Shown: positions 1-58,394 of the stretch, piece after piece
Layout: the number at the start of each line of letters is the position of its first letter
How positions within the stretch are numbered: position 1 is the stretch's first letter
Assembly (NCBI GenBank): GCA_903914415.1
Contig: CAIWOY010000071.1
Span: 1-58,394 of the forward strand
Length of the DNA: 58,394 nt
Direction: 5' to 3'
DNA from: an uncultured Phycisphaerales bacterium
GTDB lineage: Bacteria > Planctomycetota > Phycisphaerae > UBA1845 > Fen-1342
Translations under genes and position numbers: made by a program
Notes under the pieces: generated by a model
Database searches by the model: none
Told to the model about the DNA's origin: nothing
The model's input: the letters and a program-made list of their open reading frames with translations, nothing else

Positions 1-1
1 C

Positions 2-586
2 GGCCACGGGCTGGCACGGTTCATCGACGCGGTGGTCCGCGAGGGCTCCGGCGCGCTGGATCGCCTGCCGCTGGCCATCGCGCGCGACAAGCTGACCGGG
101 GACGTCGAGCTGAAGGGCGACCTGTTTGTGTCGGGCCGGCTCTCGGGCGAGCGGGCGGCGCTTGGCGAAGGGGCAGGCAACAAGGTCGAGAAGTTCGAGC
201 AGCCTGAAGGCAAGCGCATCTTCCAGCTTGAGACCAAGCCGCGCAAGGCGCAGTCGCTTTTTGGCAAGGTGTTCAACTTTGTGGGGGCCCGGACCAACCA
301 GTACCACGCGGTGGACCGCGAAGGAACCTCCTACATGCTGGCCGGGTACTACGCGATCGTGAAGCGCGATGGCAAGGACTTTGTCGAGCTGTACTTCAGC
401 CCCGATCCGGAAGGCACCGGCTCCCGCGGCATGGTGGACCTCAAGGAGGTCAAGTTCAACGAGCTGGAGCACGACGACTCGATCCTGGGGCTGATCTTCC
501 TCGTTCCACCGGGCAAGACCATCGTCGCCGTGCAGAGCCAGGGTGGCCGCGTGGACTTCGGCACCGAGTTTCTCGTCGGGCAGTAA
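2..586 (+). CDS. Hypothetical protein, 5' end outside the window
   Basis: The reading frame is open from the first complete codon at base 2, so the gene starts upstream; the GTG at 32 is just an internal Val. About 194 residues are visible and end at a TAA at 584-586. A short stretch near residues 25-45 (DVELKGDLFVSG) has alternating hydrophobic residues, as in a beta repeat. The rest is mixed alpha/beta with a hydrophobic strand, GLIFLVPPG, near the end. No catalytic motif, signal peptide or membrane segment is visible, and I do not recognise the family. It converges with the minus-strand purU gene across a 56-bp gap. Confidence 0.75.
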   Translation, partial: GHGLARFIDAVVREGSGALDRLPLAIARDKLTGDVELKGDLFVSGRLSGERAALGEGAGNKVEKFEQPEGKRIFQLETKPRKAQSLFGKVFNFVGARTNQYHAVDREGTSYMLAGYYAIVKRDGKDFVELYFSPDPEGTGSRGMVDLKEVKFNELEHDDSILGLIFLVPPGKTIVAVQSQGGRVDFGTEFLVGQ

Positions 587-642
587 GCTGGGCTTCGAAG
601 ACTCAGCCCAGCCCACGCTGCTACTCAGCCTACGCTACTGCG

Positions 643-1497
643 CTACTCAAACACCACCGTCTTGTTTTGGCTGACGAGAATACGGTCCTCGACGTGCAGA
701 CGCACGGCGCGGGCCAGGACCATCCGCTCCAGGTCGCGGCCTTTGCGGATCAGATCCGCAATCGTGTCGCGATGACTCGTCGGCGCGGCGTCCTGCGCAA
801 TGATCGGGCCGGCGTCGAGCTGCTCGGTCACGTAGTGGCTCGTCGCTCCGATCATCTTCACGCCCCGCTCGTACGCCTGCCGGTACGGCGCCCCGCCGGC
901 GAACGCGGGCAGGAAGCTGTGGTGGATGTTGATGATGCGATGCGGATAGTGCCGCACGAATTCCGGCGACAGGACCTGCATGTAGCGGGCGAGCACGACC
1001 ACGTCCACCTGCGCCGCCGCCAGCAGCGCCAGGACCTCCCGCTCCTGCCCCGCCTTCGTCCCAGGCATTACGGGGCGGAGCTCAAACGGCACGCCTGCCT
1101 CGCGGGCGATGTCGGCAGTGTCCGGGTGGTTGCTGATCACGATCGGAATCTCGACGTCCAGCTCGCCGGACCTCCGCCGCCACAGCAGATCCGACAGGCA
1201 GTGGCCTTGTTTGCTGACCAGGATCGCCACCCGCTTGACCGGCTGCCCCCAGTGGATGCTCCATTGCATGTCGAATCGACCGGCAAGCGGCTGCCAGGCG
1301 GGGCCGAACGTATCCGGCGTGAGGACGAATCCGGCGCGCTCGATCGCAACCCGCATGAAGAACTCGCCGTGATCCAGGTCGGTGTGCTGGTCGGCATCGA
1401 GCAGATTGCCGCCCTGCTCGGCGACAAACGTCGTGACGGCCGCGACAATCCCCCGGGCGTCCCGACAGGAGATCAAGAGCCGGATAGTGTTCCGCAT
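643..1497 (-). CDS. purU: Formyltetrahydrofolate deformylase
   Basis: Hydrolyses 10-formyl-THF to formate and THF in the cytoplasm, supplying formate for PurT and balancing one-carbon pools. The 284 residues match the usual family length. Residues 6-85 form an N-terminal ACT-type domain (LLISCRDARGIVAAVT), and residues 88-284 form the formyltransferase domain. The formyltransferase triad is visible as Asn190 and His192 in INIHHSFLPAF and Asp228 in TEQLDAGPII. Having the ACT domain separates it from the purine GAR transformylase PurN. It is monocistronic on the minus strand. The upstream 270 bp up to the next gene hold nothing I recognise. Confidence 0.93.
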   Translation of the reverse strand: MRNTIRLLISCRDARGIVAAVTTFVAEQGGNLLDADQHTDLDHGEFFMRVAIERAGFVLTPDTFGPAWQPLAGRFDMQWSIHWGQPVKRVAILVSKQGHCLSDLLWRRRSGELDVEIPIVISNHPDTADIAREAGVPFELRPVMPGTKAGQEREVLALLAAAQVDVVVLARYMQVLSPEFVRHYPHRIINIHHSFLPAFAGGAPYRQAYERGVKMIGATSHYVTEQLDAGPIIAQDAAPTSHRDTIADLIRKGRDLERMVLARAVRLHVEDRILVSQNKTVVFE

Positions 1498-1767
1498 GGC
1501 GGATATGGTATCGAGACGGCGACCCCGCGTCGCGAAGCGTGCCCCGACTGGGAGTTGCCGCCCGCGATTGGGCGCTCATCGGCGCAATCATCCTGGAAGA
1601 CCCGGCCCCGGTCGTTGACTGCCCCCGCCAATCCCTCGCCCCGCTGGATCCGAAGCAGATTATCTCCGAGGTGGAGGCGCACAGATGTGGGCCGCCGAAT
1701 CGGGCGCTGACGGGGCTGACCCACCGGTTGGCCGTCCACGTCCAACATCAAGGCCCCGAGAAGCGAT

Positions 1768-2532
1768 CTACACCCACGCGTCGAGAAAGTCGAAGGCCTT
1801 TCGCCCCTCTCGGCTCAGGCGCACTCGCATCCGCTCCGTCAAGTGCCGAGCAGCCGGAGCCGAAGCCTTCATGGTCTTCTGAGCCAGATCGGCCATGAAG
1901 GTGCACACATTCAGGGCTGTGGGGGCTGTCACAATCACGGAATCCGCGTACCGGCGGCGGGAGCCGCTGGTGATGAAGCCGGGGTTCTTGTGTTGGAATC
2001 GGAAGACTCCACCATAGTGAACAAGCAGGTTTCTATCGTGCAGCAACCTGTCTAGCCTGGTAGACTCGCGCTTGCCGATCGGCGTGATGCCGAGGAGGTC
2101 CTTGTATGCTGAGTTGATCGCTCGGGGCGTTCCAAAGTCGAACTGCTCGGAGACGGCCGATCCTAATTGACGAAGCGGGTGCGTATTCAACTCGAACAAG
2201 GCCAGAGGGCTTATCCTAATCTGCCGGGCCCTTTCCTCGAGGCGATTCAGCAGCCGCGGGCAGATGTTCACAATCGATGCCCATTGGTCTCGGAAGAAGC
2301 ATTCCAGGAAAGCCACAGCGCCGATCAAGCGCAACTCGAAAGCCGTGTCACTGGCATTGCTGCGGTCGTCCACTCGTGCTCGTGATTTGATCAACTCGGC
2401 GAGGTTATCCAGATTCATCTTGAGGATCATGCCCGCGGGCACCCATCCCACGAAGTAGTCCGCCCACGATTCTCTGGGATATCGGAGATCAATTGCTCGC
2501 GTAGCCGCCACGCTGGCGCTTGGTAGGTTCAT
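1768..2532 (-). CDS. Hypothetical protein with a HEPN-like RxxxxH motif
   Basis: The open frame extends further upstream, but those residues look non-coding. The ATG at 2532 begins a normal-looking 254-residue protein (MNLPSASVAATRAID). The protein is predominantly helical with no membrane segment. Around residues 160-173 it reads LDRLLHDRNLLVHYGG: Arg167-N-L-L-V-His172 fits the Rx4-6H signature of HEPN ribonucleases and nucleic-acid-binding HEPN proteins, and the preceding LLHDR context also fits a HEPN helix. Many HEPN proteins act as toxins or abortive-infection RNases. Local base composition is less GC-rich than the neighbours, which is compatible with transfer. Function is inferred only from this motif. 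Confidence 0.7.
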   Translation of the reverse strand: MNLPSASVAATRAIDLRYPRESWADYFVGWVPAGMILKMNLDNLAELIKSRARVDDRSNASDTAFELRLIGAVAFLECFFRDQWASIVNICPRLLNRLEERARQIRISPLALFELNTHPLRQLGSAVSEQFDFGTPRAINSAYKDLLGITPIGKRESTRLDRLLHDRNLLVHYGGVFRFQHKNPGFITSGSRRRYADSVIVTAPTALNVCTFMADLAQKTMKASAPAARHLTERMRVRLSREGRKAFDFLDAWV

Positions 2533-3009
2533 CGGGCTGAGTACCTTCACCGGTTGCCACGACGCCTGAGGTCCCGCGCTGCCTTGATGCGCGTGAACCA
2601 CAAAAGCGCCTCGCGTAGCATAACCGGGCGATGCAGATCCGGTGCAGCGGATTGTACGTCGCGCACGCGCACCGCCGACCACGCCGTGTGCTTCGCCTCG
2701 CCTGCGACGAACTTTGGTCCAATCCGTCTCTCATCGAGAGCGAGCGTGCGCTCCTGCCCAGCGTTGTCGGCGGCCGTCAGCCCAGAAACGCGACAGACCG
2801 TAAGTTCATTGAGCAAGCCGACTTGCGCGGCCGAATGCAGTCGGGATCACTTTTCGCGTGCGATTTCCTGCCCCACAACCTTCAGTCCGATGTATTATTA
2901 AGAGTAAGTATACGCCCTGGCGTTCTGCGGGATGCCAGGTCACAATTACTGAGCGATCGGCGACGACGTTCGTCGGTCGCTCTTGTTATTCTGCGGGCGG
3001 GAGTTCGAC
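2533..3009. other. Intergenic region between divergent HEPN-like and NYN genes
   Basis: This 477-bp stretch separates two divergent putative RNA-targeting genes. It is AT-richer than the rest of the window, especially at 2885-2960. Short open frames occur on both strands (for example minus 2547-2816, 89 codons), but none shows a recognisable domain or a good ribosome binding site. AT-rich hexamers such as TATTAT at 2893-2898 could belong to a promoter for the NYN gene, but I could not pair them with a convincing -35. It may contain decayed genes. Confidence 0.4.
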
Positions 3010-3561
3010 ATGGATCGGGTAGCGATCTTTCTGGATGGGGCGTACCTGGACTTCGGCCTGCGAGATGAGTTTGGGGCCGCGCGTCTCGATTTTCATCGCC
3101 TGGCGCAAACCCTCGCAGGTGGGCGCGAAATCCTCCGGACGTACTACTACCACTGCTTGCCTTACCAGTCGGACCCGCCGACGCAGCAGGAGGCGGAGCG
3201 GTTCGGGCGGATGCAGTCGTTTGTCGGTCAGCTCAAGCGGCTGCCGCGCTTCGAGGTCCGGCTTGGAAAGCTCGCGTTCCGCGGCACCGGCGACGACGGA
3301 CGGCCCATCTTCGTGCAGAAACGCGTGGACATCATGCTCGGCGTGGACCTCGTGCAGCTTAGCACCAAACGGCTGATCTCCACCGCCGTGTTGGTGGCCG
3401 GCGATAGCGATTTCCTGCCGGCCGTGCAGATTGCGCGCGAGGAAGGCGTGCTCGTCCACCTGTATCACTTCACCGTCCATCAGCCGCACCGGGAGCTCTG
3501 GGACGCGTGCGATGAGCGGACGGCGGTCAATCAGCAGTTGATCGATTCAGTCCGGCGGTAA
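3010..3561 (+). CDS. NYN domain (PIN-like, LabA/DUF88 type) putative RNase
   Basis: A 183-residue cytoplasmic protein of the NYN family, metal-dependent PIN-fold RNases. The ATG at 3010 is chosen because GGGAG lies seven bases upstream and the family's N-terminal strand starts right there (MDRVAIFLDGAYLDFG). Acidic residues expected in the metal site are Asp9 (FLDGAYL), Asp107 in KRVDIMLGVD, and Asp132/Asp134 in VAGDSDFLPAV. The last of these is the characteristic NYN GDSDF block. The full domain is present and there is no added regulatory domain. It is divergent from the HEPN-like gene and followed 189 bp later by a methyltransferase gene. Confidence 0.88.
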   Translation: MDRVAIFLDGAYLDFGLRDEFGAARLDFHRLAQTLAGGREILRTYYYHCLPYQSDPPTQQEAERFGRMQSFVGQLKRLPRFEVRLGKLAFRGTGDDGRPIFVQKRVDIMLGVDLVQLSTKRLISTAVLVAGDSDFLPAVQIAREEGVLVHLYHFTVHQPHRELWDACDERTAVNQQLIDSVRR

Positions 3562-3750
3562 CGCCGTCTGTGCCAGGCAGAGCGCCCGGACCGGCCTGTG
3601 CCGCCTCCGGCAGCCGCAAGCACCGTCGCTACGCGTCAAGCCAAGCGGGTCGGGGCCCTGTGCCCGGCGAACTTCTCGCCCTCTAGGTTTGCCCGCGCGT
3701 ATCGCCGCACCTACGCTCCTCTGGCCCAAACAAGCCCGGAGATCGGCACG

Positions 3751-4305
3751 ATGCCCAGCAACGTCTGCCCCTGGTGGCTCGGGTACTTCATCGACAACCG
3801 GCTGCGCCGGCTGATCCACGACCCCGCGCGGACCGTCGGCCCCTACGTCCGGCCCGGCATGACGGCGCTCGACGTCGGCTGCGGCATGGGGGTTTTTTCG
3901 ATCGCGATCGCGGAATTGGTCGGACCCGGCGGGCGTGTCATCGCGGCGGACGTTCAGCCGCAGATGCTACGCGTCTTGCAGCGGCGGGCCGCACGGGCGG
4001 GCGTCGCGGACCGGATTCGCGTGCACCGCTGCGAACCGCGTCACCTAGGCGTAACCACGCCGTGCGATTTCGCGCTCGCCTTCGCCATGCTGCACGAAGT
4101 TCCGGACCCCGCCCGGCTGCTCGCAGGAATCCATGCGTGCCTGAAGCCCGGCGGGCGGCTGCTTCTCGCGGAGCCGCGACTGCACGTGTCCGCGCGGGCC
4201 TTTGACGACGAGTTGGCGCTGGCCGCCCGTGCAGGGCTGACGCTTTGCGCACGGCCGGCGGTGCGTTGGTGCCACGTGGCGTTGCTCGAGCGAAAAGCGG
4301 CCTAG
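3751..4305 (+). CDS. Class I SAM-dependent methyltransferase
   Basis: The open frame starts at 3598, but the ATG at 3751 is preferred: GGAG precedes it at about nine bases, and the resulting protein begins MPSNVCPWWLGYF, a typical start for this methyltransferase subgroup. The 184 residues carry motif I as LDVGCGMGVF (residues 40-49), an acidic strand-2 end in IAADVQ, and the motif IV-like FAMLHEVPDP followed by LKPGGRLLLAEP. The fold is complete and soluble. The substrate cannot be read from the sequence. Relatives with CPWW starts are generally annotated only as methyltransferase domain proteins. Confidence 0.85.
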   Translation: MPSNVCPWWLGYFIDNRLRRLIHDPARTVGPYVRPGMTALDVGCGMGVFSIAIAELVGPGGRVIAADVQPQMLRVLQRRAARAGVADRIRVHRCEPRHLGVTTPCDFALAFAMLHEVPDPARLLAGIHACLKPGGRLLLAEPRLHVSARAFDDELALAARAGLTLCARPAVRWCHVALLERKAA

Positions 4306-4386
4306 GTTCGCCAGCGGGACGGATATACTGCGCCGCGGCGCGTCTGGGTCGACGAAACCGCAGCCTGTATTCGAAGGGACGGTGCC

Positions 4387-5106
4387 ATGTCGCCTGCCAA
4401 GTCACGTACATCGCGAATCACCGTTACGGTCATGCTTGGTCTCACTGCCCTCGGCGTGGGGGCCGTGTGGGTCGCGGGGCAGGACTCGCGGCCGACGACG
4501 CCCGACCCAGCGCGGTTTGCGGACGAGATTGGGCGGTTGGTTGAATGGGACCGCAAGAACTCGTTTCCCAAAGACGCCATCCTCTTCGTCGGGAGCTCCA
4601 GCATTCGCGCCTGGAGCACGCACGAGAGCTTCCCGCAGTGGCCGGTGATCAATCGCGGCTTCGGCGGCAGCCACATCCGCGACGTCAACCACTACTTCAA
4701 GCAGGTCGTCGAGCCGTACCGGGCGAAGGTCATCGTGTTCTATGCCGGCGACAACGACATCGCGGCCGGCGTCACGCCCGAGCAGGTGCGCGACGACTTC
4801 GCGGCGTTCGTCCGGCTCGTGCGGGCGGCGCAGCCCGAGACGCCAATCGTGTTCCTCTCGATCAAGCCGAGCCAAAGCCGCTGGGAGTACTGGGCGCGGA
4901 CGCAGGAGGCGAACGCGCTGATCCGCGCGCTGGCGGAGAAGGACGGCACGCTCACGTATGTCGATGCGGGCACGCCGTTACTTGGTGCCGGCGGCGAGCC
5001 GCGGGCGGAGCTGTATAAGGACGACAGGCTGCATCTCAACGATGCGGGCTACGCGGTCTGGACGCGCGCGCTCACGTCGGTACTGGAAAAGCTGATATCG
5101 CGGTAG
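4387..5106 (+). CDS. SGNH/GDSL-type hydrolase, membrane-anchored or secreted
   Basis: A 239-residue hydrolase with an N-terminal hydrophobic segment (residues 11-30), probably an uncleaved anchor or a signal peptide ending near VAGQD. SGNH blocks are visible: block I FVGSSSIRAW with nucleophile Ser71, block II NRGFGGSH (Gly), block III AGDNDI with Asn123, and block V with Asp213 and His216 in DDRLHLN. The family includes esterases, acyl-lipid hydrolases and carbohydrate acetyl-esterases, and the exact substrate is not readable. An upstream TATACT at 4324-4329 could be a -10 element, but no clear -35 accompanies it. Confidence 0.88.
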   Translation: MSPAKSRTSRITVTVMLGLTALGVGAVWVAGQDSRPTTPDPARFADEIGRLVEWDRKNSFPKDAILFVGSSSIRAWSTHESFPQWPVINRGFGGSHIRDVNHYFKQVVEPYRAKVIVFYAGDNDIAAGVTPEQVRDDFAAFVRLVRAAQPETPIVFLSIKPSQSRWEYWARTQEANALIRALAEKDGTLTYVDAGTPLLGAGGEPRAELYKDDRLHLNDAGYAVWTRALTSVLEKLISR

Positions 5107-5121
5107 GGCGCGCGGATTTCG

Positions 5122-6312
5122 CTATGTTGATGGCAGTGCCGGCGGTTCGATCGGCGGCTCGGTCACGGGCTCCGCGGGCCACTGCCGCAGGCACCAACGG
5201 AGGATCGGCACGCTGATGATTGCGAACGGGAGGATGGCGAGCTCGATCCACCAGGCGGAACAGAACATCATCGCGCCCGTCAGGTGGGCCACGCCGGCGA
5301 CGGCGTCAATGGCCGTCATGATCAGGAAGCCATACCAGAAATAGGCGGCGCGGCGACGCATGATGGCCAGCATGACCAGCGTCCGCGACGACGTGTGGCA
5401 GAGGATCGCGATGATGCGCTCGAGGGGGCCCGCCAGCCAGGACAGCGGCGTGGCGGCGACGGTGGCAGCCACCCCGGTCAGCGCCGACTCCGTGCTGGGT
5501 ACTCCGACGACGACGACCAGCGTCCCAATGAGCGCAGCCACGCCGAGGAGAAGCGCTTCGATGCCGCCGGCTCCGACGCCGATGGAGACGGCGCGGTGTG
5601 GTGTGGCGGCCAGCTTGCGCCAGATTAGGGCGACGACGAGCGTGACGCCGATCTCGAAGACGCCGGTGAGCAGGCCGATGTAGAGGGCGCCCGCGGCGAT
5701 GTACGCGCCGCGCGGCAGCGCCGCTTCCAGGGCGTGGAGCACGGGTTTGGTGAGCGGGATTGAGCAGGCGAATTTGAGGGCGACGCCGACGGCCCAGATG
5801 GCGGCCCCGACCCACTGCCAGCGCCATTGATCGTGCGACCACAGCTTCCAGCCGACCGTGAAAGCGAGCGCGACGAGGATCATGAGCGGACCGGCGAGCA
5901 GCAGAGGGTAGAGCGCCGCCCGCGGCGGGACGGCGTACAGCAGCACGTTCCAGCGGCCGCGCGCGGCAGCGGTGGCGAGTTCGAGGCGGACCTGCTGCGC
6001 CCCCGCGGGCAACTTCAGCGTCGATCCGCTCAGCGTGAAGTTCCCGCCCCAGGCGTGCGTGGCGAGCGGCGTGTCGTTGGGGTCGAGCACGCGAAGGGTT
6101 ACTTTTCCCTCGCTCAGCCGGGACTGGACGGTCAGCCCCAGCTTCGTGACCCCCGCCGGAATGGTGACCGGGAATCGCTCAGTCTTTGTCTCCGCCTGGG
6201 CCGCGCTCTCGCGTGAGAGGTTGAGCAAGGCGTCGGCATTGGCTGATGACGCGCTCGCCAGGCCGAGGAGAATCAGAGCTGCAAGCCCAGGATTTCGATC
6301 GCGCCAATTCAT
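5122..6312 (-). CDS. YhfC-like (PrsW/CAAX-superfamily) membrane protein with N-terminal beta domain
   Basis: The ATG at 6312 is preferred over the one at 6330 because AAGG lies nine bases upstream. The 396-residue protein has a signal peptide (residues 8-27), an extracytoplasmic beta-rich domain to about residue 125, then seven or eight membrane helices. The membrane part resembles YhfC glutamic-type intramembrane proteases: LTGVFEIGVTL, the helix IGVGAGGIEALLLG, and ERIIAILCHTSSRTLVML with a conserved His. The first motif has a single Glu and lacks the usual EE pair and Arg, so catalytic activity is uncertain. It lies 22-40 bp downstream of the symporter gene and is probably co-transcribed with it. 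Confidence 0.65.
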   Translation of the reverse strand: MNWRDRNPGLAALILLGLASASSANADALLNLSRESAAQAETKTERFPVTIPAGVTKLGLTVQSRLSEGKVTLRVLDPNDTPLATHAWGGNFTLSGSTLKLPAGAQQVRLELATAAARGRWNVLLYAVPPRAALYPLLLAGPLMILVALAFTVGWKLWSHDQWRWQWVGAAIWAVGVALKFACSIPLTKPVLHALEAALPRGAYIAAGALYIGLLTGVFEIGVTLVVALIWRKLAATPHRAVSIGVGAGGIEALLLGVAALIGTLVVVVGVPSTESALTGVAATVAATPLSWLAGPLERIIAILCHTSSRTLVMLAIMRRRAAYFWYGFLIMTAIDAVAGVAHLTGAMMFCSAWWIELAILPFAIISVPILRWCLRQWPAEPVTEPPIEPPALPST

Positions 6313-6352
6313 GGTCGTGGCCCTTGTCATTCAGGCGGGTCGGCCGCTGCTG

Positions 6353-7714
6353 TCAGTTCCGCCGCGCTTCCGTTCGATTCACGCACACTGCGACCGCGAT
6401 ATCGCCGGTGACGTTCAGCACGGTGCGGCACATATCCAGCAGGCGGTCGAGGCCCAGGATAATCGCGATGCCCTCCACCGGGACGCCGACAGTTTGCAGG
6501 ACGACGACGACGAGCGGCAGCGAGCCGCCGGGGATGCCGGCGGTGCCGACGCCCGCGAGCACGGCCATCAGGGCGACCGTGAGCTGCTGGGCGACGGTCA
6601 GGTGTACGCCGAAGACCTGCGCGAGGAAGAGTACGGTGACGCCCTCGTAGAGCGCGGTGCCGTTCTGGTTGGCGGTGGAGCCGACGGTGAGAACGAAGCC
6701 GGCGATCTCGCGGCGGACGCCGAGGTTCTGCTCGGTAACGCGCAGCGAGGTCGGCAGGGTGGCGTTGGAGGACGACGTGGCGAAGGCGGTGACGATCGCC
6801 TCCGAGATGCGGCCGAAGAAGCGCAGGGGGTTCATGCGGGCTACCAGTACGAGCAGCAGCGAGTACACGACACAGAAGTGCAGGCTCAAACCGCCGAGCA
6901 CCGTGACCACGTACCAAGCGAGCATGCGCAGGATGTCGACGCCGAGTAGCGCGGTCAGGGCGAAGACCAGACACGCGACGGCCAGCGGGGCGAGGCGCAT
7001 CGCGAAGCCGACGATGACCATAACGGTGTCGTAGATGCCTTCCAGCAGGGCGACGACGGGTTGGGTGCGCTCCGGTGCGAGTGTGAGGGCCACGCCGAAG
7101 ATCAGGGCGAAGAACATGACGGCCAACATGCCGCCGCCGGGCGAGCTGCCGTCGAGGGCGCCGACCATCTCCCGTAGCGGGTTCTTGGGGATGATGTCGA
7201 GCAAGGCGTCGCGGAGCGGCTTGGCCTGGCGGGCCAGGGCCACGTTCTCGTCGGCCTGTGGGGCGTAGCGGGCGCGGAGCGTCGCACGCTGCTCATCGCT
7301 GAGGTGCGCCCCGGGGCGGATCACGTTGCTGAGCATCACGCCGATGCCGACAGAGCACGCCGACAGGATGACCGTGTAGAGGAGCGTCTTCAGGCCGACG
7401 CGGCCGAGGCGTCGCACGTCCCCGATGCCCGCCACGCCCAGCACGAGCGCCGAGAACACCAGCGGCAGCACGACCATGAAGATCAGGCGGAGGAAGACCT
7501 GCCCGACCGGCTCAGCGATGTTGTGGACGCACCACAGCAACCCGGCGTGCGGCGTGCCGTCGGGCTGGCGGGGGCACAGCGCGTTGGCGGCGATGCCAGC
7601 GGCGGCGCCGACCGCCAGACCGATGAGGATCTGTGCGGGCAGGGGTAAGCGCGGCCCCGCGCGGCTTGCGACGGGGGCCACGGGTTCGGGTTGTCCACCG
7701 GCGTCGGCGGTCAC
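6353..7714 (-). CDS. Dicarboxylate/amino acid:cation symporter (DAACS family)
   Basis: An inner-membrane sodium- or proton-coupled carrier for C4-dicarboxylates or acidic amino acids. The frame is open to an ATG at 7846, but the GTG at 7714 is favoured: GGAG lies nine bases upstream and the extra 44 residues are Arg/Pro-rich and atypical. The resulting 453 residues fit the family. Diagnostic elements are the serine-rich hairpin ATSSSNATLPTSL, the TM7 signature TANQNGTALYEG (usually NMDGT, so here Gln replaces Met and Asn replaces Asp), AGIPGGSL in hairpin 2, and DRLLDMCRTVLNVTGD in TM8. The TM7 substitution could affect cation or substrate preference, so no specific symbol is given. Confidence 0.9.
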   Translation of the reverse strand: MTADAGGQPEPVAPVASRAGPRLPLPAQILIGLAVGAAAGIAANALCPRQPDGTPHAGLLWCVHNIAEPVGQVFLRLIFMVVLPLVFSALVLGVAGIGDVRRLGRVGLKTLLYTVILSACSVGIGVMLSNVIRPGAHLSDEQRATLRARYAPQADENVALARQAKPLRDALLDIIPKNPLREMVGALDGSSPGGGMLAVMFFALIFGVALTLAPERTQPVVALLEGIYDTVMVIVGFAMRLAPLAVACLVFALTALLGVDILRMLAWYVVTVLGGLSLHFCVVYSLLLVLVARMNPLRFFGRISEAIVTAFATSSSNATLPTSLRVTEQNLGVRREIAGFVLTVGSTANQNGTALYEGVTVLFLAQVFGVHLTVAQQLTVALMAVLAGVGTAGIPGGSLPLVVVVLQTVGVPVEGIAIILGLDRLLDMCRTVLNVTGDIAVAVCVNRTEARRN

Positions 7715-7957
7715 GTGCGGGCGCTCCGTTGGCCGAGGGCGGATTGTAATCCGAAGCGGGCCGGGAGCGGCGCGGCGGATTACGCGGGGGCTCAATTGGC
7801 GTGCGGAGCCCGGAATGGGCGCGCGGGCGGCGGCGGCCTTGTTCACGGCCCCGGCGGCGTTAGACTAGCCGTCCGAACGGCGTGGTTTGAGGTGTGCGGC
7901 TTGCGGACGGGTTCCGGCCCGTCGCCCAGCGGCTAGCAAATCAAGGAGAAAACAGTG

Positions 7958-8515
7958 ATGAAGCGAATCGTTTCCTGTCTCGCGGCGTCGGTGGGTTTCG
8001 CGTTCGTCGTCGGGTGCGGACCGGGTGCCGGGGAGGCCGGCATGGGCATCTCGGTGATGTCGAACCTGATGCGCAAGGACACGAACCTGCGCATTTTCCT
8101 GGACGGCCACCAAGGCAAGCAGAGCGCGCTTAAGAAGGGGGTCACGGGCTACTCGGCGTTCACGGTCAAGGAAGAGTCCACTTGCTCGCCGATGTTCCGC
8201 TATGAAATCATCGAAGCCAAGAAGTTCGGGTTCATCAAGCACGTCTCGATGCAGGTGCACCCGAAGTTCGAGGCCGACTTCTCCGACATCGCGGACTACG
8301 TCATTCACTCGCGGGAGCTGAACAACCCCGAGGCGAACATGAAGCCCGGCGTCGACTACGATCTGTCCAACCTGGGCAAGGACTTCCGCATCATGGATCG
8401 GCATGACAAGGAAGTCGAAAAGGTCGAGTTCAAGCCCGGCCTCGACTACATGCTGGTCTTCACCGTCGCCGGCGATAAGAGCGAGACGACGCAGATCTTC
8501 TTCAAGACGAAGTAG
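7958..8515 (+). CDS. Hypothetical lipoprotein
   Basis: The start is the ATG at 7958, preceded by AAGGAG at nine bases; an in-frame GTG directly before it is less likely. The 185-residue product begins with a lipoprotein signal (MKRIVSCLAASVGFAFVVGC) with lipidated Cys20. The mature part is rich in Lys/Asp/Glu and alternating hydrophobic residues and is probably a beta-rich periplasmic domain; FKPGLDYMLVFTVAGDKSE near the end looks like the last strands of an immunoglobulin-like sandwich. No enzyme motif is seen and the family is not recognised. It is divergent from the symporter gene, with a 243-bp gap. Confidence 0.8.
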   Translation: MKRIVSCLAASVGFAFVVGCGPGAGEAGMGISVMSNLMRKDTNLRIFLDGHQGKQSALKKGVTGYSAFTVKEESTCSPMFRYEIIEAKKFGFIKHVSMQVHPKFEADFSDIADYVIHSRELNNPEANMKPGVDYDLSNLGKDFRIMDRHDKEVEKVEFKPGLDYMLVFTVAGDKSETTQIFFKTK

Positions 8516-8532
8516 AGCGGCGGCGGACGTGG

Positions 8533-8687
8533 CGTAGCGGCCGGCGTCCGGCAACGTAGCGGCCGGCGCCCCTGCCGGCCGTAGCGGGCCGTGTGGCCTC
8601 CTACGGCCGACACGGGGGTCGGCCGCTACGTTTCCCGGCGCGGGTCGGCCGCTACATTTCTCCGCGTGAGTCGGCCGGTACGTTTCC
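8533..8687. repeat. Cluster of short palindromic repeat units (CGTAGCGGCCGGC type)
   Basis: The intergenic DNA before the dehydrogenase gene holds several copies of one unit in both orientations. Forward copies of CGTAGCGGCCGGCG start at 8533 and 8555, with a decayed copy at 8580. Inverted copies of GTCGGCCGCTAC start at 8618 and 8644, with a variant at 8670; the inverted copies are followed by the shared tail (G/A)TTTC. The arrangement could fold into several stem-loops. It looks like a small nest of dispersed extragenic palindromes, a mobile-repeat type common in planctomycete genomes. Confidence 0.7.
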
Positions 8688-8749
8688 TGGCGTGGGCCGC
8701 GTTTGTGGCAGAACGCGTGCGCGACCCGTAGCCGCCTCGCGAGGGACTT

Positions 8750-9715
8750 ATGGCTGCCCAGCGGATCCTGATTACACGTCGCGTGCCGCCGCCGGCGGTC
8801 GAGCTGCTGCAAAACGCCGGGTGTGCCGTCGACCTCGTCGATCAGGACGATCCGCCGTCGCGCGAGGAGCTGCTGCGACGCGTCCCCGGCGTGGCGGGGA
8901 TGATCACGATGCTCAGCGAGCGCATCGACGCGGCCCTGCTCGATGCGGCCGGGCCGTCGCTCCGCGTCGTCGCCAACTTCGCCGTCGGGTTCGACAACAT
9001 CGACCTGGAGACGTGTAAACAGCGCGGCGTACGCGTTACGAACACGCCGGGCGTGCTGACCGACGCGACCGCGGACTTGGCGTGGACGCTGATCCTCGCC
9101 ACCGCCCGGCGGGCCGTCGAAGGGGACCGACTCGTCCGGGCCGGAAAGTGGACCGGCTGGGCGCCGATGCAATTCCTCGGCTTGCAGCTCAGCGGCGCGA
9201 CGCTGGGGCTCGTCGGGGCCGGCCGCATCGGCACCGCGGTTGCCCTGCGCTCGCTCGGGTTCAACATGCACGTGCTCTATGTCGATGCACAGCCGTGCGC
9301 CGAGCTGGAACAGCGGGTGCACGCGCAGCGCGTCGCGCTGCCCGAGTTGCTGCAGGCCGCCGACGTGGTCTCGCTGCACGTCCCGCTGACGCCGCAGACG
9401 CGGCATATGATCGGAGCGCCGGAGTTGGCGGCGATGAAGCCGACCGCGATCCTGATCAACACGTCGCGCGGGCCGGTAGTGGACGAGGCGGCGCTGGTTG
9501 AGGCGCTACGGAGCCGGCGGATCGCGGGCGCGGGCTTCGACGTTTACGAGCACGAGCCGCGACTGACGCCCGGCCTCACGGACCTGCCCAACGTCGTGCT
9601 GTTGCCGCACCTGGGCAGCGGGACGACGGCGACACGGCAGAAGATGTCGCAGATGACGGCCGAGAACGTGCTGGCGGTGCTCCAAGGCCGCGAGCCGCGG
9701 AACCCGGTTGTATAG
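8750..9715 (+). CDS. D-isomer 2-hydroxyacid dehydrogenase (glyoxylate/hydroxypyruvate reductase type)
   Basis: NAD(P)-dependent reduction of a 2-oxo acid, most like glyoxylate or hydroxypyruvate reductases. The 321 residues match the family. The Rossmann loop is GLVGAGRIGTAVA (about residues 154-166). The catalytic trio is Arg in LINTSRGPVVDE, Glu in DVYEHEPRL and His in LLPHLGSGT. The N-terminal substrate domain includes VVANFAVGFDNIDLE and NTPGVLTDATADLAW, which fits the GyaR/GRHPR branch rather than PGDH, and there is no C-terminal ACT domain. It is monocistronic, and two hairpins just after the stop codon may end transcription. Confidence 0.9.
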   Translation: MAAQRILITRRVPPPAVELLQNAGCAVDLVDQDDPPSREELLRRVPGVAGMITMLSERIDAALLDAAGPSLRVVANFAVGFDNIDLETCKQRGVRVTNTPGVLTDATADLAWTLILATARRAVEGDRLVRAGKWTGWAPMQFLGLQLSGATLGLVGAGRIGTAVALRSLGFNMHVLYVDAQPCAELEQRVHAQRVALPELLQAADVVSLHVPLTPQTRHMIGAPELAAMKPTAILINTSRGPVVDEAALVEALRSRRIAGAGFDVYEHEPRLTPGLTDLPNVVLLPHLGSGTTATRQKMSQMTAENVLAVLQGREPRNPVV

Positions 9716-9720
9716 CAGAG

Positions 9721-9763
9721 CCGGGCTGTCCTCAGCCCGGGCCCCGGCGTGAGGACACGCCGG
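9721..9763. repeat. Two adjacent hairpins with complementary loops
   Basis: Immediately 3' of the dehydrogenase gene lie two perfect 8-bp stem-loops: CCGGGCTG/CAGCCCGG (9721-9728 and 9733-9740) with loop TCCT, and CCGGCGTG/CACGCCGG (9744-9751 and 9756-9763) with loop AGGA. The two loops are reverse complements of each other. There is no U-tract, so this is more likely an extragenic palindromic repeat than a classical terminator. Confidence 0.75.
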
Positions 9764-9785
9764 CTCGGTTGATCGATCGAGCGCC

Positions 9786-9838
9786 GGCCCCCCGTGGCCG
9801 ACGTCGGTTGTAGCGTTGGCCCCCCGTGGCCAACGTCG
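9786..9838. repeat. Imperfect direct repeat of 21 bp
   Basis: GGCCCCCCGTGGCC followed by GACGTCG (9786-9806) recurs at 9818-9838 with one change, in a 32-bp period, ending 20 bp before the gapN start codon. Each copy contains the palindrome GGCC..GGCC. The position so close to the ribosome binding site could affect expression, but a dispersed repeat is the simpler reading. Confidence 0.65.
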
Positions 9839-9858
9839 CAGTCAGAGAGGCAACGCCC

Positions 9859-11490
9859 ATGCCAACGCGCGTCAGTGCGCCCGCACGCGTTTTTCCCGGC
9901 TCGCTGGAGCAAGTTCCGCCGGACATGCGCCTGCCGTATTACAAAGACGGTGCGCGGTATCTGATCGACGGGCGCGTGCGGACGTGGAATGGTCCGTGCG
10001 AGGAGGCCGTTTCGCCCGTGTGCGTGGGCGAGGGCGGGAGTCTGCGCCGGCACGTGCTGGGCCGCTACCCAATGATGACGGCGGCGGAGGCGCGCGAGGC
10101 ACTGGCCGCGGCGCAGCGGGCCTACGACAACGGCTGTGGGACGTGGCCGACGATGTCGGTGGCCGACCGCATCCGCCACGTCGAGGAGTTCCTCCCGCGC
10201 GTGGTCGCCGTCCGCGACGAGGTCGTCCGTTTGCTGATGTGGGAGATCGGCAAGACGCTGCCTGACGCCCGCAAGGAGTTCGATCGCACGGTCGATTACA
10301 TCCGCGACACGATCCAGGCGCTCAAGGAGCTGGACCGCACCAGCTCGCGCTTCGCCGTCGAGCAGGGCTTCGTCGCCCAGATTCGCCGCAGCCCGCTCGG
10401 CGTCGTCCTGTGCATGGGCCCGTACAACTATCCGCTCAACGAGACGTTCACCACGCTGATCCCCGCGCTGATCATGGGCAACACGGTGGTTTTCAAGCCG
10501 CCGAAGCACGGCGTGCTGCTGCACGCGCCGCTGTTGCAGGCGTTCGCGGACTCGTTCCCGCCGGGGGTCGTCAACACGATCTATGGCGCCGGCCGCGTTG
10601 TCGCCGGGCCGCTCATGGAAAGCGACGGCGTGCAGGTGCTCGCGTTCATCGGCTCGGCGAAGGTTGCCGCACTGCTCAAGCACCAGCATCCGCAGGCGAA
10701 TCGTCTGCGCTGCGTGCTCGGCCTGGAGGCGAAGAACCCCGCCATTGTTCTGCCGGACGCGGACCTCGATCTCGCGGTCAAGGAATGCACACTCGGCGCG
10801 CTGTCGTTCAATGGGCAGCGCTGCACGGCGATCAAGATCGTCTTCGTGCACCGCAGCGTGGCGCCGGACTTCTGCCAGCGCCTGGCGGATGCCGTCGGCA
10901 CGCTCGGCGTGGGGATGCCGTGGGAAGAAGGCGTGCAGATCACGCCGCTGCCGGAGGACGACAAGCCGCAGTGGCTCAAGAAGCTCGTGGATGACGCGGC
11001 GGCGGGCGGGGCGCGCGTCTTGAATGCCGGCGGCGGCACGATCGACCAGACGCTGTACTACCCGGCAGTGCTGTATCCCGCGCAGCCGGAGATGGAGATC
11101 TGTCAGGTCGAGCAGTTCGGGCCGGTGCTGCCGGTCGTGCCGTACGACGACGAGCAGGAGGTGGTCGACTGGGCGGTGAAAAGCCCGGTGGGGCAGCAGG
11201 CGTCGCTGTTCGGCGGCGACGCGCGGAGCCTGAGCCGGCTGATCGACACGCTGGTCAACCAGGTCTGCCGCGTGAACATCAACAGCCAATGTCAGCGCGG
11301 CCCGGACGTGTTCCCGTTCACCGGCCGCAAGGACTCGGCCGAGGGGACGCTCTCGGTTTCCGATGCGCTGCGGGTGTTCTCGATCCGGAGCCTGGTCGCC
11401 GCCAAGGCCAACGAGGTGAACGAGGCGATCGTCTCAGAGATCGTCCGCGGGCGGCATTCGAACTTCTTGTCGACCGACTTCATTTTCTGA
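9859..11490 (+). CDS. gapN: NADP-dependent glyceraldehyde-3-phosphate dehydrogenase (non-phosphorylating)
   Basis: Oxidises glyceraldehyde-3-phosphate directly to 3-phosphoglycerate, making NADPH and bypassing the ATP-yielding step of glycolysis. The ATG at 9859 is chosen because AGAGAGG sits upstream; a GTG at 9826 is in frame but lies inside a repeat. The 543 residues form a complete aldehyde dehydrogenase. The catalytic Cys322 lies in SFNGQRCTAIK, the GapN-style active site, and Glu sits in VLGLEAKNPAIV. The cofactor region includes GNTVVFKPPKHG and FIGSAKVAALL. The C-terminus (FPFTGRKDSAEGTLSVSDAL) also resembles GapN. The gene stands alone and converges with galE. Confidence 0.87.
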   Translation: MPTRVSAPARVFPGSLEQVPPDMRLPYYKDGARYLIDGRVRTWNGPCEEAVSPVCVGEGGSLRRHVLGRYPMMTAAEAREALAAAQRAYDNGCGTWPTMSVADRIRHVEEFLPRVVAVRDEVVRLLMWEIGKTLPDARKEFDRTVDYIRDTIQALKELDRTSSRFAVEQGFVAQIRRSPLGVVLCMGPYNYPLNETFTTLIPALIMGNTVVFKPPKHGVLLHAPLLQAFADSFPPGVVNTIYGAGRVVAGPLMESDGVQVLAFIGSAKVAALLKHQHPQANRLRCVLGLEAKNPAIVLPDADLDLAVKECTLGALSFNGQRCTAIKIVFVHRSVAPDFCQRLADAVGTLGVGMPWEEGVQITPLPEDDKPQWLKKLVDDAAAGGARVLNAGGGTIDQTLYYPAVLYPAQPEMEICQVEQFGPVLPVVPYDDEQEVVDWAVKSPVGQQASLFGGDARSLSRLIDTLVNQVCRVNINSQCQRGPDVFPFTGRKDSAEGTLSVSDALRVFSIRSLVAAKANEVNEAIVSEIVRGRHSNFLSTDFIF

Positions 11491-11523
11491 ACCACCCTCG
11501 CTCGCCCCCGCGCGCGGCCGCTC

Positions 11524-12513
11524 CTACTTATCGTCGTACCCGCGCGGGTGCGCGTGGTGCCAGCGCCAGGCGGTCTCGATCGTTTTCTTGACGTCGCGGT
11601 ACTGCGGCTCCCAGCCGTAACGCTGGCGCAACCTGGTCGGGTCGGCGTAGAGCGCCGCTGGGTCGCCGGGCCGCCGGGGTGTTTCCGCGGCCGGGATCGC
11701 GTGGCCGGTGATCTCGCGGGCGGCGGCGATGATCTCGCGGACACTGTTTCCGTTGCCAGTGCCGACGTTGTACGCCTCGACGACGCCGGGCTGGCAGCCC
11801 TCGACCGCCAGCCGGTGCGTCTCCCCGAGGTCCTCGACGTGGATGTAGTCGCGGATGCAGGTGCCGTCCGGCGTCGGGTAGTCGGTCCCGAAGACCTTGA
11901 TGTTGGGCCGCTGCCCGAGCGCGACCTGGAGCACGAGCGGGATCAGGTGAATCTCGGGATCGTGGTCCTCGCCGATGCGGCCGTCCGCGGCGGCGCCGGA
12001 AGCGTTGAAGTACCGCAGCGCGACCGAGCCCAGCCCCCACGCGACCGCCGAGTGCTGCAGCATCCACTCGACCGCCAGCTTCGTGTTGCCGTAGGGGTTG
12101 ATCGGGCTCTTCGGCAGGTCCTCGACGATCGGCAGCTTCTCCGGCTCGCCGTAGACCGCGCACGAGCTGCTGAAGATGAAGCGTTTGACGCCGTGGGCGG
12201 CCATGCACTGGAGCAGGTTGAGGGTGTTGGCGACGTTGTTGTGCCAGTACTTGAGGGGCTCGTTGACGGACTCGCCGACGTTGAGGAAGGCGGCGAAGTG
12301 CATGGCGGCGTCGAAGCGGGCTTCTTCGAAGACGCCGTCGAGGCTGGCCGGGTCGCCCAGGTCGCCTTCGACGAAGGTGGCTTTCGGGTCGACGGCGGCC
12401 CGATGCCCCGCGCTGAGGTTGTCGTAGACGGTGACCTCGTGGCCCGCGGCCACCAGCCGCCGCACGCAATGGCTGCCGACGTATCCCGCCCCGCCGACGA
12501 CGAAGATCTTCAT
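11524..12513 (-). CDS. galE: UDP-glucose 4-epimerase
   Basis: Interconverts UDP-glucose and UDP-galactose, feeding envelope polysaccharide synthesis. The start at 12513 is set by the N-terminal Rossmann strand MKIFVVGGAGYVGSH with GAGAGG upstream; 18 further in-frame codons exist but do not fit the family. The 329 residues contain the GxxGxxG loop (residues 7-13), the Ser-rich strand FSSSCAVYG, catalytic Tyr141 and Lys145 in NPYGNTKLA, and the C-terminal RRPGDPAALYAD of GalE proteins. Substrate specificity for the N-acetylated sugars is possible and cannot be excluded. It converges with gapN across 33 bp. Confidence 0.93.
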   Translation of the reverse strand: MKIFVVGGAGYVGSHCVRRLVAAGHEVTVYDNLSAGHRAAVDPKATFVEGDLGDPASLDGVFEEARFDAAMHFAAFLNVGESVNEPLKYWHNNVANTLNLLQCMAAHGVKRFIFSSSCAVYGEPEKLPIVEDLPKSPINPYGNTKLAVEWMLQHSAVAWGLGSVALRYFNASGAAADGRIGEDHDPEIHLIPLVLQVALGQRPNIKVFGTDYPTPDGTCIRDYIHVEDLGETHRLAVEGCQPGVVEAYNVGTGNGNSVREIIAAAREITGHAIPAAETPRRPGDPAALYADPTRLRQRYGWEPQYRDVKKTIETAWRWHHAHPRGYDDK

Positions 12514-12683
12514 GTCGCGTTCCTCTCGAAGCTCTGTTGGCCGGACTGACGCGTGTTTATACCGCACCGGGCGGGATCGTGCATCTTGCGGATGCCGCGG
12601 GCATCGTCCCCACCTCGCCCGCGGGCTCGTCGGTCGCCGCGTTTGCGCTTTCCCCGGGCCCGGGCGTCGGCTAGATTGCGGGC

Positions 12684-15389
12684 GTGCCCACCCCTGCCTC
12701 GCAGTCTGCGGGACCGCACGCGCCGCCGGACGATGCGCGGCTGACGCCCGCGATGCGCCAGTACTGGGAGCAGAAGCAGCAGGCGCCGGAGGCGATCCTG
12801 CTCTTTCGCATGGGGGATTTCTACGAGATGTTCTACGAGGACGCCGAGCTGGGGGCGCGGGCGCTGGGCATCACGCTGACCAGCCGCGACGGGGGCAAGA
12901 CGCCGTTGGCCGGCATCCCCCACCACGCGCTGGAGACCTACCTCGCAAAGCTCGTCGCGGCCGGCTTCCGCGTCGCGATCAGCGAGCAGATCGAGGACCC
13001 ACGCCAAGCCAAGGGCGTCGTGCAGCGCGCGATCGTCCGCGTCGTCACGCCGGGCACGCTGACCGACGACGCGCTGCTCGAACGCACGCGGAGCAACGTG
13101 CTGGCGGCGATCGTCGGTGGGGGGGCGGAGCGGTCGCACGCGGCCGGTACGGACGTGGGCTTGGCGTGGCTCGAGCTTTCCACCGGCGAGTTCGTCGTGC
13201 AGACGCATCCGCGCGACGGCGGCGTGCTGCCGGCGCGACTGCTCGACGAGTTGGCCCGTCTGGAACCGGCCGAGATTCTGCTGCCGGACGAGTCGCCCGC
13301 GACGCGGCAGCCGGTGGCCGAGGAGCTGCGCGGCCGCACGAGTGCGGCGACCACATACCGCAGCCCGGCGGACTTCACGCCCGAGCGCGCCGCGCAAATC
13401 CTGCGCGAGCATTTTGAGACCGCAGGATTGGAGGGCTTCGGTTTCGAGCACATGGAGCCGGCCCTCCAGGCGGCCGGTGCGCTGCTCGCGTACGTGCGCG
13501 AGACGCAGAAGTCGGCGGCGCGCCACCTGCGTCCGCCGCGGCGTCAGGCCGGCGAGGATTACGTCACGCTCGACGCCGTCACGCTGCGGTCGCTGGAGGT
13601 CGAGCGCACGCTGCGGACCGGGTCGCGCGAGAGCACGCTGCTGGCAGCCATCGATCGCACGAGCAATCCGATGGGGGCCCGCCTGCTGCGGACGTGGCTG
13701 TGCTATCCGCTACGCCGCGTCGAGCAGATCGCGTGGCGACAGAACGTGATCGATGCGTTGCGGAGTGCCACCGCGGCGCGGACTGCTCTCCAACGCGCGC
13801 TGGCGGAGATGGGCGATCTGGAGCGGATGCTCGGCCGCCTCGGCGTGCAGCGCACCACGCCGCGCGACTTGCGCGCCCTCGGCGACGGACTCGCGCGGCT
13901 GGCGGAGATTCGGACGGCGTTGCGGGGTCTGCACGTCGCGGAGTGCGACGCGTTGGCCGGGGAGCTGGAGGGCGTGGACGACGTGGCGACGCGGCTGTGC
14001 GCCGCGCTGCGCCCGGACGCGCCGCTCGCAGTCCGCGAGGGCGGGATTTTCGCCGACGGATACGAGACCGAGTTGGACCGTCTGTGCTCGATCCAGCGCG
14101 ACGGGCAGCAGTGGCTGGCGGAGTTCCAGGCCCGCGAGATGCAGCGCACGGGCATCCCGTCGCTGAAGGTGGCGTACAACAAGGTCTTCGGCTTCTACAT
14201 CGAGGTGACGCACGCACACCAGCGCCGCGTGCCGCCCGATTATGTGCGCAAGCAGACGACCAAGAACGCCGAGCGCTACATCACCGACGAGCTGAAGCGG
14301 CACGAGTCCGAGGCGCTGTCGGCCGAAGCCCGCACGAACGACCTGGAGTACGACCTGTTCGTCGCCCTGCGCGACGAGTTGCTGCCGCACATCCCCGTCC
14401 TCCAGCGTGCGGCGCGCGCCCTGGCACAGCTCGACGTGCTGGCCGGCTGGGCGGAGCTAGCGGCCGCGCGGCGGTACTGCCGGCCGGAGTTTGTCGGCGA
14501 GCCGGTGCTTGAGATCAGTGCGGGCCGTCATCCCGTCCTCGAGCAGACACTCGACGCGAGTTTCGTCGCGAACGACACGCATCTGGCCGCCGGCGGCAAG
14601 TCGCTGGCCCTGATCACCGGGCCGAACATGGCCGGCAAGAGCACGTACATCCGCCAGGTCGCGCTGCTGGCGCTACTCGCCCACTGCGGCGCATGGGTGC
14701 CGGCGCAGGCGTTGCGGCTGGGCGTGATCGACCGCATCTTCACGCGCGTCGGCGCGAGCGACGAGCTGGCCCGCGGGCAATCCACCTTCATGGTCGAGAT
14801 GCTCGAAACCGCGAACATCCTGCACAACGCGACACGCCACAGCCTCGTCATTCTCGACGAGGTCGGCCGCGGCACCAGCACGTTCGACGGCGTCGCGCTG
14901 GCGTGGGCCATTACCGAGCACCTGGCCACGCACCTGGGCTGCCGCACGCTGTTCGCGACGCACTACCACGAGTTGCCCGAGCTGGGCGAGCTGCTCGACC
15001 CGGTGTTCAACCTGAACGTCGCGGTGCGCGAATACGAGGACCAGGTCGTGTTTTTGCACCACATCGTGCCCGGGGCGGCAGACCGCAGCTACGGCCTGCA
15101 CGTCGGCAAGCTGGCGGGCCTGCCGCGGGCCGTGCTCGAGCGGGCGAACGCGGTCCTCAACGAGCTGGAGAGGACTTTCGCGCGCGAGTCGCAACGGCCG
15201 GTGCTGGCGGCCGTGCAGCGCCGTCGGCTGCGGCAGCTCCGCCTCTTCGAGGAGCCGGAGGAGACGGTGGTGCGCGAGTTGCGTGAGCTGACGTTGGCCA
15301 GTTGCGCACCGGCGGCCGCGTGGGAGCGGATTCGCGCCTGGCGCAAACTGCTGGGGCTGGAGGATGTCTCCGGAGCGCCGCCCGCATGA
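12684..15389 (+). CDS. mutS: DNA mismatch repair protein MutS
   Basis: Recognises mismatches and starts methyl-independent or MutL-dependent repair. The 901-residue protein begins at a GTG (12684). The mismatch-binding Phe-X-Glu motif is in FRMGDFYEMFYED (about residues 44-56). Connector, lever and clamp domains follow. The ATPase core has Walker A GPNMAGKST (about residue 647) and Walker B/signature VILDEVGRGTSTFDG (about residue 720), then the helix-turn-helix dimer region. The length is normal for MutS1 and there is no Smr domain, so it is not MutS2. Its stop codon overlaps the start of the next gene (ATGA), so the two are translationally coupled. Confidence 0.97.
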   Translation: MPTPASQSAGPHAPPDDARLTPAMRQYWEQKQQAPEAILLFRMGDFYEMFYEDAELGARALGITLTSRDGGKTPLAGIPHHALETYLAKLVAAGFRVAISEQIEDPRQAKGVVQRAIVRVVTPGTLTDDALLERTRSNVLAAIVGGGAERSHAAGTDVGLAWLELSTGEFVVQTHPRDGGVLPARLLDELARLEPAEILLPDESPATRQPVAEELRGRTSAATTYRSPADFTPERAAQILREHFETAGLEGFGFEHMEPALQAAGALLAYVRETQKSAARHLRPPRRQAGEDYVTLDAVTLRSLEVERTLRTGSRESTLLAAIDRTSNPMGARLLRTWLCYPLRRVEQIAWRQNVIDALRSATAARTALQRALAEMGDLERMLGRLGVQRTTPRDLRALGDGLARLAEIRTALRGLHVAECDALAGELEGVDDVATRLCAALRPDAPLAVREGGIFADGYETELDRLCSIQRDGQQWLAEFQAREMQRTGIPSLKVAYNKVFGFYIEVTHAHQRRVPPDYVRKQTTKNAERYITDELKRHESEALSAEARTNDLEYDLFVALRDELLPHIPVLQRAARALAQLDVLAGWAELAAARRYCRPEFVGEPVLEISAGRHPVLEQTLDASFVANDTHLAAGGKSLALITGPNMAGKSTYIRQVALLALLAHCGAWVPAQALRLGVIDRIFTRVGASDELARGQSTFMVEMLETANILHNATRHSLVILDEVGRGTSTFDGVALAWAITEHLATHLGCRTLFATHYHELPELGELLDPVFNLNVAVREYEDQVVFLHHIVPGAADRSYGLHVGKLAGLPRAVLERANAVLNELERTFARESQRPVLAAVQRRRLRQLRLFEEPEETVVRELRELTLASCAPAAAWERIRAWRKLLGLEDVSGAPPA

Positions 15390-16738
15390 AGAACCTCTGC
15401 CGACCGGGCTTCTGGTTTCCTGTCGCCCTGCTGGTAGTCACCGGCCTGGGCAGCTTGGCGCTGCAGTCCGAGCGCTGCGTGCATCTCTCTGAGCGGGACC
15501 GCACGTCCTACGGCACGATGCCGGTCTGGCGGGCACGTTTTGACGCACTGAGCGCGACGTGCGGCGTGGGCCTGCTGCTGTACGACCTGAAGGTGGACTA
15601 CACGCCGACGGGACGCTGGGTGCTGGCCGGCCTCGGGCTGGTCGGGGCGCTGCTGTACGTGGCGGCTGCACGACAGGCCGTCGGAGCACTATGGAGCGGC
15701 GCGAAGCCGTTGCCGCCGGTGTGGGTCGTGCTTGTGGCGTTCCTCGGCTGGCAGATTCTGGTGGTCCCGCTGGCGTGGTTCCTGGAACGGACATGTGGGG
15801 CGGGCGCGGCGCTGCCGACGACCACCTGGAACGCAATCGCCGCCTTCGCGTCCCTCGGCTGGCTGGAGCCGGCGACAAGCCCGCGTGCAGCGTGGATCTA
15901 CGCGCTCATCGCTTTCCTGGGAGCCCTCGGGTGGGGTGCATGGCTGCTGCCGGTTCCGGCGACGGCGCGGCGGTACGTGCGCCTGCGAAGCCTGCTCGTG
16001 CTGGTGGTGACGTGGTGCGCATTTCTGGCACTCAGCGCCGCAGTTATCAGTTGGCTGGAGGTGCCTCGCGGCGCGGCGCGCGGCACGGGGCCTGATCGGC
16101 GCCTGGCGGGGGCGCCGGCGGATGCCCGCTACGCGCGCAGCCTGGTGCAAGTGACCGCGGCGGCCGGCGCAGGACTGCCGACGGAAGAACTCAAGGAGCG
16201 CGGCGTCAGCGAGGGGACGAAGCTCGTGCTGGCCGGCGCGGTCCTGGTCGGCGGCCTGGGTGGGGCCGCAGGCGGGGGAATCCGCTGGCCGATGCTGCTG
16301 GCACTGTTGAGCGTCGCCTGGCCGTTCGGGCGCGCAACGACGGAGTCGCAGGACGACGGAACCCGCCGGCGCGTGCGCGCGGTAGTCACGTGTGTCATCA
16401 CGTTGGTGCTGCTGGTGCTCGTCGTGGCGCTGGGGCTGCTGGTGATCGAGGCGCACACGACGACCGCGTTCCAGACCGCGCCGACCCTCGGCGACGCGCT
16501 GATCGACGCGAGCTCCGCGGTCGCCGGCGGAAACCTGTCGAGCGGGCTGACGGCGACCGTCACCAGCGCAAACCTCTCCAGGGGCATCCACCAAAGTGTC
16601 GATTTATACCAGTACGGCTTGGTCTGGCTCCTGGCGGCCATGTTTATCGGGCGAACACTGCCCGTGCTGCTTCTGGCACGGCGTGCGGGCGCCCAGGGCG
16701 ACGTGGCGACATCCCGCCTGCCGCCGACGCTGATCTAG
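15386..16738 (+). CDS. TrkH/KtrB-like membrane protein (divergent)
   Basis: The start is the ATG at 15386, which overlaps the mutS stop. The 450 residues contain about ten membrane helices. The pattern resembles the Trk/Ktr cation-channel fold: TWNAIAAFASLGW followed by FLGALGWGAWL recalls the first pore-loop/helix pair, GGLGGAAGGGIRW recalls the G-S-T-A-G-G-I-K stretch after the third pair, and ASSAVAGGNLSSGLT plus MFIGRTLPVLLL recalls the last pore loop and the M-x-x-G-R-x-G-P helix. The pore-loop consensus is degraded (for example no clear S/T-V-G), so potassium transport is not assured. No TrkA/KtrA partner lies nearby. Confidence 0.6.
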   Translation: MKNLCRPGFWFPVALLVVTGLGSLALQSERCVHLSERDRTSYGTMPVWRARFDALSATCGVGLLLYDLKVDYTPTGRWVLAGLGLVGALLYVAAARQAVGALWSGAKPLPPVWVVLVAFLGWQILVVPLAWFLERTCGAGAALPTTTWNAIAAFASLGWLEPATSPRAAWIYALIAFLGALGWGAWLLPVPATARRYVRLRSLLVLVVTWCAFLALSAAVISWLEVPRGAARGTGPDRRLAGAPADARYARSLVQVTAAAGAGLPTEELKERGVSEGTKLVLAGAVLVGGLGGAAGGGIRWPMLLALLSVAWPFGRATTESQDDGTRRRVRAVVTCVITLVLLVLVVALGLLVIEAHTTTAFQTAPTLGDALIDASSAVAGGNLSSGLTATVTSANLSRGIHQSVDLYQYGLVWLLAAMFIGRTLPVLLLARRAGAQGDVATSRLPPTLI

Positions 16739-16754
16739 CCGGCTGGAGGTCCGC

Positions 16755-17435
16755 ATGACCGTCGTCGCGCTGATCCCGGCGCGCGCCGGGTCCAAACGCT
16801 TCCCCGGCAAGAACCTGGCACTGCTCGGCGGCCGGCCGTTGCTCGCCCACACGTGCGAAGCCGCCCTGGCCAGCGGCGTGCTGTCGGCAATCTATGTCAA
16901 CACGGACAGCCGCGAGATCGCCGACGTTGCCGAGCGGTGCGGCGTCGCGTGCCCGGTCTTGCGACCGAAGCACCTGGCGGCGGACGACAGCCCGACGTGG
17001 AACGCGAACATCTTCGTGCTGGACTTTCTGGCGCAGCGGGGCGAAGCGTACGACGCGGTGATGGTCTTGCAGCCGACTTCGCCGCTGCGCACCGCCGCGG
17101 ACATCCGCTCGTCGCTGGCCCTGTTCGAGGAGCATGCCCCGTGCAGCGTCGTGTCGGTCTCGCTCCTCGCGCCGCGCTCATGGCTGGGACACCTCGGCCC
17201 GGACGGCCGCTTCGAGCGTTGGCACGGCGACGAGCCGATCTATCGCTTGAACGGCGCCATCTACATTCATCGTATGGACGACTATCGGCACGATCGTCCG
17301 CCGCCGAAGACGATGGCCCATGTGATGCCGCCGGCGCGCGGCGTGGACATCGATCAGCCGGAAGACCTGGAATACGCGGAGTTTCTGTGGCAAGACGGGC
17401 GTGCCAGCGCGGAAACGGCCGCGACGGCCACATAG
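16755..17435 (+). CDS. neuA: CMP-nonulosonate (acylneuraminate) cytidylyltransferase
   Basis: Activates a sialic-acid-like nine-carbon sugar with CTP for transfer to a surface glycan. GGAGG lies seven bases before the ATG. The 226 residues carry the nucleotide-binding start IPARAGSKRFPGKNL, where the family has IPARGGSKG(I/L)P+KN, then the central QPTSPLRTAADI and the C-terminal GVDIDQPEDLEYAE. It lies 12 bp upstream of the neuB homologue. The exact sugar (Neu5Ac, legionaminate or pseudaminate) cannot be read from this sequence, so the symbol marks the family role. Confidence 0.88.
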   Translation: MTVVALIPARAGSKRFPGKNLALLGGRPLLAHTCEAALASGVLSAIYVNTDSREIADVAERCGVACPVLRPKHLAADDSPTWNANIFVLDFLAQRGEAYDAVMVLQPTSPLRTAADIRSSLALFEEHAPCSVVSVSLLAPRSWLGHLGPDGRFERWHGDEPIYRLNGAIYIHRMDDYRHDRPPPKTMAHVMPPARGVDIDQPEDLEYAEFLWQDGRASAETAATAT

Positions 17436-17447
17436 GTCGGGACCAGC

Positions 17448-18512
17448 ATGGCCACTGAGCCCAGCCTGGCGAGGACTCAAATCGGCGACCGCCGCATCGG
17501 CGACGGCGAGCCGGTGCTCGTCATCGCCGAAGCCGGCGTCAATCATGATGGGGCAGTCGAGCGGGCGCTCCGGCTCGTAGACGCGGCGGTCGATGCCGGC
17601 GCGGACGTGGTCAAGTTCCAGATGTTCCGCGCGGCCGAGCTGGCGACCGCCACGGCCCAAACCGCCGGTTATCAAAAGGCTACGGGCGCGCCGTCGCAGC
17701 GGGACATGCTCCGGCGTCTGGAGCTGTCCGACGATGATTTTGCCCGCGTCGCCGCCCATTGCCGCACGCGGCAGATCGAGTTTCTGGCTACGCCCTTCAG
17801 CCCGCCGGACGTGGATCGCCTGTGTCACCTGGGCGTGCGGGCGCTCAAGATCGCGTCCACAGACTTGAACAACACGCTGCTGCTGCGGCGGGCCGTGGGC
17901 ACCGGGTTGCCGCTGATCGTCTCGACCGGGGCATCGAGGGCCGATGAGATCGCGGCGGCCGTCGAGCGGCTGCGGTCCTGGGGGGCGGCGGACCGGCTCA
18001 TCCTGCTGCATTGCGTGAGCGGATACCCGACGCCGCTTGCGTACGCCAATCTGCGCGCGATCGCCGCGTTGCGGCAGAAGTTTAGCGTGCCGTGCGGCTT
18101 CAGCGATCATACCGCGTCGGCCGACATCGCCGGGTGGGCGGTTGCGGCCGGCGCGTGCGTGCTCGAAAAGCACTTCACGCTGGATCGCGGGGCCGCGGGA
18201 CCGGACCATGCAGTGTCGCTCGATCCGGTCGAGCTGGCGACGTACGTGACCCTGGCGCGTCAGGCGCAAGCCGCCCTCGGCAGCGGCCGGCTGGGTCTGT
18301 CGCCGATCGAGGCCGACGTGCGCGCCGTCGCACGGAAGAGCGTCGTGGCCGCGACGCAGATTCCAGCCGGCGCGACGATCACCCCGGACATGCTCACCAC
18401 AAAGCGCCCCGCCGGCGGCATCGAGCCCGACCGGCTCGACGGCGTGGTCGGCTGCCGGGCCGCCGTGGATATCGCCGCCGATACGGTGCTCACGTGGGAG
18501 ATGGTCCAGTGA
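17448..18512 (+). CDS. neuB: N-acetylneuraminate (or legionaminate) synthase
   Basis: Condenses phosphoenolpyruvate with a mannosamine derivative to make a nonulosonic acid. The 354 residues split into a TIM-barrel catalytic domain (residues 20-285) and a C-terminal SAF/antifreeze-like domain (290-350). Visible signatures are IAEAGVNHDG, DVVKFQMF, ATPFSPPDVD, KIASTDLNN, LHCVSGYPTP and CGFSDHT, all typical of NeuB. The cassette neuA-neuB-neuC shows short gaps or overlaps, so it is one operon. Without a dehydratase and aminotransferase nearby, N-acetylneuraminate is the simplest product, but those genes could lie elsewhere. Confidence 0.92.
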   Translation: MATEPSLARTQIGDRRIGDGEPVLVIAEAGVNHDGAVERALRLVDAAVDAGADVVKFQMFRAAELATATAQTAGYQKATGAPSQRDMLRRLELSDDDFARVAAHCRTRQIEFLATPFSPPDVDRLCHLGVRALKIASTDLNNTLLLRRAVGTGLPLIVSTGASRADEIAAAVERLRSWGAADRLILLHCVSGYPTPLAYANLRAIAALRQKFSVPCGFSDHTASADIAGWAVAAGACVLEKHFTLDRGAAGPDHAVSLDPVELATYVTLARQAQAALGSGRLGLSPIEADVRAVARKSVVAATQIPAGATITPDMLTTKRPAGGIEPDRLDGVVGCRAAVDIAADTVLTWEMVQ

Positions 18513-19645
18513 GGCGCCGGCGACGTGTTGCCGTCGTGACCGGCACGCGGGCCGAGTACGGCCTCCTGACGTCGGTCATGCGGTCCATTCAGACCGACCC
18601 GCATCTCGCGCTCCAGCTTGTCGTCACCGGGATGCACCTGCTCCGCGACTTCGGGCACACGGTGGACCATGTCGTCTGCGACGGCTGGCAAATCGACGCC
18701 CGCGTCCCGATGCAAACCGGCTCCGACGGCGCCCTCGACCAGGCCGAGGGGCTGGCACGCGGCGTCGCCGGCATCGCGCGGTTTCTCGATGGCGCGCGGA
18801 CCGATATCGTCGTCGTCCTCGGCGACCGCATCGAGGCGCTGGCCGGCGCGCTGGCCGCCGTGACGACTGGGCGCGTCCTTGCCCACATCCACGGCGGCGA
18901 CATTGCGCCGGGCGATTTCGACGATTCCGTGCGCCATGCGATCACCAAGCTCGCGCACGTGCACCTGGCCGCCACGCGCCTGGCCGCCCGGCGAATCATC
19001 CGCCTGGGCGAAACGCACGCGCGCGTGCACGTGGTGGGGGGGGTCGGGCTCGACCGCTTGCGCGAGATTCTTACGCGCGAAGACTGCCCCGACAAACCGA
19101 GCGGGCGAGCGCTGGTGGTTTTCCATGCCTGCGGGCGCCCACCGGCCGCGGAGGCGCGGACGATGCGCGCGGTGCTGCAAGCCGTCGCGTCCGTCGGCCT
19201 GCGCCGGCTCATCGTGTACCCCAACACAGATCGAGGGCACCGCGGGGTGATCCAGGCGATTGAGCAACATCAGCGGGCGTCTCCGGCGAACGAAGTGCGG
19301 GTCTGGCGGTCGCTGCCGCGCGACGACTACCTGCGCACCCTGATCGGCGTCGACGTGCTCGTCGGAAACTCGTCCAGCGGAATCATCGAGGCCCCCCTGG
19401 CCAGCACCCCCTCCGTCGACGTGGGGCCGCGGCAGGCCGGTCGCGAGCCCGGCGGCCCGAGCGTACTTCACGTCGACGAGTCCTACGGCGCGATCCGCCG
19501 AGGCGTGCTCGCCGCGCTGCGGAAACGACCCCGGCCCGGGCGTCCGACGGTCTACGGCGACGGGCGCGCCGGTGAGCGCATCGCCCGCGTTTTGGCGCGC
19601 GTACCGCTCACGAGCGATTTCGCGCGCAAGGTCATCACGTACTAG
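18509..19645 (+). CDS. neuC: Hydrolysing UDP-N-acetylglucosamine 2-epimerase
   Basis: Makes the mannosamine precursor for NeuB by 2-epimerisation and UDP hydrolysis. The start is the GTG at 18509, which overlaps the neuB stop (GTGA); a longer open frame upstream is a shadow of neuB. The 378 residues begin with VVTGTRAEYGLLTSVM, the GT-B epimerase signature, and include VVVLGDRIEALAGALA, AHIHGGDIAPGDFDD and LVGNSSSGIIEAP, all matching NeuC/LegG. The LegG variant acts on a 2,4-diacetamido sugar, and motif inspection does not separate the two. Confidence 0.9.
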   Translation: MRRRRRVAVVTGTRAEYGLLTSVMRSIQTDPHLALQLVVTGMHLLRDFGHTVDHVVCDGWQIDARVPMQTGSDGALDQAEGLARGVAGIARFLDGARTDIVVVLGDRIEALAGALAAVTTGRVLAHIHGGDIAPGDFDDSVRHAITKLAHVHLAATRLAARRIIRLGETHARVHVVGGVGLDRLREILTREDCPDKPSGRALVVFHACGRPPAAEARTMRAVLQAVASVGLRRLIVYPNTDRGHRGVIQAIEQHQRASPANEVRVWRSLPRDDYLRTLIGVDVLVGNSSSGIIEAPLASTPSVDVGPRQAGREPGGPSVLHVDESYGAIRRGVLAALRKRPRPGRPTVYGDGRAGERIARVLARVPLTSDFARKVITY

Positions 19646-19668
19646 CGCTTGGGGAGGCGGAAGAGGAG

Positions 19669-21129
19669 CTAGCCGAGTTGGCCCTGGGCCAGCAATCGCT
19701 TGGTAAGGCCGACCAGGTAAATCGACCCGGTGATGCAGATCAGGTCTTCGCGCGTCACGCACCGGCAGGCGATTTCGTAGGCCTCCTGGAGCGTATCGCC
19801 GACCTGCGCCATTTTCTGGCTCTTCTCCATGAAACGCATGAGCAATTCGTGCGGGTCGGCCGAGCGCGGCACGCCCGTGCCGGTGAAGATCACCTTGTCG
19901 GCCCCAAGCTGGAGCTGGTCCAGCATCCCCTCGATGTCCTTGTCGGCCGAACACCCGAAGATGACCACCATCGAGTCGTACGTCACGTTCTGCCCGATCG
20001 CCCGCATGAGGGCCGCGACGCTGGCGGCGTTGTGCGCGGCGTCCACGACCGTGCGCGGGTGATCGCGGATCAGCTCGAGCCGGCCCTGCACGTGAACCTT
20101 GGCCAGACCGTCGATCGCCGACTGCTCTGGCACGCGAAACCCACACTGCCGCAGCGCGTCGACCATGCCGAGCGCCACGCCGCAGTTGTGCGCCTGATGC
20201 TCCCCGAGCAACGGCACGCGCAGGTGGTCGAAGCGGCTCGTCGGCGTCGAGATGCAGACGCGCGTGTGCGGTCCGGTGATCCGCGAGCACTCGAAGCGGT
20301 AGCTGAACTCGATGTCCTCCCCCAGGATCCGCAACGGGCACCCGACCTGATCGGCCGCCTTCCGCAGCACGCGGCGAACCACCGGCACCTGCGGCGCACT
20401 GATCACGGGAACCCCCGGCTTGAAGATGCCGGCCTTCTCGCTGGCGATCTTCTCCAACGTGTTGCCGAGCTGGGCAACGTGGTCGTAGCTGATGCTCGTA
20501 ATGCCGCACACCTCGGGCCTGATGACGTTCGTCGAATCGAGCCGTCCGCCGAGACCGGTTTCAATGACCGCCACGTCCACTTTGTTGTGAGCGAAGTACA
20601 CGAACGCCGCCGCGGTCATGATCTCAAAGAACGTCGGCTCGTCGTGTCGCAGCCGCTGAACGACCGGCGCGATCTTGGCCATGAGCCGGGTGAATCCGGC
20701 CTCCGTGATGAGCGTCCCGTTGATGCTGATCCGTTCACGCAGGTCGACGAAGTGCGGCGACGTGTACAGGCCTGTCCGATAACCAGCGTTCTGCAACATC
20801 GAGGCGGCCATGTAGCAGGTCGAGCCCTTGCCCTTCGTCCCGGCGACATGAACGGTGCGAATCTTCTTGTGGGGGTTGCCAAGGCGGGCCAGAATGCGCA
20901 ACATTCTGGAAAGATTGAAGTTAGTGTGGTTGTAGCCCACCCGGACCATCTTCTCGTAGTCGGTGCGGGTGTTGAGGAACTCGAGTGCCGCCCGATACGT
21001 GCGGATAGAACGGACCCCCGTGCCGGTACCGGCGCTGGCCCGACGAACCTTGGTTACCTTGACCTTGGTTCGTTTTGCAGACGTCGGGTGCTTGATCGCT
21101 GTTCGTGTCATGGTCGCCATCCGCGTCAT
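19669..21129 (-). CDS. folC: Bifunctional folylpolyglutamate synthase/dihydrofolate synthase
   Basis: Adds Glu to dihydropteroate or to folates. The 486 residues include the P-loop VAGTKGKGSTCYMAASML (about residues 95-112), YTSPHFVDLRERI, ETGLGGRLDSTNV and HVAQLGNTLEKIASEKAGI, then the Mur-ligase C-terminal domain with VVDAAHNAASV and GCSADKDIEGML. The first 40 residues are Lys/Arg/Thr-rich and unlike typical FolC. A good promoter sits so close to the annotated ATG that the real start may be Met7 (21111) or the message may be leaderless. It converges with neuC across 23 bp. Confidence 0.92.
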   Translation of the reverse strand: MTRMATMTRTAIKHPTSAKRTKVKVTKVRRASAGTGTGVRSIRTYRAALEFLNTRTDYEKMVRVGYNHTNFNLSRMLRILARLGNPHKKIRTVHVAGTKGKGSTCYMAASMLQNAGYRTGLYTSPHFVDLRERISINGTLITEAGFTRLMAKIAPVVQRLRHDEPTFFEIMTAAAFVYFAHNKVDVAVIETGLGGRLDSTNVIRPEVCGITSISYDHVAQLGNTLEKIASEKAGIFKPGVPVISAPQVPVVRRVLRKAADQVGCPLRILGEDIEFSYRFECSRITGPHTRVCISTPTSRFDHLRVPLLGEHQAHNCGVALGMVDALRQCGFRVPEQSAIDGLAKVHVQGRLELIRDHPRTVVDAAHNAASVAALMRAIGQNVTYDSMVVIFGCSADKDIEGMLDQLQLGADKVIFTGTGVPRSADPHELLMRFMEKSQKMAQVGDTLQEAYEIACRCVTREDLICITGSIYLVGLTKRLLAQGQLG

Positions 21130-21137
21130 GGGGCTTT

Positions 21138-21166
21138 ATAATACCGAGCGCAGGTTCGCTCGTCAA
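21138..21166 (-). promoter_or_regulatory. Sigma70-like promoter for folC
   Basis: On the minus strand, TTGACG (21166-21161) and TATTAT (21143-21138) are spaced by exactly 17 bp, each matching the consensus in five of six positions. Transcription would begin near 21131, only about two bases before the first folC ATG. Confidence 0.65.
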
Positions 21167-21356
21167 CACACCCCTATGTCATGTATGGTCGTGCCGCGAG
21201 CCATGCTGTAGCACGTAACGTGTTGTGTTTTATGTATTTATGCACTAATCCAAGTGCGTTTGGCCACCGTCCGTGCCGAGCCTCCAGCGCTCGAGCTTAC
21301 GTTTTTATACGCTCCAGCCGGTGAAAGGTGCGGGAGCGCGTTGCGCCGCAATTGGT

Positions 21357-22436
21357 ATGCAAACTGTACGAGTTGAGCTTGGAAACCGGGCATACTCGAT
21401 CCACATCGGGCCCGGCGCGCGCACGGTGTTGCAAAAGTGCATCACTTCGCAACAGAGCCCCTGGCACGCCGTTGTGGTGGCGGACCAGACCGTCGCCGAC
21501 CTGCATCTGCATCGGCTGTTGTCGTGTTTGCCTCCCGGCCCGGTCGTGCTGACGTTCCCGACGGGCGAGGTGAGCAAGTCGCTGGCAAGCATTGAGCGGC
21601 TGTGCGAGCAGCTCGCGGAGGCGCGAGTGGAACGTCAAGCGGTCGTCGTGGCGTTCGGGGGGGGCGTCGCTGGCGATCTCGCGGGGTTCGTCGCGGCGGT
21701 GTGGCTGCGCGGCGTGCGGTTCGTTCAAGTCCCGACCTCGCTGTTGGCCGCAGTGGACGCCGCAGTCGGCGGGAAGACGGGGGTGAATCTGCGGGCCGGC
21801 AAGAACCTGGTCGGAGCGTTTCATCAGCCGCTGGCGGTGATCGTGGACACGGATTTTCTGCAAACGCTTGCGGCGCGCGACTTTGCAGCCGGCCTGGCCG
21901 AGAGCGTCAAACACGCCGTCATCCGCGATCCGGAGTTTCTGGACTGGCACGAAGCGCACGCGGGGAAGATTGTGGGCCGCGATCCGGCCGCGGTGTCGTA
22001 CCTGATCGCGCGGAACTGCGAGATCAAAGCGATGGTCGTCGCGCGGGATGAACGTGAAGCGGGGCTGCGCGCCATCCTGAACTACGGCCACACGATCGGG
22101 CACGCGCTCGAGCATCTCCTGGGTTATGAGCTGCGGCACGGCGAGTGCGTGGCGCTGGGAATGTTGGCTGAAAACGAGCTGGCGTGCGTGCGCGGCTGGC
22201 TGGGGCGGCCCGAGGCTGATCGCGTTCGCAGCCTGCTCGCGCATCTCGGGCTTCCGGTGGCGCTCGCCCGGCCGTTGCCGCCCGCGGACGTTTGGGCCGC
22301 TTGCCAAGTCGACAAGAAGGTGCGGGATGCGGCGGTCCACTTCGTGCTGGTCCGTTCGGTCGGCGACCCGATGCGCGTGACGGACGTCTCGGCCGCAGAG
22401 GTGGCGCGGGCACTTCAGGCGATCCAACCGGCGTGA
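21357..22436 (+). CDS. aroB: 3-dehydroquinate synthase
   Basis: Second shikimate-pathway step: cyclises DAHP to 3-dehydroquinate using NAD and a divalent metal. The ATG at 21357 gives 359 residues starting MQTVRVELGNRAYSIHIG, the normal beginning; an upstream in-frame extension (from 21273) adds unrelated residues. Motifs seen: FPTGEVSKSLASIERL, VAFGGGVAGDLAGFVAA (NAD loop), PTSLLAAVDAAVGGKTGVN, GKNLVGAFHQP, EXXKH-type metal site ESVKHAVI with a second metal His in NYGHTIGHALE, and HGECVALGM. It is the first gene of a run followed by two GT87 genes. Confidence 0.95.
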   Translation: MQTVRVELGNRAYSIHIGPGARTVLQKCITSQQSPWHAVVVADQTVADLHLHRLLSCLPPGPVVLTFPTGEVSKSLASIERLCEQLAEARVERQAVVVAFGGGVAGDLAGFVAAVWLRGVRFVQVPTSLLAAVDAAVGGKTGVNLRAGKNLVGAFHQPLAVIVDTDFLQTLAARDFAAGLAESVKHAVIRDPEFLDWHEAHAGKIVGRDPAAVSYLIARNCEIKAMVVARDEREAGLRAILNYGHTIGHALEHLLGYELRHGECVALGMLAENELACVRGWLGRPEADRVRSLLAHLGLPVALARPLPPADVWAACQVDKKVRDAAVHFVLVRSVGDPMRVTDVSAAEVARALQAIQPA

Positions 22437-22488
22437 GGAACGGCAGTTCGCGGTTGTGGCCAGTATGCGCGCCACGTAGAATCGGCCG

Positions 22489-23931
22489 ATGATGCAGCCC
22501 CCGCCCACGGCCGCGGAACTTCCTTGGACGACCGACGATGCGGCCGGCCAACGCGCCTCGCCGAGGCTGCGCCTGTTATGTCTGATCCTTCTAGTGGGGG
22601 GCGGAGCATGGTTCGGGAGTGCCGGCTACCGGATGATCCGGGCCGGGGCGCCAGATTTCGAGTACTTCTACAAGTCCGGCCGTTACCTGCTGACGCGGGG
22701 CGCGCTCGATCCCGGGTACGACATCGTGGGCGGGCAGGTCGTCGAGCGCGGGACGCTCGAATGGTACTGGCCGTTCGTGCCGCGCGTCATGACGCTGTTC
22801 GCCCTGCTGCCGCAATCAAAAGCCGGCTACGTCTGGCTGGGATTGAACCTGCTGGCGATGTTCGCGACGTGGCGGCTGATCGGGCAGCACGTTGTGGAGT
22901 GGCCGCGCGGCGACTGGCCCGTCGCATCCGTGCTGCCGGTGCTATGCCTGGCCGCGTACTGGCTGTGGGAGTTCCGGCTAAACCAGATCAACAACTTCAC
23001 GTTGCTGCTGATGGTGGGCAGCTTCGTTTGCTGGCAGCGCGGGCGCCCCGCGACCGCCGGCCTGTGGCTGGGGCTGGCCGTGCTGTTGAAGCTGACGCCG
23101 GGCTTGCTCGTGCTGTGGTTTGCGCTGAAGCGGCAGTTCCGGGTAGTGGCCGTTGCGGTGCTGACGGTTGTTCTCGCGGGTCCCGTGGCCGACCTGGTTG
23201 CGCTGGGGCCGGGGCTGACGGGTGACGCGTATCGCCGGTGGTTACACGACGCGGTGCTGACCGGCTCCCAGGCGGGGCTGGTCCGCGAGCAATGCGAGAT
23301 GGATTGGCGGAACCAGGGGCTGGGGGCTGTGCTGAGCCGCTGGCTACACCCGACGAACTACAACACACACTTCGACAACGATCCGCGGGTCGACGCCAGC
23401 TACGGGCAAGAGGCGGCGCGGACGCTCAACGTCGTGTCCTGGCCGCTTGCGACGGTCGAGCACGTTGTTGTGGCGGTGGTGCTCGTCACGCTCGGGGCGC
23501 TGATCTGGCTGGCGCGTCGGTCGGCGCGGACCCTGACGGCCGTGCAGTTGCGCAGCGAGTGGGCCTTGTTTCTGCTGGCGATGCTGTGGCTGATGCCGGT
23601 TATGAGGCGCTATCACATGATCTGGGCCACGCCGGCGGCGTACCTGCTGCTCGCCGAGGCGTACCGCTTGGGTTGGCGGGAGCGCTGGTCGAAGTTGGCA
23701 CTGGCGTGCGTGGGCGTGCTGGCGGTCAGTCCGCTGACGTTGCTGTTCCGACCGTTGGAGGCCGGGGGGACGGTCCTGGCCGCGGTGCTGGTGCTTGCGT
23801 TGCCATTGCTCCTGCTGCGCTGCCGGCGGACGCGCGCGCCGGCCACCGGGGAGCAGCCGGCCGGCGGGCCCGCGCCGCCGGAGGCGGCGGGGAGCGCGGC
23901 GCCGTCGCGGCCGGCGATGCACCATGTCTGA
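22489..23931 (+). CDS. GT87-type polytopic glycosyltransferase (DUF2029)
   Basis: A 480-residue inner-membrane protein with about ten helices. It resembles the alpha-mannosyltransferase/arabinofuranosyltransferase family GT87, which uses polyprenyl-phosphate sugars outside the membrane. Family traits: the acidic site in the first periplasmic loop PDFEYFYKSGRYLL, then WYWPFVPRVMTL, the helix FRLNQINNFTLLLM, and WLGLAVLLKLTPGLLVLW, which is the characteristic K-x-x-P segment. A Pro/Ala-rich tail follows the last helix. Two starts (ATGATG) are possible. It overlaps by 8 bp a second, diverged GT87 gene, so the pair arose by duplication or was inherited as a couple. Confidence 0.82.
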   Translation: MMQPPPTAAELPWTTDDAAGQRASPRLRLLCLILLVGGGAWFGSAGYRMIRAGAPDFEYFYKSGRYLLTRGALDPGYDIVGGQVVERGTLEWYWPFVPRVMTLFALLPQSKAGYVWLGLNLLAMFATWRLIGQHVVEWPRGDWPVASVLPVLCLAAYWLWEFRLNQINNFTLLLMVGSFVCWQRGRPATAGLWLGLAVLLKLTPGLLVLWFALKRQFRVVAVAVLTVVLAGPVADLVALGPGLTGDAYRRWLHDAVLTGSQAGLVREQCEMDWRNQGLGAVLSRWLHPTNYNTHFDNDPRVDASYGQEAARTLNVVSWPLATVEHVVVAVVLVTLGALIWLARRSARTLTAVQLRSEWALFLLAMLWLMPVMRRYHMIWATPAAYLLLAEAYRLGWRERWSKLALACVGVLAVSPLTLLFRPLEAGGTVLAAVLVLALPLLLLRCRRTRAPATGEQPAGGPAPPEAAGSAAPSRPAMHHV

Positions 23932-25279
23932 AGAGCACCGATACGAGCGTGGGCTGCGCTTGGCGCTGGTCGTCCTGCTGGTGGCGGTCGGCGTGATCTC
24001 GTTTGACCGCGCGCGGCGCGGCGAGTTTGATTTCGAGCACTTCTACCACGATGCACGCTACGTGTGGCAACACGGCGATCTGCCGCCGCTGGAAGCCGGG
24101 AAGCACGACGAGCAGCGCCGGTTGCCGTTCTACCTGCCGGCCGTGTCGCTGCTGTTGGCGCCGCTGACGGCGGGCGGACGCGTCCCCATGGCGCTGGCGT
24201 GGGCGGCGGCGCAGGTGGCGGCGTTGGGATACAGTCTGCGGATTCTGCGCCGGTGGGCCGGTGAGACCCCGCCCTCCGCTGCGCAAAGGACGAGGCCCGC
24301 GCGCGGGGGCCTGGTTCTTGCCCTCGCCGCGGTGCTGGCGGTGCCGGCGTTGGTCGAGGCGGCGAAGTTCAACCAACTCAGCTTCTTTGTTTTGGCGTTG
24401 ATCCTCGGCGCGAGTCAGGCGCTGGACCGAGAGCGGCCGCGCTGGGCAGGCGTGCTACTCGGCCTCACGGCGCTGCTCAAGCTGTTGCCGGGCATTTTTC
24501 TGGTCTGGCTGCTCCTGAAGCGGCGGTGGTCGGCGGCGGCCGCGCTGGTCGTGACCGTCGTCGCTCTCGCTCTGCTGCCGGCTCTGGCCGCGTTCGGGTG
24601 GCAGCGGACGCTGGCGTACCACCGTCAGTGGTGGTCGTACAACGTGGCCGGCGACGCGGCCCGCGGGCTGCTCAACCCGGAGCTGCGCGAGCACTTCATC
24701 GACCACCGCAATCAGTCCATCGCGCAGGTGCTGGCGCGGCTGACCTGGGCGGAGCATCCGTATCGCGTCCGCTGGCAGCCCGAGCAACTATCGCCGCAGA
24801 CGTGCATGCGGGCGGCGTATGGGATCGCGGGCGGGTTGCTGATCGTGCTGGCACGACGGACGCGGCGACGGTGGCAGGAGCTTGATGTGCACGGCCGGCA
24901 CGCCGAGGTCGCGGCGTACGCCAGCGCGATGCTGGCCTTGTCGCCACTGGTTCGGCAGTACTACCTCGTGTGGGTGCTTCCGGCGCTGGTGTTGTGCGCG
25001 CGCGAGGCACTGCTCGATGAGCAGTGGCACGCAGGCCCCTCACGCGCGTTTCGGGCTCGGATCGGCTGGCTGGGCCTGGGTACGTGGCTAATCGGGATGG
25101 CCGCGTGGCTCTCGGAGACGGCGCGGGCCTACGGGGCGCACCTCGTGATGCTTGTCGTGATTGGTGTGCTGATGCTGTGGACGACGGCGAGATTGCCGGC
25201 GGACGACGCACCGGCGAACGGTGAACCAGCCGGTGCGACACGCCGGCCACGGGGGGCCGACGCTATGCGCGACGAGTGA
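23924..25279 (+). CDS. Second GT87-type polytopic glycosyltransferase
   Basis: The ATG at 23924 lies inside the end of the upstream GT87 gene. It gives 451 residues starting MSEEHRYERGLRLALV, whereas the longer open frame is Arg-rich and spurious. The layout repeats the first protein: FDFEHFYHDARYVWQHG after the first helix, FYLPAVSLLLAPL, AKFNQLSFFVLALIL and GVLLGLTALLKLLPGIFLVW. It is therefore a paralogue with the same presumed role in extracytoplasmic glycan assembly. Its last 17 bp overlap the 3' end of the convergent metallophosphoesterase gene. Confidence 0.82.
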   Translation: MSEEHRYERGLRLALVVLLVAVGVISFDRARRGEFDFEHFYHDARYVWQHGDLPPLEAGKHDEQRRLPFYLPAVSLLLAPLTAGGRVPMALAWAAAQVAALGYSLRILRRWAGETPPSAAQRTRPARGGLVLALAAVLAVPALVEAAKFNQLSFFVLALILGASQALDRERPRWAGVLLGLTALLKLLPGIFLVWLLLKRRWSAAAALVVTVVALALLPALAAFGWQRTLAYHRQWWSYNVAGDAARGLLNPELREHFIDHRNQSIAQVLARLTWAEHPYRVRWQPEQLSPQTCMRAAYGIAGGLLIVLARRTRRRWQELDVHGRHAEVAAYASAMLALSPLVRQYYLVWVLPALVLCAREALLDEQWHAGPSRAFRARIGWLGLGTWLIGMAAWLSETARAYGAHLVMLVVIGVLMLWTTARLPADDAPANGEPAGATRRPRGADAMRDE

Positions 25280-26204
25280 GGGTGAATACCGTGATCTCGG
25301 GGCGGCAGTTGAAACGCACGCCGGACAGCGACCCAAGGCCGCGATTCACGTACAGGCGATGGCCGTTAACGTCGAAGCGGCCCGCGTCAAAGCGCCGGTG
25401 CTTGATCGGCAGGATCGGCGCACCGAACAGCGGAATCCGCACCTGCCCGCCGTGCGTGTGCCCGCAGAGCACCCAGTCGTACGGCTTGTCGTTCAGCGCC
25501 GGGACGGTGTCGGGGTCGTGTGTCAGGACGATCGTCGGCAGGTCGGGGTCGGCGTCGGCAAAGGCTTGGTCTGGATCGCAGTAGCCGCTCCATTCGTCGT
25601 CGATCCCGACCAGTTGCAGCGCCGCATCGGCGTGCGCCACGACCTGCGCTTGGTTTCGCAGCACGGTCAGCCCGGCCTCGAGCAGAAGCTGCTCGATTCG
25701 CGCCGCGACGGCTGGACCGCGCGGCTGAGGGTGCGGACCCCACACACCGAAATCGTGGTTGCCGAGGATCGCGAAGACGCCGAGCGGTGCCTGGAGGGAG
25801 CGTAAGAGCGAGACCAACGGCTGGCTCCAGCGCAGGTCGGCGGCGTGAATGAAGTCGCCGGTGATGACCATCAGCTCCGGTTCCAGGGCCTGGCAGCGCT
25901 CGACTTGTGCGCGGAGGTAGTCGAACGGCCCCGGCGACCCGAGATGCAGGTCGGAGATTTGGACCATGCGCAGCCCCTGGAGCGCGGGCGCGAGGCCGGG
26001 CAGGTCCAGGTCCAATCGCTCGACCGCCGGCCAGAACGGCTCGACATAGTGGGCGTACGCGCCGGCGCCAAGGCCGACAACGACCCCGCCGCCGCACACG
26101 CGCAACAGGAACGCCCGGCGCGTCAGGCGGCGCGGGCCGGCCGCGGGGACGCTCTGCTGCACCGGATTCGCCTTGTTCACGAGATTCACGGGATTCAAGC
26201 TCAT
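25263..26204 (-). CDS. Metallophosphoesterase (YaeI-like) with Tat-type N-terminus
   Basis: A 313-residue calcineurin-like phosphoesterase. The N-terminus has a twin-arginine stretch (RRLTRRAFLLRVCGGG) followed by a hydrophobic segment to about residue 52, so it is probably exported or anchored. The dinuclear metal motifs are complete: DLHLGS, GDFIHAAD, GNHDFG, LTHDP and GHTHGGQVRIP. These match the YaeI/YkuE class, whose members act on UDP-diacylglucosamine-like or phospholipid head groups; which applies here is not readable. The 3' end overlaps the convergent GT87 gene by 17 bp. Confidence 0.9.
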   Translation of the reverse strand: MSLNPVNLVNKANPVQQSVPAAGPRRLTRRAFLLRVCGGGVVVGLGAGAYAHYVEPFWPAVERLDLDLPGLAPALQGLRMVQISDLHLGSPGPFDYLRAQVERCQALEPELMVITGDFIHAADLRWSQPLVSLLRSLQAPLGVFAILGNHDFGVWGPHPQPRGPAVAARIEQLLLEAGLTVLRNQAQVVAHADAALQLVGIDDEWSGYCDPDQAFADADPDLPTIVLTHDPDTVPALNDKPYDWVLCGHTHGGQVRIPLFGAPILPIKHRRFDAGRFDVNGHRLYVNRGLGSLSGVRFNCRPEITVFTLTRRA

Positions 26205-26306
26205 CGGCTCTTATGGGCCCACACGTCCGGCGGCCGACGCCAGTCGGGGCGCACGCCATATCTTAGCGTCGTACGGACGGCGGATGCGGCGGTGCGGTGG
26301 GGAAAG

Positions 26307-27545
26307 CTAGACAGCCCGGAAAATGACGCAGGTATTATGGCCGCCAAAGCCGAAGGAGTTGTTCATCGCGATGCGGACCCGGGCGTCGCGGGCGACATTG
26401 GGGACGTAGTCGAGATCGCACTCCGGGTCGGGGGTTTCGAGGTTGAGGGTGGGCGGGAGGACGTTGTGCTGCATGGCGAGCAAGCAGGCGATCGCCTCGA
26501 CGCCGCCGCTGGCCCCGAGCAAGTGACCGACGGCGCTCTTGGTGCTGCTGATCGGGACCTTGTACGCCGTCGGGCCGAACACGGTCTTGACCGCCTTGGT
26601 TTCCGCGATGTCGCCGAGCGTCGTACTGGTGCCGTGGGCATTGATGTAGCCGATGTCCTGGGGGTTGAGGCGGGCGTCGGCAAGGGCGGCCTGCATGGCG
26701 CGGGCGGCCCCGCGTCCCTCGGGCTCGGGTTGCACGATATCGCTGGCGTCGGTGCTCGCGCCGAAGCCGATGACCTCGCCGAAGAGCGGCGCGCCGCGCC
26801 GTCGGGCGTGCTCGTATTCCTCGAAGACCAGGATGCCCGCGCCCTCGCTGAGGACAAAGCCGTCGCGGCCCTTGTCGAAGGGGCGTGAAGCCCCGGACGG
26901 GTCGTCATTGCGGGTGCTGAGGGCCTTCATCGCCGCAAAGGCGGCGATCCCGAGCGGCGTGCAGGCCGCCTCGGTACCCCCCGTGACCATCAGGTCGGCG
27001 TCGTTCCGTTGAATCGCGTAGTAGGCCGCGCCCATGGCGCTGCCCGCGGAGGCGCAGGCGGTCGAGACCGCCGCGCTCGGACCGCGCAGCCCCAGGCCGA
27101 TGGCGACGTGGCCGGCGGAGGCGTTGGCCATGAGCTTGGGGATGGTGAACGCGGAGACCTTGCTCGGCCCCTTGTCGAGCAGACGCTTGTGCTGTTCTTC
27201 GAGCTCGAGCAGCCCGCCGATGCCGGTCCCGAGCATGACGCCGGCACGGGTGGAGTCGAAACTGCCGGCCGGCAGCCCGGCTTGGGCCGCGGCCTGCTTG
27301 GCCGCGACATAGCCGAAGAGCGTGAAGCGGTCCATGCGCTTGGCGGAACGGACGTCGACGAAGGGCGACGGGTCGAAGTCCAGACATTCGCCGCCGATGT
27401 GCACGTCGAACGGCGCGTAGTCAAAGCGTGAGATGGTGCGGATACCGCTGCGGCCCGCGACCAATCCGTCCCAGTAGGCGGCGACGGAGGGGCCAAGCGG
27501 AGTGACGGCACCGAGGCCGGTGATCACGACGCGACGATCGCCCAC
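26307..27545 (-). CDS. fabF: Beta-ketoacyl-ACP synthase II
   Basis: Condenses malonyl-ACP with acyl-ACP in fatty-acid elongation. The 412 residues begin GDRRVVITGLGAVTPLG. The nucleophile Cys164 is in VSTACASAGSAMG, and the two catalytic His residues are in INAHGTSTTLGD and KSAVGHLLGASGG. The C-terminal MNNSFGFGGHNTC is the normal family end. It is immediately downstream of acpP (20-bp gap), the classic acpP-fabF pair. No fabG or fabD is visible in the window. Confidence 0.96.
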   Translation of the reverse strand: MGDRRVVITGLGAVTPLGPSVAAYWDGLVAGRSGIRTISRFDYAPFDVHIGGECLDFDPSPFVDVRSAKRMDRFTLFGYVAAKQAAAQAGLPAGSFDSTRAGVMLGTGIGGLLELEEQHKRLLDKGPSKVSAFTIPKLMANASAGHVAIGLGLRGPSAAVSTACASAGSAMGAAYYAIQRNDADLMVTGGTEAACTPLGIAAFAAMKALSTRNDDPSGASRPFDKGRDGFVLSEGAGILVFEEYEHARRRGAPLFGEVIGFGASTDASDIVQPEPEGRGAARAMQAALADARLNPQDIGYINAHGTSTTLGDIAETKAVKTVFGPTAYKVPISSTKSAVGHLLGASGGVEAIACLLAMQHNVLPPTLNLETPDPECDLDYVPNVARDARVRIAMNNSFGFGGHNTCVIFRAV

Positions 27546-27565
27546 AGGGCTGCTCCAGGCGCGGG

Positions 27566-27826
27566 TTACTTACTGGTGGAGCTGTTGAGGTGGGCGATGA
27601 TGTAGTCGATGGCCATCCCGACGGTTTGGATCTTCTCGGCCTCCTCGTCGGGGATGCTCATCTCAAACTCGTCCTCAAACTCCATCACCAACTCGACCGT
27701 GTCCAGGGAATCGGCGTTGAGGTCGTTGACGAAGGAGGTGTCGCGGGTGATCTCCGCTTCGGCCACGCCCATCTGCTCGGCAACGATCTTCTTCACCTTG
27801 GCTTCGATCTCAGACACTTCAGGCAC
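27566..27826 (-). CDS. acpP: Acyl carrier protein
   Basis: Carries growing acyl chains on a phosphopantetheine arm. The start is a GTG at 27826, decided by a perfect AGGAGG seven bases upstream; the open frame to 28135 is not coding. The product has 86 residues, is acidic, and has the modification site Ser40 in [12 protein letters not shown]. The C-terminal helices ([17 protein letters not shown]) are typical. A 6-bp hairpin (GCTTTC/GAAAGC, 27852-27868) lies in the leader just before the Shine-Dalgarno sequence. Confidence 0.96.
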
Positions 27827-28159
27827 GAGAGTTCCTCCTGCTGGTCCGGGAGCTTTCACGGCGAAAGCCCGCCTGTATCTACCGGGAGCAATCGGGTCGT
27901 GCAAGTTTCGACCGACAGACCGAATGCCCACATCCACTAGACCGCCGGCGTTTGCAGCTTGTCCGGGCGGTCCGCGCCGCGGTCGCCCGGTCCAGAGCCG
28001 CTCAAAGCGGGGAGATGATAAACGGGCCACAACCGGTTGCCAAGGCGTCCCGCCGACACTCCGCTTACTTTGTCCGCGGCCGGTACACCGCAGGCGGAAA
28101 CGGCTTCCGCGGGCCCGCCCGCCACCCCGGGGCACGCGGGCACGGGCACGGCACGAATC
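27827..28159. other. Upstream region of acpP
   Basis: This 333-bp stretch contains the strong acpP Shine-Dalgarno (27834-27839 on the minus strand) and a small perfect stem-loop at 27852-27868 (GCTTTC, loop of five, GAAAGC). I could not identify a convincing promoter pair, although acpP is usually highly expressed. No protein-coding content is recognised. Confidence 0.4.
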
Positions 28160-28780
28160 TCAGGGCCGATGCTCGGCTGTGCGCCGTTCGCGGCGTGCGC
28201 CGGCGCGGACGCCGAGGACCCGCACAGGGATGGGACGCGGGGGACGGGGCTCGACCAGATCGAACAGCGTGGTCGGGACCCGTGGCGCAGCGGCCACAAA
28301 GGCGTCCACGTCCTGGAAGTCCCAGCGGTGCCGCGCCACCCGCTGCCCCTGCGCACCGATGACCGCGCAGCCGTGGTGATCGACGAGGACCCGCGTGGCG
28401 AAGCGGTCGCACATGGCCTCTTTGCGGCGCGGGTTGCGCTGGGCCGTCTTGACAAGATAGTGGTACAGCTCGTGCAGGTAGACGAAGAGCGCGAGCTGAT
28501 AGGGGTCCGCGAGGACGAGCCGAAAGGTCTCGCGCCACCAGTGGGTGGCGTTGCATTGCGCGCGGGCGATGTGTGTGCCGAGCTGGTACGGGAAGCGCAC
28601 GTGCCGGCCGAGGTTCACGAAGATCCGGACATCGCTGTAGAAGCACGTCCCGGAGAAATCCGCCCCGCGGCTGTAGCGGACGCGCACCTTCAGCCGCTCA
28701 TGCCGGTACGGGTACGTGTGCCGGATGAGCAGCCGTTGGAGCCGGTCGCCGTCCAGTTCCGTCGAGTTCTGGAAGTCCAT
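28160..28780 (-). CDS. Putative metalloprotease-like protein with HELYH motif
   Basis: The ATG at 28780 gives 206 residues; the longer open frame upstream is Arg/Cys-rich and non-coding. The central helix YLHELYHYLV (His103, Glu104, His107) is a canonical HExxH zinc site, and Glu121 in RKEAMCDRFA, 14 residues on, could be the third ligand as in gluzincins or SprT-like proteins. There is no signal peptide. Before it lies a basic beta-rich region (LKVRVRYSRGADFSGTCFY). Relatives are usually annotated as uncharacterised; a SprT-like or phage-type peptidase is the nearest guess. Confidence 0.65.
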   Translation of the reverse strand: MDFQNSTELDGDRLQRLLIRHTYPYRHERLKVRVRYSRGADFSGTCFYSDVRIFVNLGRHVRFPYQLGTHIARAQCNATHWWRETFRLVLADPYQLALFVYLHELYHYLVKTAQRNPRRKEAMCDRFATRVLVDHHGCAVIGAQGQRVARHRWDFQDVDAFVAAAPRVPTTLFDLVEPRPPRPIPVRVLGVRAGARRERRTAEHRP

Positions 28781-28872
28781 CCTCGGTTCCGCGGTCACGC
28801 CACGCGTATGAGAACCGCAGCGCGTGGGGATTTCAATCCGCCGCGGCGCCTGCCGCGGGGCGCGCACGAAAA

Positions 28873-28910
28873 CGCGTGAGCCCGGCGATTGGCATCGCCG
28901 GGCCCACGCG
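28873..28910. repeat. 17-bp near-perfect inverted repeat
   Basis: CGCGTG-A-GCCCGGCGAT (28873-28889), loop TGGC, then ATCGCCGGGC-C-CACGCG (28894-28910) pair over 16 of 17 positions, with one A-C mismatch. It lies 100 bp downstream of the minus-strand coiled-coil gene and could terminate it, but there is no U-run; an extragenic palindromic repeat is equally likely. Confidence 0.7.
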
Positions 28911-29009
28911 CGAGGTTGATGGGTCACACATCCGTCAGAGACGGCCGGATATGGGTCTAAGGGGCGGTCCCTGTCGCAGCAGGCGCCGCACCTGGCTTGG
29001 GAGTCCGGG

Positions 29010-29285
29010 CTACTCGCCCTTGTTGCCGTTCGAATCCTGTTCGAGCATCTTCCGCAGGTAGGCGTTCTCCCGGCGGGTCGCTTCGAGGTCAAAGAGCATG
29101 TACTTGATGCCCAGGCGCAGGAAGTCGATGCTGTCCTGGATGGCGTTCACGCTCTTCTTGATCTGATCGTGACGGTCCTTGGTTTCCTGGGCCAACTGAC
29201 GGAGCCGATCGCGTTCACCCTCCGGCAAAGTCTCGATGACGGCTACCAGCTCGGCCAGCCGTTTCTGGAAATCTGCCTCGTTCAT
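29010..29285 (-). CDS. Small coiled-coil protein, conserved hypothetical
   Basis: A 91-residue, highly charged, fully helical protein (MNEADFQKRLAELVAVIE). Two coiled-coil stretches (residues 6-45 and 62-85) flank a more hydrophobic turn, FLRLGIKYMLFDLE. The ATG is preceded by AGGAGG at eight bases, and the short, clean frame makes it a real gene. There is no membrane segment or known domain. I do not recognise a function; from its shape it might be an adaptor or an oligomerisation factor. Confidence 0.8.
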   Translation of the reverse strand: MNEADFQKRLAELVAVIETLPEGERDRLRQLAQETKDRHDQIKKSVNAIQDSIDFLRLGIKYMLFDLEATRRENAYLRKMLEQDSNGNKGE

Positions 29286-29638
29286 GCTTCCTTCCTCCTG
29301 AGGCGATCAGCGGGCCGTGGGTCGAAGCCGGGCGGTGTTGGACGTCCCGCGCGTCCGTGTCGAACGCCACATTATACCCGTCCCGCCGAGGCGCTGACGG
29401 CTCGGTCCGCCGTCGTCCGCGGCTCGGCGGCCACGCCGACGGGTGCGCATCGCGCAGGATTTGCCGCCGCATGTTTTATGAGCAACTGGGCAACGTCTTC
29501 GCCACGCAGCCGGCGCGCTGGGCCCTTTTTCGCACCAGCTTCCGAAAAAGCGCGTGTCGCCCACGCCCCGGTGCCCTTGAGCGGCGCCGGGCCTTGCGAT
29601 ACACAAGCGCCTTTGAAGAACCGTGCGAGGTGCCGGCG
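29286..29638. other. Divergent intergenic region upstream of pheS
   Basis: The 353-bp gap carries the candidate -10 for the minus-strand gene and, closer to pheS, a perfect inverted repeat CTTTTTCG (29525-29532) and CGAAAAAG (29543-29550) with a 10-base loop. The latter could be a regulatory hairpin in the pheS leader. No separate leader-peptide gene with its own stop codon is seen. Confidence 0.45.
29371..29376 (-). promoter_or_regulatory. Possible -10 element for the coiled-coil gene
   Basis: The minus strand reads TATAAT, a perfect -10 hexamer, 86 bp upstream of the coiled-coil gene start. No good -35 lies 16-18 bp away, so this is only a candidate. Confidence 0.35.
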
Positions 29639-31159
29639 ATGGAGCTGCCGCAGATTCAATATGATGTTCTGACGCAACTGGCCGGCGCGGCCGGTCCCGT
29701 CGCGATCCCCGACCTGGCGCGGGCGCTGGGGCTCGACCAGTCGCCGGTGACCGCGGCCTGCGGCGAATTGCGGCAAGCGGGCCGCGTGCTGCTCGAAGAG
29801 TCCACGCACGAAGAGCTGCGGCTGGGGCCGGACGCCGAGCCGTACGTGCACAAACCGCTGCCGGAACGGGTGGTCGTGGGGGTGTTGGCGGCGCAGGGCG
29901 GTTCGTGTCCGATCACGGAGGTTCCGAAGCACTGCGGCCTCGCTGCCGGCCAGGTGGGCGGCACGCTGCGCTGGCTTAACCAGCGCGGCTGGGCGCGCAA
30001 AGAGGGCGATACGCTGGTTCTGCTCAACGCCGAAGAAGCACTCCAGCCAGACGAGCGGTTGCTGCGGGCGCTCGCGGGCGGTCGCGTGGCGGCATGGGCG
30101 CAGCTCGAGGCCGAGGGGCTGCCGGTGGCGGCGGCGGTGAAGCTGCTGGCGCCGCGCAAGGGCTTCCTGGTTGTCAAGGAGCGCACGGTTCGCAAAGTGG
30201 CCATTACGGATGCTGGTCGCCGGCTACTCGCCGGGGGCGCGAAAGGGCGCAAGCAGATCACGCAGCTTACGCCGGAGTTGTTGGCCGACGGCGGCTGGCG
30301 CAACGTCGACTTGCAGCCGTACGACGTGACGCGGGCGGCCAAGAAGCTGTACCCGGGCAAGGAGCATCCGTTCCAGCGCACGCTGGACCGCGTGCGGCGG
30401 GTGTTCTTCGAGATGGGCTTCGAGGAGATCGTCAGCCCGTGGGTCGAGTCGAGCTTCTGGGATTTCGACGCCCTCTTCCAGCCGCAGGACCACCCCGCCC
30501 GCGACATGCAGGACACGTTCTACGTCGCGCGGCCGAATTGCTGCCGGCTGCCCGATGACGCGCTCGTCGAACGCGTGCGGGCGACACATGAGAACGGCGG
30601 CGACACCGGCTCGCTCGGCTGGCAGTACCGCTGGAGCCGCGACCTGGCCTGCAAGCCGGTGCTGCGGACGCACACGACTGCGACGACGATGCGCGCCCTG
30701 GCCCGACACACGCAAGGCAAACCCGGCAAGTACTTCGTCATCGGCCCGGTGTTCCGCCGCGAGACCGCGGACTTCAAGCACTTGCCGGTGTTCCACCAGG
30801 TGGACGGCATCATCGTGGACCCGCACGCGAGCCTGGCGACGCTGATCGGGACGCTGTCGGCGTTCTACGCGAAGATGGGCTTCCCGAAGGTCAAGGTGAA
30901 CCCGAGCTTCTTCCCGTACACCGAGCCCTCGGCCGAAGTGCTGCTGTACCTGGAGAGCCGGCAGGAGTGGGTCGAGATGGGCGGCTCCGGCGTGTTCCGC
31001 CCGGAGGTCACGCTGCCGGTCGGCGTCACCGACCGCGTCCTGGCCTGGGGCCTGGGCCTCGAGCGGCTGGCGATGTTCGTCCACAACGTCGAGTCCATCG
31101 GCGAGCTCTTCTACGCCACGATGCCCTGGCTGCGGGAGGAACCGTTGTGCCGGGCGTGA
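29639..31159 (+). CDS. pheS: Phenylalanine-tRNA ligase alpha subunit, archaeal/eukaryotic type
   Basis: Charges tRNA-Phe as part of an alpha2-beta2 enzyme. The ATG at 29639 is chosen because the N-terminal winged-helix domain (MELPQIQYDVLTQLAG) starts there, while the upstream frame is low-complexity. At 506 residues it is far longer than the roughly 330-350 residues of standard bacterial PheS. It has the archaeal/eukaryotic layout: two or three winged-helix repeats to about residue 200, then NVDLQPYDVTRAAKKLYPG and the class II core. Motif 2 is VFRRETADFKHLPVFHQ (about residue 372) and motif 3 is GLGLERLAMF (about residue 470). The partner pheT is separated from it by darT and darG. Confidence 0.95.
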   Translation: MELPQIQYDVLTQLAGAAGPVAIPDLARALGLDQSPVTAACGELRQAGRVLLEESTHEELRLGPDAEPYVHKPLPERVVVGVLAAQGGSCPITEVPKHCGLAAGQVGGTLRWLNQRGWARKEGDTLVLLNAEEALQPDERLLRALAGGRVAAWAQLEAEGLPVAAAVKLLAPRKGFLVVKERTVRKVAITDAGRRLLAGGAKGRKQITQLTPELLADGGWRNVDLQPYDVTRAAKKLYPGKEHPFQRTLDRVRRVFFEMGFEEIVSPWVESSFWDFDALFQPQDHPARDMQDTFYVARPNCCRLPDDALVERVRATHENGGDTGSLGWQYRWSRDLACKPVLRTHTTATTMRALARHTQGKPGKYFVIGPVFRRETADFKHLPVFHQVDGIIVDPHASLATLIGTLSAFYAKMGFPKVKVNPSFFPYTEPSAEVLLYLESRQEWVEMGGSGVFRPEVTLPVGVTDRVLAWGLGLERLAMFVHNVESIGELFYATMPWLREEPLCRA

Positions 31160-31274
31160 GAGCCGGTGCGTTGCACCGCAAAGTCCACGGTACGAGAATC
31201 CGTGTTGAGCAGTCGCGAGCGATGCCGGCGTGCAGTTGTCCTGCTGCCGGCAAGAGCATAGGGACAGCGTGCGT

Positions 31275-31901
31275 ATGCCCACGCCGATCTATCACATCAC
31301 GCACGTGAGCAACCTGCCCGGTATCATCTCCGCTGGGTGTCTGTGGTCCGATCGACGCGTGGCTGAGCATGGCGTGAGGACGGTGATCGGCTTTGATCAC
31401 ATCAAGCAGCGACGCCTGAAGGACATCGATGTCGGTTGCCACCCAGGCACGAAGGTCGGCGATTACGTTCCGTTCTATTTCTGCCCGCGGTCTGTGATGC
31501 TGTACGTCATCGATCGCCGGCACGCCGAGCTGCGTTACCAAGGAGGGCAGCGCGGGATTGTGCACCTTGTCTCCACGGTGGAGGCTGCGGTGGAGGTCGC
31601 GCGCGGCCGACCGTGGGCGTATTCGGACGGCAACGCCGGCGCCGGCTACACCAAATTCTACGCCGATATCCAGCGCATGAACGAAGTAATCGACTGGGAC
31701 GCCGTTGCAGCGCTGGCCTGGGCGGATCCGGCGGTAAAGAACCGCAAACAGGCCGAATTCCTGGTTCACGATCACCTTCCATGGTCGGCTGTCGATGTGA
31801 TCGGCGTGATCGACGATGCGATGGCGGCGGAGGTGCGCGTAGCATTGGCCTCGGCTTTGCACCGGCCGCGTGTCGGAGTGCAACCGCAGTGGTACTATTG
31901 A
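31275..31901 (+). CDS. darT: DarT-type ssDNA ADP-ribosyltransferase toxin
   Basis: DarT enzymes attach ADP-ribose to thymidine bases in single-stranded DNA, blocking replication, and several act in phage defence. The ATG at 31275 begins MPTPIYHITHVSNLPGII, the conserved DarT start with the NAD-site His. The 208 residues include FDHIKQRRL (the arginine loop), VPFYFCPRSVML, and the catalytic glutamate Glu161 in KNRKQAEFLVHD, which corresponds to Glu160 of Thermus DarT. All expected elements are present, so the toxin looks active. The gene lies 115 bp after pheS and 27 bp before its antitoxin. Confidence 0.93.
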   Translation: MPTPIYHITHVSNLPGIISAGCLWSDRRVAEHGVRTVIGFDHIKQRRLKDIDVGCHPGTKVGDYVPFYFCPRSVMLYVIDRRHAELRYQGGQRGIVHLVSTVEAAVEVARGRPWAYSDGNAGAGYTKFYADIQRMNEVIDWDAVAALAWADPAVKNRKQAEFLVHDHLPWSAVDVIGVIDDAMAAEVRVALASALHRPRVGVQPQWYY

Positions 31902-31928
31902 GAGCATTGGCGTGAGAGGTGCCTCGCC

Positions 31929-32981
31929 ATGATCCGTAGAACCAAGGGTGACTTGCTGCAGGCTGACGTACAGGCACTGGTTAACACCGTGAACACGGCT
32001 GGGGTCATGGGGCGCGGTGTCGCCCTGCAATTCAAGCGGGCTTTCCCGGATAACTTCAGAGCCTATCAACAGGCATGCGCTGCGGGGAAGGTCCGGCTGG
32101 GCGAGATGTTCGTGTTCGCCACAGGAAAACTCCAAAACCCGCGCTACATCATCAACTTCCCGACGAAGCAGCACTGGCGCAGCCGATCGCGCTACGAGCA
32201 CATCGAGCAAGGTCTGCGCGCCCTGGCGCGGGAGATTGAGCGACTCAGAATCGAGTCGGTCGCGCTGCCGCCGCTCGGGTGCGGCCTCGGCGGACTGGAC
32301 TGGAATCGGGTCTATCGCAGCATTGAGCAGGCGCTCGATCCCCTGCGGGATGTGCAGGTTTGGGTGTATGAACCGGCGGGCGCACCGGCGGCGGAGAAGA
32401 TGACAACGCGAACGACTCGTCCCACGATGACCGCAGCGCGGGCGGCGTTGCTAGTGCTGATGAAACGCTACCTGGAACCGCTGATGGACGAGGCTGTCAC
32501 GCTGCTGGAGATCCACAAGCTGATGTACTTCCTGCAGGCGGCCGGGGAACCGCTACGCTTGAACTACGTCAAGGGCGTCTACGGCCCGTACGCGCAAAAC
32601 CTCCACCATGTGCTGGAGCGAATCGAGGGACACTTCATCACTGGGTACGGCGACGGCCGCGAGGCTCCGGGCAAGGTGATCGAATGCCGGCCGGACGCCC
32701 TGGAGCAGGCGGAAGCGAGACTTGCGGATCAGCAGGGGACGCAAGAGAGACTCAATCGCTTGGCACAGCTTATCACGGGATTTGAGACGCCATACGGCAT
32801 GGAGCTTCTCTCGAGCGTGCACTGGGTCGCCGCGCGTGAAAGCGAAGAAGCCCGGCAAAACGCTCCCGCGGCGGTGAGCGCGATCCACGCCTGGAGCGAT
32901 CGCAAGCGCCGGCTGTTCAAAGCGGAGCACATCATGGCGGCTTGGCAGTCCCTCCGGGACGGTGAATGGCTGCGCGAATGA
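31929..32981 (+). CDS. darG: DarG-type macrodomain antitoxin
   Basis: Removes ADP-ribose from DNA and also binds DarT. The 350 residues have a macrodomain (1-150) beginning MIRRTKGDLLQADVQALVN, with the loop NTAGVMGRGVALQFK and the catalytic lysine Lys80 in NFPTKQHWRS, the same position as in Thermus DarG. The C-terminal half (160-350), KLMYFLQAAGEPLRLNYVKG onward, is the DarG C-terminal domain that in other systems neutralises DarT by direct contact. Both halves are complete. The gene lies directly downstream of darT and 155 bp upstream of pheT. Confidence 0.93.
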   Translation: MIRRTKGDLLQADVQALVNTVNTAGVMGRGVALQFKRAFPDNFRAYQQACAAGKVRLGEMFVFATGKLQNPRYIINFPTKQHWRSRSRYEHIEQGLRALAREIERLRIESVALPPLGCGLGGLDWNRVYRSIEQALDPLRDVQVWVYEPAGAPAAEKMTTRTTRPTMTAARAALLVLMKRYLEPLMDEAVTLLEIHKLMYFLQAAGEPLRLNYVKGVYGPYAQNLHHVLERIEGHFITGYGDGREAPGKVIECRPDALEQAEARLADQQGTQERLNRLAQLITGFETPYGMELLSSVHWVAARESEEARQNAPAAVSAIHAWSDRKRRLFKAEHIMAAWQSLRDGEWLRE

Positions 32982-33136
32982 GGGAACACCGCCGCCTTTG
33001 GTTCGCTGGCGTGCCGGAGCAGGCTTGCGGCGCGAGTCGGAGTTCTTGCGGCTCGGCCGCGGCAGTGCCGGCACCGTCGAGATTTCGCGCGTCTGTTTGC
33101 CCGGTGCCGTTCTATTGAACTCGTGAGGAGAAGGCT

Positions 33137-35125
33137 GTGCCGATCATAGACATGCCCGTCGACATGCTCCTCGCCCGCATCGTGCCCTCAGAGCCCCGAG
33201 CGCAAGCGAGGGGGCCGCGCGACACGACGAAGGGCGTACCGGTCACGGTCGACGACCTCGTCGCGATCCTCCCCAAGCTCGGCTGCGAGGTCGAAGGCGT
33301 CGCCGACGTGCAGCAGTTCGCCTGCAAGGTCTGCGGCAAGATCTACGACCGCACCGAGGCCCAGGGCGCGCCGCTGCACTGTTCCCACTGCGGCGCCGAC
33401 TTCCGCGCCGCGCCCGCCAGCCTCAGCGACCTCGGACCCAGCAAAGCCCTGCGACTCAACATGCTCGCCGTCCGCCCCGACATCTTCGACGCCGGCGGCA
33501 TGGCCCGCTACATCCGCGGCTACCTCGGCATCCAGACCGGCCTGCCGGAATACGTGCTCGCCGCGGCCCGGCTGCGCGTGCAGGTCGATCCGCAGCTCGC
33601 GCACGAGGACAGTCTGCGGCCGTACATCGCCTGCGCCGTCGTGCGCAACGTCCACCTCGACAACGCCACCATCAAGATGGTGATGAACCTCCAGGAGGAT
33701 CTGCACTGGGCGCTCGGCCGCGACCGCAAGCTGGCGTCGATCGGCGTCTATGACCTCGACACGCTGAAGGGCGACGTGTTTCACTACGACGCGGTCGATC
33801 CGGATTCGCTCCGGTTCGTGCCGCTGGGCTTCCCGCCGCAGGACCCCGCCAGCAGCCTTACGCCGCGGGAGATTCTGGAAAAACACAAGACGGGGCAGGC
33901 GTACGCCCATCTGCTCAAGCCGCTGAAGAAATACCCCCTGCTGCGCGACGGCGCCGGCACGGTCCTGTCGATGCCGCCGATCATCAATAGCGAGTCCACG
34001 CGTGTCACGATGGGCACGCGCAATTTCTTCATCGACGTGACCGGGCTCGCGCAGCGGACGGTCGAACGGGCGCTCAACGTCGTGGTCACGAGCCTCAAGG
34101 AAATCCTGCCCGCGATCGACATCGAGTGCGTGCTCATCGAGGGCTCGCACGCGGACCGTCCCCCCTCTCAGGGGGGACCACAGGGGGGTCGTGTCCCCGG
34201 CCGCGACGGATCCTGCTCACCTCCGGCCGCTCCCTCGAAGGGTGGGTCGGCGCCGGTGCGGATCACCCCCGACCTCACGCCCACCGAGATGCACCTGAGC
34301 GTCCGGCAGGCGTCGGAGACCATCGGCGTGCCGCTCAACGCCGCCGAACTGGCCGAGCTGCTTGAATCGATGGGTTACGGCGTCGAGGAGGCCGACCATG
34401 CCGACACGCTCAGGGTCCTCGTGCCGGCGTACCGCAACGACGTCATGCACCCGGTGGACCTCATCGAGGACGTCGCGATCGCGTACGGCTACGAGAACAT
34501 CAAGCCGGAGCTCGTGCCGACGTTCACCGTCGGCTCCGCGCGGCCGATCGAGGAACAGTCCGCGGTGGCCCGGCGCGTGCTGACCGGCCTTGGCTTCCAC
34601 CAGGTCATGACCCTCGTGCTGACCAGCGAGCCGGCGGCGTTCGGCAAATGGCGGATTCCGCCCGACCCGCGGGCCGTGCGGATCGACAACCCGATCAGCA
34701 CGGAGCAGACCATCTGCCGCGTCTCGCTGCTGCCGGGGCTGCTGGAGACGCTGGCGATCAACAAGCAGTACGACCTGCCGCAGTATCTTTTCGAGGTCGG
34801 CGATTGCTGCCTTGTCGATCCCGAGGCGGAGACGGGGGCCCGCGAGGAGCGGTACGTCGCGGCGGCGCTGATCGGCACGCACGTCGGGTACGCGGATATC
34901 CGCGCGGTCGCCGATGCGTTCGTGCATGAGATGGGGGCGAAATACGCCGTCAAGCCGGCGGAGAGCCCGAGCTTCATTCCGAAACGCGCCGCCGCCCTAT
35001 TCGGCAGCAGCGGCCAGCTAATCGGCTCGATGGGCGAAATCCACCCCGAGGTCCTGGAAGCCTACGGCCTCAAGCATCCGGTCGCGGTGCTGGAGCTGAG
35101 CCTGGAGAAGCTGCTGGCCCGGTGA
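33137..35125 (+). CDS. pheT: Phenylalanine-tRNA ligase beta subunit, archaeal/eukaryotic type
   Basis: The second PheRS subunit, 662 residues, starting at a GTG with GAGGAG upstream. Like archaeal PheT it lacks the bacterial N-terminal tRNA-binding (EMAP-like) domain and the C-terminal anticodon-binding domain. Recognisable blocks are MLAVRPDIFDAGGMARYIRGYLG, VTMGTRNFFIDVTG, the B5-type VPAYRNDVMHPVDLIEDVAIAYGYENI, and the C-terminal GSMGEIHPEVLEAYGL. Three odd insertions are seen: a repeat-derived stretch near residues 18-33, a Cys4 zinc-ribbon-like loop (Cys63, Cys66, Cys82, Cys85), and a Gly/Pro-rich repeat-derived stretch near residues 340-375. Confidence 0.94.
   Translation: MPIIDMPVDMLLARIVPSEPRAQARGPRDTTKGVPVTVDDLVAILPKLGCEVEGVADVQQFACKVCGKIYDRTEAQGAPLHCSHCGADFRAAPASLSDLGPSKALRLNMLAVRPDIFDAGGMARYIRGYLGIQTGLPEYVLAAARLRVQVDPQLAHEDSLRPYIACAVVRNVHLDNATIKMVMNLQEDLHWALGRDRKLASIGVYDLDTLKGDVFHYDAVDPDSLRFVPLGFPPQDPASSLTPREILEKHKTGQAYAHLLKPLKKYPLLRDGAGTVLSMPPIINSESTRVTMGTRNFFIDVTGLAQRTVERALNVVVTSLKEILPAIDIECVLIEGSHADRPPSQGGPQGGRVPGRDGSCSPPAAPSKGGSAPVRITPDLTPTEMHLSVRQASETIGVPLNAAELAELLESMGYGVEEADHADTLRVLVPAYRNDVMHPVDLIEDVAIAYGYENIKPELVPTFTVGSARPIEEQSAVARRVLTGLGFHQVMTLVLTSEPAAFGKWRIPPDPRAVRIDNPISTEQTICRVSLLPGLLETLAINKQYDLPQYLFEVGDCCLVDPEAETGAREERYVAAALIGTHVGYADIRAVADAFVHEMGAKYAVKPAESPSFIPKRAAALFGSSGQLIGSMGEIHPEVLEAYGLKHPVAVLELSLEKLLAR
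33193..33214 (+). repeat. Repeat-like hairpin inside pheT (5' part)
   Basis: CCCC-GA-GC-[GCAA]-GC-GA-GGGG (33194-33213) gives an RNA hairpin with a tandem G-A/A-G pair and a GNRA loop, coding in frame for SEPRAQARGPR. Its composition and lack of conservation with PheT suggest an inserted dispersed repeat. Confidence 0.6.
34158..34198 (+). repeat. Repeat-like hairpin inside pheT (middle part)
   Basis: GTCCCCCC (34158-34165), loop TCTCA, GGGGGGAC (34171-34178) form a perfect 8-bp stem, followed by a further G6/C4 pair of runs up to 34198. It encodes the low-complexity stretch DRPPSQGGPQGGRVPG in frame, which does not resemble any PheT segment. Confidence 0.65.
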
Positions 35126-35150
35126 GGCGCGGGTCGGCGATCAGCGCCCG

Positions 35151-36302
35151 TCAGCGCGTCGCCAGCACGTCCTCGTAGAGCGCCTTCAGCTCCCGCGCAT
35201 GGCGGGCCATCGAGAGCTGCTCGGACATCCGTGCGGCGTCGGACTGGCAGGCCGTCCGCACGGCGTGCTGCAGGCAGGTTTCGATGCCGGCGGCCAGGCT
35301 GGCAATGTCATCGGGCTCATCCAGAACGACGCCGTGGCGGCCAGACTCCATGACCTCCGCCGCCCCGTTGTAGTGCGTCGTCACCACCGGCAGCCCGAGC
35401 GACAACGCCTCCAACACCACCCGGCTGCACGGGTCGTACCACGTCGGATGCGCCAGCACGTCCGCCGCCGCATACCACTGCGCCACCGGCGTGCTCGTAC
35501 CTGCGAAGCGAACGCGCTGTGTAATGCCGATCCCGCGCGCTAGCCGTTCATACGGACGCGAATCGCCGCGCCCGGCGACAACCACGACCCAATTGGACCG
35601 GCTCGCCGCGGTCGCGTGCAGCAATTCCCGCAGCCCCTTGAGCTTGAAGTTGTGCGCGACAAAGAGCACGACCCGCCGCGACTCTTCCAGCCCGAGCTCG
35701 CTTCGCAGCCCCGGTCGCACCTCGCCCCGAACCGCGTCGGCCTCTACGCCGTTGAACACCACGCGCACCCGCTCGGGTGGAAACGTCGCTCCCGCCAGCG
35801 AAAGCACCTGCCGGCGCACGTACTCCGAAAGCGCCGCCACGAACACGCGACCGCGGTACTTCCGCAGCAGCGTCTCCTCCATCCGTCGCAGAAACTGCTG
35901 CCGGATGTTGAACCGCCGCCCGACGCGCTTCACCGCCCGCAGCCACGGCCCGCACATCGCCGTGCTGCGCGCGATCGTCTCGGCGTATGTCCCGCCACGC
36001 GGCTGATAGACGTTCGTGCACAGGCACGGCGTCACCGCGTGCACGATGTCGAATCGCTGCTCGCGGCAGAGCCGTTGGGCGCCCTGCACGAACTGGAACG
36101 TCTGCCCCGCGCGCGTCACTGCGCGCACCGGCACCGGCAGAAAGCGCACCAGCGGGTCGCTCGGCGGCGCCGACGCCGCTAGCCGATGTACGATCGAGAC
36201 GTTCAGCCCCAACTCGCCCAAACGCCGCGCCATCTCGAAAGTAGAGGTCTCCGCCCCGCCCCGCGCCACCGCGACGTGCTCCTGGACGATCGCGACTCTC
36301 AT
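35151..36302 (-). CDS. GT4 glycosyltransferase (LPS-core WaaG-like)
   Basis: A 383-residue GT-B enzyme adding a sugar to the LPS core. The ATG at 36302 overlaps the stop of the upstream kinase gene (ATGA). It starts MRVAIVQEHVAVARGGAET, the family's donor/acceptor glycine-rich start, and contains VVFVAHNFKLKGLRELLHA, WVVVVAGRGD, and the C-terminal nucleotide-sugar motif DPCSRVVLEALSLGLPVVTTHYNGAAEVM, with the EX7E glutamates Glu at EALSLG and GAAEVM. It is the last gene of the waaF-kinase-kinase-GT operon. A longer upstream frame belongs to the antisense of its neighbour. Confidence 0.9.
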   Translation of the reverse strand: MRVAIVQEHVAVARGGAETSTFEMARRLGELGLNVSIVHRLAASAPPSDPLVRFLPVPVRAVTRAGQTFQFVQGAQRLCREQRFDIVHAVTPCLCTNVYQPRGGTYAETIARSTAMCGPWLRAVKRVGRRFNIRQQFLRRMEETLLRKYRGRVFVAALSEYVRRQVLSLAGATFPPERVRVVFNGVEADAVRGEVRPGLRSELGLEESRRVVLFVAHNFKLKGLRELLHATAASRSNWVVVVAGRGDSRPYERLARGIGITQRVRFAGTSTPVAQWYAAADVLAHPTWYDPCSRVVLEALSLGLPVVTTHYNGAAEVMESGRHGVVLDEPDDIASLAAGIETCLQHAVRTACQSDAARMSEQLSMARHARELKALYEDVLATR

Positions 36303-37153
36303 GGACGGCCGCTCCGCCGCGCGATGCGGTCGAGAATCTGCCGGCTCTTGCGGACGATCCGGCGGGCGTAGTAGCGCACGCGCGGCGAATTGAGCTCCAG
36401 CCCCAGATACGCAGTGAGAAAACGCAGCCGGTCGGCCCGCGTCGCCCCGATCTGCTGCGCCGAGCAGTCGAGCTGCGCGAGGTCCTTGACGATCCAGCGC
36501 AGCCGGCGCCAACGGGGGCGATGGAGGCGGGCCAGATCGATCAGCATGAACTGTGGCGGGCGCTGCGCCGCGGGATCGAGGTCCGCAAACACGTGGCACA
36601 GGTACAGGTCGCGATGGCACAGCCCCGTCTGGTGAAATGCGGACACGAAGCGGGCCAGCGCCCGCACCAGCTCGTGCCGCGGCCGGCCGCGAGTCAGTGG
36701 GGCGCGACCGTCGCGGATGCCCGGCCAAACGCGGTCGAACGCATCGCCCGCCGCACGCTCGAACAACACGGCGCTGCGCACCTCGTACGGGCCACGCATC
36801 CATTCGGCAAACGCAACCGCCCGCACCGCGGAGATGCAGCGCTGCGCCAACTCCAGCGACACCCGATACTCCCACCACGCCCGGCTGTGTCGAACGGTTT
36901 GCCGCCGCACGCGGTCGAGCTGCTGGGGCAGCGGGGTGTGCAGATAGCGCTTCACGTAGAGGACGACGTCGTCGGGGCCGTCGGCCTGCCAGCGCCAGCG
37001 CTCGCGACCACCAAGCCCGGGCTTGGTCAGGATCTCCCAGCGCCCCGCCAGTCGCTCGTCCGGCGGGTCGTGCAGCAAGGCGACGGGATCGCACAGCCCG
37101 GCGCGTTGCAGCCGATCGCGCCAAGTCGCGTCGTTGATTTCGCCCCGCGTCAC
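36299..37153 (-). CDS. Lipopolysaccharide kinase-family protein (WaaP/InaA type)
   Basis: Predicted to phosphorylate an inner-core sugar of LPS. The GTG at 37153 overlaps the stop codon of the upstream kinase (GTGA), which fixes the start. The 284 residues show a kinase fold: Lys68 in VVLYVKRY, catalytic His180-Arg-Asp182 in GLCHRDLYLCHVF, and the metal-binding Asp206 in FMLIDLARLH. All three key residues are present. The ATGA overlap couples it to the GT4 gene downstream. WaaP phosphorylates heptose and KdkA phosphorylates Kdo; the two cannot be told apart here. Confidence 0.88.
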   Translation of the reverse strand: MTRGEINDATWRDRLQRAGLCDPVALLHDPPDERLAGRWEILTKPGLGGRERWRWQADGPDDVVLYVKRYLHTPLPQQLDRVRRQTVRHSRAWWEYRVSLELAQRCISAVRAVAFAEWMRGPYEVRSAVLFERAAGDAFDRVWPGIRDGRAPLTRGRPRHELVRALARFVSAFHQTGLCHRDLYLCHVFADLDPAAQRPPQFMLIDLARLHRPRWRRLRWIVKDLAQLDCSAQQIGATRADRLRFLTAYLGLELNSPRVRYYARRIVRKSRQILDRIARRSGRP

Positions 37154-38070
37154 GTCGCGGACTCCGCCGTTGCCACGGCGGGGGTCGCCGTCCGCCGGCG
37201 CTCCTCGTCGGCCAGTTGCCGGTTCCATTCGGCGAAAAGGCGGGTCATGCGGATGCGGCGTTCCTCATGCCGGCGCCACTCCTGCGCGAGCCGCTCGATT
37301 TGCCGCATGTGCGTCTTGAGCGCCGGCGACAAGCGGGCGCATTCGCAGTAATGACGCACGAACCGCACACGTTCGGCCCGCGTCGTGAAGGGCAGGGCCG
37401 ACACGGCGACCTGGGCCAACTCGCGCCACCACCAGTTCGCGCCGGCCCCGAGCCGCTCCCAGGCGTGCAGCGGATGGGCATCGACGAAGAAGAACTCCGG
37501 CCGGCCGTCGGGACCGTCGCGCACCAGCAGATTCCGCCAGAACAGGTTCCCGTGCGAGAGACCGGCGGCGTGGAGCGCCGCAAGCTGGGTGGCCAGCGCG
37601 CGAATGAGCAGATGGCGTTGGGCCGGCGTCAAGTGCAGGCGGCCGTCGGCGGTCTGCAACGCGAACATCGTGAGATTCTGCGCGCCGGGCACCTCCTCCG
37701 TAATCAAGAAGCACGCACTCAAGAAGTGCGCGGCCCGCCGTCCGCCGTACGCGACCGCCCGGACCGCCGGAATCCCCAGCTCGCGCATCGCGTTGAGCGC
37801 GGCGTACTCCGCCTGGCCGCGGTGCATCCCGAAGAACGTGCCGCGAAACGTGCCCCGCAGGCGGCTGATCCAGCGTGGAAAGTAATGGCGCTTGACGTAG
37901 AAGCCCGGTGTTTCCGCGGCGCCGGGGACGAAAAGCGTGTCGGTGCTCCGGCTCCACGCCACAATGCAGCCGTCGGTCCGCGCGAGCACCCGACCGACGG
38001 TGTCCAGGCCGCAGGCCCGCAGCCGCTCGCGGTACGCCGGGTCAATCCGCATGTGCTCGGTATGGAACAC
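37150..38070 (-). CDS. Lipopolysaccharide kinase-like protein with altered catalytic loop
   Basis: The GTG at 38070 gives 306 residues; an ATG at 38052 is also possible, and longer versions overlap waaF. It has the same fold as its downstream neighbour: Lys60 in GFYVKRHYFPRW, then FLITEEVPGAQ, the catalytic loop GLSHGNLFWRNLLV, and Asp197 in FFFVDAHPL. In the catalytic loop the expected Asp of H-G/R-D is Asn175 (codon AAC). It could therefore be a pseudokinase or have weak activity, unless a neighbouring acidic residue compensates. The C-terminal 60 residues are strongly basic and helical. It is coupled by GTGA to the next kinase. Confidence 0.85.
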   Translation of the reverse strand: MFHTEHMRIDPAYRERLRACGLDTVGRVLARTDGCIVAWSRSTDTLFVPGAAETPGFYVKRHYFPRWISRLRGTFRGTFFGMHRGQAEYAALNAMRELGIPAVRAVAYGGRRAAHFLSACFLITEEVPGAQNLTMFALQTADGRLHLTPAQRHLLIRALATQLAALHAAGLSHGNLFWRNLLVRDGPDGRPEFFFVDAHPLHAWERLGAGANWWWRELAQVAVSALPFTTRAERVRFVRHYCECARLSPALKTHMRQIERLAQEWRRHEERRIRMTRLFAEWNRQLADEERRRTATPAVATAESAT

Positions 38071-38080
38071 TCGCGTGCGC

Positions 38081-39193
38081 TCACGCCACCGTGTGGGCCG
38101 ATTCTGCCCGCGGGACTGTCGCACGGACACCGTGCCGCCGCAAGACTTCCCGCACCGCCTCCAGGACCATGCCGATCGTCAGCCCGGTCATGCAGCGCAG
38201 GTCGAGCGGGCACGTCTTCAGTTGGCACGGCCCGCATTCGACGGGCATCTGCAGCTTAATCTCGCCATCATACTCCGTGTCGGTCCAGGCCTGGTGGGTG
38301 GGACCGAAGATCGTGACCGTGGGGATGCTAAACGCGTTGCCGTAGTGCCGCGGGCCCGTGTCGTTGCACACCAGCAGGGCGGCCCCGCGCGCCAGCACCT
38401 TTAGCGAGCCCAGCGTTGTGCTCGGGTCGTGGCAGCAGACCGCCTTGGTCCGCGCCAACCCGGCGATGTGCTGCATGAGCGGCCCCTCCGTTCGCGCGTT
38501 GCCGACCAGCACCGCGCGAAAACCCAACTCGTCGTGCAGCCGATCGCACACCGCGGCGAAACGCTCCGGCAGCCAACACTTGGCCGCCCCGAATGCCGCT
38601 CCGGGATTGACCAGCGCGTACGGCCGCCCGCCGTCCAGACCGTAGTGCCGCAGCAGAGCGCGGCCCGCCTGCTCCTGCTGCGGCGTAATGCCGAGCCGGA
38701 GCTTGCGGTCGGCAACCGTGCAGCCGACGTGCTCCGCGATGCGGATGTAGTACGGCAGCACCGGCGTCGGCACGAACTCGCCATCGCGTTTGAGCGGGCG
38801 CAGCCGGTCGGTGAGCATCCAGCCGCGGGCTTCACGTGCGTAGCCGACGCGGCGCCGGATTCCGGCGCGCCAGGTCACCAGTGCGGAGCGGAAGGAGTTG
38901 GTCAGCACGAGCGCCAGATCGAAGCGCGCAGCACGGAGGCGGCGCACCAGGCGCAGCGTCCGCCATTCGCGGCCCAGGCCGTGGCCCTCGGGCCAGTAGA
39001 CGGTCTCGTCGTGCCAGCCGCCGCCCTCGACGATCTCGGCGACGTACGGGCGCGCCAGGTACGTGATCCGCGCGGCGTGGAAATGGGCGCGCAGGGCAGC
39101 GAACACCGGCGTCGCCATCACGACGTCGCCGACCCAGTTCGGAATGACGACCAGCAAACGCTGAACCGCGCTGTCGCTGCCGGTTTCTGACAC
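38081..39193 (-). CDS. waaF: ADP-heptose:LPS heptosyltransferase, GT9 family
   Basis: Transfers a heptose to the inner core of LPS, in the cytoplasm at the inner membrane. The 370 residues begin with a short tail and then LLVVIPNWVGDVVMATPVFAAL, typical of WaaF. Next come LARPYVAEIVEGGGWHDETVYW, the central VNPGAAFGAAKCWLPERFAAV with the donor-binding loop, and CNDTGPRHYGNAFSIPTVTIFGPT. The late Cys-rich segment (GPCQLKTCPLDLRCM) is common in WaaF. It heads the LPS operon and its stop is 10 bp from the next start. Assignment as heptosyltransferase II rather than I is by resemblance. Confidence 0.9.
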   Translation of the reverse strand: MSETGSDSAVQRLLVVIPNWVGDVVMATPVFAALRAHFHAARITYLARPYVAEIVEGGGWHDETVYWPEGHGLGREWRTLRLVRRLRAARFDLALVLTNSFRSALVTWRAGIRRRVGYAREARGWMLTDRLRPLKRDGEFVPTPVLPYYIRIAEHVGCTVADRKLRLGITPQQEQAGRALLRHYGLDGGRPYALVNPGAAFGAAKCWLPERFAAVCDRLHDELGFRAVLVGNARTEGPLMQHIAGLARTKAVCCHDPSTTLGSLKVLARGAALLVCNDTGPRHYGNAFSIPTVTIFGPTHQAWTDTEYDGEIKLQMPVECGPCQLKTCPLDLRCMTGLTIGMVLEAVREVLRRHGVRATVPRAESAHTVA

Positions 39194-39215
39194 GGCGGTA
39201 CAGTCTACACGAGCG

Positions 39216-39305
39216 GTGATAACGTGATAATGTGATAAAGTGATAAGGGCGCGCCGCCGTAACTTCCGCGGCCTTTATCCCCTTTTCACTCTATCACCTT
39301 ATCAC
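39216..39305. repeat. Inverted array of octamer repeats (GTGATAAN)
   Basis: Left arm: four tandem octamers GTGATAAC, GTGATAAT, GTGATAAA, GTGATAAG (39216-39247). Right arm, read on the minus strand: GTGATAAG, GTGATAGA, GTGAAAAG, GGGATAAA (39305 back to 39274). The 26-bp spacer is GC-rich. The right arm supplies the stop codon of the tlyA-like gene (AAG TGA). The arms could fold as a long imperfect stem or bind a protein as repeated sites upstream of waaF. Confidence 0.85.
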
Positions 39306-39874
39306 TTGACCGCCGTGGTCAGCAGCCACAAGTACTCCACGTTGCCCCCGTGCCCGCGGATGGGGCTTTCGATCTCACCGGCTACGTGCCAGCCGAACTG
39401 CTCGATGTCGCGTCGGCAGCTCGCCAGCACCTGCGCAAGGCGCTCGCGGACGACGACGCCCGCGCGCAACCACTCCTGCGGCGCCTCATATTGCGGCTTG
39501 ACGAGCGTGATGACCCGCCCCGCGCCCACTTTCAGACAACGCCGGGCCGCCGGCAGGACCAGACGTTGCGGGGTCCAGCCCACGTCGATCGTGACGAGGT
39601 CGCACGGCTCGGGACTGACGTAGCCCAGCGCGTTCGTCCGCTCGCAGACGACGACGCGTGGGTCCTTCCGCAGCCGGTAGTCGAGCACACCATAGCCGGG
39701 CTCGACCGCGTAGACCCGCGCGGCACCGTGCTGCAAGAGACTGTCGACGAACCCGCCCACTTGGCTGCCGAAATCGGCGCACGTCCAGCCGGTCACGTCC
39801 AGGCCGAACGCGTGCAGGGCGGCGGCCAGCTTCAGGCCAGCCCGCGACACGTATGGACACGTCTCGTCCGGCAT
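39302..39874 (-). CDS. TlyA-like rRNA methyltransferase/FtsJ-fold protein lacking S4 domain
   Basis: A 190-residue SAM-dependent methyltransferase. It begins PYVSRAGLKLAAALHAFGLDV, which is the TlyA catalytic-domain start, then has CADFGSQVGGFVDSLLQHGA (the family reads D-x-G-x-S-T-G-G-F-T-D; here Gln-Val replaces Ser-Thr), VYAVEPGYGVLDYRLRKDPRV, and TIDVGWTPQRLVLP. The usual N-terminal S4 RNA-binding domain is missing, so it is either a truncated form or a separate subfamily. Residues of the FtsJ K-D-K-E tetrad are only partly visible. It lies 2 bp after the lipoprotein gene and is co-transcribed with it. Confidence 0.75.
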   Translation of the reverse strand: MPDETCPYVSRAGLKLAAALHAFGLDVTGWTCADFGSQVGGFVDSLLQHGAARVYAVEPGYGVLDYRLRKDPRVVVCERTNALGYVSPEPCDLVTIDVGWTPQRLVLPAARRCLKVGAGRVITLVKPQYEAPQEWLRAGVVVRERLAQVLASCRRDIEQFGWHVAGEIESPIRGHGGNVEYLWLLTTAVK

Positions 39875-39876
39875 GG

Positions 39877-40422
39877 TCAGGGACTACCAGGCTTCTGCGG
39901 CGCGACAGGAACCCAGACGCCGTTCGGCGAGCGTTCGAACTCCGTTACCGGCGACTTGGCGAGCCACTCCACCGCCTGCCCGTCGAGCACGAGTGCCACG
40001 CTCAGGCGGCGATCCAGCGGCAGCTTCTCGCGGTCGATGCGCACGCGCTGCACGTTGCGCGTCTCGAGCACCAGCCGCTGACGCTCGGCCGTCAGGACCT
40101 GTGCATCCGCCGTGGCGTCGGCGTGGAGCTTCGCGACGATCGTCAGGTATTCCGGCAGCTCCGGCTCGACGGGTGCGCTGGCCGCGGGCTGGCTCGCGGG
40201 TTGCGAGGCGGGCGGCGCGATCGCCGGCAGCGTAGCAGCCGGTGGCGCGGGCCGCGATTCCGGCGCGGCCTGCGGCGCCGGCATGCTACCCGGTCCGGTG
40301 CCGGGGCCGGGCAAGCGTTGGCTTCCCGAGCGGGGGCCGTTTTCACAGGCCGACAGAGTCAGGGCGACCGCCAGCAGCCCGACCCGCCACGGCGAACAGT
40401 TTCCGACACCGAATAGCGTCAT
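39877..40422 (-). CDS. Putative lipoprotein with Pro/Ala-rich linker
   Basis: The ATG at 40422 gives 181 residues starting with a lipoprotein signal (MTLFGVGNCSPWRVGLLAVA, then LTLSAC with lipidated Cys26). After it comes a Pro/Ala/Ser-rich linker (residues 30-85), then a small beta-rich C-terminal domain of about 95 residues (PEYLTIVAKLHADAT onward). No enzyme motif is present. The longer open frame on this strand is not coding: its upstream part is antisense to the transporter. Its stop is separated by two bases from the start of the methyltransferase gene. Confidence 0.75.
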   Translation of the reverse strand: MTLFGVGNCSPWRVGLLAVALTLSACENGPRSGSQRLPGPGTGPGSMPAPQAAPESRPAPPAATLPAIAPPASQPASQPAASAPVEPELPEYLTIVAKLHADATADAQVLTAERQRLVLETRNVQRVRIDREKLPLDRRLSVALVLDGQAVEWLAKSPVTEFERSPNGVWVPVAPQKPGSP

Positions 40423-40568
40423 CGGCCGCCTCCCAACGCGGATGCATGGTCCGCCGGTGCATTGTACAAGCGAGTCGCCGTGCAGCGGCAGCCCGACCTT
40501 TACGCGCGACGGGGGGCTGCGTAAAGTCTCGCCCGGGTCAGGCTCCCCGCGCGGGCCCGAAAAACGCA

Positions 40569-42475
40569 TGGCAACCCCAGCACGACCACAACGGCAGCTC
40601 CCCAACTGGCTCGTCCAGAACCGGAACTTCGTGCTGCTCTGGTTGGCGTACGGGATCGCGGCTTTCGGCGACCACCTCAGCGAGCAGGCCCTGCTCAAGG
40701 AACGCGACGCGTTCAACCGCGAGGACCTCACCCGCGTACAGGCCCTCATCACGTTCGGCTTCTTCCTGCCGTTCGTCGTGTTCGGACCGGTGGCCGGCTG
40801 GTGGTCCGACCGCGCCAGCCGCAAGCGCACGATGGTCGCCGCCGACCTGTTCCGGGCGGCGCTCGCATTCAACATGGCGTTCATCGTCGGCCGACTGGCA
40901 AGTTGGTTGCCGCCGGTCTACGGGGATTTCTCGATCGTGATCCCGTTGGCGGTCGTGGGGACGCTGGCGGCGTTTTTCTCGCCGGCGCGCCAGGCGATGC
41001 TGCCGACGCTCATTCGCGATGACCAGCTCGTACGGGCCAATGCGATGATCAGCGCCCTGGGTACGATCGGCGCGATCCTCAGCGCGGTCGTCGGCGGGAT
41101 GCTGGTGCAGAGCCTCGGCAAGCAGTGGAATTACCACCTCAACGCGCTGACGTTCACGCTCAGCGCCCTCTGCGTCGGCAGCATCGCCATGTCCCGCACG
41201 CGGGCGGTGCCGCATCCGCCGCTGGAAGGCATCTGGGCCCCGCTGCGGAGCGGCTTCCGCTACGTCGGCACGCACGCCCGCGTGCTGCAACTGATCCTGC
41301 TCGCGACCGTGTACTGGGCCGCCGCCGGCGTCGTCATCTCCGTGATCCCGGCCATCGCGAAGATCTACTTCGGCGAGAACTACACGGCATCGGGAACGTA
41401 CCGCGGCGTGTTGGGAATCGGCTTGGCCAGCGGGGCCACGGTGATGACGATCCTGGGGTCGACGATCCCGATCCCGCTGGCGCTGCTCATCGGCCTGCTC
41501 GCCGCCGCGTTCTGGATTCTCGCGCTCGCGGGCGCGGTCGCGCTCCATGTCGGGCCGATCCTCACGGGCGTGTGCCTCTTCGGCATGGGCGGCGGCGGGG
41601 CGGCCATTCTCGTCACGATCATGGCCTCGCTGCAGCGCTTCGTCCCCGACGCCCGGCGCGGGCGCATCTTCGGTGTGGCCGACATGTGGACCATGGCCGC
41701 GATCGTCGCGACCACCGGACTGCTGGGCCTGCCGCACATTCAGCACATCGACAGCTATATCCCGTGGCTGCTCCTGGCGACCGGGCTCGCGTTGGTCGCG
41801 ACGACAGTGCCGGCGTGGCGCGTATATCGCCGCGGGAGTCGGACCCCGGCGCTCGTCTGGCTATTCTGGCAGTTCGTGCGGTTTTACGCCGCGTTCTGGT
41901 GTCGCGCGCGGCGTGTCGGGCCGTGTACGGTACCCGGCACTGGCCCGGTCATGCTGGCGGCCAATCACGCGTCCGGCGTCGATCCCCTGGTGATCCTGGG
42001 CACGTGCACGCACCGCCTGGTGAACTTCATCGTCGAGAAGCAGTTCTACCGCAACCCGGTGGCGGGGTGGTTCATCCGCCTCGGCGGCTGCATTCCGATC
42101 GCGCGCGAGAATCCCGGGAAATCCTCGTTCGCGGACGCCCTCGCGCGGCTCGGGGCGGGCGACTGCCTGGGGATTTTCCCCCAGGGGACCTACGTCGCGC
42201 CGGAAAAGGATCAGCCGGAGGCCAAGTCCGGGGTTGGCTGGCTCGCTCTACGCAGCGGGGCGACCGTGATTCCCTGCCACGTTTCCGGCACGCGGTTCGT
42301 CGACAATCCACTGCTGTCGTTGATCCGCCGACACCGGGTCTGCGTGCGTTACGGTCCGCCGGTGGACTTGTCTGCGCTGCGCGGACCGGAGCGCAGCAAG
42401 GAGGCGCCCCAACTGGCCACCGAGCAGATTATGGGCGCGATCCGTGCTTTAGCCCCAGCGGACGGCCCGCCGTGA
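40569..42475 (+). CDS. MFS transporter-PlsC acyltransferase fusion
   Basis: A 635-residue protein: residues 15-410 form a 12-helix major-facilitator unit (RNFVLLWLAYGIAAFGDHL, the intracellular loop GWWSDRASRKRTMVAAD) and residues 430-630 form a lysophospholipid acyltransferase domain. The acyltransferase HX4D motif is ANHASGVDPL (about residue 466), with FPQGTYVAPE (about residue 534) at block III, where Gln replaces the usual Glu of EGTR. This links phospholipid flipping and reacylation in one chain, analogous to the E. coli LplT plus Aas pair. The ATG at 40569 fits the start of the first helix. The next gene's GTG overlaps the stop. Confidence 0.9.
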
Positions 42476-44052
42476 GACCCAAACCGTCCGAGCCGCGCCT
42501 GCCCGACGCCCCAATACAGGGCGCATGGCTGCATCCCTGGCACGTGCTGGTCCTGGGCGCGGTCGTGCCCCTGACGGTCGCGGTTCTGCTGTATCGGTGG
42601 GACGTGCCGCTGGGCTGCCCCGGGCGGTTTGTCTACCCGTATTCGCCTCTCGTCGATCATCGCATCGGCCCCGCGTGTCTTGCGGTGCTCATCGGCCTGT
42701 TCCTGGGCGGCGGCACGTGGCTCGTCGCGGCCAGCTCGGTCGCCGGGCGGCGCAGCGGATTCGTCGCCGTCGGCTTGGGCACCGCCGCGCTGGCCGCGTG
42801 GTCCTACTTCGCTCCGCCGGACCATTACAACCAGTACGTCTTCAACGCACATTCGCCGTCGCAGGACGGCGCGTTTGTCCAGGAGGCCGGGCGGGTGCAG
42901 AGCATTCGGACGTATCTGGCCGACTTCCCGGCACGGGCTCGCACCCCGCCGCAGCAGATGCGCGGAACGCGGGTGGTCAGCAACCCGCCCGGCGCGACGC
43001 TGCTGGCGGTCGCGCTCGACGGCCTGTTGCAGCGCTGGCCCGGACTCGAGGAGTTCCTCACGCGTCCATTGCGCGCGGCGATGTCCCCCGACGCCGCGCC
43101 CGGCGTCGAGTTCGATGCCGTGCGCTCGACCACGGCGCGCGGGCTGGTCTTTTTCGGCGTGCTCACCGCGCTGTGGGCCCTGGCAGCCGCCCCCCTCTAT
43201 CTGGCCGCCCGCTTGCTCCTGCCGCCCACGGCAGCGGTCGCCTGCGCGCTGTGCAGTGTCTTCACGCCGGCCACGCTGCTGCTGACGCCCGGCAAGGACC
43301 CCGCGCAACTGCTCTCCGTCGGCGTTCCGCTGCTCTTCTGGCTGCTCGCCTGGCGGCGCGGTGCCCTCTGGGCAGCGGCCCTCGCCGGCGTCACCTTCGT
43401 GCTGGCTGGCCTGGTCAGCCTGGTGCACGTCTGGATTGGGGCGATCGTCGTCGGCGCGACGCTGCTCAGCACCTTTGGCTCATGGCCCGAGCTCCGCGCC
43501 GCACTCCTCCGCGTGCTTCTGCCGGCCGCGGCGTTTGTCATCGTCACCTGCGCGACCCTGTACCTGCTGTTGAACCTCAACGTGGTCGCTACCGTCCGCG
43601 CCGTGGCCGCCGCGCAGCGCGAGGTCACCCGCGGGCCGCAGGCGATGCCGCTGGTCTGGCAGCTTCTCGGCCTGCCGCTGTTTCTGCTGTTCGCGGGCCC
43701 CGCCTTGTGGACCGCGGTGGGCTGGGTGGTCGCCCGGCGGCCGGCGACGTCCGACCCACGCGACGCCGCCGCGCGCTTCGGCCGAGGCCTCGTATGGCTC
43801 ACGCTCATCGTGCTGCTCGCGACCGTCAGCTTCACGAACGTCGAAACCCCGCGGCTCTGGATCCCCTTCGCCCCGTTGCTGCTGCTGGGCCTGCTTCTCC
43901 AGCTCCCCGCGCTGCGCAGCGCGACGCGCGGCGGCGTCCGGCTGATGACGGTGCTGGTCGTCGTGCAGATCGTCTGCGCCGCGGCGCAGTGGTCGCTGAT
44001 GGACATGCGCGAGACGGAGACGCGCCTGCTCGAAGGCCGCTTCTACCACTGA
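42472..44052 (+). CDS. Polytopic membrane protein, possible GT39/GT-C type glycosyltransferase
   Basis: The GTG at 42472 overlaps the upstream stop codon (GTGA), giving 526 residues with about eleven membrane helices. The N-terminal loop after the second helix (YSPLVDHRIGPACL) and a large extracytoplasmic section after the third (FNAHSPSQDGAFVQEAGRVQS, about residues 122-200) resemble the layout of GT-C enzymes, but the expected first-loop acidic pair is not clear. The Pro-rich section VVSNPPGATLLAVALDGLLQ lies in the same loop. I do not assign a definite family. It is probably in an operon with the MFS-PlsC gene. Confidence 0.75.
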   Translation: MRPKPSEPRLPDAPIQGAWLHPWHVLVLGAVVPLTVAVLLYRWDVPLGCPGRFVYPYSPLVDHRIGPACLAVLIGLFLGGGTWLVAASSVAGRRSGFVAVGLGTAALAAWSYFAPPDHYNQYVFNAHSPSQDGAFVQEAGRVQSIRTYLADFPARARTPPQQMRGTRVVSNPPGATLLAVALDGLLQRWPGLEEFLTRPLRAAMSPDAAPGVEFDAVRSTTARGLVFFGVLTALWALAAAPLYLAARLLLPPTAAVACALCSVFTPATLLLTPGKDPAQLLSVGVPLLFWLLAWRRGALWAAALAGVTFVLAGLVSLVHVWIGAIVVGATLLSTFGSWPELRAALLRVLLPAAAFVIVTCATLYLLLNLNVVATVRAVAAAQREVTRGPQAMPLVWQLLGLPLFLLFAGPALWTAVGWVVARRPATSDPRDAAARFGRGLVWLTLIVLLATVSFTNVETPRLWIPFAPLLLLGLLLQLPALRSATRGGVRLMTVLVVVQIVCAAAQWSLMDMRETETRLLEGRFYH

Positions 44053-44066
44053 CGCCCCGGGGACTT

Positions 44067-44072
44067 TATAAT
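44067..44072 (+). promoter_or_regulatory. Possible -10 element for the sdh operon
   Basis: A perfect TATAAT lies 60 bp before the sdhC start, in the only gap before the operon. The -35 position carries no good hexamer, so this may be an activator-dependent promoter or chance. Confidence 0.45.
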
Positions 44073-44131
44073 CTCGCCTTCGACCAGCATCCGCGTACAG
44101 AACGCCTCACGCGGGGCTCGAAAGGGTAAAC

Positions 44132-44905
44132 GTGACCGATACCACGCCCGGCTTACTGGACCGCTACCAATTCCAGTTGCGGCGGCTGCACTCGCTGAGC
44201 GGCATCGTCCCGATCGGCTTCTTCCTGCTCTTCCACCTCCTGACGAACTCGACCGCCTTCCTCGGGGCGGAACGCTACGACACCCACGTCCAGCAGATCC
44301 ACGATCTGCCCTGGCTGCCGGTGATCGAGCTCCTGTTTATCTTCCTGCCGATCGCCTTCCACGGCATCCTCGGCGTCACGATCGCCTGGCAGGGCAAGCT
44401 CAACGTCCGTCAGTACCCGTACATGGACAACTGGCGGTACACGCTCCAGCGGATCACGGCGTGGATCACCCTCGCCTTTGTCGCGATCCATCTCCTGCAT
44501 TTCCGCTTCGCCTACTGGTTCGGCGAGCCGGAATACGCGTCCGCCGCCCCGCGCTTCTTCGATTTCACCCGGCAGGGCTTCCTGCACCTGTGGCTGCCGG
44601 CATGGCTGTGGATATGGATATACGTCGTCGGCGTCGCCGCCGCGGCGTTTCACTTCAGCAACGGCATCGTGACGTTCTGCATCACCTGGGGCATCGCCGT
44701 GGGCTTCGAGGCGCGGAAGAAGCTCTCACTTGTCGCGGGCGCCCTGTGCATCGTCCTCATGCTGTGGGGCTTCGTCTCGCTCCACGCGCTAACGACCATG
44801 ACTCGCACAGCGCCCGGAGCCGCCGAAGTTGCCCGCGGAAACGAGCAGCGGATCAGCACGCCGTACATGGCGCGGCACGAAGCCCCGTCCGCGGCCCGTG
44901 AGTGA
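44132..44905 (+). CDS. sdhC: Succinate dehydrogenase cytochrome b subunit (Bacillus-type)
   Basis: Membrane anchor of complex II, carrying haem b and quinone. The 257 residues have five helices, as in the single-anchor (type B) enzymes. The start is GTG with AAGGG upstream. Candidate haem-ligating His residues occur in the helices, for example in FFLLFHLLTN, PIAFHGILG and VAIHLLHFRF, the last with a double His. It is followed after 37 bp by sdhA. There is no SdhD, consistent with the single-subunit anchor layout. Confidence 0.9.
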   Translation: MTDTTPGLLDRYQFQLRRLHSLSGIVPIGFFLLFHLLTNSTAFLGAERYDTHVQQIHDLPWLPVIELLFIFLPIAFHGILGVTIAWQGKLNVRQYPYMDNWRYTLQRITAWITLAFVAIHLLHFRFAYWFGEPEYASAAPRFFDFTRQGFLHLWLPAWLWIWIYVVGVAAAAFHFSNGIVTFCITWGIAVGFEARKKLSLVAGALCIVLMLWGFVSLHALTTMTRTAPGAAEVARGNEQRISTPYMARHEAPSAARE

Positions 44906-44942
44906 ACCGATATCGAGTCAACGGGGCCGAAAGAAACCAGCT

Positions 44943-46826
44943 ATGGCCAAGCAACGTGTTGTCGTAGTCGGCGGCGGGCTCGGCGGCCTGTGGGCGACGC
45001 TTCGCCTGGCCGAGGCCGGCCACTCCGTCGACCTCTTCTCGCTCTTCCCGGTCAAGCGCTCGCACTCCTGCTGTGCCCAGGGCGGCATCAACGCCGTCCT
45101 CGACATCAAGGGTCAGCACGACTCGGTCGAGCAGCACGTTACCGACACGATCAAGGGCGGCGACTACCTCGGCGACCAGCCGCCGATCAAGACGATGTGC
45201 CAGGATGCCCCCGGCCTAGTCCGCACCTACGACCGCATGGGCGTCACCTTCAGCCGCACGCCCGAAGGCATCATGGACCAGCGCCTCTTCGGCGGCGTGA
45301 AGAACAGACGGACGTGCTTTGCCGGCGCGACGACCGGCGCCCAGCTCCTCTACGGCATCGACGAGCAGGTCCGCGCCCACGAAGGCGGTGGCCGCGTGCG
45401 AAAACTGGAGTTCTGGGAGTTCCTCTCGCTCGTACTCGACGAGCAGGGCGTCTGCCGCGGCATCGCGGCGCTCAACGTCCGCACCATGAAGGTCGAGACC
45501 TTCCGCGCCGACATCGTGCTCCTGGCCACCGGCGGCGCCGGCCTCATCTGGGGCCGCTCGACGATGTCCACCAACTGCACCGGGGCCGCCGCCGCCCGGG
45601 CCTACCAACAGGGCGCCAAGTTCGCCAACGGCGAGTTCGCCCAGTTCCACCCCACCGCCATGAAGGGCCACGACAAGCTGCGGCTGATGTCCGAAGCCTG
45701 CCGCGGCGAGGGCGGACGCGTCTGGGTGCCGCGCAAGCCCGGCGACACGCGCCTCGGCCGCGACATCCCCGAGAACGAGCGGTTCCACTTCCTCGAAGAG
45801 TGGTATCCCGCCTACGGCAACACGTGCCCGCGCGACGTTGCCTCGCGCGCCCTCGTCCGCGTGACCCGCCACATGGGAATGGGCGTGCGCGGCCAGGACA
45901 TCGTGTATCTCGACCTGACGCACAAGCCACGCGAGTTCCTGGAGGCCCGCCTCGGCGGCATCCTCGACATGTACCAGACCTTCGCCGGCGTCGACCCCTA
46001 CACCAACCCCATGGAGGTCTTCCCCTCCATGCACTACACCATGGGCGGCCTGTGGGTCGGCTACGAGAAGGACGGCCAGACCGGCGGAATGGCCCACATC
46101 AGCCCCAAGAACCACGCCACGTCCGTCCCCGGCCTCTACGCCTGCGGCGAATGCGACTTCGCGTACCACGGGGCGAACCGGCTCGGTGCCAACTCGCTGC
46201 TCAGCGCCTCGTTCAGCGGGCGCGTCGCGGGCGACGCGGCTGCGGCGTACCTCAAGAACCTCAAGTCGAGTTGCGACAAGGTCCCCGACAGCGTGCACGA
46301 CGCGGAACGCAAGCGGCAGGAAGAGATCAACCAGGCGCTGCTCGCTCGCACCGGCGGCGAGAACGCGAGCACCCTGCATCACCAGCTCGGCGAGCTGATG
46401 CAGCAGTACGTCTTCGTCGAGCGCGACAACGCGGGCCTGGACAAGGCCCTGGCCGGCATCGGCGAGCTGAAGGAGCGGGCCAAGAAGATCTCGCTGGACG
46501 ACAAGGGGAATTGGTCGAACCAGTCGTTGCCGTGGGCCCGCCAGGTGCAGGACATGATCGTGCTCGGCGAGGTGATGACCAAGTGCGCCCGCCTGCGCGA
46601 CGAATGCCGCGGCTCGCACTACAAGGCGGAGTTTGAGCTGAAGCAGCCCGAGGGCAAGTTCGCCGGCGACCCCGAGTACGAGGCGTACACCGAGAAGTGG
46701 AAGGCGAACAACGAGCGCTGGCTCAAGCATTCGATCGCGACCCACACGCCCGCCGGCCCGCAGGTCGAATACTGGCCCGTCGACTCGTCCGTGATGCCGC
46801 CGACGAAGCCGCGGGATTACCGGTAG
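44943..46826 (+). CDS. sdhA: Succinate dehydrogenase flavoprotein subunit
   Basis: Oxidises succinate to fumarate with covalently bound FAD. The ATG at 44943 begins MAKQRVVVVGGGLGGLWA, the dinucleotide-binding strand; longer starts overlap sdhC. The 627 residues match Bacillus/epsilon-type SdhA. The FAD-attachment region is KRSHSCCAQGGINAV, and the active site includes QFHPTAMKGHDK and the Arg-containing SEACRGEGGRVW. MHYTMGGLWVGYEKDGQT and GANRLGANSLLSASFSGRVAG are the C-terminal FAD motifs. The stop codon is inside a dispersed repeat. The iron-sulphur subunit gene sdhB follows only after a 1.3-kb interruption. Confidence 0.96.
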   Translation: MAKQRVVVVGGGLGGLWATLRLAEAGHSVDLFSLFPVKRSHSCCAQGGINAVLDIKGQHDSVEQHVTDTIKGGDYLGDQPPIKTMCQDAPGLVRTYDRMGVTFSRTPEGIMDQRLFGGVKNRRTCFAGATTGAQLLYGIDEQVRAHEGGGRVRKLEFWEFLSLVLDEQGVCRGIAALNVRTMKVETFRADIVLLATGGAGLIWGRSTMSTNCTGAAAARAYQQGAKFANGEFAQFHPTAMKGHDKLRLMSEACRGEGGRVWVPRKPGDTRLGRDIPENERFHFLEEWYPAYGNTCPRDVASRALVRVTRHMGMGVRGQDIVYLDLTHKPREFLEARLGGILDMYQTFAGVDPYTNPMEVFPSMHYTMGGLWVGYEKDGQTGGMAHISPKNHATSVPGLYACGECDFAYHGANRLGANSLLSASFSGRVAGDAAAAYLKNLKSSCDKVPDSVHDAERKRQEEINQALLARTGGENASTLHHQLGELMQQYVFVERDNAGLDKALAGIGELKERAKKISLDDKGNWSNQSLPWARQVQDMIVLGEVMTKCARLRDECRGSHYKAEFELKQPEGKFAGDPEYEAYTEKWKANNERWLKHSIATHTPAGPQVEYWPVDSSVMPPTKPRDYR

Positions 46827-46895
46827 CGTCAGGCCTCTGTGCCGTGGGTGGGGTGGGCGTCTCGCCCGCCCCCGTGGCGTGAGGCCTCTGTGCCG
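46826..46895. repeat. Two copies of GCGTCAGGCCTCTGTGCC-type repeat
   Basis: GCGTCAGGCCTCTGTGCCG starts at 46826, overlapping the last base of the sdhA stop. A second copy with one change (GCGTGAGG) starts at 46877. Between them lies a G-rich/C-rich inverted repeat (46851-46874). The same unit follows the lipoate ligase gene at 51439. Confidence 0.8.
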
Positions 46896-46950
46896 GACGG
46901 CGATAGAAGGACGAAGGCGTGGAGAAGGTGGCCCGAGGTCACGGGACTTA

Positions 46951-46979
46951 TTGTACTTTTCGGGCGAAAAGTATAACAA
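46951..46979. terminator. AT-rich stem-loop after sdhA
   Basis: TTGTACTTTTC, loop GGGC, GAAAAGTATAACAA: the inner 8 bp (TACTTTTC/GAAAAGTA) are perfect and the arms continue imperfectly. It lies between sdhA and the inserted nuclease gene. It could weaken read-through from sdhA, or mark a boundary of the insert. The rest of the 287-bp gap holds nothing recognised. Confidence 0.5.
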
Positions 46980-47113
46980 GGCCCAACGTTGTGGTAGCGG
47001 AGTATCATAACGGAGTTCCGTAACCGGTTGCGTACGTGGACGCTTCGGGAGTAACGGTCGCCGGACCGCCCTGCCGGCTGACGCGGAGTTGGATTGTAGA
47101 GCCGAGCTGATTT

Positions 47114-48106
47114 ATGGGACCCTATCTAGCGCGCATCTGTTGGAACTCCAAGAACTGGGTGGGCCCGACGGGCGAAGCTGCGCGCTGCGAGCACAACAGT
47201 TATGTGGCCGAAGCCGGTTTTGGGCACGAAGAATGGCTGTTCAATTTCGCGTGGCAGCTTGGGGGGAAACATTACGCGTTTCTGCAGCCGGTCGCCAATT
47301 CGCATCAGCGGCTCGCCGGAAAAGCCGTGGACCTGCTGCTCTTCACGATCTCCCCCAATGCCCAGCGTTATTACATCGCCGAACTGAGCGGAGCCGAGGT
47401 AGTGCACGAGTCCGATGCGAGAACGGCGCTCAGGGAGTACCGTCAACGCGGGTGGCTTCGCCAGATGAGCGAACAGCTGGATTTGGTTGGCAACCTAAGC
47501 GAGCACCTCGTTTGTGACGCCCTTAGTCTGTTCAACATTCGATTTACCCCAGAGCAGGTACGCTTCCCCGCATCGGGAATGGCGCCCGTACGGAGCAAGT
47601 TCGTCTCCACCCGCAGCCGGTATGTTTTGTACCCGGTTCCCGACGCTGAAGCCGAGAAGCTAACCCGCGGACGGCGTCCCACGACAGGAACCCTGCCAAC
47701 GGACCCGACCAAGAGGCGCGCCCAGCCCGAAACGACCGTCGACCGAACGCATAACGCCCTGCAGAACCACTTAGCCGAGCTTCTGCGAGCCAAGTACGGT
47801 CCGGACACCGTCAGTGTGGAAGAGGACTGGGTCGATCTGACGCTGCGTACGAACGCGTGCACGGCCATTGTTGAGGTAAAAACTGAACCGGATGCTCGTC
47901 TCGCAATCCGATCAGCACTCGGGCAGATACTCGAATACGCCTACTACCCTACGAGAGAGAGGCAGAAGCAACTCGAGTTGCACATCGTCTCGCCGGCCCC
48001 GATGACGGATGAGGTAAGCCGGTACGTGCAGATCCTCTCCGACACAGTAGGGCTGCGACTATCGTACCATCCGTTTTCGCTTGAGACCCAAACGTGTCCG
48101 ATTTGA
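47114..48106 (+). CDS. Putative PD-(D/E)XK restriction endonuclease-like protein
   Basis: A 330-residue protein with two parts. The N-terminal half (LARICWNSKNW, then AGFGHEEWLFNFAWQLG and YAFLQPVANS) resembles, from memory, a domain fused to HNH or other nucleases in modification-dependent restriction enzymes. The C-terminal part has a nuclease core: Asp241 in EDWVDLTL, then Glu254-Val-Lys256 in AIVEVKTE, followed by Gln271 in LGQILEYAYYP, the PD-(D/E)XK layout. Base composition is visibly lower in GC than sdhA and sdhB. It sits between sdhA and sdhB on the same strand. The N-terminal assignment needs alignment. Confidence 0.75.
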   Translation: MGPYLARICWNSKNWVGPTGEAARCEHNSYVAEAGFGHEEWLFNFAWQLGGKHYAFLQPVANSHQRLAGKAVDLLLFTISPNAQRYYIAELSGAEVVHESDARTALREYRQRGWLRQMSEQLDLVGNLSEHLVCDALSLFNIRFTPEQVRFPASGMAPVRSKFVSTRSRYVLYPVPDAEAEKLTRGRRPTTGTLPTDPTKRRAQPETTVDRTHNALQNHLAELLRAKYGPDTVSVEEDWVDLTLRTNACTAIVEVKTEPDARLAIRSALGQILEYAYYPTRERQKQLELHIVSPAPMTDEVSRYVQILSDTVGLRLSYHPFSLETQTCPI

Positions 48107-48170
48107 CATCCAGTTCGCTGTGCCCTGCCTCCTCCGATCGCTTCGCGGCGAGGCATTCGTGGTGAGAAAC

Positions 48171-48944
48171 ATGACAGCCAGCACAACGGTTGCGAGCCAC
48201 AAGGAAATCCACTTCAAGATCAAGCGTCAGGACGGCCCGAACTCCCAGCCCTACTGGGAAGAGTTCAAGATGCCCTACGCGCCGCAACACAACGTGATCT
48301 CCGCGCTGCTCTACCTGCGCGAGCACCCCGTCAACACCAAGGGCCAGCGTGTCGCCCCCGTCGCCTGGGAAAGCAACTGCATGGAGGAGGTCTGCGGCGC
48401 GTGCTCGATGCTGGTCAACGGCGTCCCGCGCCAGGCCTGCGCCGCCCTCGTCGACGACCTCGCGCAGCCCATCGTCCTCGAGCCGCTGACGAAGTTCCCC
48501 ATCATCCGCGACCTCGCCGTCGATCGCCAGAAGATGTTCGACGCCCTCATCCGCGTCAAAGCCTGGGTCCCCCTCGACGGCTCCCAGGACGTCCACGAGC
48601 CCGCCCCGCGCATCTCCCCGGCCGACCAGGCCCTCCGCTACGCCTTCTCGCGTTGCATGACCTGCGGCTGCTGCATGGAGGCCTGCCCGCAGTACCACGA
48701 CCGCTCCGACTTCATCGGCCCCGCGCCGCTCGGCCAGGTCGCGTTGCACAACTCCCACCCCACCGGCGGCTTCTTCAAATCTGACCGCCTGCATGCTCTC
48801 ATGGACCCCGGCGGCATCGCTGGCTGCGGCAACGCCCAGAATTGCTTTAAGGTCTGCCCCAAGGACATCCCGCTCACGCACGCCATCGGCGCTCTGGGGC
48901 GCCAGACGACGGTCCAGTGGCTGCGCGACCTGCTCATCAAGTGA
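48171..48944 (+). CDS. sdhB: Succinate dehydrogenase iron-sulphur subunit
   Basis: Carries electrons from FAD to quinone through three clusters. The ATG at 48171 yields 257 residues; upstream in-frame codons overlap the nuclease gene's vicinity and do not fit. The [2Fe-2S] site is ESNCMEEVCGACSMLVNG with a later Cys in RQACAALV. The [4Fe-4S] and [3Fe-4S] sites are SRCMTCGCCMEACPQY and CGNAQNCFKVCPKDIPL. All ligands are present. It is 64 bp downstream of the nuclease gene and 1.34 kb from sdhA. Confidence 0.96.
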   Translation: MTASTTVASHKEIHFKIKRQDGPNSQPYWEEFKMPYAPQHNVISALLYLREHPVNTKGQRVAPVAWESNCMEEVCGACSMLVNGVPRQACAALVDDLAQPIVLEPLTKFPIIRDLAVDRQKMFDALIRVKAWVPLDGSQDVHEPAPRISPADQALRYAFSRCMTCGCCMEACPQYHDRSDFIGPAPLGQVALHNSHPTGGFFKSDRLHALMDPGGIAGCGNAQNCFKVCPKDIPLTHAIGALGRQTTVQWLRDLLIK

Positions 48945-49056
48945 CGGCGTACTGACAGGAGACATTTGGCCCCCAAGGGCGTCGCCCGCGCCTTTCCGTG
49001 CCGCCGCGAACCGCGTACACTACCTCCCGTCGCTATACTTGCAGGGGAGCAGAACG

Positions 49057-49392
49057 ATGATCTTCGGCGAGGAGGACGCACAACCCATGGGGCCACAGCC
49101 ACAACCGCCACAGCAGCTCCGGCTGGACACGAGCGGGATGGAGACGGTGTACGCGAACTTCTTCGCCCTGGCCGGCTCGCAGGATGAGCTGGTCCTCTAC
49201 GTGGGCGCCAACTCGCCGCTGCCCAACGTCCCCCAGCCGTCGCTCAAGGTCTCGCACCGCGTGGTGATGCTGCCCGCCAACGCCAAACGCCTGATGCTGG
49301 CGTTGCAGCAGGCCATCCACGCCCACGAGGAACGTTTCGGGCCGATCGAGCTGCCGCCGCAGCGGCGACCCGACGCCCCCAGCTCGCAATGA
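49057..49392 (+). CDS. DUF3467 protein
   Basis: The ATG at 49057 with GGGGAG upstream gives 111 residues. A Gln/Pro-rich N-terminal tail of about 24 residues is followed by the DUF3467 domain: METVYANFFALAGSQDELVL, SLKVSHRVVMLPANAKRL, then the helix LMLALQQAIHAHEERFG. The function of DUF3467 is unknown; the domain is widespread in bacteria and archaea. Its stop overlaps the ABC permease start (ATGA), so they are translated together. Confidence 0.85.
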   Translation: MIFGEEDAQPMGPQPQPPQQLRLDTSGMETVYANFFALAGSQDELVLYVGANSPLPNVPQPSLKVSHRVVMLPANAKRLMLALQQAIHAHEERFGPIELPPQRRPDAPSSQ

Positions 49393-50699
49393 TGCTCCTG
49401 CGCACCCTTGTCTCCCGTGAGCTGCTCATGCTGGGGCTGCGGGACCTCCGTGCCCACAAGCTGCGCTCGCTGCTCACGGCCCTCGGCGTCATCTTCGGCG
49501 TCGCCGCCGTCATCTGCATGTTGAGCATCGGCGAAGGGGCCTCCGCCGAGACGCTCGCACAAATCCGCCTGCTCGGCAGCCAGAACATCATCCTGCGGAG
49601 CGTCGAGCCGCCCAAGCCGCAACAGGTCGGCAAGCAGGAGCAGACCATCAAGAAGTACGGGCTGACCCGCGTCGATGCCGAGCGCCTGGCCGCGCTGCCG
49701 GGCGTCATGGACATCGTCCGCATGCGCGACGTGGCGGACACGGTCGTGCACGGTGCGCGGCGGTTCCACGGCGTCGTGCTGGGCACGACCCACAACTTCT
49801 TCTCGGTCGTGCACGTGCAGGTCGCGCGCGGCCGGCCGCTGGCGGAACTCGACGAGCTGCGCGAGGACAAGGTCTGCGTGATCGGCGCGGCCGTGGCACG
49901 CGAGCTGTTCCCCAACGACGAACCCCTCGGACAGACCCTCAGCGTCCAAAGCCCGTCCTCCGGCCCGATGCCGTATACCGTCGTCGGCGTGCTGAATTCC
50001 GTGCTGGTCGCCGGCAACCCGGCGCAGGGGCAGGCCGCCCGCGACATCAACCGCGACATCTACATCCCGCTCTCCACGGCCGACCTGCGCTACGGCAACA
50101 TCAAGGTGTCCCGCTCCGGCATCTCGCGCGACGTCAAGCAGGTGCAGCTCAGCGACGTGTACCTGCACATCGCGGCGGAGGAGCAGGTCCTCCCCGTGTC
50201 GCAGATGGTCGAACGCGCCATGCAGCACGAGCGCCAGCAGCAGGACTTCAGCATCACCGTCCCGCTCTCGCTGTTGCAGCAGGCCGAGCGGGTCAAACGC
50301 GACCGCCAGATCGTCCTCGGCAGCATCGCTGGCATCTCCCTGCTGGTCGGCGGCATCGGCATCATGAACATCATGCTCGCCTCGGTCACCGAACGCACGC
50401 GCGAGATCGGCATCCGCCGCGCGTTGGGCGCCAAGCGCTACCACATCACCGCTCAATTCCTCGTGCAGACCCTGATGCTCAGCGTCCTGGGCGGACTGAT
50501 CGGCATCGCGTTGGGCATCGGCATGGCGTGGCTGCTTACCACGCTCGTGCACTGGCCGACCATCATCCCGCTGTGGGGCGTGCTCCTGAGCTTCGGCGTC
50601 TCCGCTCTGGTCGGCGTGGTCTTCGGCCTGTACCCCGCCCGCGCGGCGGCCCGCCTGGACCCGATCGAGGCCCTGAATTCGACGGCGCGCACGGCGTGA
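49389..50699 (+). CDS. FtsX/MacB-type ABC transporter permease
   Basis: A 436-residue permease with four transmembrane helices. The first (residues 20-45, LRSLLTALGVIFGVAAVICML) is followed by a periplasmic MacB-PCD domain of about 230 residues. The C-terminal three helices include LVGGIGIMNIMLASVTERTREIGIRRALGAKR, the mechanotransmission and coupling signature of the MacB family. No ATPase gene is present in the window next to it, so its partner lies elsewhere. It is coupled by ATGA and GTGA overlaps to the DUF3467 and lipoate ligase genes. Confidence 0.9.
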   Translation: MMLLRTLVSRELLMLGLRDLRAHKLRSLLTALGVIFGVAAVICMLSIGEGASAETLAQIRLLGSQNIILRSVEPPKPQQVGKQEQTIKKYGLTRVDAERLAALPGVMDIVRMRDVADTVVHGARRFHGVVLGTTHNFFSVVHVQVARGRPLAELDELREDKVCVIGAAVARELFPNDEPLGQTLSVQSPSSGPMPYTVVGVLNSVLVAGNPAQGQAARDINRDIYIPLSTADLRYGNIKVSRSGISRDVKQVQLSDVYLHIAAEEQVLPVSQMVERAMQHERQQQDFSITVPLSLLQQAERVKRDRQIVLGSIAGISLLVGGIGIMNIMLASVTERTREIGIRRALGAKRYHITAQFLVQTLMLSVLGGLIGIALGIGMAWLLTTLVHWPTIIPLWGVLLSFGVSALVGVVFGLYPARAAARLDPIEALNSTARTA

Positions 50700-51439
50700 A
50701 CCGCGTCCTGCACATCCTGCGCGACCCCGCACTCGACGGTCCCACGAACATGGCCCGCGACGAACACCTGCTGCATTCCGCGCCGCTGCGGCCCGCCGTC
50801 CTGCGACTCTACGCCTGGACGCCGCCGACCATCAGCCTCGGCTATTTCCAGCGCTACGCGGACGTGGCCCGCCTGCCTGCGGACGTCCGCGACCTACCGG
50901 TTGTCCGGCGCATAACCGGAGGCGGAGCGATCCTGCACGACCGCGAGGTCACGTACTGTCTGGTGCTCGACAACAGTCTGCCGGTCGCCACGCAGACCCC
51001 GCTTGCGCTGTACCAGCTTGTCCACGAGTGCTGGCGGCTGGCGGCGCCGCGCGACACCCCGCCGATCGAATCCGCTCCCGACCATCTCCCGTTGCCGACG
51101 CCGCGCACCGGCCCGTTCTTCTGCTTCCAGAAGCCAGGGCGGACGGACCTGACCGTGGGCGGTCAGAAGCTGCTCGGCAGCGCCCAGCGCCGCACGCCCG
51201 GTCGCGTATTACAGCACGGGTCGCTGCTCCTGGGACGTCAGTTCGCCTCGCACCCCGGCGCGGACCTTGGCGACCCCGCGCCCGAGTTGGTCGCCGCGTG
51301 GGTGGACGCGTTCATCGTCCGGCTCGCGGCCGCCCTGGCCCTGGAGGGTCAACCGACCGCCTGGACCGCGGACCAGCTCGCCGACGTCGCCGCACGCCGC
51401 GCGCGCTATGCCGGCCCGGAATGGACGCGCCAACGGTAG
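50696..51439 (+). CDS. Lipoate-protein ligase A family protein
   Basis: Transfers lipoyl (or octanoyl) groups to E2 subunits or GcvH. The GTG at 50696 overlaps the permease stop (GTGA), giving 247 residues. The BPL/LplA domain has VVRRITGGGAILHDREVTY, the signature loop, and LTVGGQKLLGSAQRR with the catalytic Lys. It is shorter than E. coli LplA and lacks the C-terminal accessory domain, so it may be an octanoyltransferase or amidotransferase (LipM/LipL-like) rather than a ligase. Its stop codon lies in a GCGTCAGG repeat. Confidence 0.87.
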   Translation: MNRVLHILRDPALDGPTNMARDEHLLHSAPLRPAVLRLYAWTPPTISLGYFQRYADVARLPADVRDLPVVRRITGGGAILHDREVTYCLVLDNSLPVATQTPLALYQLVHECWRLAAPRDTPPIESAPDHLPLPTPRTGPFFCFQKPGRTDLTVGGQKLLGSAQRRTPGRVLQHGSLLLGRQFASHPGADLGDPAPELVAAWVDAFIVRLAAALALEGQPTAWTADQLADVAARRARYAGPEWTRQR

Positions 51440-51460
51440 CGTCAGGCCTCTGTGCCTGAC
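51439..51460. repeat. GTCAGGCCTCTGTGCCTGAC stem-loop repeat
   Basis: GTCAGGC (51441-51447), loop CTCTGT, GCCTGAC (51454-51460) form a perfect 7-bp stem directly after the lipoate ligase stop. It is a third copy of the repeat following sdhA. It could act as a terminator-like or mRNA-protecting element. Confidence 0.8.
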
Positions 51461-51535
51461 GAACAATGAGCGCGGTTGAGCTTTTCCGCGTCGAAACCTC
51501 GAACGCGTGCGCGACCCCGCATATCATGCCCGCCT

Positions 51536-53248
51536 ATGGGCGCGGAACTGTACATGGGCGCGCGGCCGGGCCGGCGAACGCTGATGCTGACGCTCAGCGC
51601 CGCGCTGCTCGTGGCCGCGTTGGGCCTGGCCTGGTTTCAGGTGCGTAGTGCGCGGGCGCTCGGGCCCGAGCAGGCCGTGCCGAACACGCCGCTCCGCATT
51701 CGGCTGCCCGCCGGCTGGCACCCGGCGCGCGAGAACCCGCAGATCTTCCTGTCGCCGACCAAGGAGGGGGAACGGCGCAAGCTGTTCGAGTTCGAGCGGC
51801 GGATTGAAATCAAGTATCTCCGCCTGCCCGCGTTTCAGCCGCTCGACCGGCTGCTGCGCATGCAGGGTTGGGAGAACGTGCGCGGGGTTTCGCCCGCGCG
51901 GATCGGGCCGTATGACGCCGTCCAGGTGCAGCGGATCGAGCCGCGGGCGATCGGCCGCAATCGCGTCGTGCGCCTCGAGCGCCTGGTGCGGATCACTTGC
52001 CTGCCGCGCGGACAGGTCATTCAAGTCATCTACGAGACGCTCGTGGAGCTGCGGCCGGCGGATGAGGAAATCCTGGACGACGTGTGCCGCACCCTCCGCG
52101 TCGACGACGCGACGCTCGATCGACAGCCCGCAGCCTACCTGAGCGACGCCGGCCTCCAATTCGCGCTGGATGAGGCGTGGACCGTCGTCGGCGCGCCCTT
52201 TGCGGAAGTGCCTGGCGTGTACATCGGCGGGTCCGTGGACGGCGTGCCCGCCTGGTCGCTCGGAATCTTCCGGACTTGGCTGGCCACCGGCCGCACGCCG
52301 GCCGACCTGCTGGCGGACGTGGCGGCGGAAGAATGGCTGCTGTGGGATGCCGACGTCCAGGTGCAGGAGAGCCGGCGCCCGGACGGCGCCACGGTCGCGA
52401 GCCTTCGGCATCCGCGCTTCGGCGTGGCGGATGAGACGCCGGTATCCGCCCGGGTGGTTACCCAGTCCGCCGCCGCCGTCGTCATCATGTTCGTTTATGC
52501 GGGCCCGCGGAACGCCGCGTTGGCGAACGAGATTGCCGAGCGCATCGCCGGGGCCGTGCAGATTCTGCCGCTCGAGATGCTCCCCGATCTGAGTACCGCG
52601 GAACAGGCCGGCCAGAGACTGTCCGAGGCGCTAGCGCAGCGCGGCGCGCTGCCGCGCTGGGGGCGCAAGACCGCCGAAACAGACTACCACGAGGTTCTGT
52701 CCGGCCGAGAGACGGTGGCGGTGATGCGCGAGGCGCGCGGCGGCAATCCCGAGAACGGCTACGAGGGACTGGAGGTCCACCGGCGCGCGCAGCACGAGGA
52801 TGCGATCCGCTGGCGAATCGACGGCCACGCGCAGACCTACGACTGGCAATGGGAGTTCGAGTATGAGACGCTGCCCGTGCGCATCACGGAGCAGCGCCGA
52901 ACCGCAGAGGGGGACGTGGTGCGGACTGTGGCGATCAGGGGACGACAGCCCGCGACCTGGACCTATCGCTCTGGAAGCAACTTCGTTCCGCCGCCGACGG
53001 AGTCGATCCTGGCCGGATGGGTGGCGCGGGGCGAGGCGGACGCCGCGCTCATCGCAGTCTCGTCGCTGTTCGGCCCGGGGGTGCACACCGAGTTGCTGCG
53101 GCGACTGCCGCCGGACGGCAGCTACCCGCGCGTGCTGGTCCAGCAGGACTACCGGCCGCTGGGCTCGATCCAGGCATACGACGATGACCGCGGCGAGGAG
53201 GAGTACGAGCTGGGCCCCGCCGCCGAGTATCGGCGCGCGACGAAGTAA
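51536..53248 (+). CDS. Hypothetical protein with N-terminal membrane anchor
   Basis: The ATG at 51536 gives 570 residues. One hydrophobic segment (about residues 15-36) anchors the protein; the remainder is extracytoplasmic or cytoplasmic with no further helices. Two similar beta-rich blocks are recognisable by the phrases LRIRLPAGWHPARENPQ and LQFALDEAWTVVGAPFAEVP, each followed by a strand-rich region, suggesting a duplicated domain. The C-terminus is acidic (YDDDRGEEEYELGP). No known catalytic motif is seen. It is 34 bp upstream of the MBOAT gene and may be in its operon. Confidence 0.7.
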   Translation: MGAELYMGARPGRRTLMLTLSAALLVAALGLAWFQVRSARALGPEQAVPNTPLRIRLPAGWHPARENPQIFLSPTKEGERRKLFEFERRIEIKYLRLPAFQPLDRLLRMQGWENVRGVSPARIGPYDAVQVQRIEPRAIGRNRVVRLERLVRITCLPRGQVIQVIYETLVELRPADEEILDDVCRTLRVDDATLDRQPAAYLSDAGLQFALDEAWTVVGAPFAEVPGVYIGGSVDGVPAWSLGIFRTWLATGRTPADLLADVAAEEWLLWDADVQVQESRRPDGATVASLRHPRFGVADETPVSARVVTQSAAAVVIMFVYAGPRNAALANEIAERIAGAVQILPLEMLPDLSTAEQAGQRLSEALAQRGALPRWGRKTAETDYHEVLSGRETVAVMREARGGNPENGYEGLEVHRRAQHEDAIRWRIDGHAQTYDWQWEFEYETLPVRITEQRRTAEGDVVRTVAIRGRQPATWTYRSGSNFVPPPTESILAGWVARGEADAALIAVSSLFGPGVHTELLRRLPPDGSYPRVLVQQDYRPLGSIQAYDDDRGEEEYELGPAAEYRRATK

Positions 53249-53281
53249 GGGCTAGCGGCGCCGGCGACCGGCAGGGCAGGC

Positions 53282-54748
53282 ATGGGCGACGTGCTCTCGA
53301 CAGTCTGGCAGTTCCTCTACGAGCCGTTGCAGCAGACGCCGTGGCACGACTGGCGTGGCTTCTGGCTCGGGCGGATCCTCGACGACCGCTTCGTGGTTGC
53401 TTGGTTCCTGCCGCTGGTGGCGATTCTGCTTCTGCTGCCGCGGCACCGGCTCCGCCTCGGCATCGTCGCGACGGGGCTCGTGTTGCTGGCCTACGTCTTC
53501 GGCGTGCTGTACGCCGGCTTCTGGCTCCTCATCGGCCTCGCGCTCCACCGCTTCGGCCAGTGGTACGCCGACGCCTGCCAGCGCGACCGCGCGTCCGCCT
53601 GGCGGCCCGCGTACGTCGCGCTCGCAGTGATCCTGCCGGCCTACATCGGCACGCAGCTCCTCCAGTATGTGCCGCTGCCCGCGGGCTGGGACGCCTGGCT
53701 CGCCACGCACCTGCCGTGGGTCTTCCCGCTCGGCGCCCGGGCGGTCGCTTGGGAGCCGAGCTTCTCGATCTTCCGCACGCGCGCCGCCGGCGGCCCACTG
53801 CCGCTCCTCGGCGCCCTGTTCTACAATGCCCACAACATCGGCACCGCCTACCTGCTTGTCCGCACCCTGCCCTACTTCGCCGAAATTCGCCGCGGCACCA
53901 TCCCGCCCGCCCGCCGCACGCGGCTCAACTTCCTCGCCTACGTCTGCTACGCGCCCGCCCTGATCCAGGGCCCCCTCGAGCGCTTCGCCACGTTCCAGGA
54001 CGAGCTCGACGCGTGCCACGCCCGCCGCGGCTGGTCGAACCTCCCGCCCGCGGCGGCCCGCATCGCCTGGGGCGTCGCGAAAAACCTGCTCGCCGTGCTC
54101 TACTTCACGCCGGTCCTCTGGTTCGGCCTGGTCATCGGCCCCTCCAGCGTCTATTACAAGCACCCCGAGCAGATCGCCAGCACCTGGCTGCTCTACGGCG
54201 GCGTGTTCCTGCAAATCTTCGCGCTCTACCTCCAGTTCAGCGGCTATTGCGACGTCTCGGCCGGCTTCGCCCGCCTGCTCGGCTACCGGCAGATAGAGAA
54301 TTTCCGTATGCCGTGGCTGGCGACGAGCCTCCGCGACTTCTGGCGCCGCTGGCACATCAGCCTGTCGTTCATCCTGCGCGACTACGTGTACATTCCGCTG
54401 GGCGGCAGCCGGCGGCACATGCTCCTCAACATGTGCCTCACTTTCGTTCTCTGCGGCGCCTGGCACCCGTCGACGCTCAAGGGTGCGGCGTGGGGGCTCG
54501 TGATGGGGCTGTTCGTCGCGATCAATCACTACTGGGCGGACTGGATGAAGCGCCTCGACGCCCAACCGTCGGGCCGCCTGCCGGCGATCCGCCGCGCCTG
54601 CCTCCGGCTGCAGCCGTTGCCGCGGATTTGCGCGTGGCTGCTGACCCAGCACGCGTTCCTCTTCACCATCCTAATCTTCGCCGGCGGCCTCGCCGCCATC
54701 CGCGTACCGTGGGAGCTTCTGCGGCGTCTGTGGGCGGGGCTGCACTGA
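53282..54748 (+). CDS. MBOAT-family O-acyltransferase (AlgI/DltB-like)
   Basis: A 488-residue inner-membrane acyltransferase with about eleven helices that passes acyl (usually acetyl) groups to an extracytoplasmic glycan or polymer. Family motifs are the QGPLERFATFQDEL stretch, FSGYCDVSAGFARLLGY, and SLRDFWRRWHISLSFILRDYVYIPLGG, followed by FVLCGAWHPSTLKGAAWGL with the conserved His. The partner proteins (AlgJ/AlgX or DHHW types) are not in the window, so the acceptor is not known. The glycogen synthase gene lies 140 bp downstream. Confidence 0.9.
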   Translation: MGDVLSTVWQFLYEPLQQTPWHDWRGFWLGRILDDRFVVAWFLPLVAILLLLPRHRLRLGIVATGLVLLAYVFGVLYAGFWLLIGLALHRFGQWYADACQRDRASAWRPAYVALAVILPAYIGTQLLQYVPLPAGWDAWLATHLPWVFPLGARAVAWEPSFSIFRTRAAGGPLPLLGALFYNAHNIGTAYLLVRTLPYFAEIRRGTIPPARRTRLNFLAYVCYAPALIQGPLERFATFQDELDACHARRGWSNLPPAAARIAWGVAKNLLAVLYFTPVLWFGLVIGPSSVYYKHPEQIASTWLLYGGVFLQIFALYLQFSGYCDVSAGFARLLGYRQIENFRMPWLATSLRDFWRRWHISLSFILRDYVYIPLGGSRRHMLLNMCLTFVLCGAWHPSTLKGAAWGLVMGLFVAINHYWADWMKRLDAQPSGRLPAIRRACLRLQPLPRICAWLLTQHAFLFTILIFAGGLAAIRVPWELLRRLWAGLH

Positions 54749-54888
54749 CAAAGCGGCGTTTCGCCGGCCGGGCGGGCCAACGGGCGCCGCTCGACGTTGG
54801 CACGAACGCGCGGGAGCCGGTACATTTGCAGCGCGCGTCCCGCGACGCCGCCCGACCCGCATCGTGACCTGGAACGGACCACAAGGCC

Positions 54889-56865
54889 ATGCCGACCCAA
54901 CCCGCTCAACCGGACCGCCCCGCGCTGCCCGCGACCCCCACACCGGGGCCCGGCGACCCGGAGATGCCCCTGCTCTTCGAGGTCGCCTGGGAAGTGTGTG
55001 CCCAGGCCGGCGGGATCTACACCGTGCTGCGCAGCAAGGCCCAGGCCATGGTGCGGCGCTGGGGCGACGCATACTGCCTCATCGGCCCCTACCGCGAGCC
55101 CTCCGCCCGCATCGAGTTTGAACCGCAGGCGCCGTCCGGCCCGCTTCAGGAAGCTCTGCACGACCTGCACGCGACGGGTGTGCGCTTCCACGCCGGCCGC
55201 TGGCTCGTAACCGGTCGTCCGCAGGTGCTCCTGCTGGACCTCGACTCGGTGCGCCGTCGGCTGGCCGAGCTGAAGTACTTCCTCTGGAAGGACAACGGGG
55301 TCAGCTCGCCCAATGGCGACACGGAGTACGACGACATAGTTGCTTTCGGCTTCACGGTCGCGGACTTCCTGCTCGCCGTCCAGCGTCGCATCCAGCCGCG
55401 CCTCGTCCTGGGCCACTTTCACGAGTGGCAGGGGGCCGTGGCCGTGCCCGTGCTGCGGCATCGTCAAGCCCCGGTCGCGACGGTCTTCACGACCCATGCC
55501 ACGCTGGCCGGCCGCAGCCTGTGCGCCGCGAACGCCAACATCTATGACCGCCTGGCGGACATCTCGGCTGGCCGCGCCGCGGTCGAGCACGGCTACGCCC
55601 ACCGCCACGCGCTCGAGGGCGCCGCGACCCAGGCCGCGGACGTGTTCACCACCGTCTCCGGGATCACCGCGCTGGAGGCCCAGCACTTCCTCGGCCGCCG
55701 CCCCGACGTGCTTCTGCCGAACGGGCTGAACGTCGAGCGTTTCGCGGCCCCGCACGAGTTCCAGGTGCTGCATCGCGCGGCCAAGCAGCGCATCCATGAA
55801 TTCGTTATGGGCCACTTCTTCCCCAGCTACACCTTCGACCTGGACCACACGCTCTACGTCTTTACCGCGGGGCGCTACGAGTACCGCAACAAGGGGCTCG
55901 ACGTCTTCATCGAGGCCCTGCACGAGCTGAATCAGCGCATGAAGGCCGACCGCACGACCACCACGGTCGTCGCCTTCATCATCACCCGCGCCGCCTATCG
56001 GACGCTGAACGTCGACACGCTCAACCGCCAAGCCATGTTCAACGAACTCCATGACGCCTGCGAGGACATTAAGGAGGAAATGGGCACCCGCCTGTTCCAC
56101 ACCATCGCCACCGGCGGCCTGCCCACGATCGACGACCTGCTGACCGAGTCGGCCGCCGTGCGGCTTAAGCGAATGGCCCACGCCTGGCGCGCCAGCCCGC
56201 CGCCGACCATCGTGACCCACGATCTCCTCGATGACGCGGGCGACCCCGTGCTCCGGCACCTGCGGCACCGCGGCCTGTGGAATCTCGAGGCGGACCGCGT
56301 CAAAGTCGTCTTCCACCCCGAGTTCATGTCCGTCACCAGCCCGCTCCTGGCCATGGAGTACGACCAGTTCGTACGCGGCTGCCACATCGGCGTCTTCCCC
56401 TCCTACTACGAGCCCTGGGGCTATACGCCGCTCGAATGCGTGGTCAGCGGCATTCCCGCCATCACCAGCGACCTGAGCGGCTTCGGGGACTTCGTCAGCC
56501 GCCACTTCCCGGACCATAACGCCGACGGGATGTTCGTCGCGCGGCGGCGCGGGGTGAGCTTCGAGGCCACGGTCGCGCAGGTGGTCGAGTGGCTGTACGC
56601 TCTGACCCGCATGTCCCGCCGCGAACGCATTTCGTTGCGCAACAAGGTCGAGGCACACGCCGAGTACTTCGACTGGAGCCACCTCAGCCAGCATTATGTG
56701 ACGGCGCACCGCCTGGCGCTGGCGCGCCGTTTCCCCGGCGTCCGCGCCGCGCCCGTCGCGCGTGAGCTCGAGCCCGACGAGCCGGTCGCCGCCGAAACGC
56801 TGGCCGGCGGACCGCCCCGGCGCCGCGCCCGCAAGACACGTCGCCGCAAGGAAGCCGGCGGATAG
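54889..56865 (+). CDS. Glycogen synthase, family GT3 (eukaryotic-type)
   Basis: Uses UDP-glucose (by family rule) to extend glycogen. The 658 residues follow the eukaryotic GYS layout: LLFEVAWEVCAQAGGIYTVL at residues 28-47, then YCLIGPYREPS, DNGVSSPNGDTEYDDIVAFGF, LGHFHEWQGAVAV, VFTTHATLAGR, FTTVSGITALEAQHFLGRRP, LLPNGLNVERFAAPHEFQ, TAGRYEYRNKGLDVFIEAL, and FHPEFMSVTSPLLAMEYDQF leading into CHIGVFPSYYEPWGYTPLEC. The Arg cluster that binds glucose-6-phosphate in GYS is only partly kept (SRRERISLRNKVEAHAEYF). There is a short Arg/Lys-rich tail. Confidence 0.93.
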   Translation: MPTQPAQPDRPALPATPTPGPGDPEMPLLFEVAWEVCAQAGGIYTVLRSKAQAMVRRWGDAYCLIGPYREPSARIEFEPQAPSGPLQEALHDLHATGVRFHAGRWLVTGRPQVLLLDLDSVRRRLAELKYFLWKDNGVSSPNGDTEYDDIVAFGFTVADFLLAVQRRIQPRLVLGHFHEWQGAVAVPVLRHRQAPVATVFTTHATLAGRSLCAANANIYDRLADISAGRAAVEHGYAHRHALEGAATQAADVFTTVSGITALEAQHFLGRRPDVLLPNGLNVERFAAPHEFQVLHRAAKQRIHEFVMGHFFPSYTFDLDHTLYVFTAGRYEYRNKGLDVFIEALHELNQRMKADRTTTTVVAFIITRAAYRTLNVDTLNRQAMFNELHDACEDIKEEMGTRLFHTIATGGLPTIDDLLTESAAVRLKRMAHAWRASPPPTIVTHDLLDDAGDPVLRHLRHRGLWNLEADRVKVVFHPEFMSVTSPLLAMEYDQFVRGCHIGVFPSYYEPWGYTPLECVVSGIPAITSDLSGFGDFVSRHFPDHNADGMFVARRRGVSFEATVAQVVEWLYALTRMSRRERISLRNKVEAHAEYFDWSHLSQHYVTAHRLALARRFPGVRAAPVARELEPDEPVAAETLAGGPPRRRARKTRRRKEAGG

Positions 56866-57430
56866 AGGGGCGGCGGGGGAATACTCGGCCGCTTACCGGA
56901 CTCTCGGACTCCGGGGCGAGTCTGGGGCGCTGCGCCCCACACCCGCGACACCCCACGACCGCCCGCGCCGAATACGCGCGCCACCGCCTGCACGCAGCGC
57001 ACACGCCGCAAAACACCGTGGGCCACGTCCGATAGCGCGCAATGTGCGCCAACGAGGCATTTCGTGTTGCCTCGCCCGCAGACGCGAGACTATAATGAGT
57101 TACAGAAGAAGCCAGTGGTCGGACTCGTGGAGGGTCCACTTCGTCTGCGGGCCGGGTCACCGCCCCTTTCGGGATCAGTGACTCACGCCCGCGCCAGCCG
57201 CGGGCGCTGGCGTCGTGTTGAATGCGACGGACGCGACTCCACTTGTGACGGCCGCTGTTGGGGTGCGTGCGAGAGGCAAGGAGATACGCCCCTGGAGTGT
57301 CGCGAACGGCTCAGCGGTTCGTCGTCGCATCGTCCAACGACTTGGACGCGCGGGGACGGACCGCAGAGTCGTCGATATATGTGTGGCTCTTGTCGTTTTT
57401 GACCGCGGGATGCGGAAGGAGGTTCCGAGT
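56866..57430. other. Long leader region upstream of the secreted repeat protein
   Basis: A 565-bp gap. The first 200 bp contain nothing recognised. The promoter at 57067-57096 and a stem-loop at 57192-57212 (CGCCAGC/GCTGGCG) lie in the second half, and the Shine-Dalgarno AAGGAGG is at 57416-57422. The transcript would have a leader of about 325 nt. No leader peptide or known riboswitch pattern was recognised. Confidence 0.55.
57067..57096 (+). promoter_or_regulatory. Sigma70-like promoter
   Basis: TTGCCT (57067-57072) and a perfect TATAAT (57091-57096) are spaced by 18 bp, one base longer than the optimum. The expected start of transcription is near 57103. Confidence 0.65.
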
Positions 57431-58394
57431 ATGCGAAGCACAAATCGTATGAGTATCGTCGGGCTGGGTCTGGTGCTGGCGGCGGCCATCACGCCGCTGT
57501 CGGTCGCCGCCTGGCAAATCACCACCATCGACGGCATCACCCCGCCGCGCGACGTCGGCCAGTACGCGAGTATGGCGGTCCTGCCTTCGGGCTGGCAGCC
57601 GGCCATCAGCTACTTCGACGCGACGAACCAGGCCCTGTTGTACGTGGAATTGTGGGGAAGCGGGGCCGTGACCACCGTGGCCACCGGCGTCGGCACCACC
57701 AACGTCTACAACAGTCTGGCCATCGTCGGCGGAGAGCCCGCCATCAGCTTCTATCAGTACGGTGTCACCAACGGCACTCGGATTCTCAAGTACGCGCACC
57801 GCACCGGCGGCACGGGCGGACCGTGGACCATCGAGACCGTGGACGCGAACCCACTCTGCGGTGCGTACAACTCGCTGGCCACCGTCGATCCGAATAGTGG
57901 CAACCCGGCGATCAGTTACCTGGACGCGGCCAACTCCGCGCTTAAGTACGCCACGAAGAGCGCCGGGATCTGGACGACGACCACGGTCGACCCCAACGCC
58001 GTTCAGGGCTTCACCAGCCTCGCCTTCATACGCGATCCAAACAACTCGGGCCAGATCTGGCCGGCGATCAGCTACAGTGGCGCCGGCAGCCGGCTAACGT
58101 TCTCGTGGAACGACGGCACCTGGCACCGCAAGGTCGTCGATACCAGCTACCACTATAACGACACCAGCCTCGCGGTCATCGGCGGCCAGCCGGCCATCGC
58201 CTACTACGACACCAGCAACGGCAACCTGTGGTTCGCGCGGCACACGGGCACGAATCTCAACTTCGGCTGGTTCAAGTGGATCGCCGCCCAGGGCGCGCTC
58301 TCCGCGCCGGTGGGGCGCTACCCGAGCCTGCTCGCGCACCCCGCCTCCCCGGGCGCCCCCATGATCAGCTATTACAACAGCGACCCCAACACCG
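57431..58394 (+). CDS. Secreted repeat protein (beta-propeller-like), 3' end outside the window
   Basis: The frame beginning ATG at 57431 stays open to the last base; the stop lies beyond the window. AAGGAGG sits eight bases upstream. It starts MRSTNRMSIVGLGLVLAAAI, a signal peptide of about 27 residues, then a series of units with the core P-A-I-S-Y-x-D: PAISYFDATNQALLYV, PAISFYQYG, PAISYLDAANSALKYA, PAISYSGAG, PAIAYYDTSNGNLWFA and PMISYYN, spaced 40-60 residues apart. That regularity suggests blades of a beta-propeller or a related solenoid exposed on the cell surface. About 321 residues are visible. Confidence 0.85.
   Translation, partial: MRSTNRMSIVGLGLVLAAAITPLSVAAWQITTIDGITPPRDVGQYASMAVLPSGWQPAISYFDATNQALLYVELWGSGAVTTVATGVGTTNVYNSLAIVGGEPAISFYQYGVTNGTRILKYAHRTGGTGGPWTIETVDANPLCGAYNSLATVDPNSGNPAISYLDAANSALKYATKSAGIWTTTTVDPNAVQGFTSLAFIRDPNNSGQIWPAISYSGAGSRLTFSWNDGTWHRKVVDTSYHYNDTSLAVIGGQPAIAYYDTSNGNLWFARHTGTNLNFGWFKWIAAQGALSAPVGRYPSLLAHPASPGAPMISYYNSDPNT

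Follow-up and report, generated by a model that had tools for sequence, protein, structure and literature searches.

DNA carrying 5mC or 5hmC is the substrate of VcaM4I, an EVE-HNH restriction enzyme in which the modified base is flipped into a P24/W82/Y130 pocket (PMC7897488). Proteins that join an EVE domain to either a PD-(D/E)XK or an HNH nuclease have already been described as putative type IV restriction enzymes, and many of the EVE domains in that study are stated to be detectable only by sensitive methods (PMC7641849). The gene analyzed here lies in a window of 58,394 nucleotides, the whole stretch of DNA under study, which is contig CAIWOY010000071.1 of an uncultured Phycisphaerales bacterium. 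Its product resembles VcaM4I in plan, with a predicted PUA-like reader at the N-terminus and a nuclease at the C-terminus of a chain of about 310-340 aa, but the nuclease is of the PD-(D/E)XK type instead of HNH, and neither Pfam nor PDB sequence searches detected similarity between its reader and the EVE domain of VcaM4I. Like the EVE-PD(D/E)XK proteins, it combines the two domain types on a single chain and has the role predicted for them; unlike theirs, its reader has an invariant signature of its own (N, W, P.G, GFGHEEW) and no EVE match. The published EVE-PD(D/E)XK set may already include some members of the family (PMC7641849). Accordingly, the new domain composition claimed in the original prediction does not hold for the overall plan, which the EVE proteins already display (PMC7641849), but it does hold for the reader, which forms a divergent and uncatalogued family. 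McrBC is a further point of comparison, as the nuclease half resembles McrC in fold (a VIA Z score of 9.2 with 15% identity across 116 residues), but the window protein lacks a McrB-type NTPase and is a single gene with reader and nuclease in one chain. Given the evidence set out below, the protein is probably a single-chain restriction endonuclease of the modification-dependent, type IV-like kind, whose PUA-like reader is divergent.

The predicted endonuclease gene (47114-48106, + strand) is an unbroken ORF of 993 bp with an ATG start and 330 codons, and has homologues in many phyla. It is flanked by two intact host genes on the same strand, sdhA (44943-46826, with its stop codon at 46826) on the 5' side and sdhB (48171-48944, with its ATG at 48171) on the 3' side. 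As the original prediction had it, this intact gene is lower in GC than its neighbors: its GC3 is 0.69 compared with 0.93 for sdhA and 0.92 for sdhB, and its overall GC content is 0.593, with only 0.9% of the contig's 993-bp windows being equally AT-rich. It is apparently an accessory gene, foreign in composition, that came to lie between the two sdh genes. As it shares their orientation and leaves both intact, the gene may be carried on one transcript with sdhA and sdhB. No literature was found on a defense gene sitting between these two genes.

The 5' part of the inserted segment (46827-47113) contains a direct repeat and a hairpin, and the stretch from the insert to the start of sdhB on the 3' side (48107-48170) contains an inverted repeat. 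The 5' repeats and AT-rich hairpin noted earlier do exist, as a 25-nt direct repeat (46820-46844 and 46871-46895, 88%) and a 20-nt inverted repeat (46943-46962 and 46965-46984, 85%) that together with its loop forms a hairpin at 46943-46984 of 45% GC; however, neither is a conserved feature of the unit. The repeat core CAGGCCTCTGTGCC (GAGGCCTCTGTGCC in one copy) is found at contig positions 46830-46843, 46881-46894 and 51443-51456. In the draft genome it occurs in eight copies, three of them on the window contig, while a reversed-pattern control gave none, so it is a dispersed repeat that is not specific to the gene, and the idea that the direct repeats are insertion-site duplications was rejected on these grounds. 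No second copy of the hairpin was found in the draft genome with up to 3 mismatches allowed. At the locus of the other occupied site, in G006 (see below), the 5' gap is short, the 5' segment is not conserved and the hairpin is missing. A conserved role for the hairpin in regulation or mobility was therefore rejected.

Comparison of sdhA-sdhB spacing in related genomes shows insertion into a pair that is usually contiguous, as originally proposed. A match to sdhB was present in 27 of 27 genomes of the same family, some of the matches being distant paralogues. In G001, which belongs to the same genus and has an sdhB 94% identical to that of the window, about 22 nt separate the TAA of sdhA from the ATG of sdhB and the site is empty; the initial codons of sdhB differ between the window copy and this empty-site relative. 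The next closest genomes after G001 (G011 and G022) are also without the gene. A second occupied site is found in G006, a Phycisphaerae MAG of the same family, where a homologue with 53% identity lies between sdhA and sdhB and has a GC3 of 0.60 against 0.86-0.89 for the two sdh genes. This homologue is the same protein, from the same genome (Phycisphaerae bacterium isolate Zod_Metabat.846), as locus L010 in the wider family. Since this independent MAG shows the same gene order, an assembly artefact was rejected.

The two occupied sites could have arisen by one event, being either ancestral with subsequent losses or spread as an occupied allele through recombination in the sdh flanks, or instead by two insertions that occurred independently at a single permissive site. 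The latter history is a possibility that we regard as rather doubtful. In its favor, the window host (G000) and G006 are placed apart in the sdhB tree, on different sides, with empty-site genomes in between, and the sdhA-sdhB gap hosts other, unrelated inserts in three genomes: 688 bp that may include a small ORF in G014, about 350 bp with GTGTGGCACGGGCTTCCAGCCTGTGG repeats in G007, and 485 bp with short degenerate repeats in G008 (loci L076, L078 and L081, respectively), which indicates that the gap tolerates insertions. Against it, the nuclease genes of G000 and G006 have the same orientation and are sisters in the gene tree with support of 100/100, and the sdhB N-terminus is longer in both occupied alleles (MTASTTVASHKEIHFKIK and MATQSAASGNNEIRFKIK) than in empty ones, e.g. 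MDKVIHFKIK, a hint that the insertion arose once and that the allele was later lost or transferred. Among the relatives examined more widely (L010-L070 and three of the plasmid loci, L004-L006), only L010 lies beside sdh, suggesting that location at sdh is incidental for the family as a whole. Accordingly, the sdh location, known for just two members, is probably incidental, and a functional linkage to sdh was rejected.

In the product, a linker of residues 187-211 (47672-47746, + strand) lies between two modelled domains, of which the second is the PD-(D/E)XK nuclease (residues 212-330; 47747-48103, + strand). H213, D241, E254, K256, R266, Q271 and Y275 are invariant in all 55 aligned PD-(D/E)XK members, so that the Asp...(Glu/Asp)-x-Lys active site (D241, E254 and K256) is kept in every one. 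The AF2 model of the whole protein, built from 55 sequences, has a mean pLDDT of 93.2 and predicts an alpha-beta-beta-beta-alpha-beta core (H212-228, E233-237, E240-245, E249-255, H261-277 and E286-293). A VIA second-look alignment of residues 186-330 gave Z scores of 8-10 to Can2, McrC, Card1, LmuA, BspD6I and others. Foldseek matches to this half were weaker (best E 0.011), and a Pfam match to PDDEXK_9 (E 0.003) was below the model's cut-off and only suggestive. The modelled fold and the invariant motif settle the class, and the C-terminal half is a PD-(D/E)XK nuclease. Both lines thus bear out the nuclease core recognized in the original prediction, with none of the 55 members altered at Asp241, Glu254 or Lys256 and with a match of the predicted structure to PD-(D/E)XK enzymes.

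The N-terminal half (residues 1-186; 47114-47671, + strand) is characterized by the signature R-I-C-W-N...W..P.G...GFGHEEW. Within it N11, P18, G37, E40 and W41 show no variation in 61 sequences, nor in the 55 PD-(D/E)XK members, and in addition to the invariant W41, the aromatic residues W15 and Y54 are nearly invariant. Modelled alone from the 61 sequences, the domain reached a pLDDT of 96.0 and a pTM of 0.91. Its best Foldseek match was the EVE protein THYN1 with 5mC DNA, a weak one (E 0.56). In the second-look comparison all 50 matches listed were EVE, YTH or ASCH proteins, with Z scores of 4.9-6.3 over 103-132 residues, although the lack of other folds among the matches listed does not count as evidence against those folds. 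Taken singly, such scores could reflect a common arrangement, and it is the uniformity of the list that carries the weight.

At the level of sequence the domain stands apart. The EVE model PF01878 matched none of 58 members at E 0.01, did not match the window N-domain alone at E 1 and had no match in genome G000. No Pfam, NCBIfam or PADLOC model covered the N-domain in the 58 members, nor did any PHROGs model in 55 members, and PDB sequence searches with single proteins and with profiles returned no useful reader relatives; thus, Pfam and PDB sequence searches found no sequence-level link to EVE, YTH or ASCH. The N-terminal half is predicted from the models to be a divergent PUA-superfamily-like reader, in line with the EVE-like recognition domain guessed at earlier, the resemblance to EVE, YTH and ASCH being weak for any one match.

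The family is widespread. A scan of genome contigs yielded 56 loci, 55 of them besides the Phycisphaerae copy, in Bacteroidota, Pseudomonadota, Myxococcota, Acidobacteriota, Planctomycetota, Nitrospirota, Nitrospinota, Chloroflexota, Lentisphaerota, Ignavibacteriota, Thermodesulfobacteriota, WOR-3, Omnitrophota, Cloacimonadota and others, as well as in a Bathyarchaeota MAG. Few genomes of the host's own phylum carry it (9 of 392). IMG/VR contigs carry five relatives; the window gene had no match among 50,697 phage records and searches with PHROG models were also negative, so a phage or prophage origin of the window copy is unsupported. One member on a Vibrio tubiashii plasmid, pFP31 (L005:7992-8994), has its N-domain split by a frameshift, is annotated as a shorter hypothetical protein and is probably a decayed copy.

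Both modules are swapped within the family. The N-domain is fused to HNH nucleases at L006, L047, L049, L064 and L066, and in the Vibrio gigantis member the HNH domain matches that of VcaM4I (6yex) at E 2e-21. The N-domain therefore occupies the place that EVE holds in a characterized modification-dependent enzyme. Conversely, the nuclease half occurs without the N-domain, behind other N-terminal domains, at L007-L009.

Many members also carry a further N-terminal domain, for which Pfam gave no reliable match. An extra 180 aa is present at L017, L020, L037, L040 and L048, and that of L017 matches positions 1 to 225 of the PADLOC PtuA1 model (3.7e-31). This model is matched by five family members, pointing to a module common to these nucleases and the Septu ATPase model. 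A different extra domain, with a motif approximating Y-A-F-H-x-G-G-R-x-E-F-Q-F-N-I-G, is found at L021, L024, L026, L027, L033, L034, L036, L055 and L062 and also at L007 and L009, where it precedes either the N-domain or, directly, the nuclease. On the viral contig L066 (2181-2648), the first 156 residues match the beginning of the PADLOC model for UzuA (1.1e-27), giving the order UzuA-like start, N-domain, HNH.

Genes adjoining the relatives include those for type I HsdM/HsdS, GmrSD, AbiEii-like AAA proteins and IetA, and the plasmid copies in Vibrio and Pseudoalteromonas adjoin AbiH and type I RM genes. Most relatives are not beside any recognized defense gene, and HsdM was found in just 4 of 141 neighboring ORFs scanned at their loci. 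Together with the shuffling of domains, the type I RM, GmrSD and Abi neighbors of some relatives lend good support to a role in defense and to modification dependence, and the candidate modification-dependent defense enzyme of the original prediction is supported to that extent. If the enzyme is modification-dependent, the host's own methyltransferases may hint at its target. The C5 methyltransferase model PF00145 had no match in G000, G001 or G006, drafts of which two are 96-97% complete and the third 68%, while the control was positive in 10 of 14 genomes; each of the three encodes several amino-methyltransferases (PF01555 and PF02384). For this host, a C5-cytosine mark would thus be a more tolerable target than m6A or m4C and, judging from gene content, the target is more likely to be a cytosine C5 modification than either of these.

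Other triggers and modes of recognition are less consistent with these data. In one, the protein would still be a defense nuclease, but its N-domain would sense a second messenger, RNA or phage protein. In fold, the nuclease half best matches Can2 and Card1 (Z 9-10), type III CRISPR ancillary nucleases that are activated by cyclic oligoadenylate, and the likeness of the N-domain to EVE, YTH and ASCH is weak in absolute terms. However, among the matches listed the N-domain is PUA-like and not CARF, as in Can2 and Card1, or SAVED, and it pairs with a VcaM4I-type HNH whose sensor in that enzyme reads DNA bases, making such a trigger unlikely. A type II-like restriction enzyme with sequence specificity, either an orphan or one protected by a methyltransferase encoded elsewhere in the genome, appears still less probable. 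The host does encode many amino-methyltransferases, and type I methyltransferases adjoin some relatives. However, no methyltransferase gene was present beside the window gene among the window ORFs read, the relatives have no constant methyltransferase partner, those adjoining being mostly type I, and the N-domain is swapped onto other nuclease folds in the fashion of a sensor. Finally, that it is a resident sdh-operon gene serving succinate dehydrogenase expression or assembly is scarcely credible, as a strand shared with sdh and a position common to two genera are outweighed by its absence from the family's other sdh loci, the same genus included, by sdh adjacency in L010 (the G006 genome) alone among the relatives examined, by a GC3 foreign to the host and by conserved catalytic nuclease residues.

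For the favored modification-dependent endonuclease, residues 1-186 would bind a modified base, probably flipped into an aromatic pocket as in EVE and YTH domains, and residues 212-330, with D241, E254 and K256, would then cut the modified foreign DNA. We infer base binding, modification dependence and the role in defense from the comparisons above. More tentatively, the N-domain could represent a PUA-superfamily reader class of its own, as yet unnamed, which occurs in more than ten phyla, has been exchanged among PD-(D/E)XK nucleases, HNH nucleases and several further N-terminal domains, and reads a DNA mark beyond those of the known SRA, EVE and YTH restriction enzymes. If the proposed function is correct, these more than 50 homologous genes in many phyla would make up a widespread one-gene restriction family that has so far gone unlabelled. 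Its reader, for which Pfam, NCBIfam and PADLOC have no model, would extend the modified-base readers of bacterial defense, and each member would be a candidate tool enzyme for modified-base detection. The sdh site, with its empty counterpart in the same genus, provides a small, clean case of a defense-like gene within a core metabolic operon.
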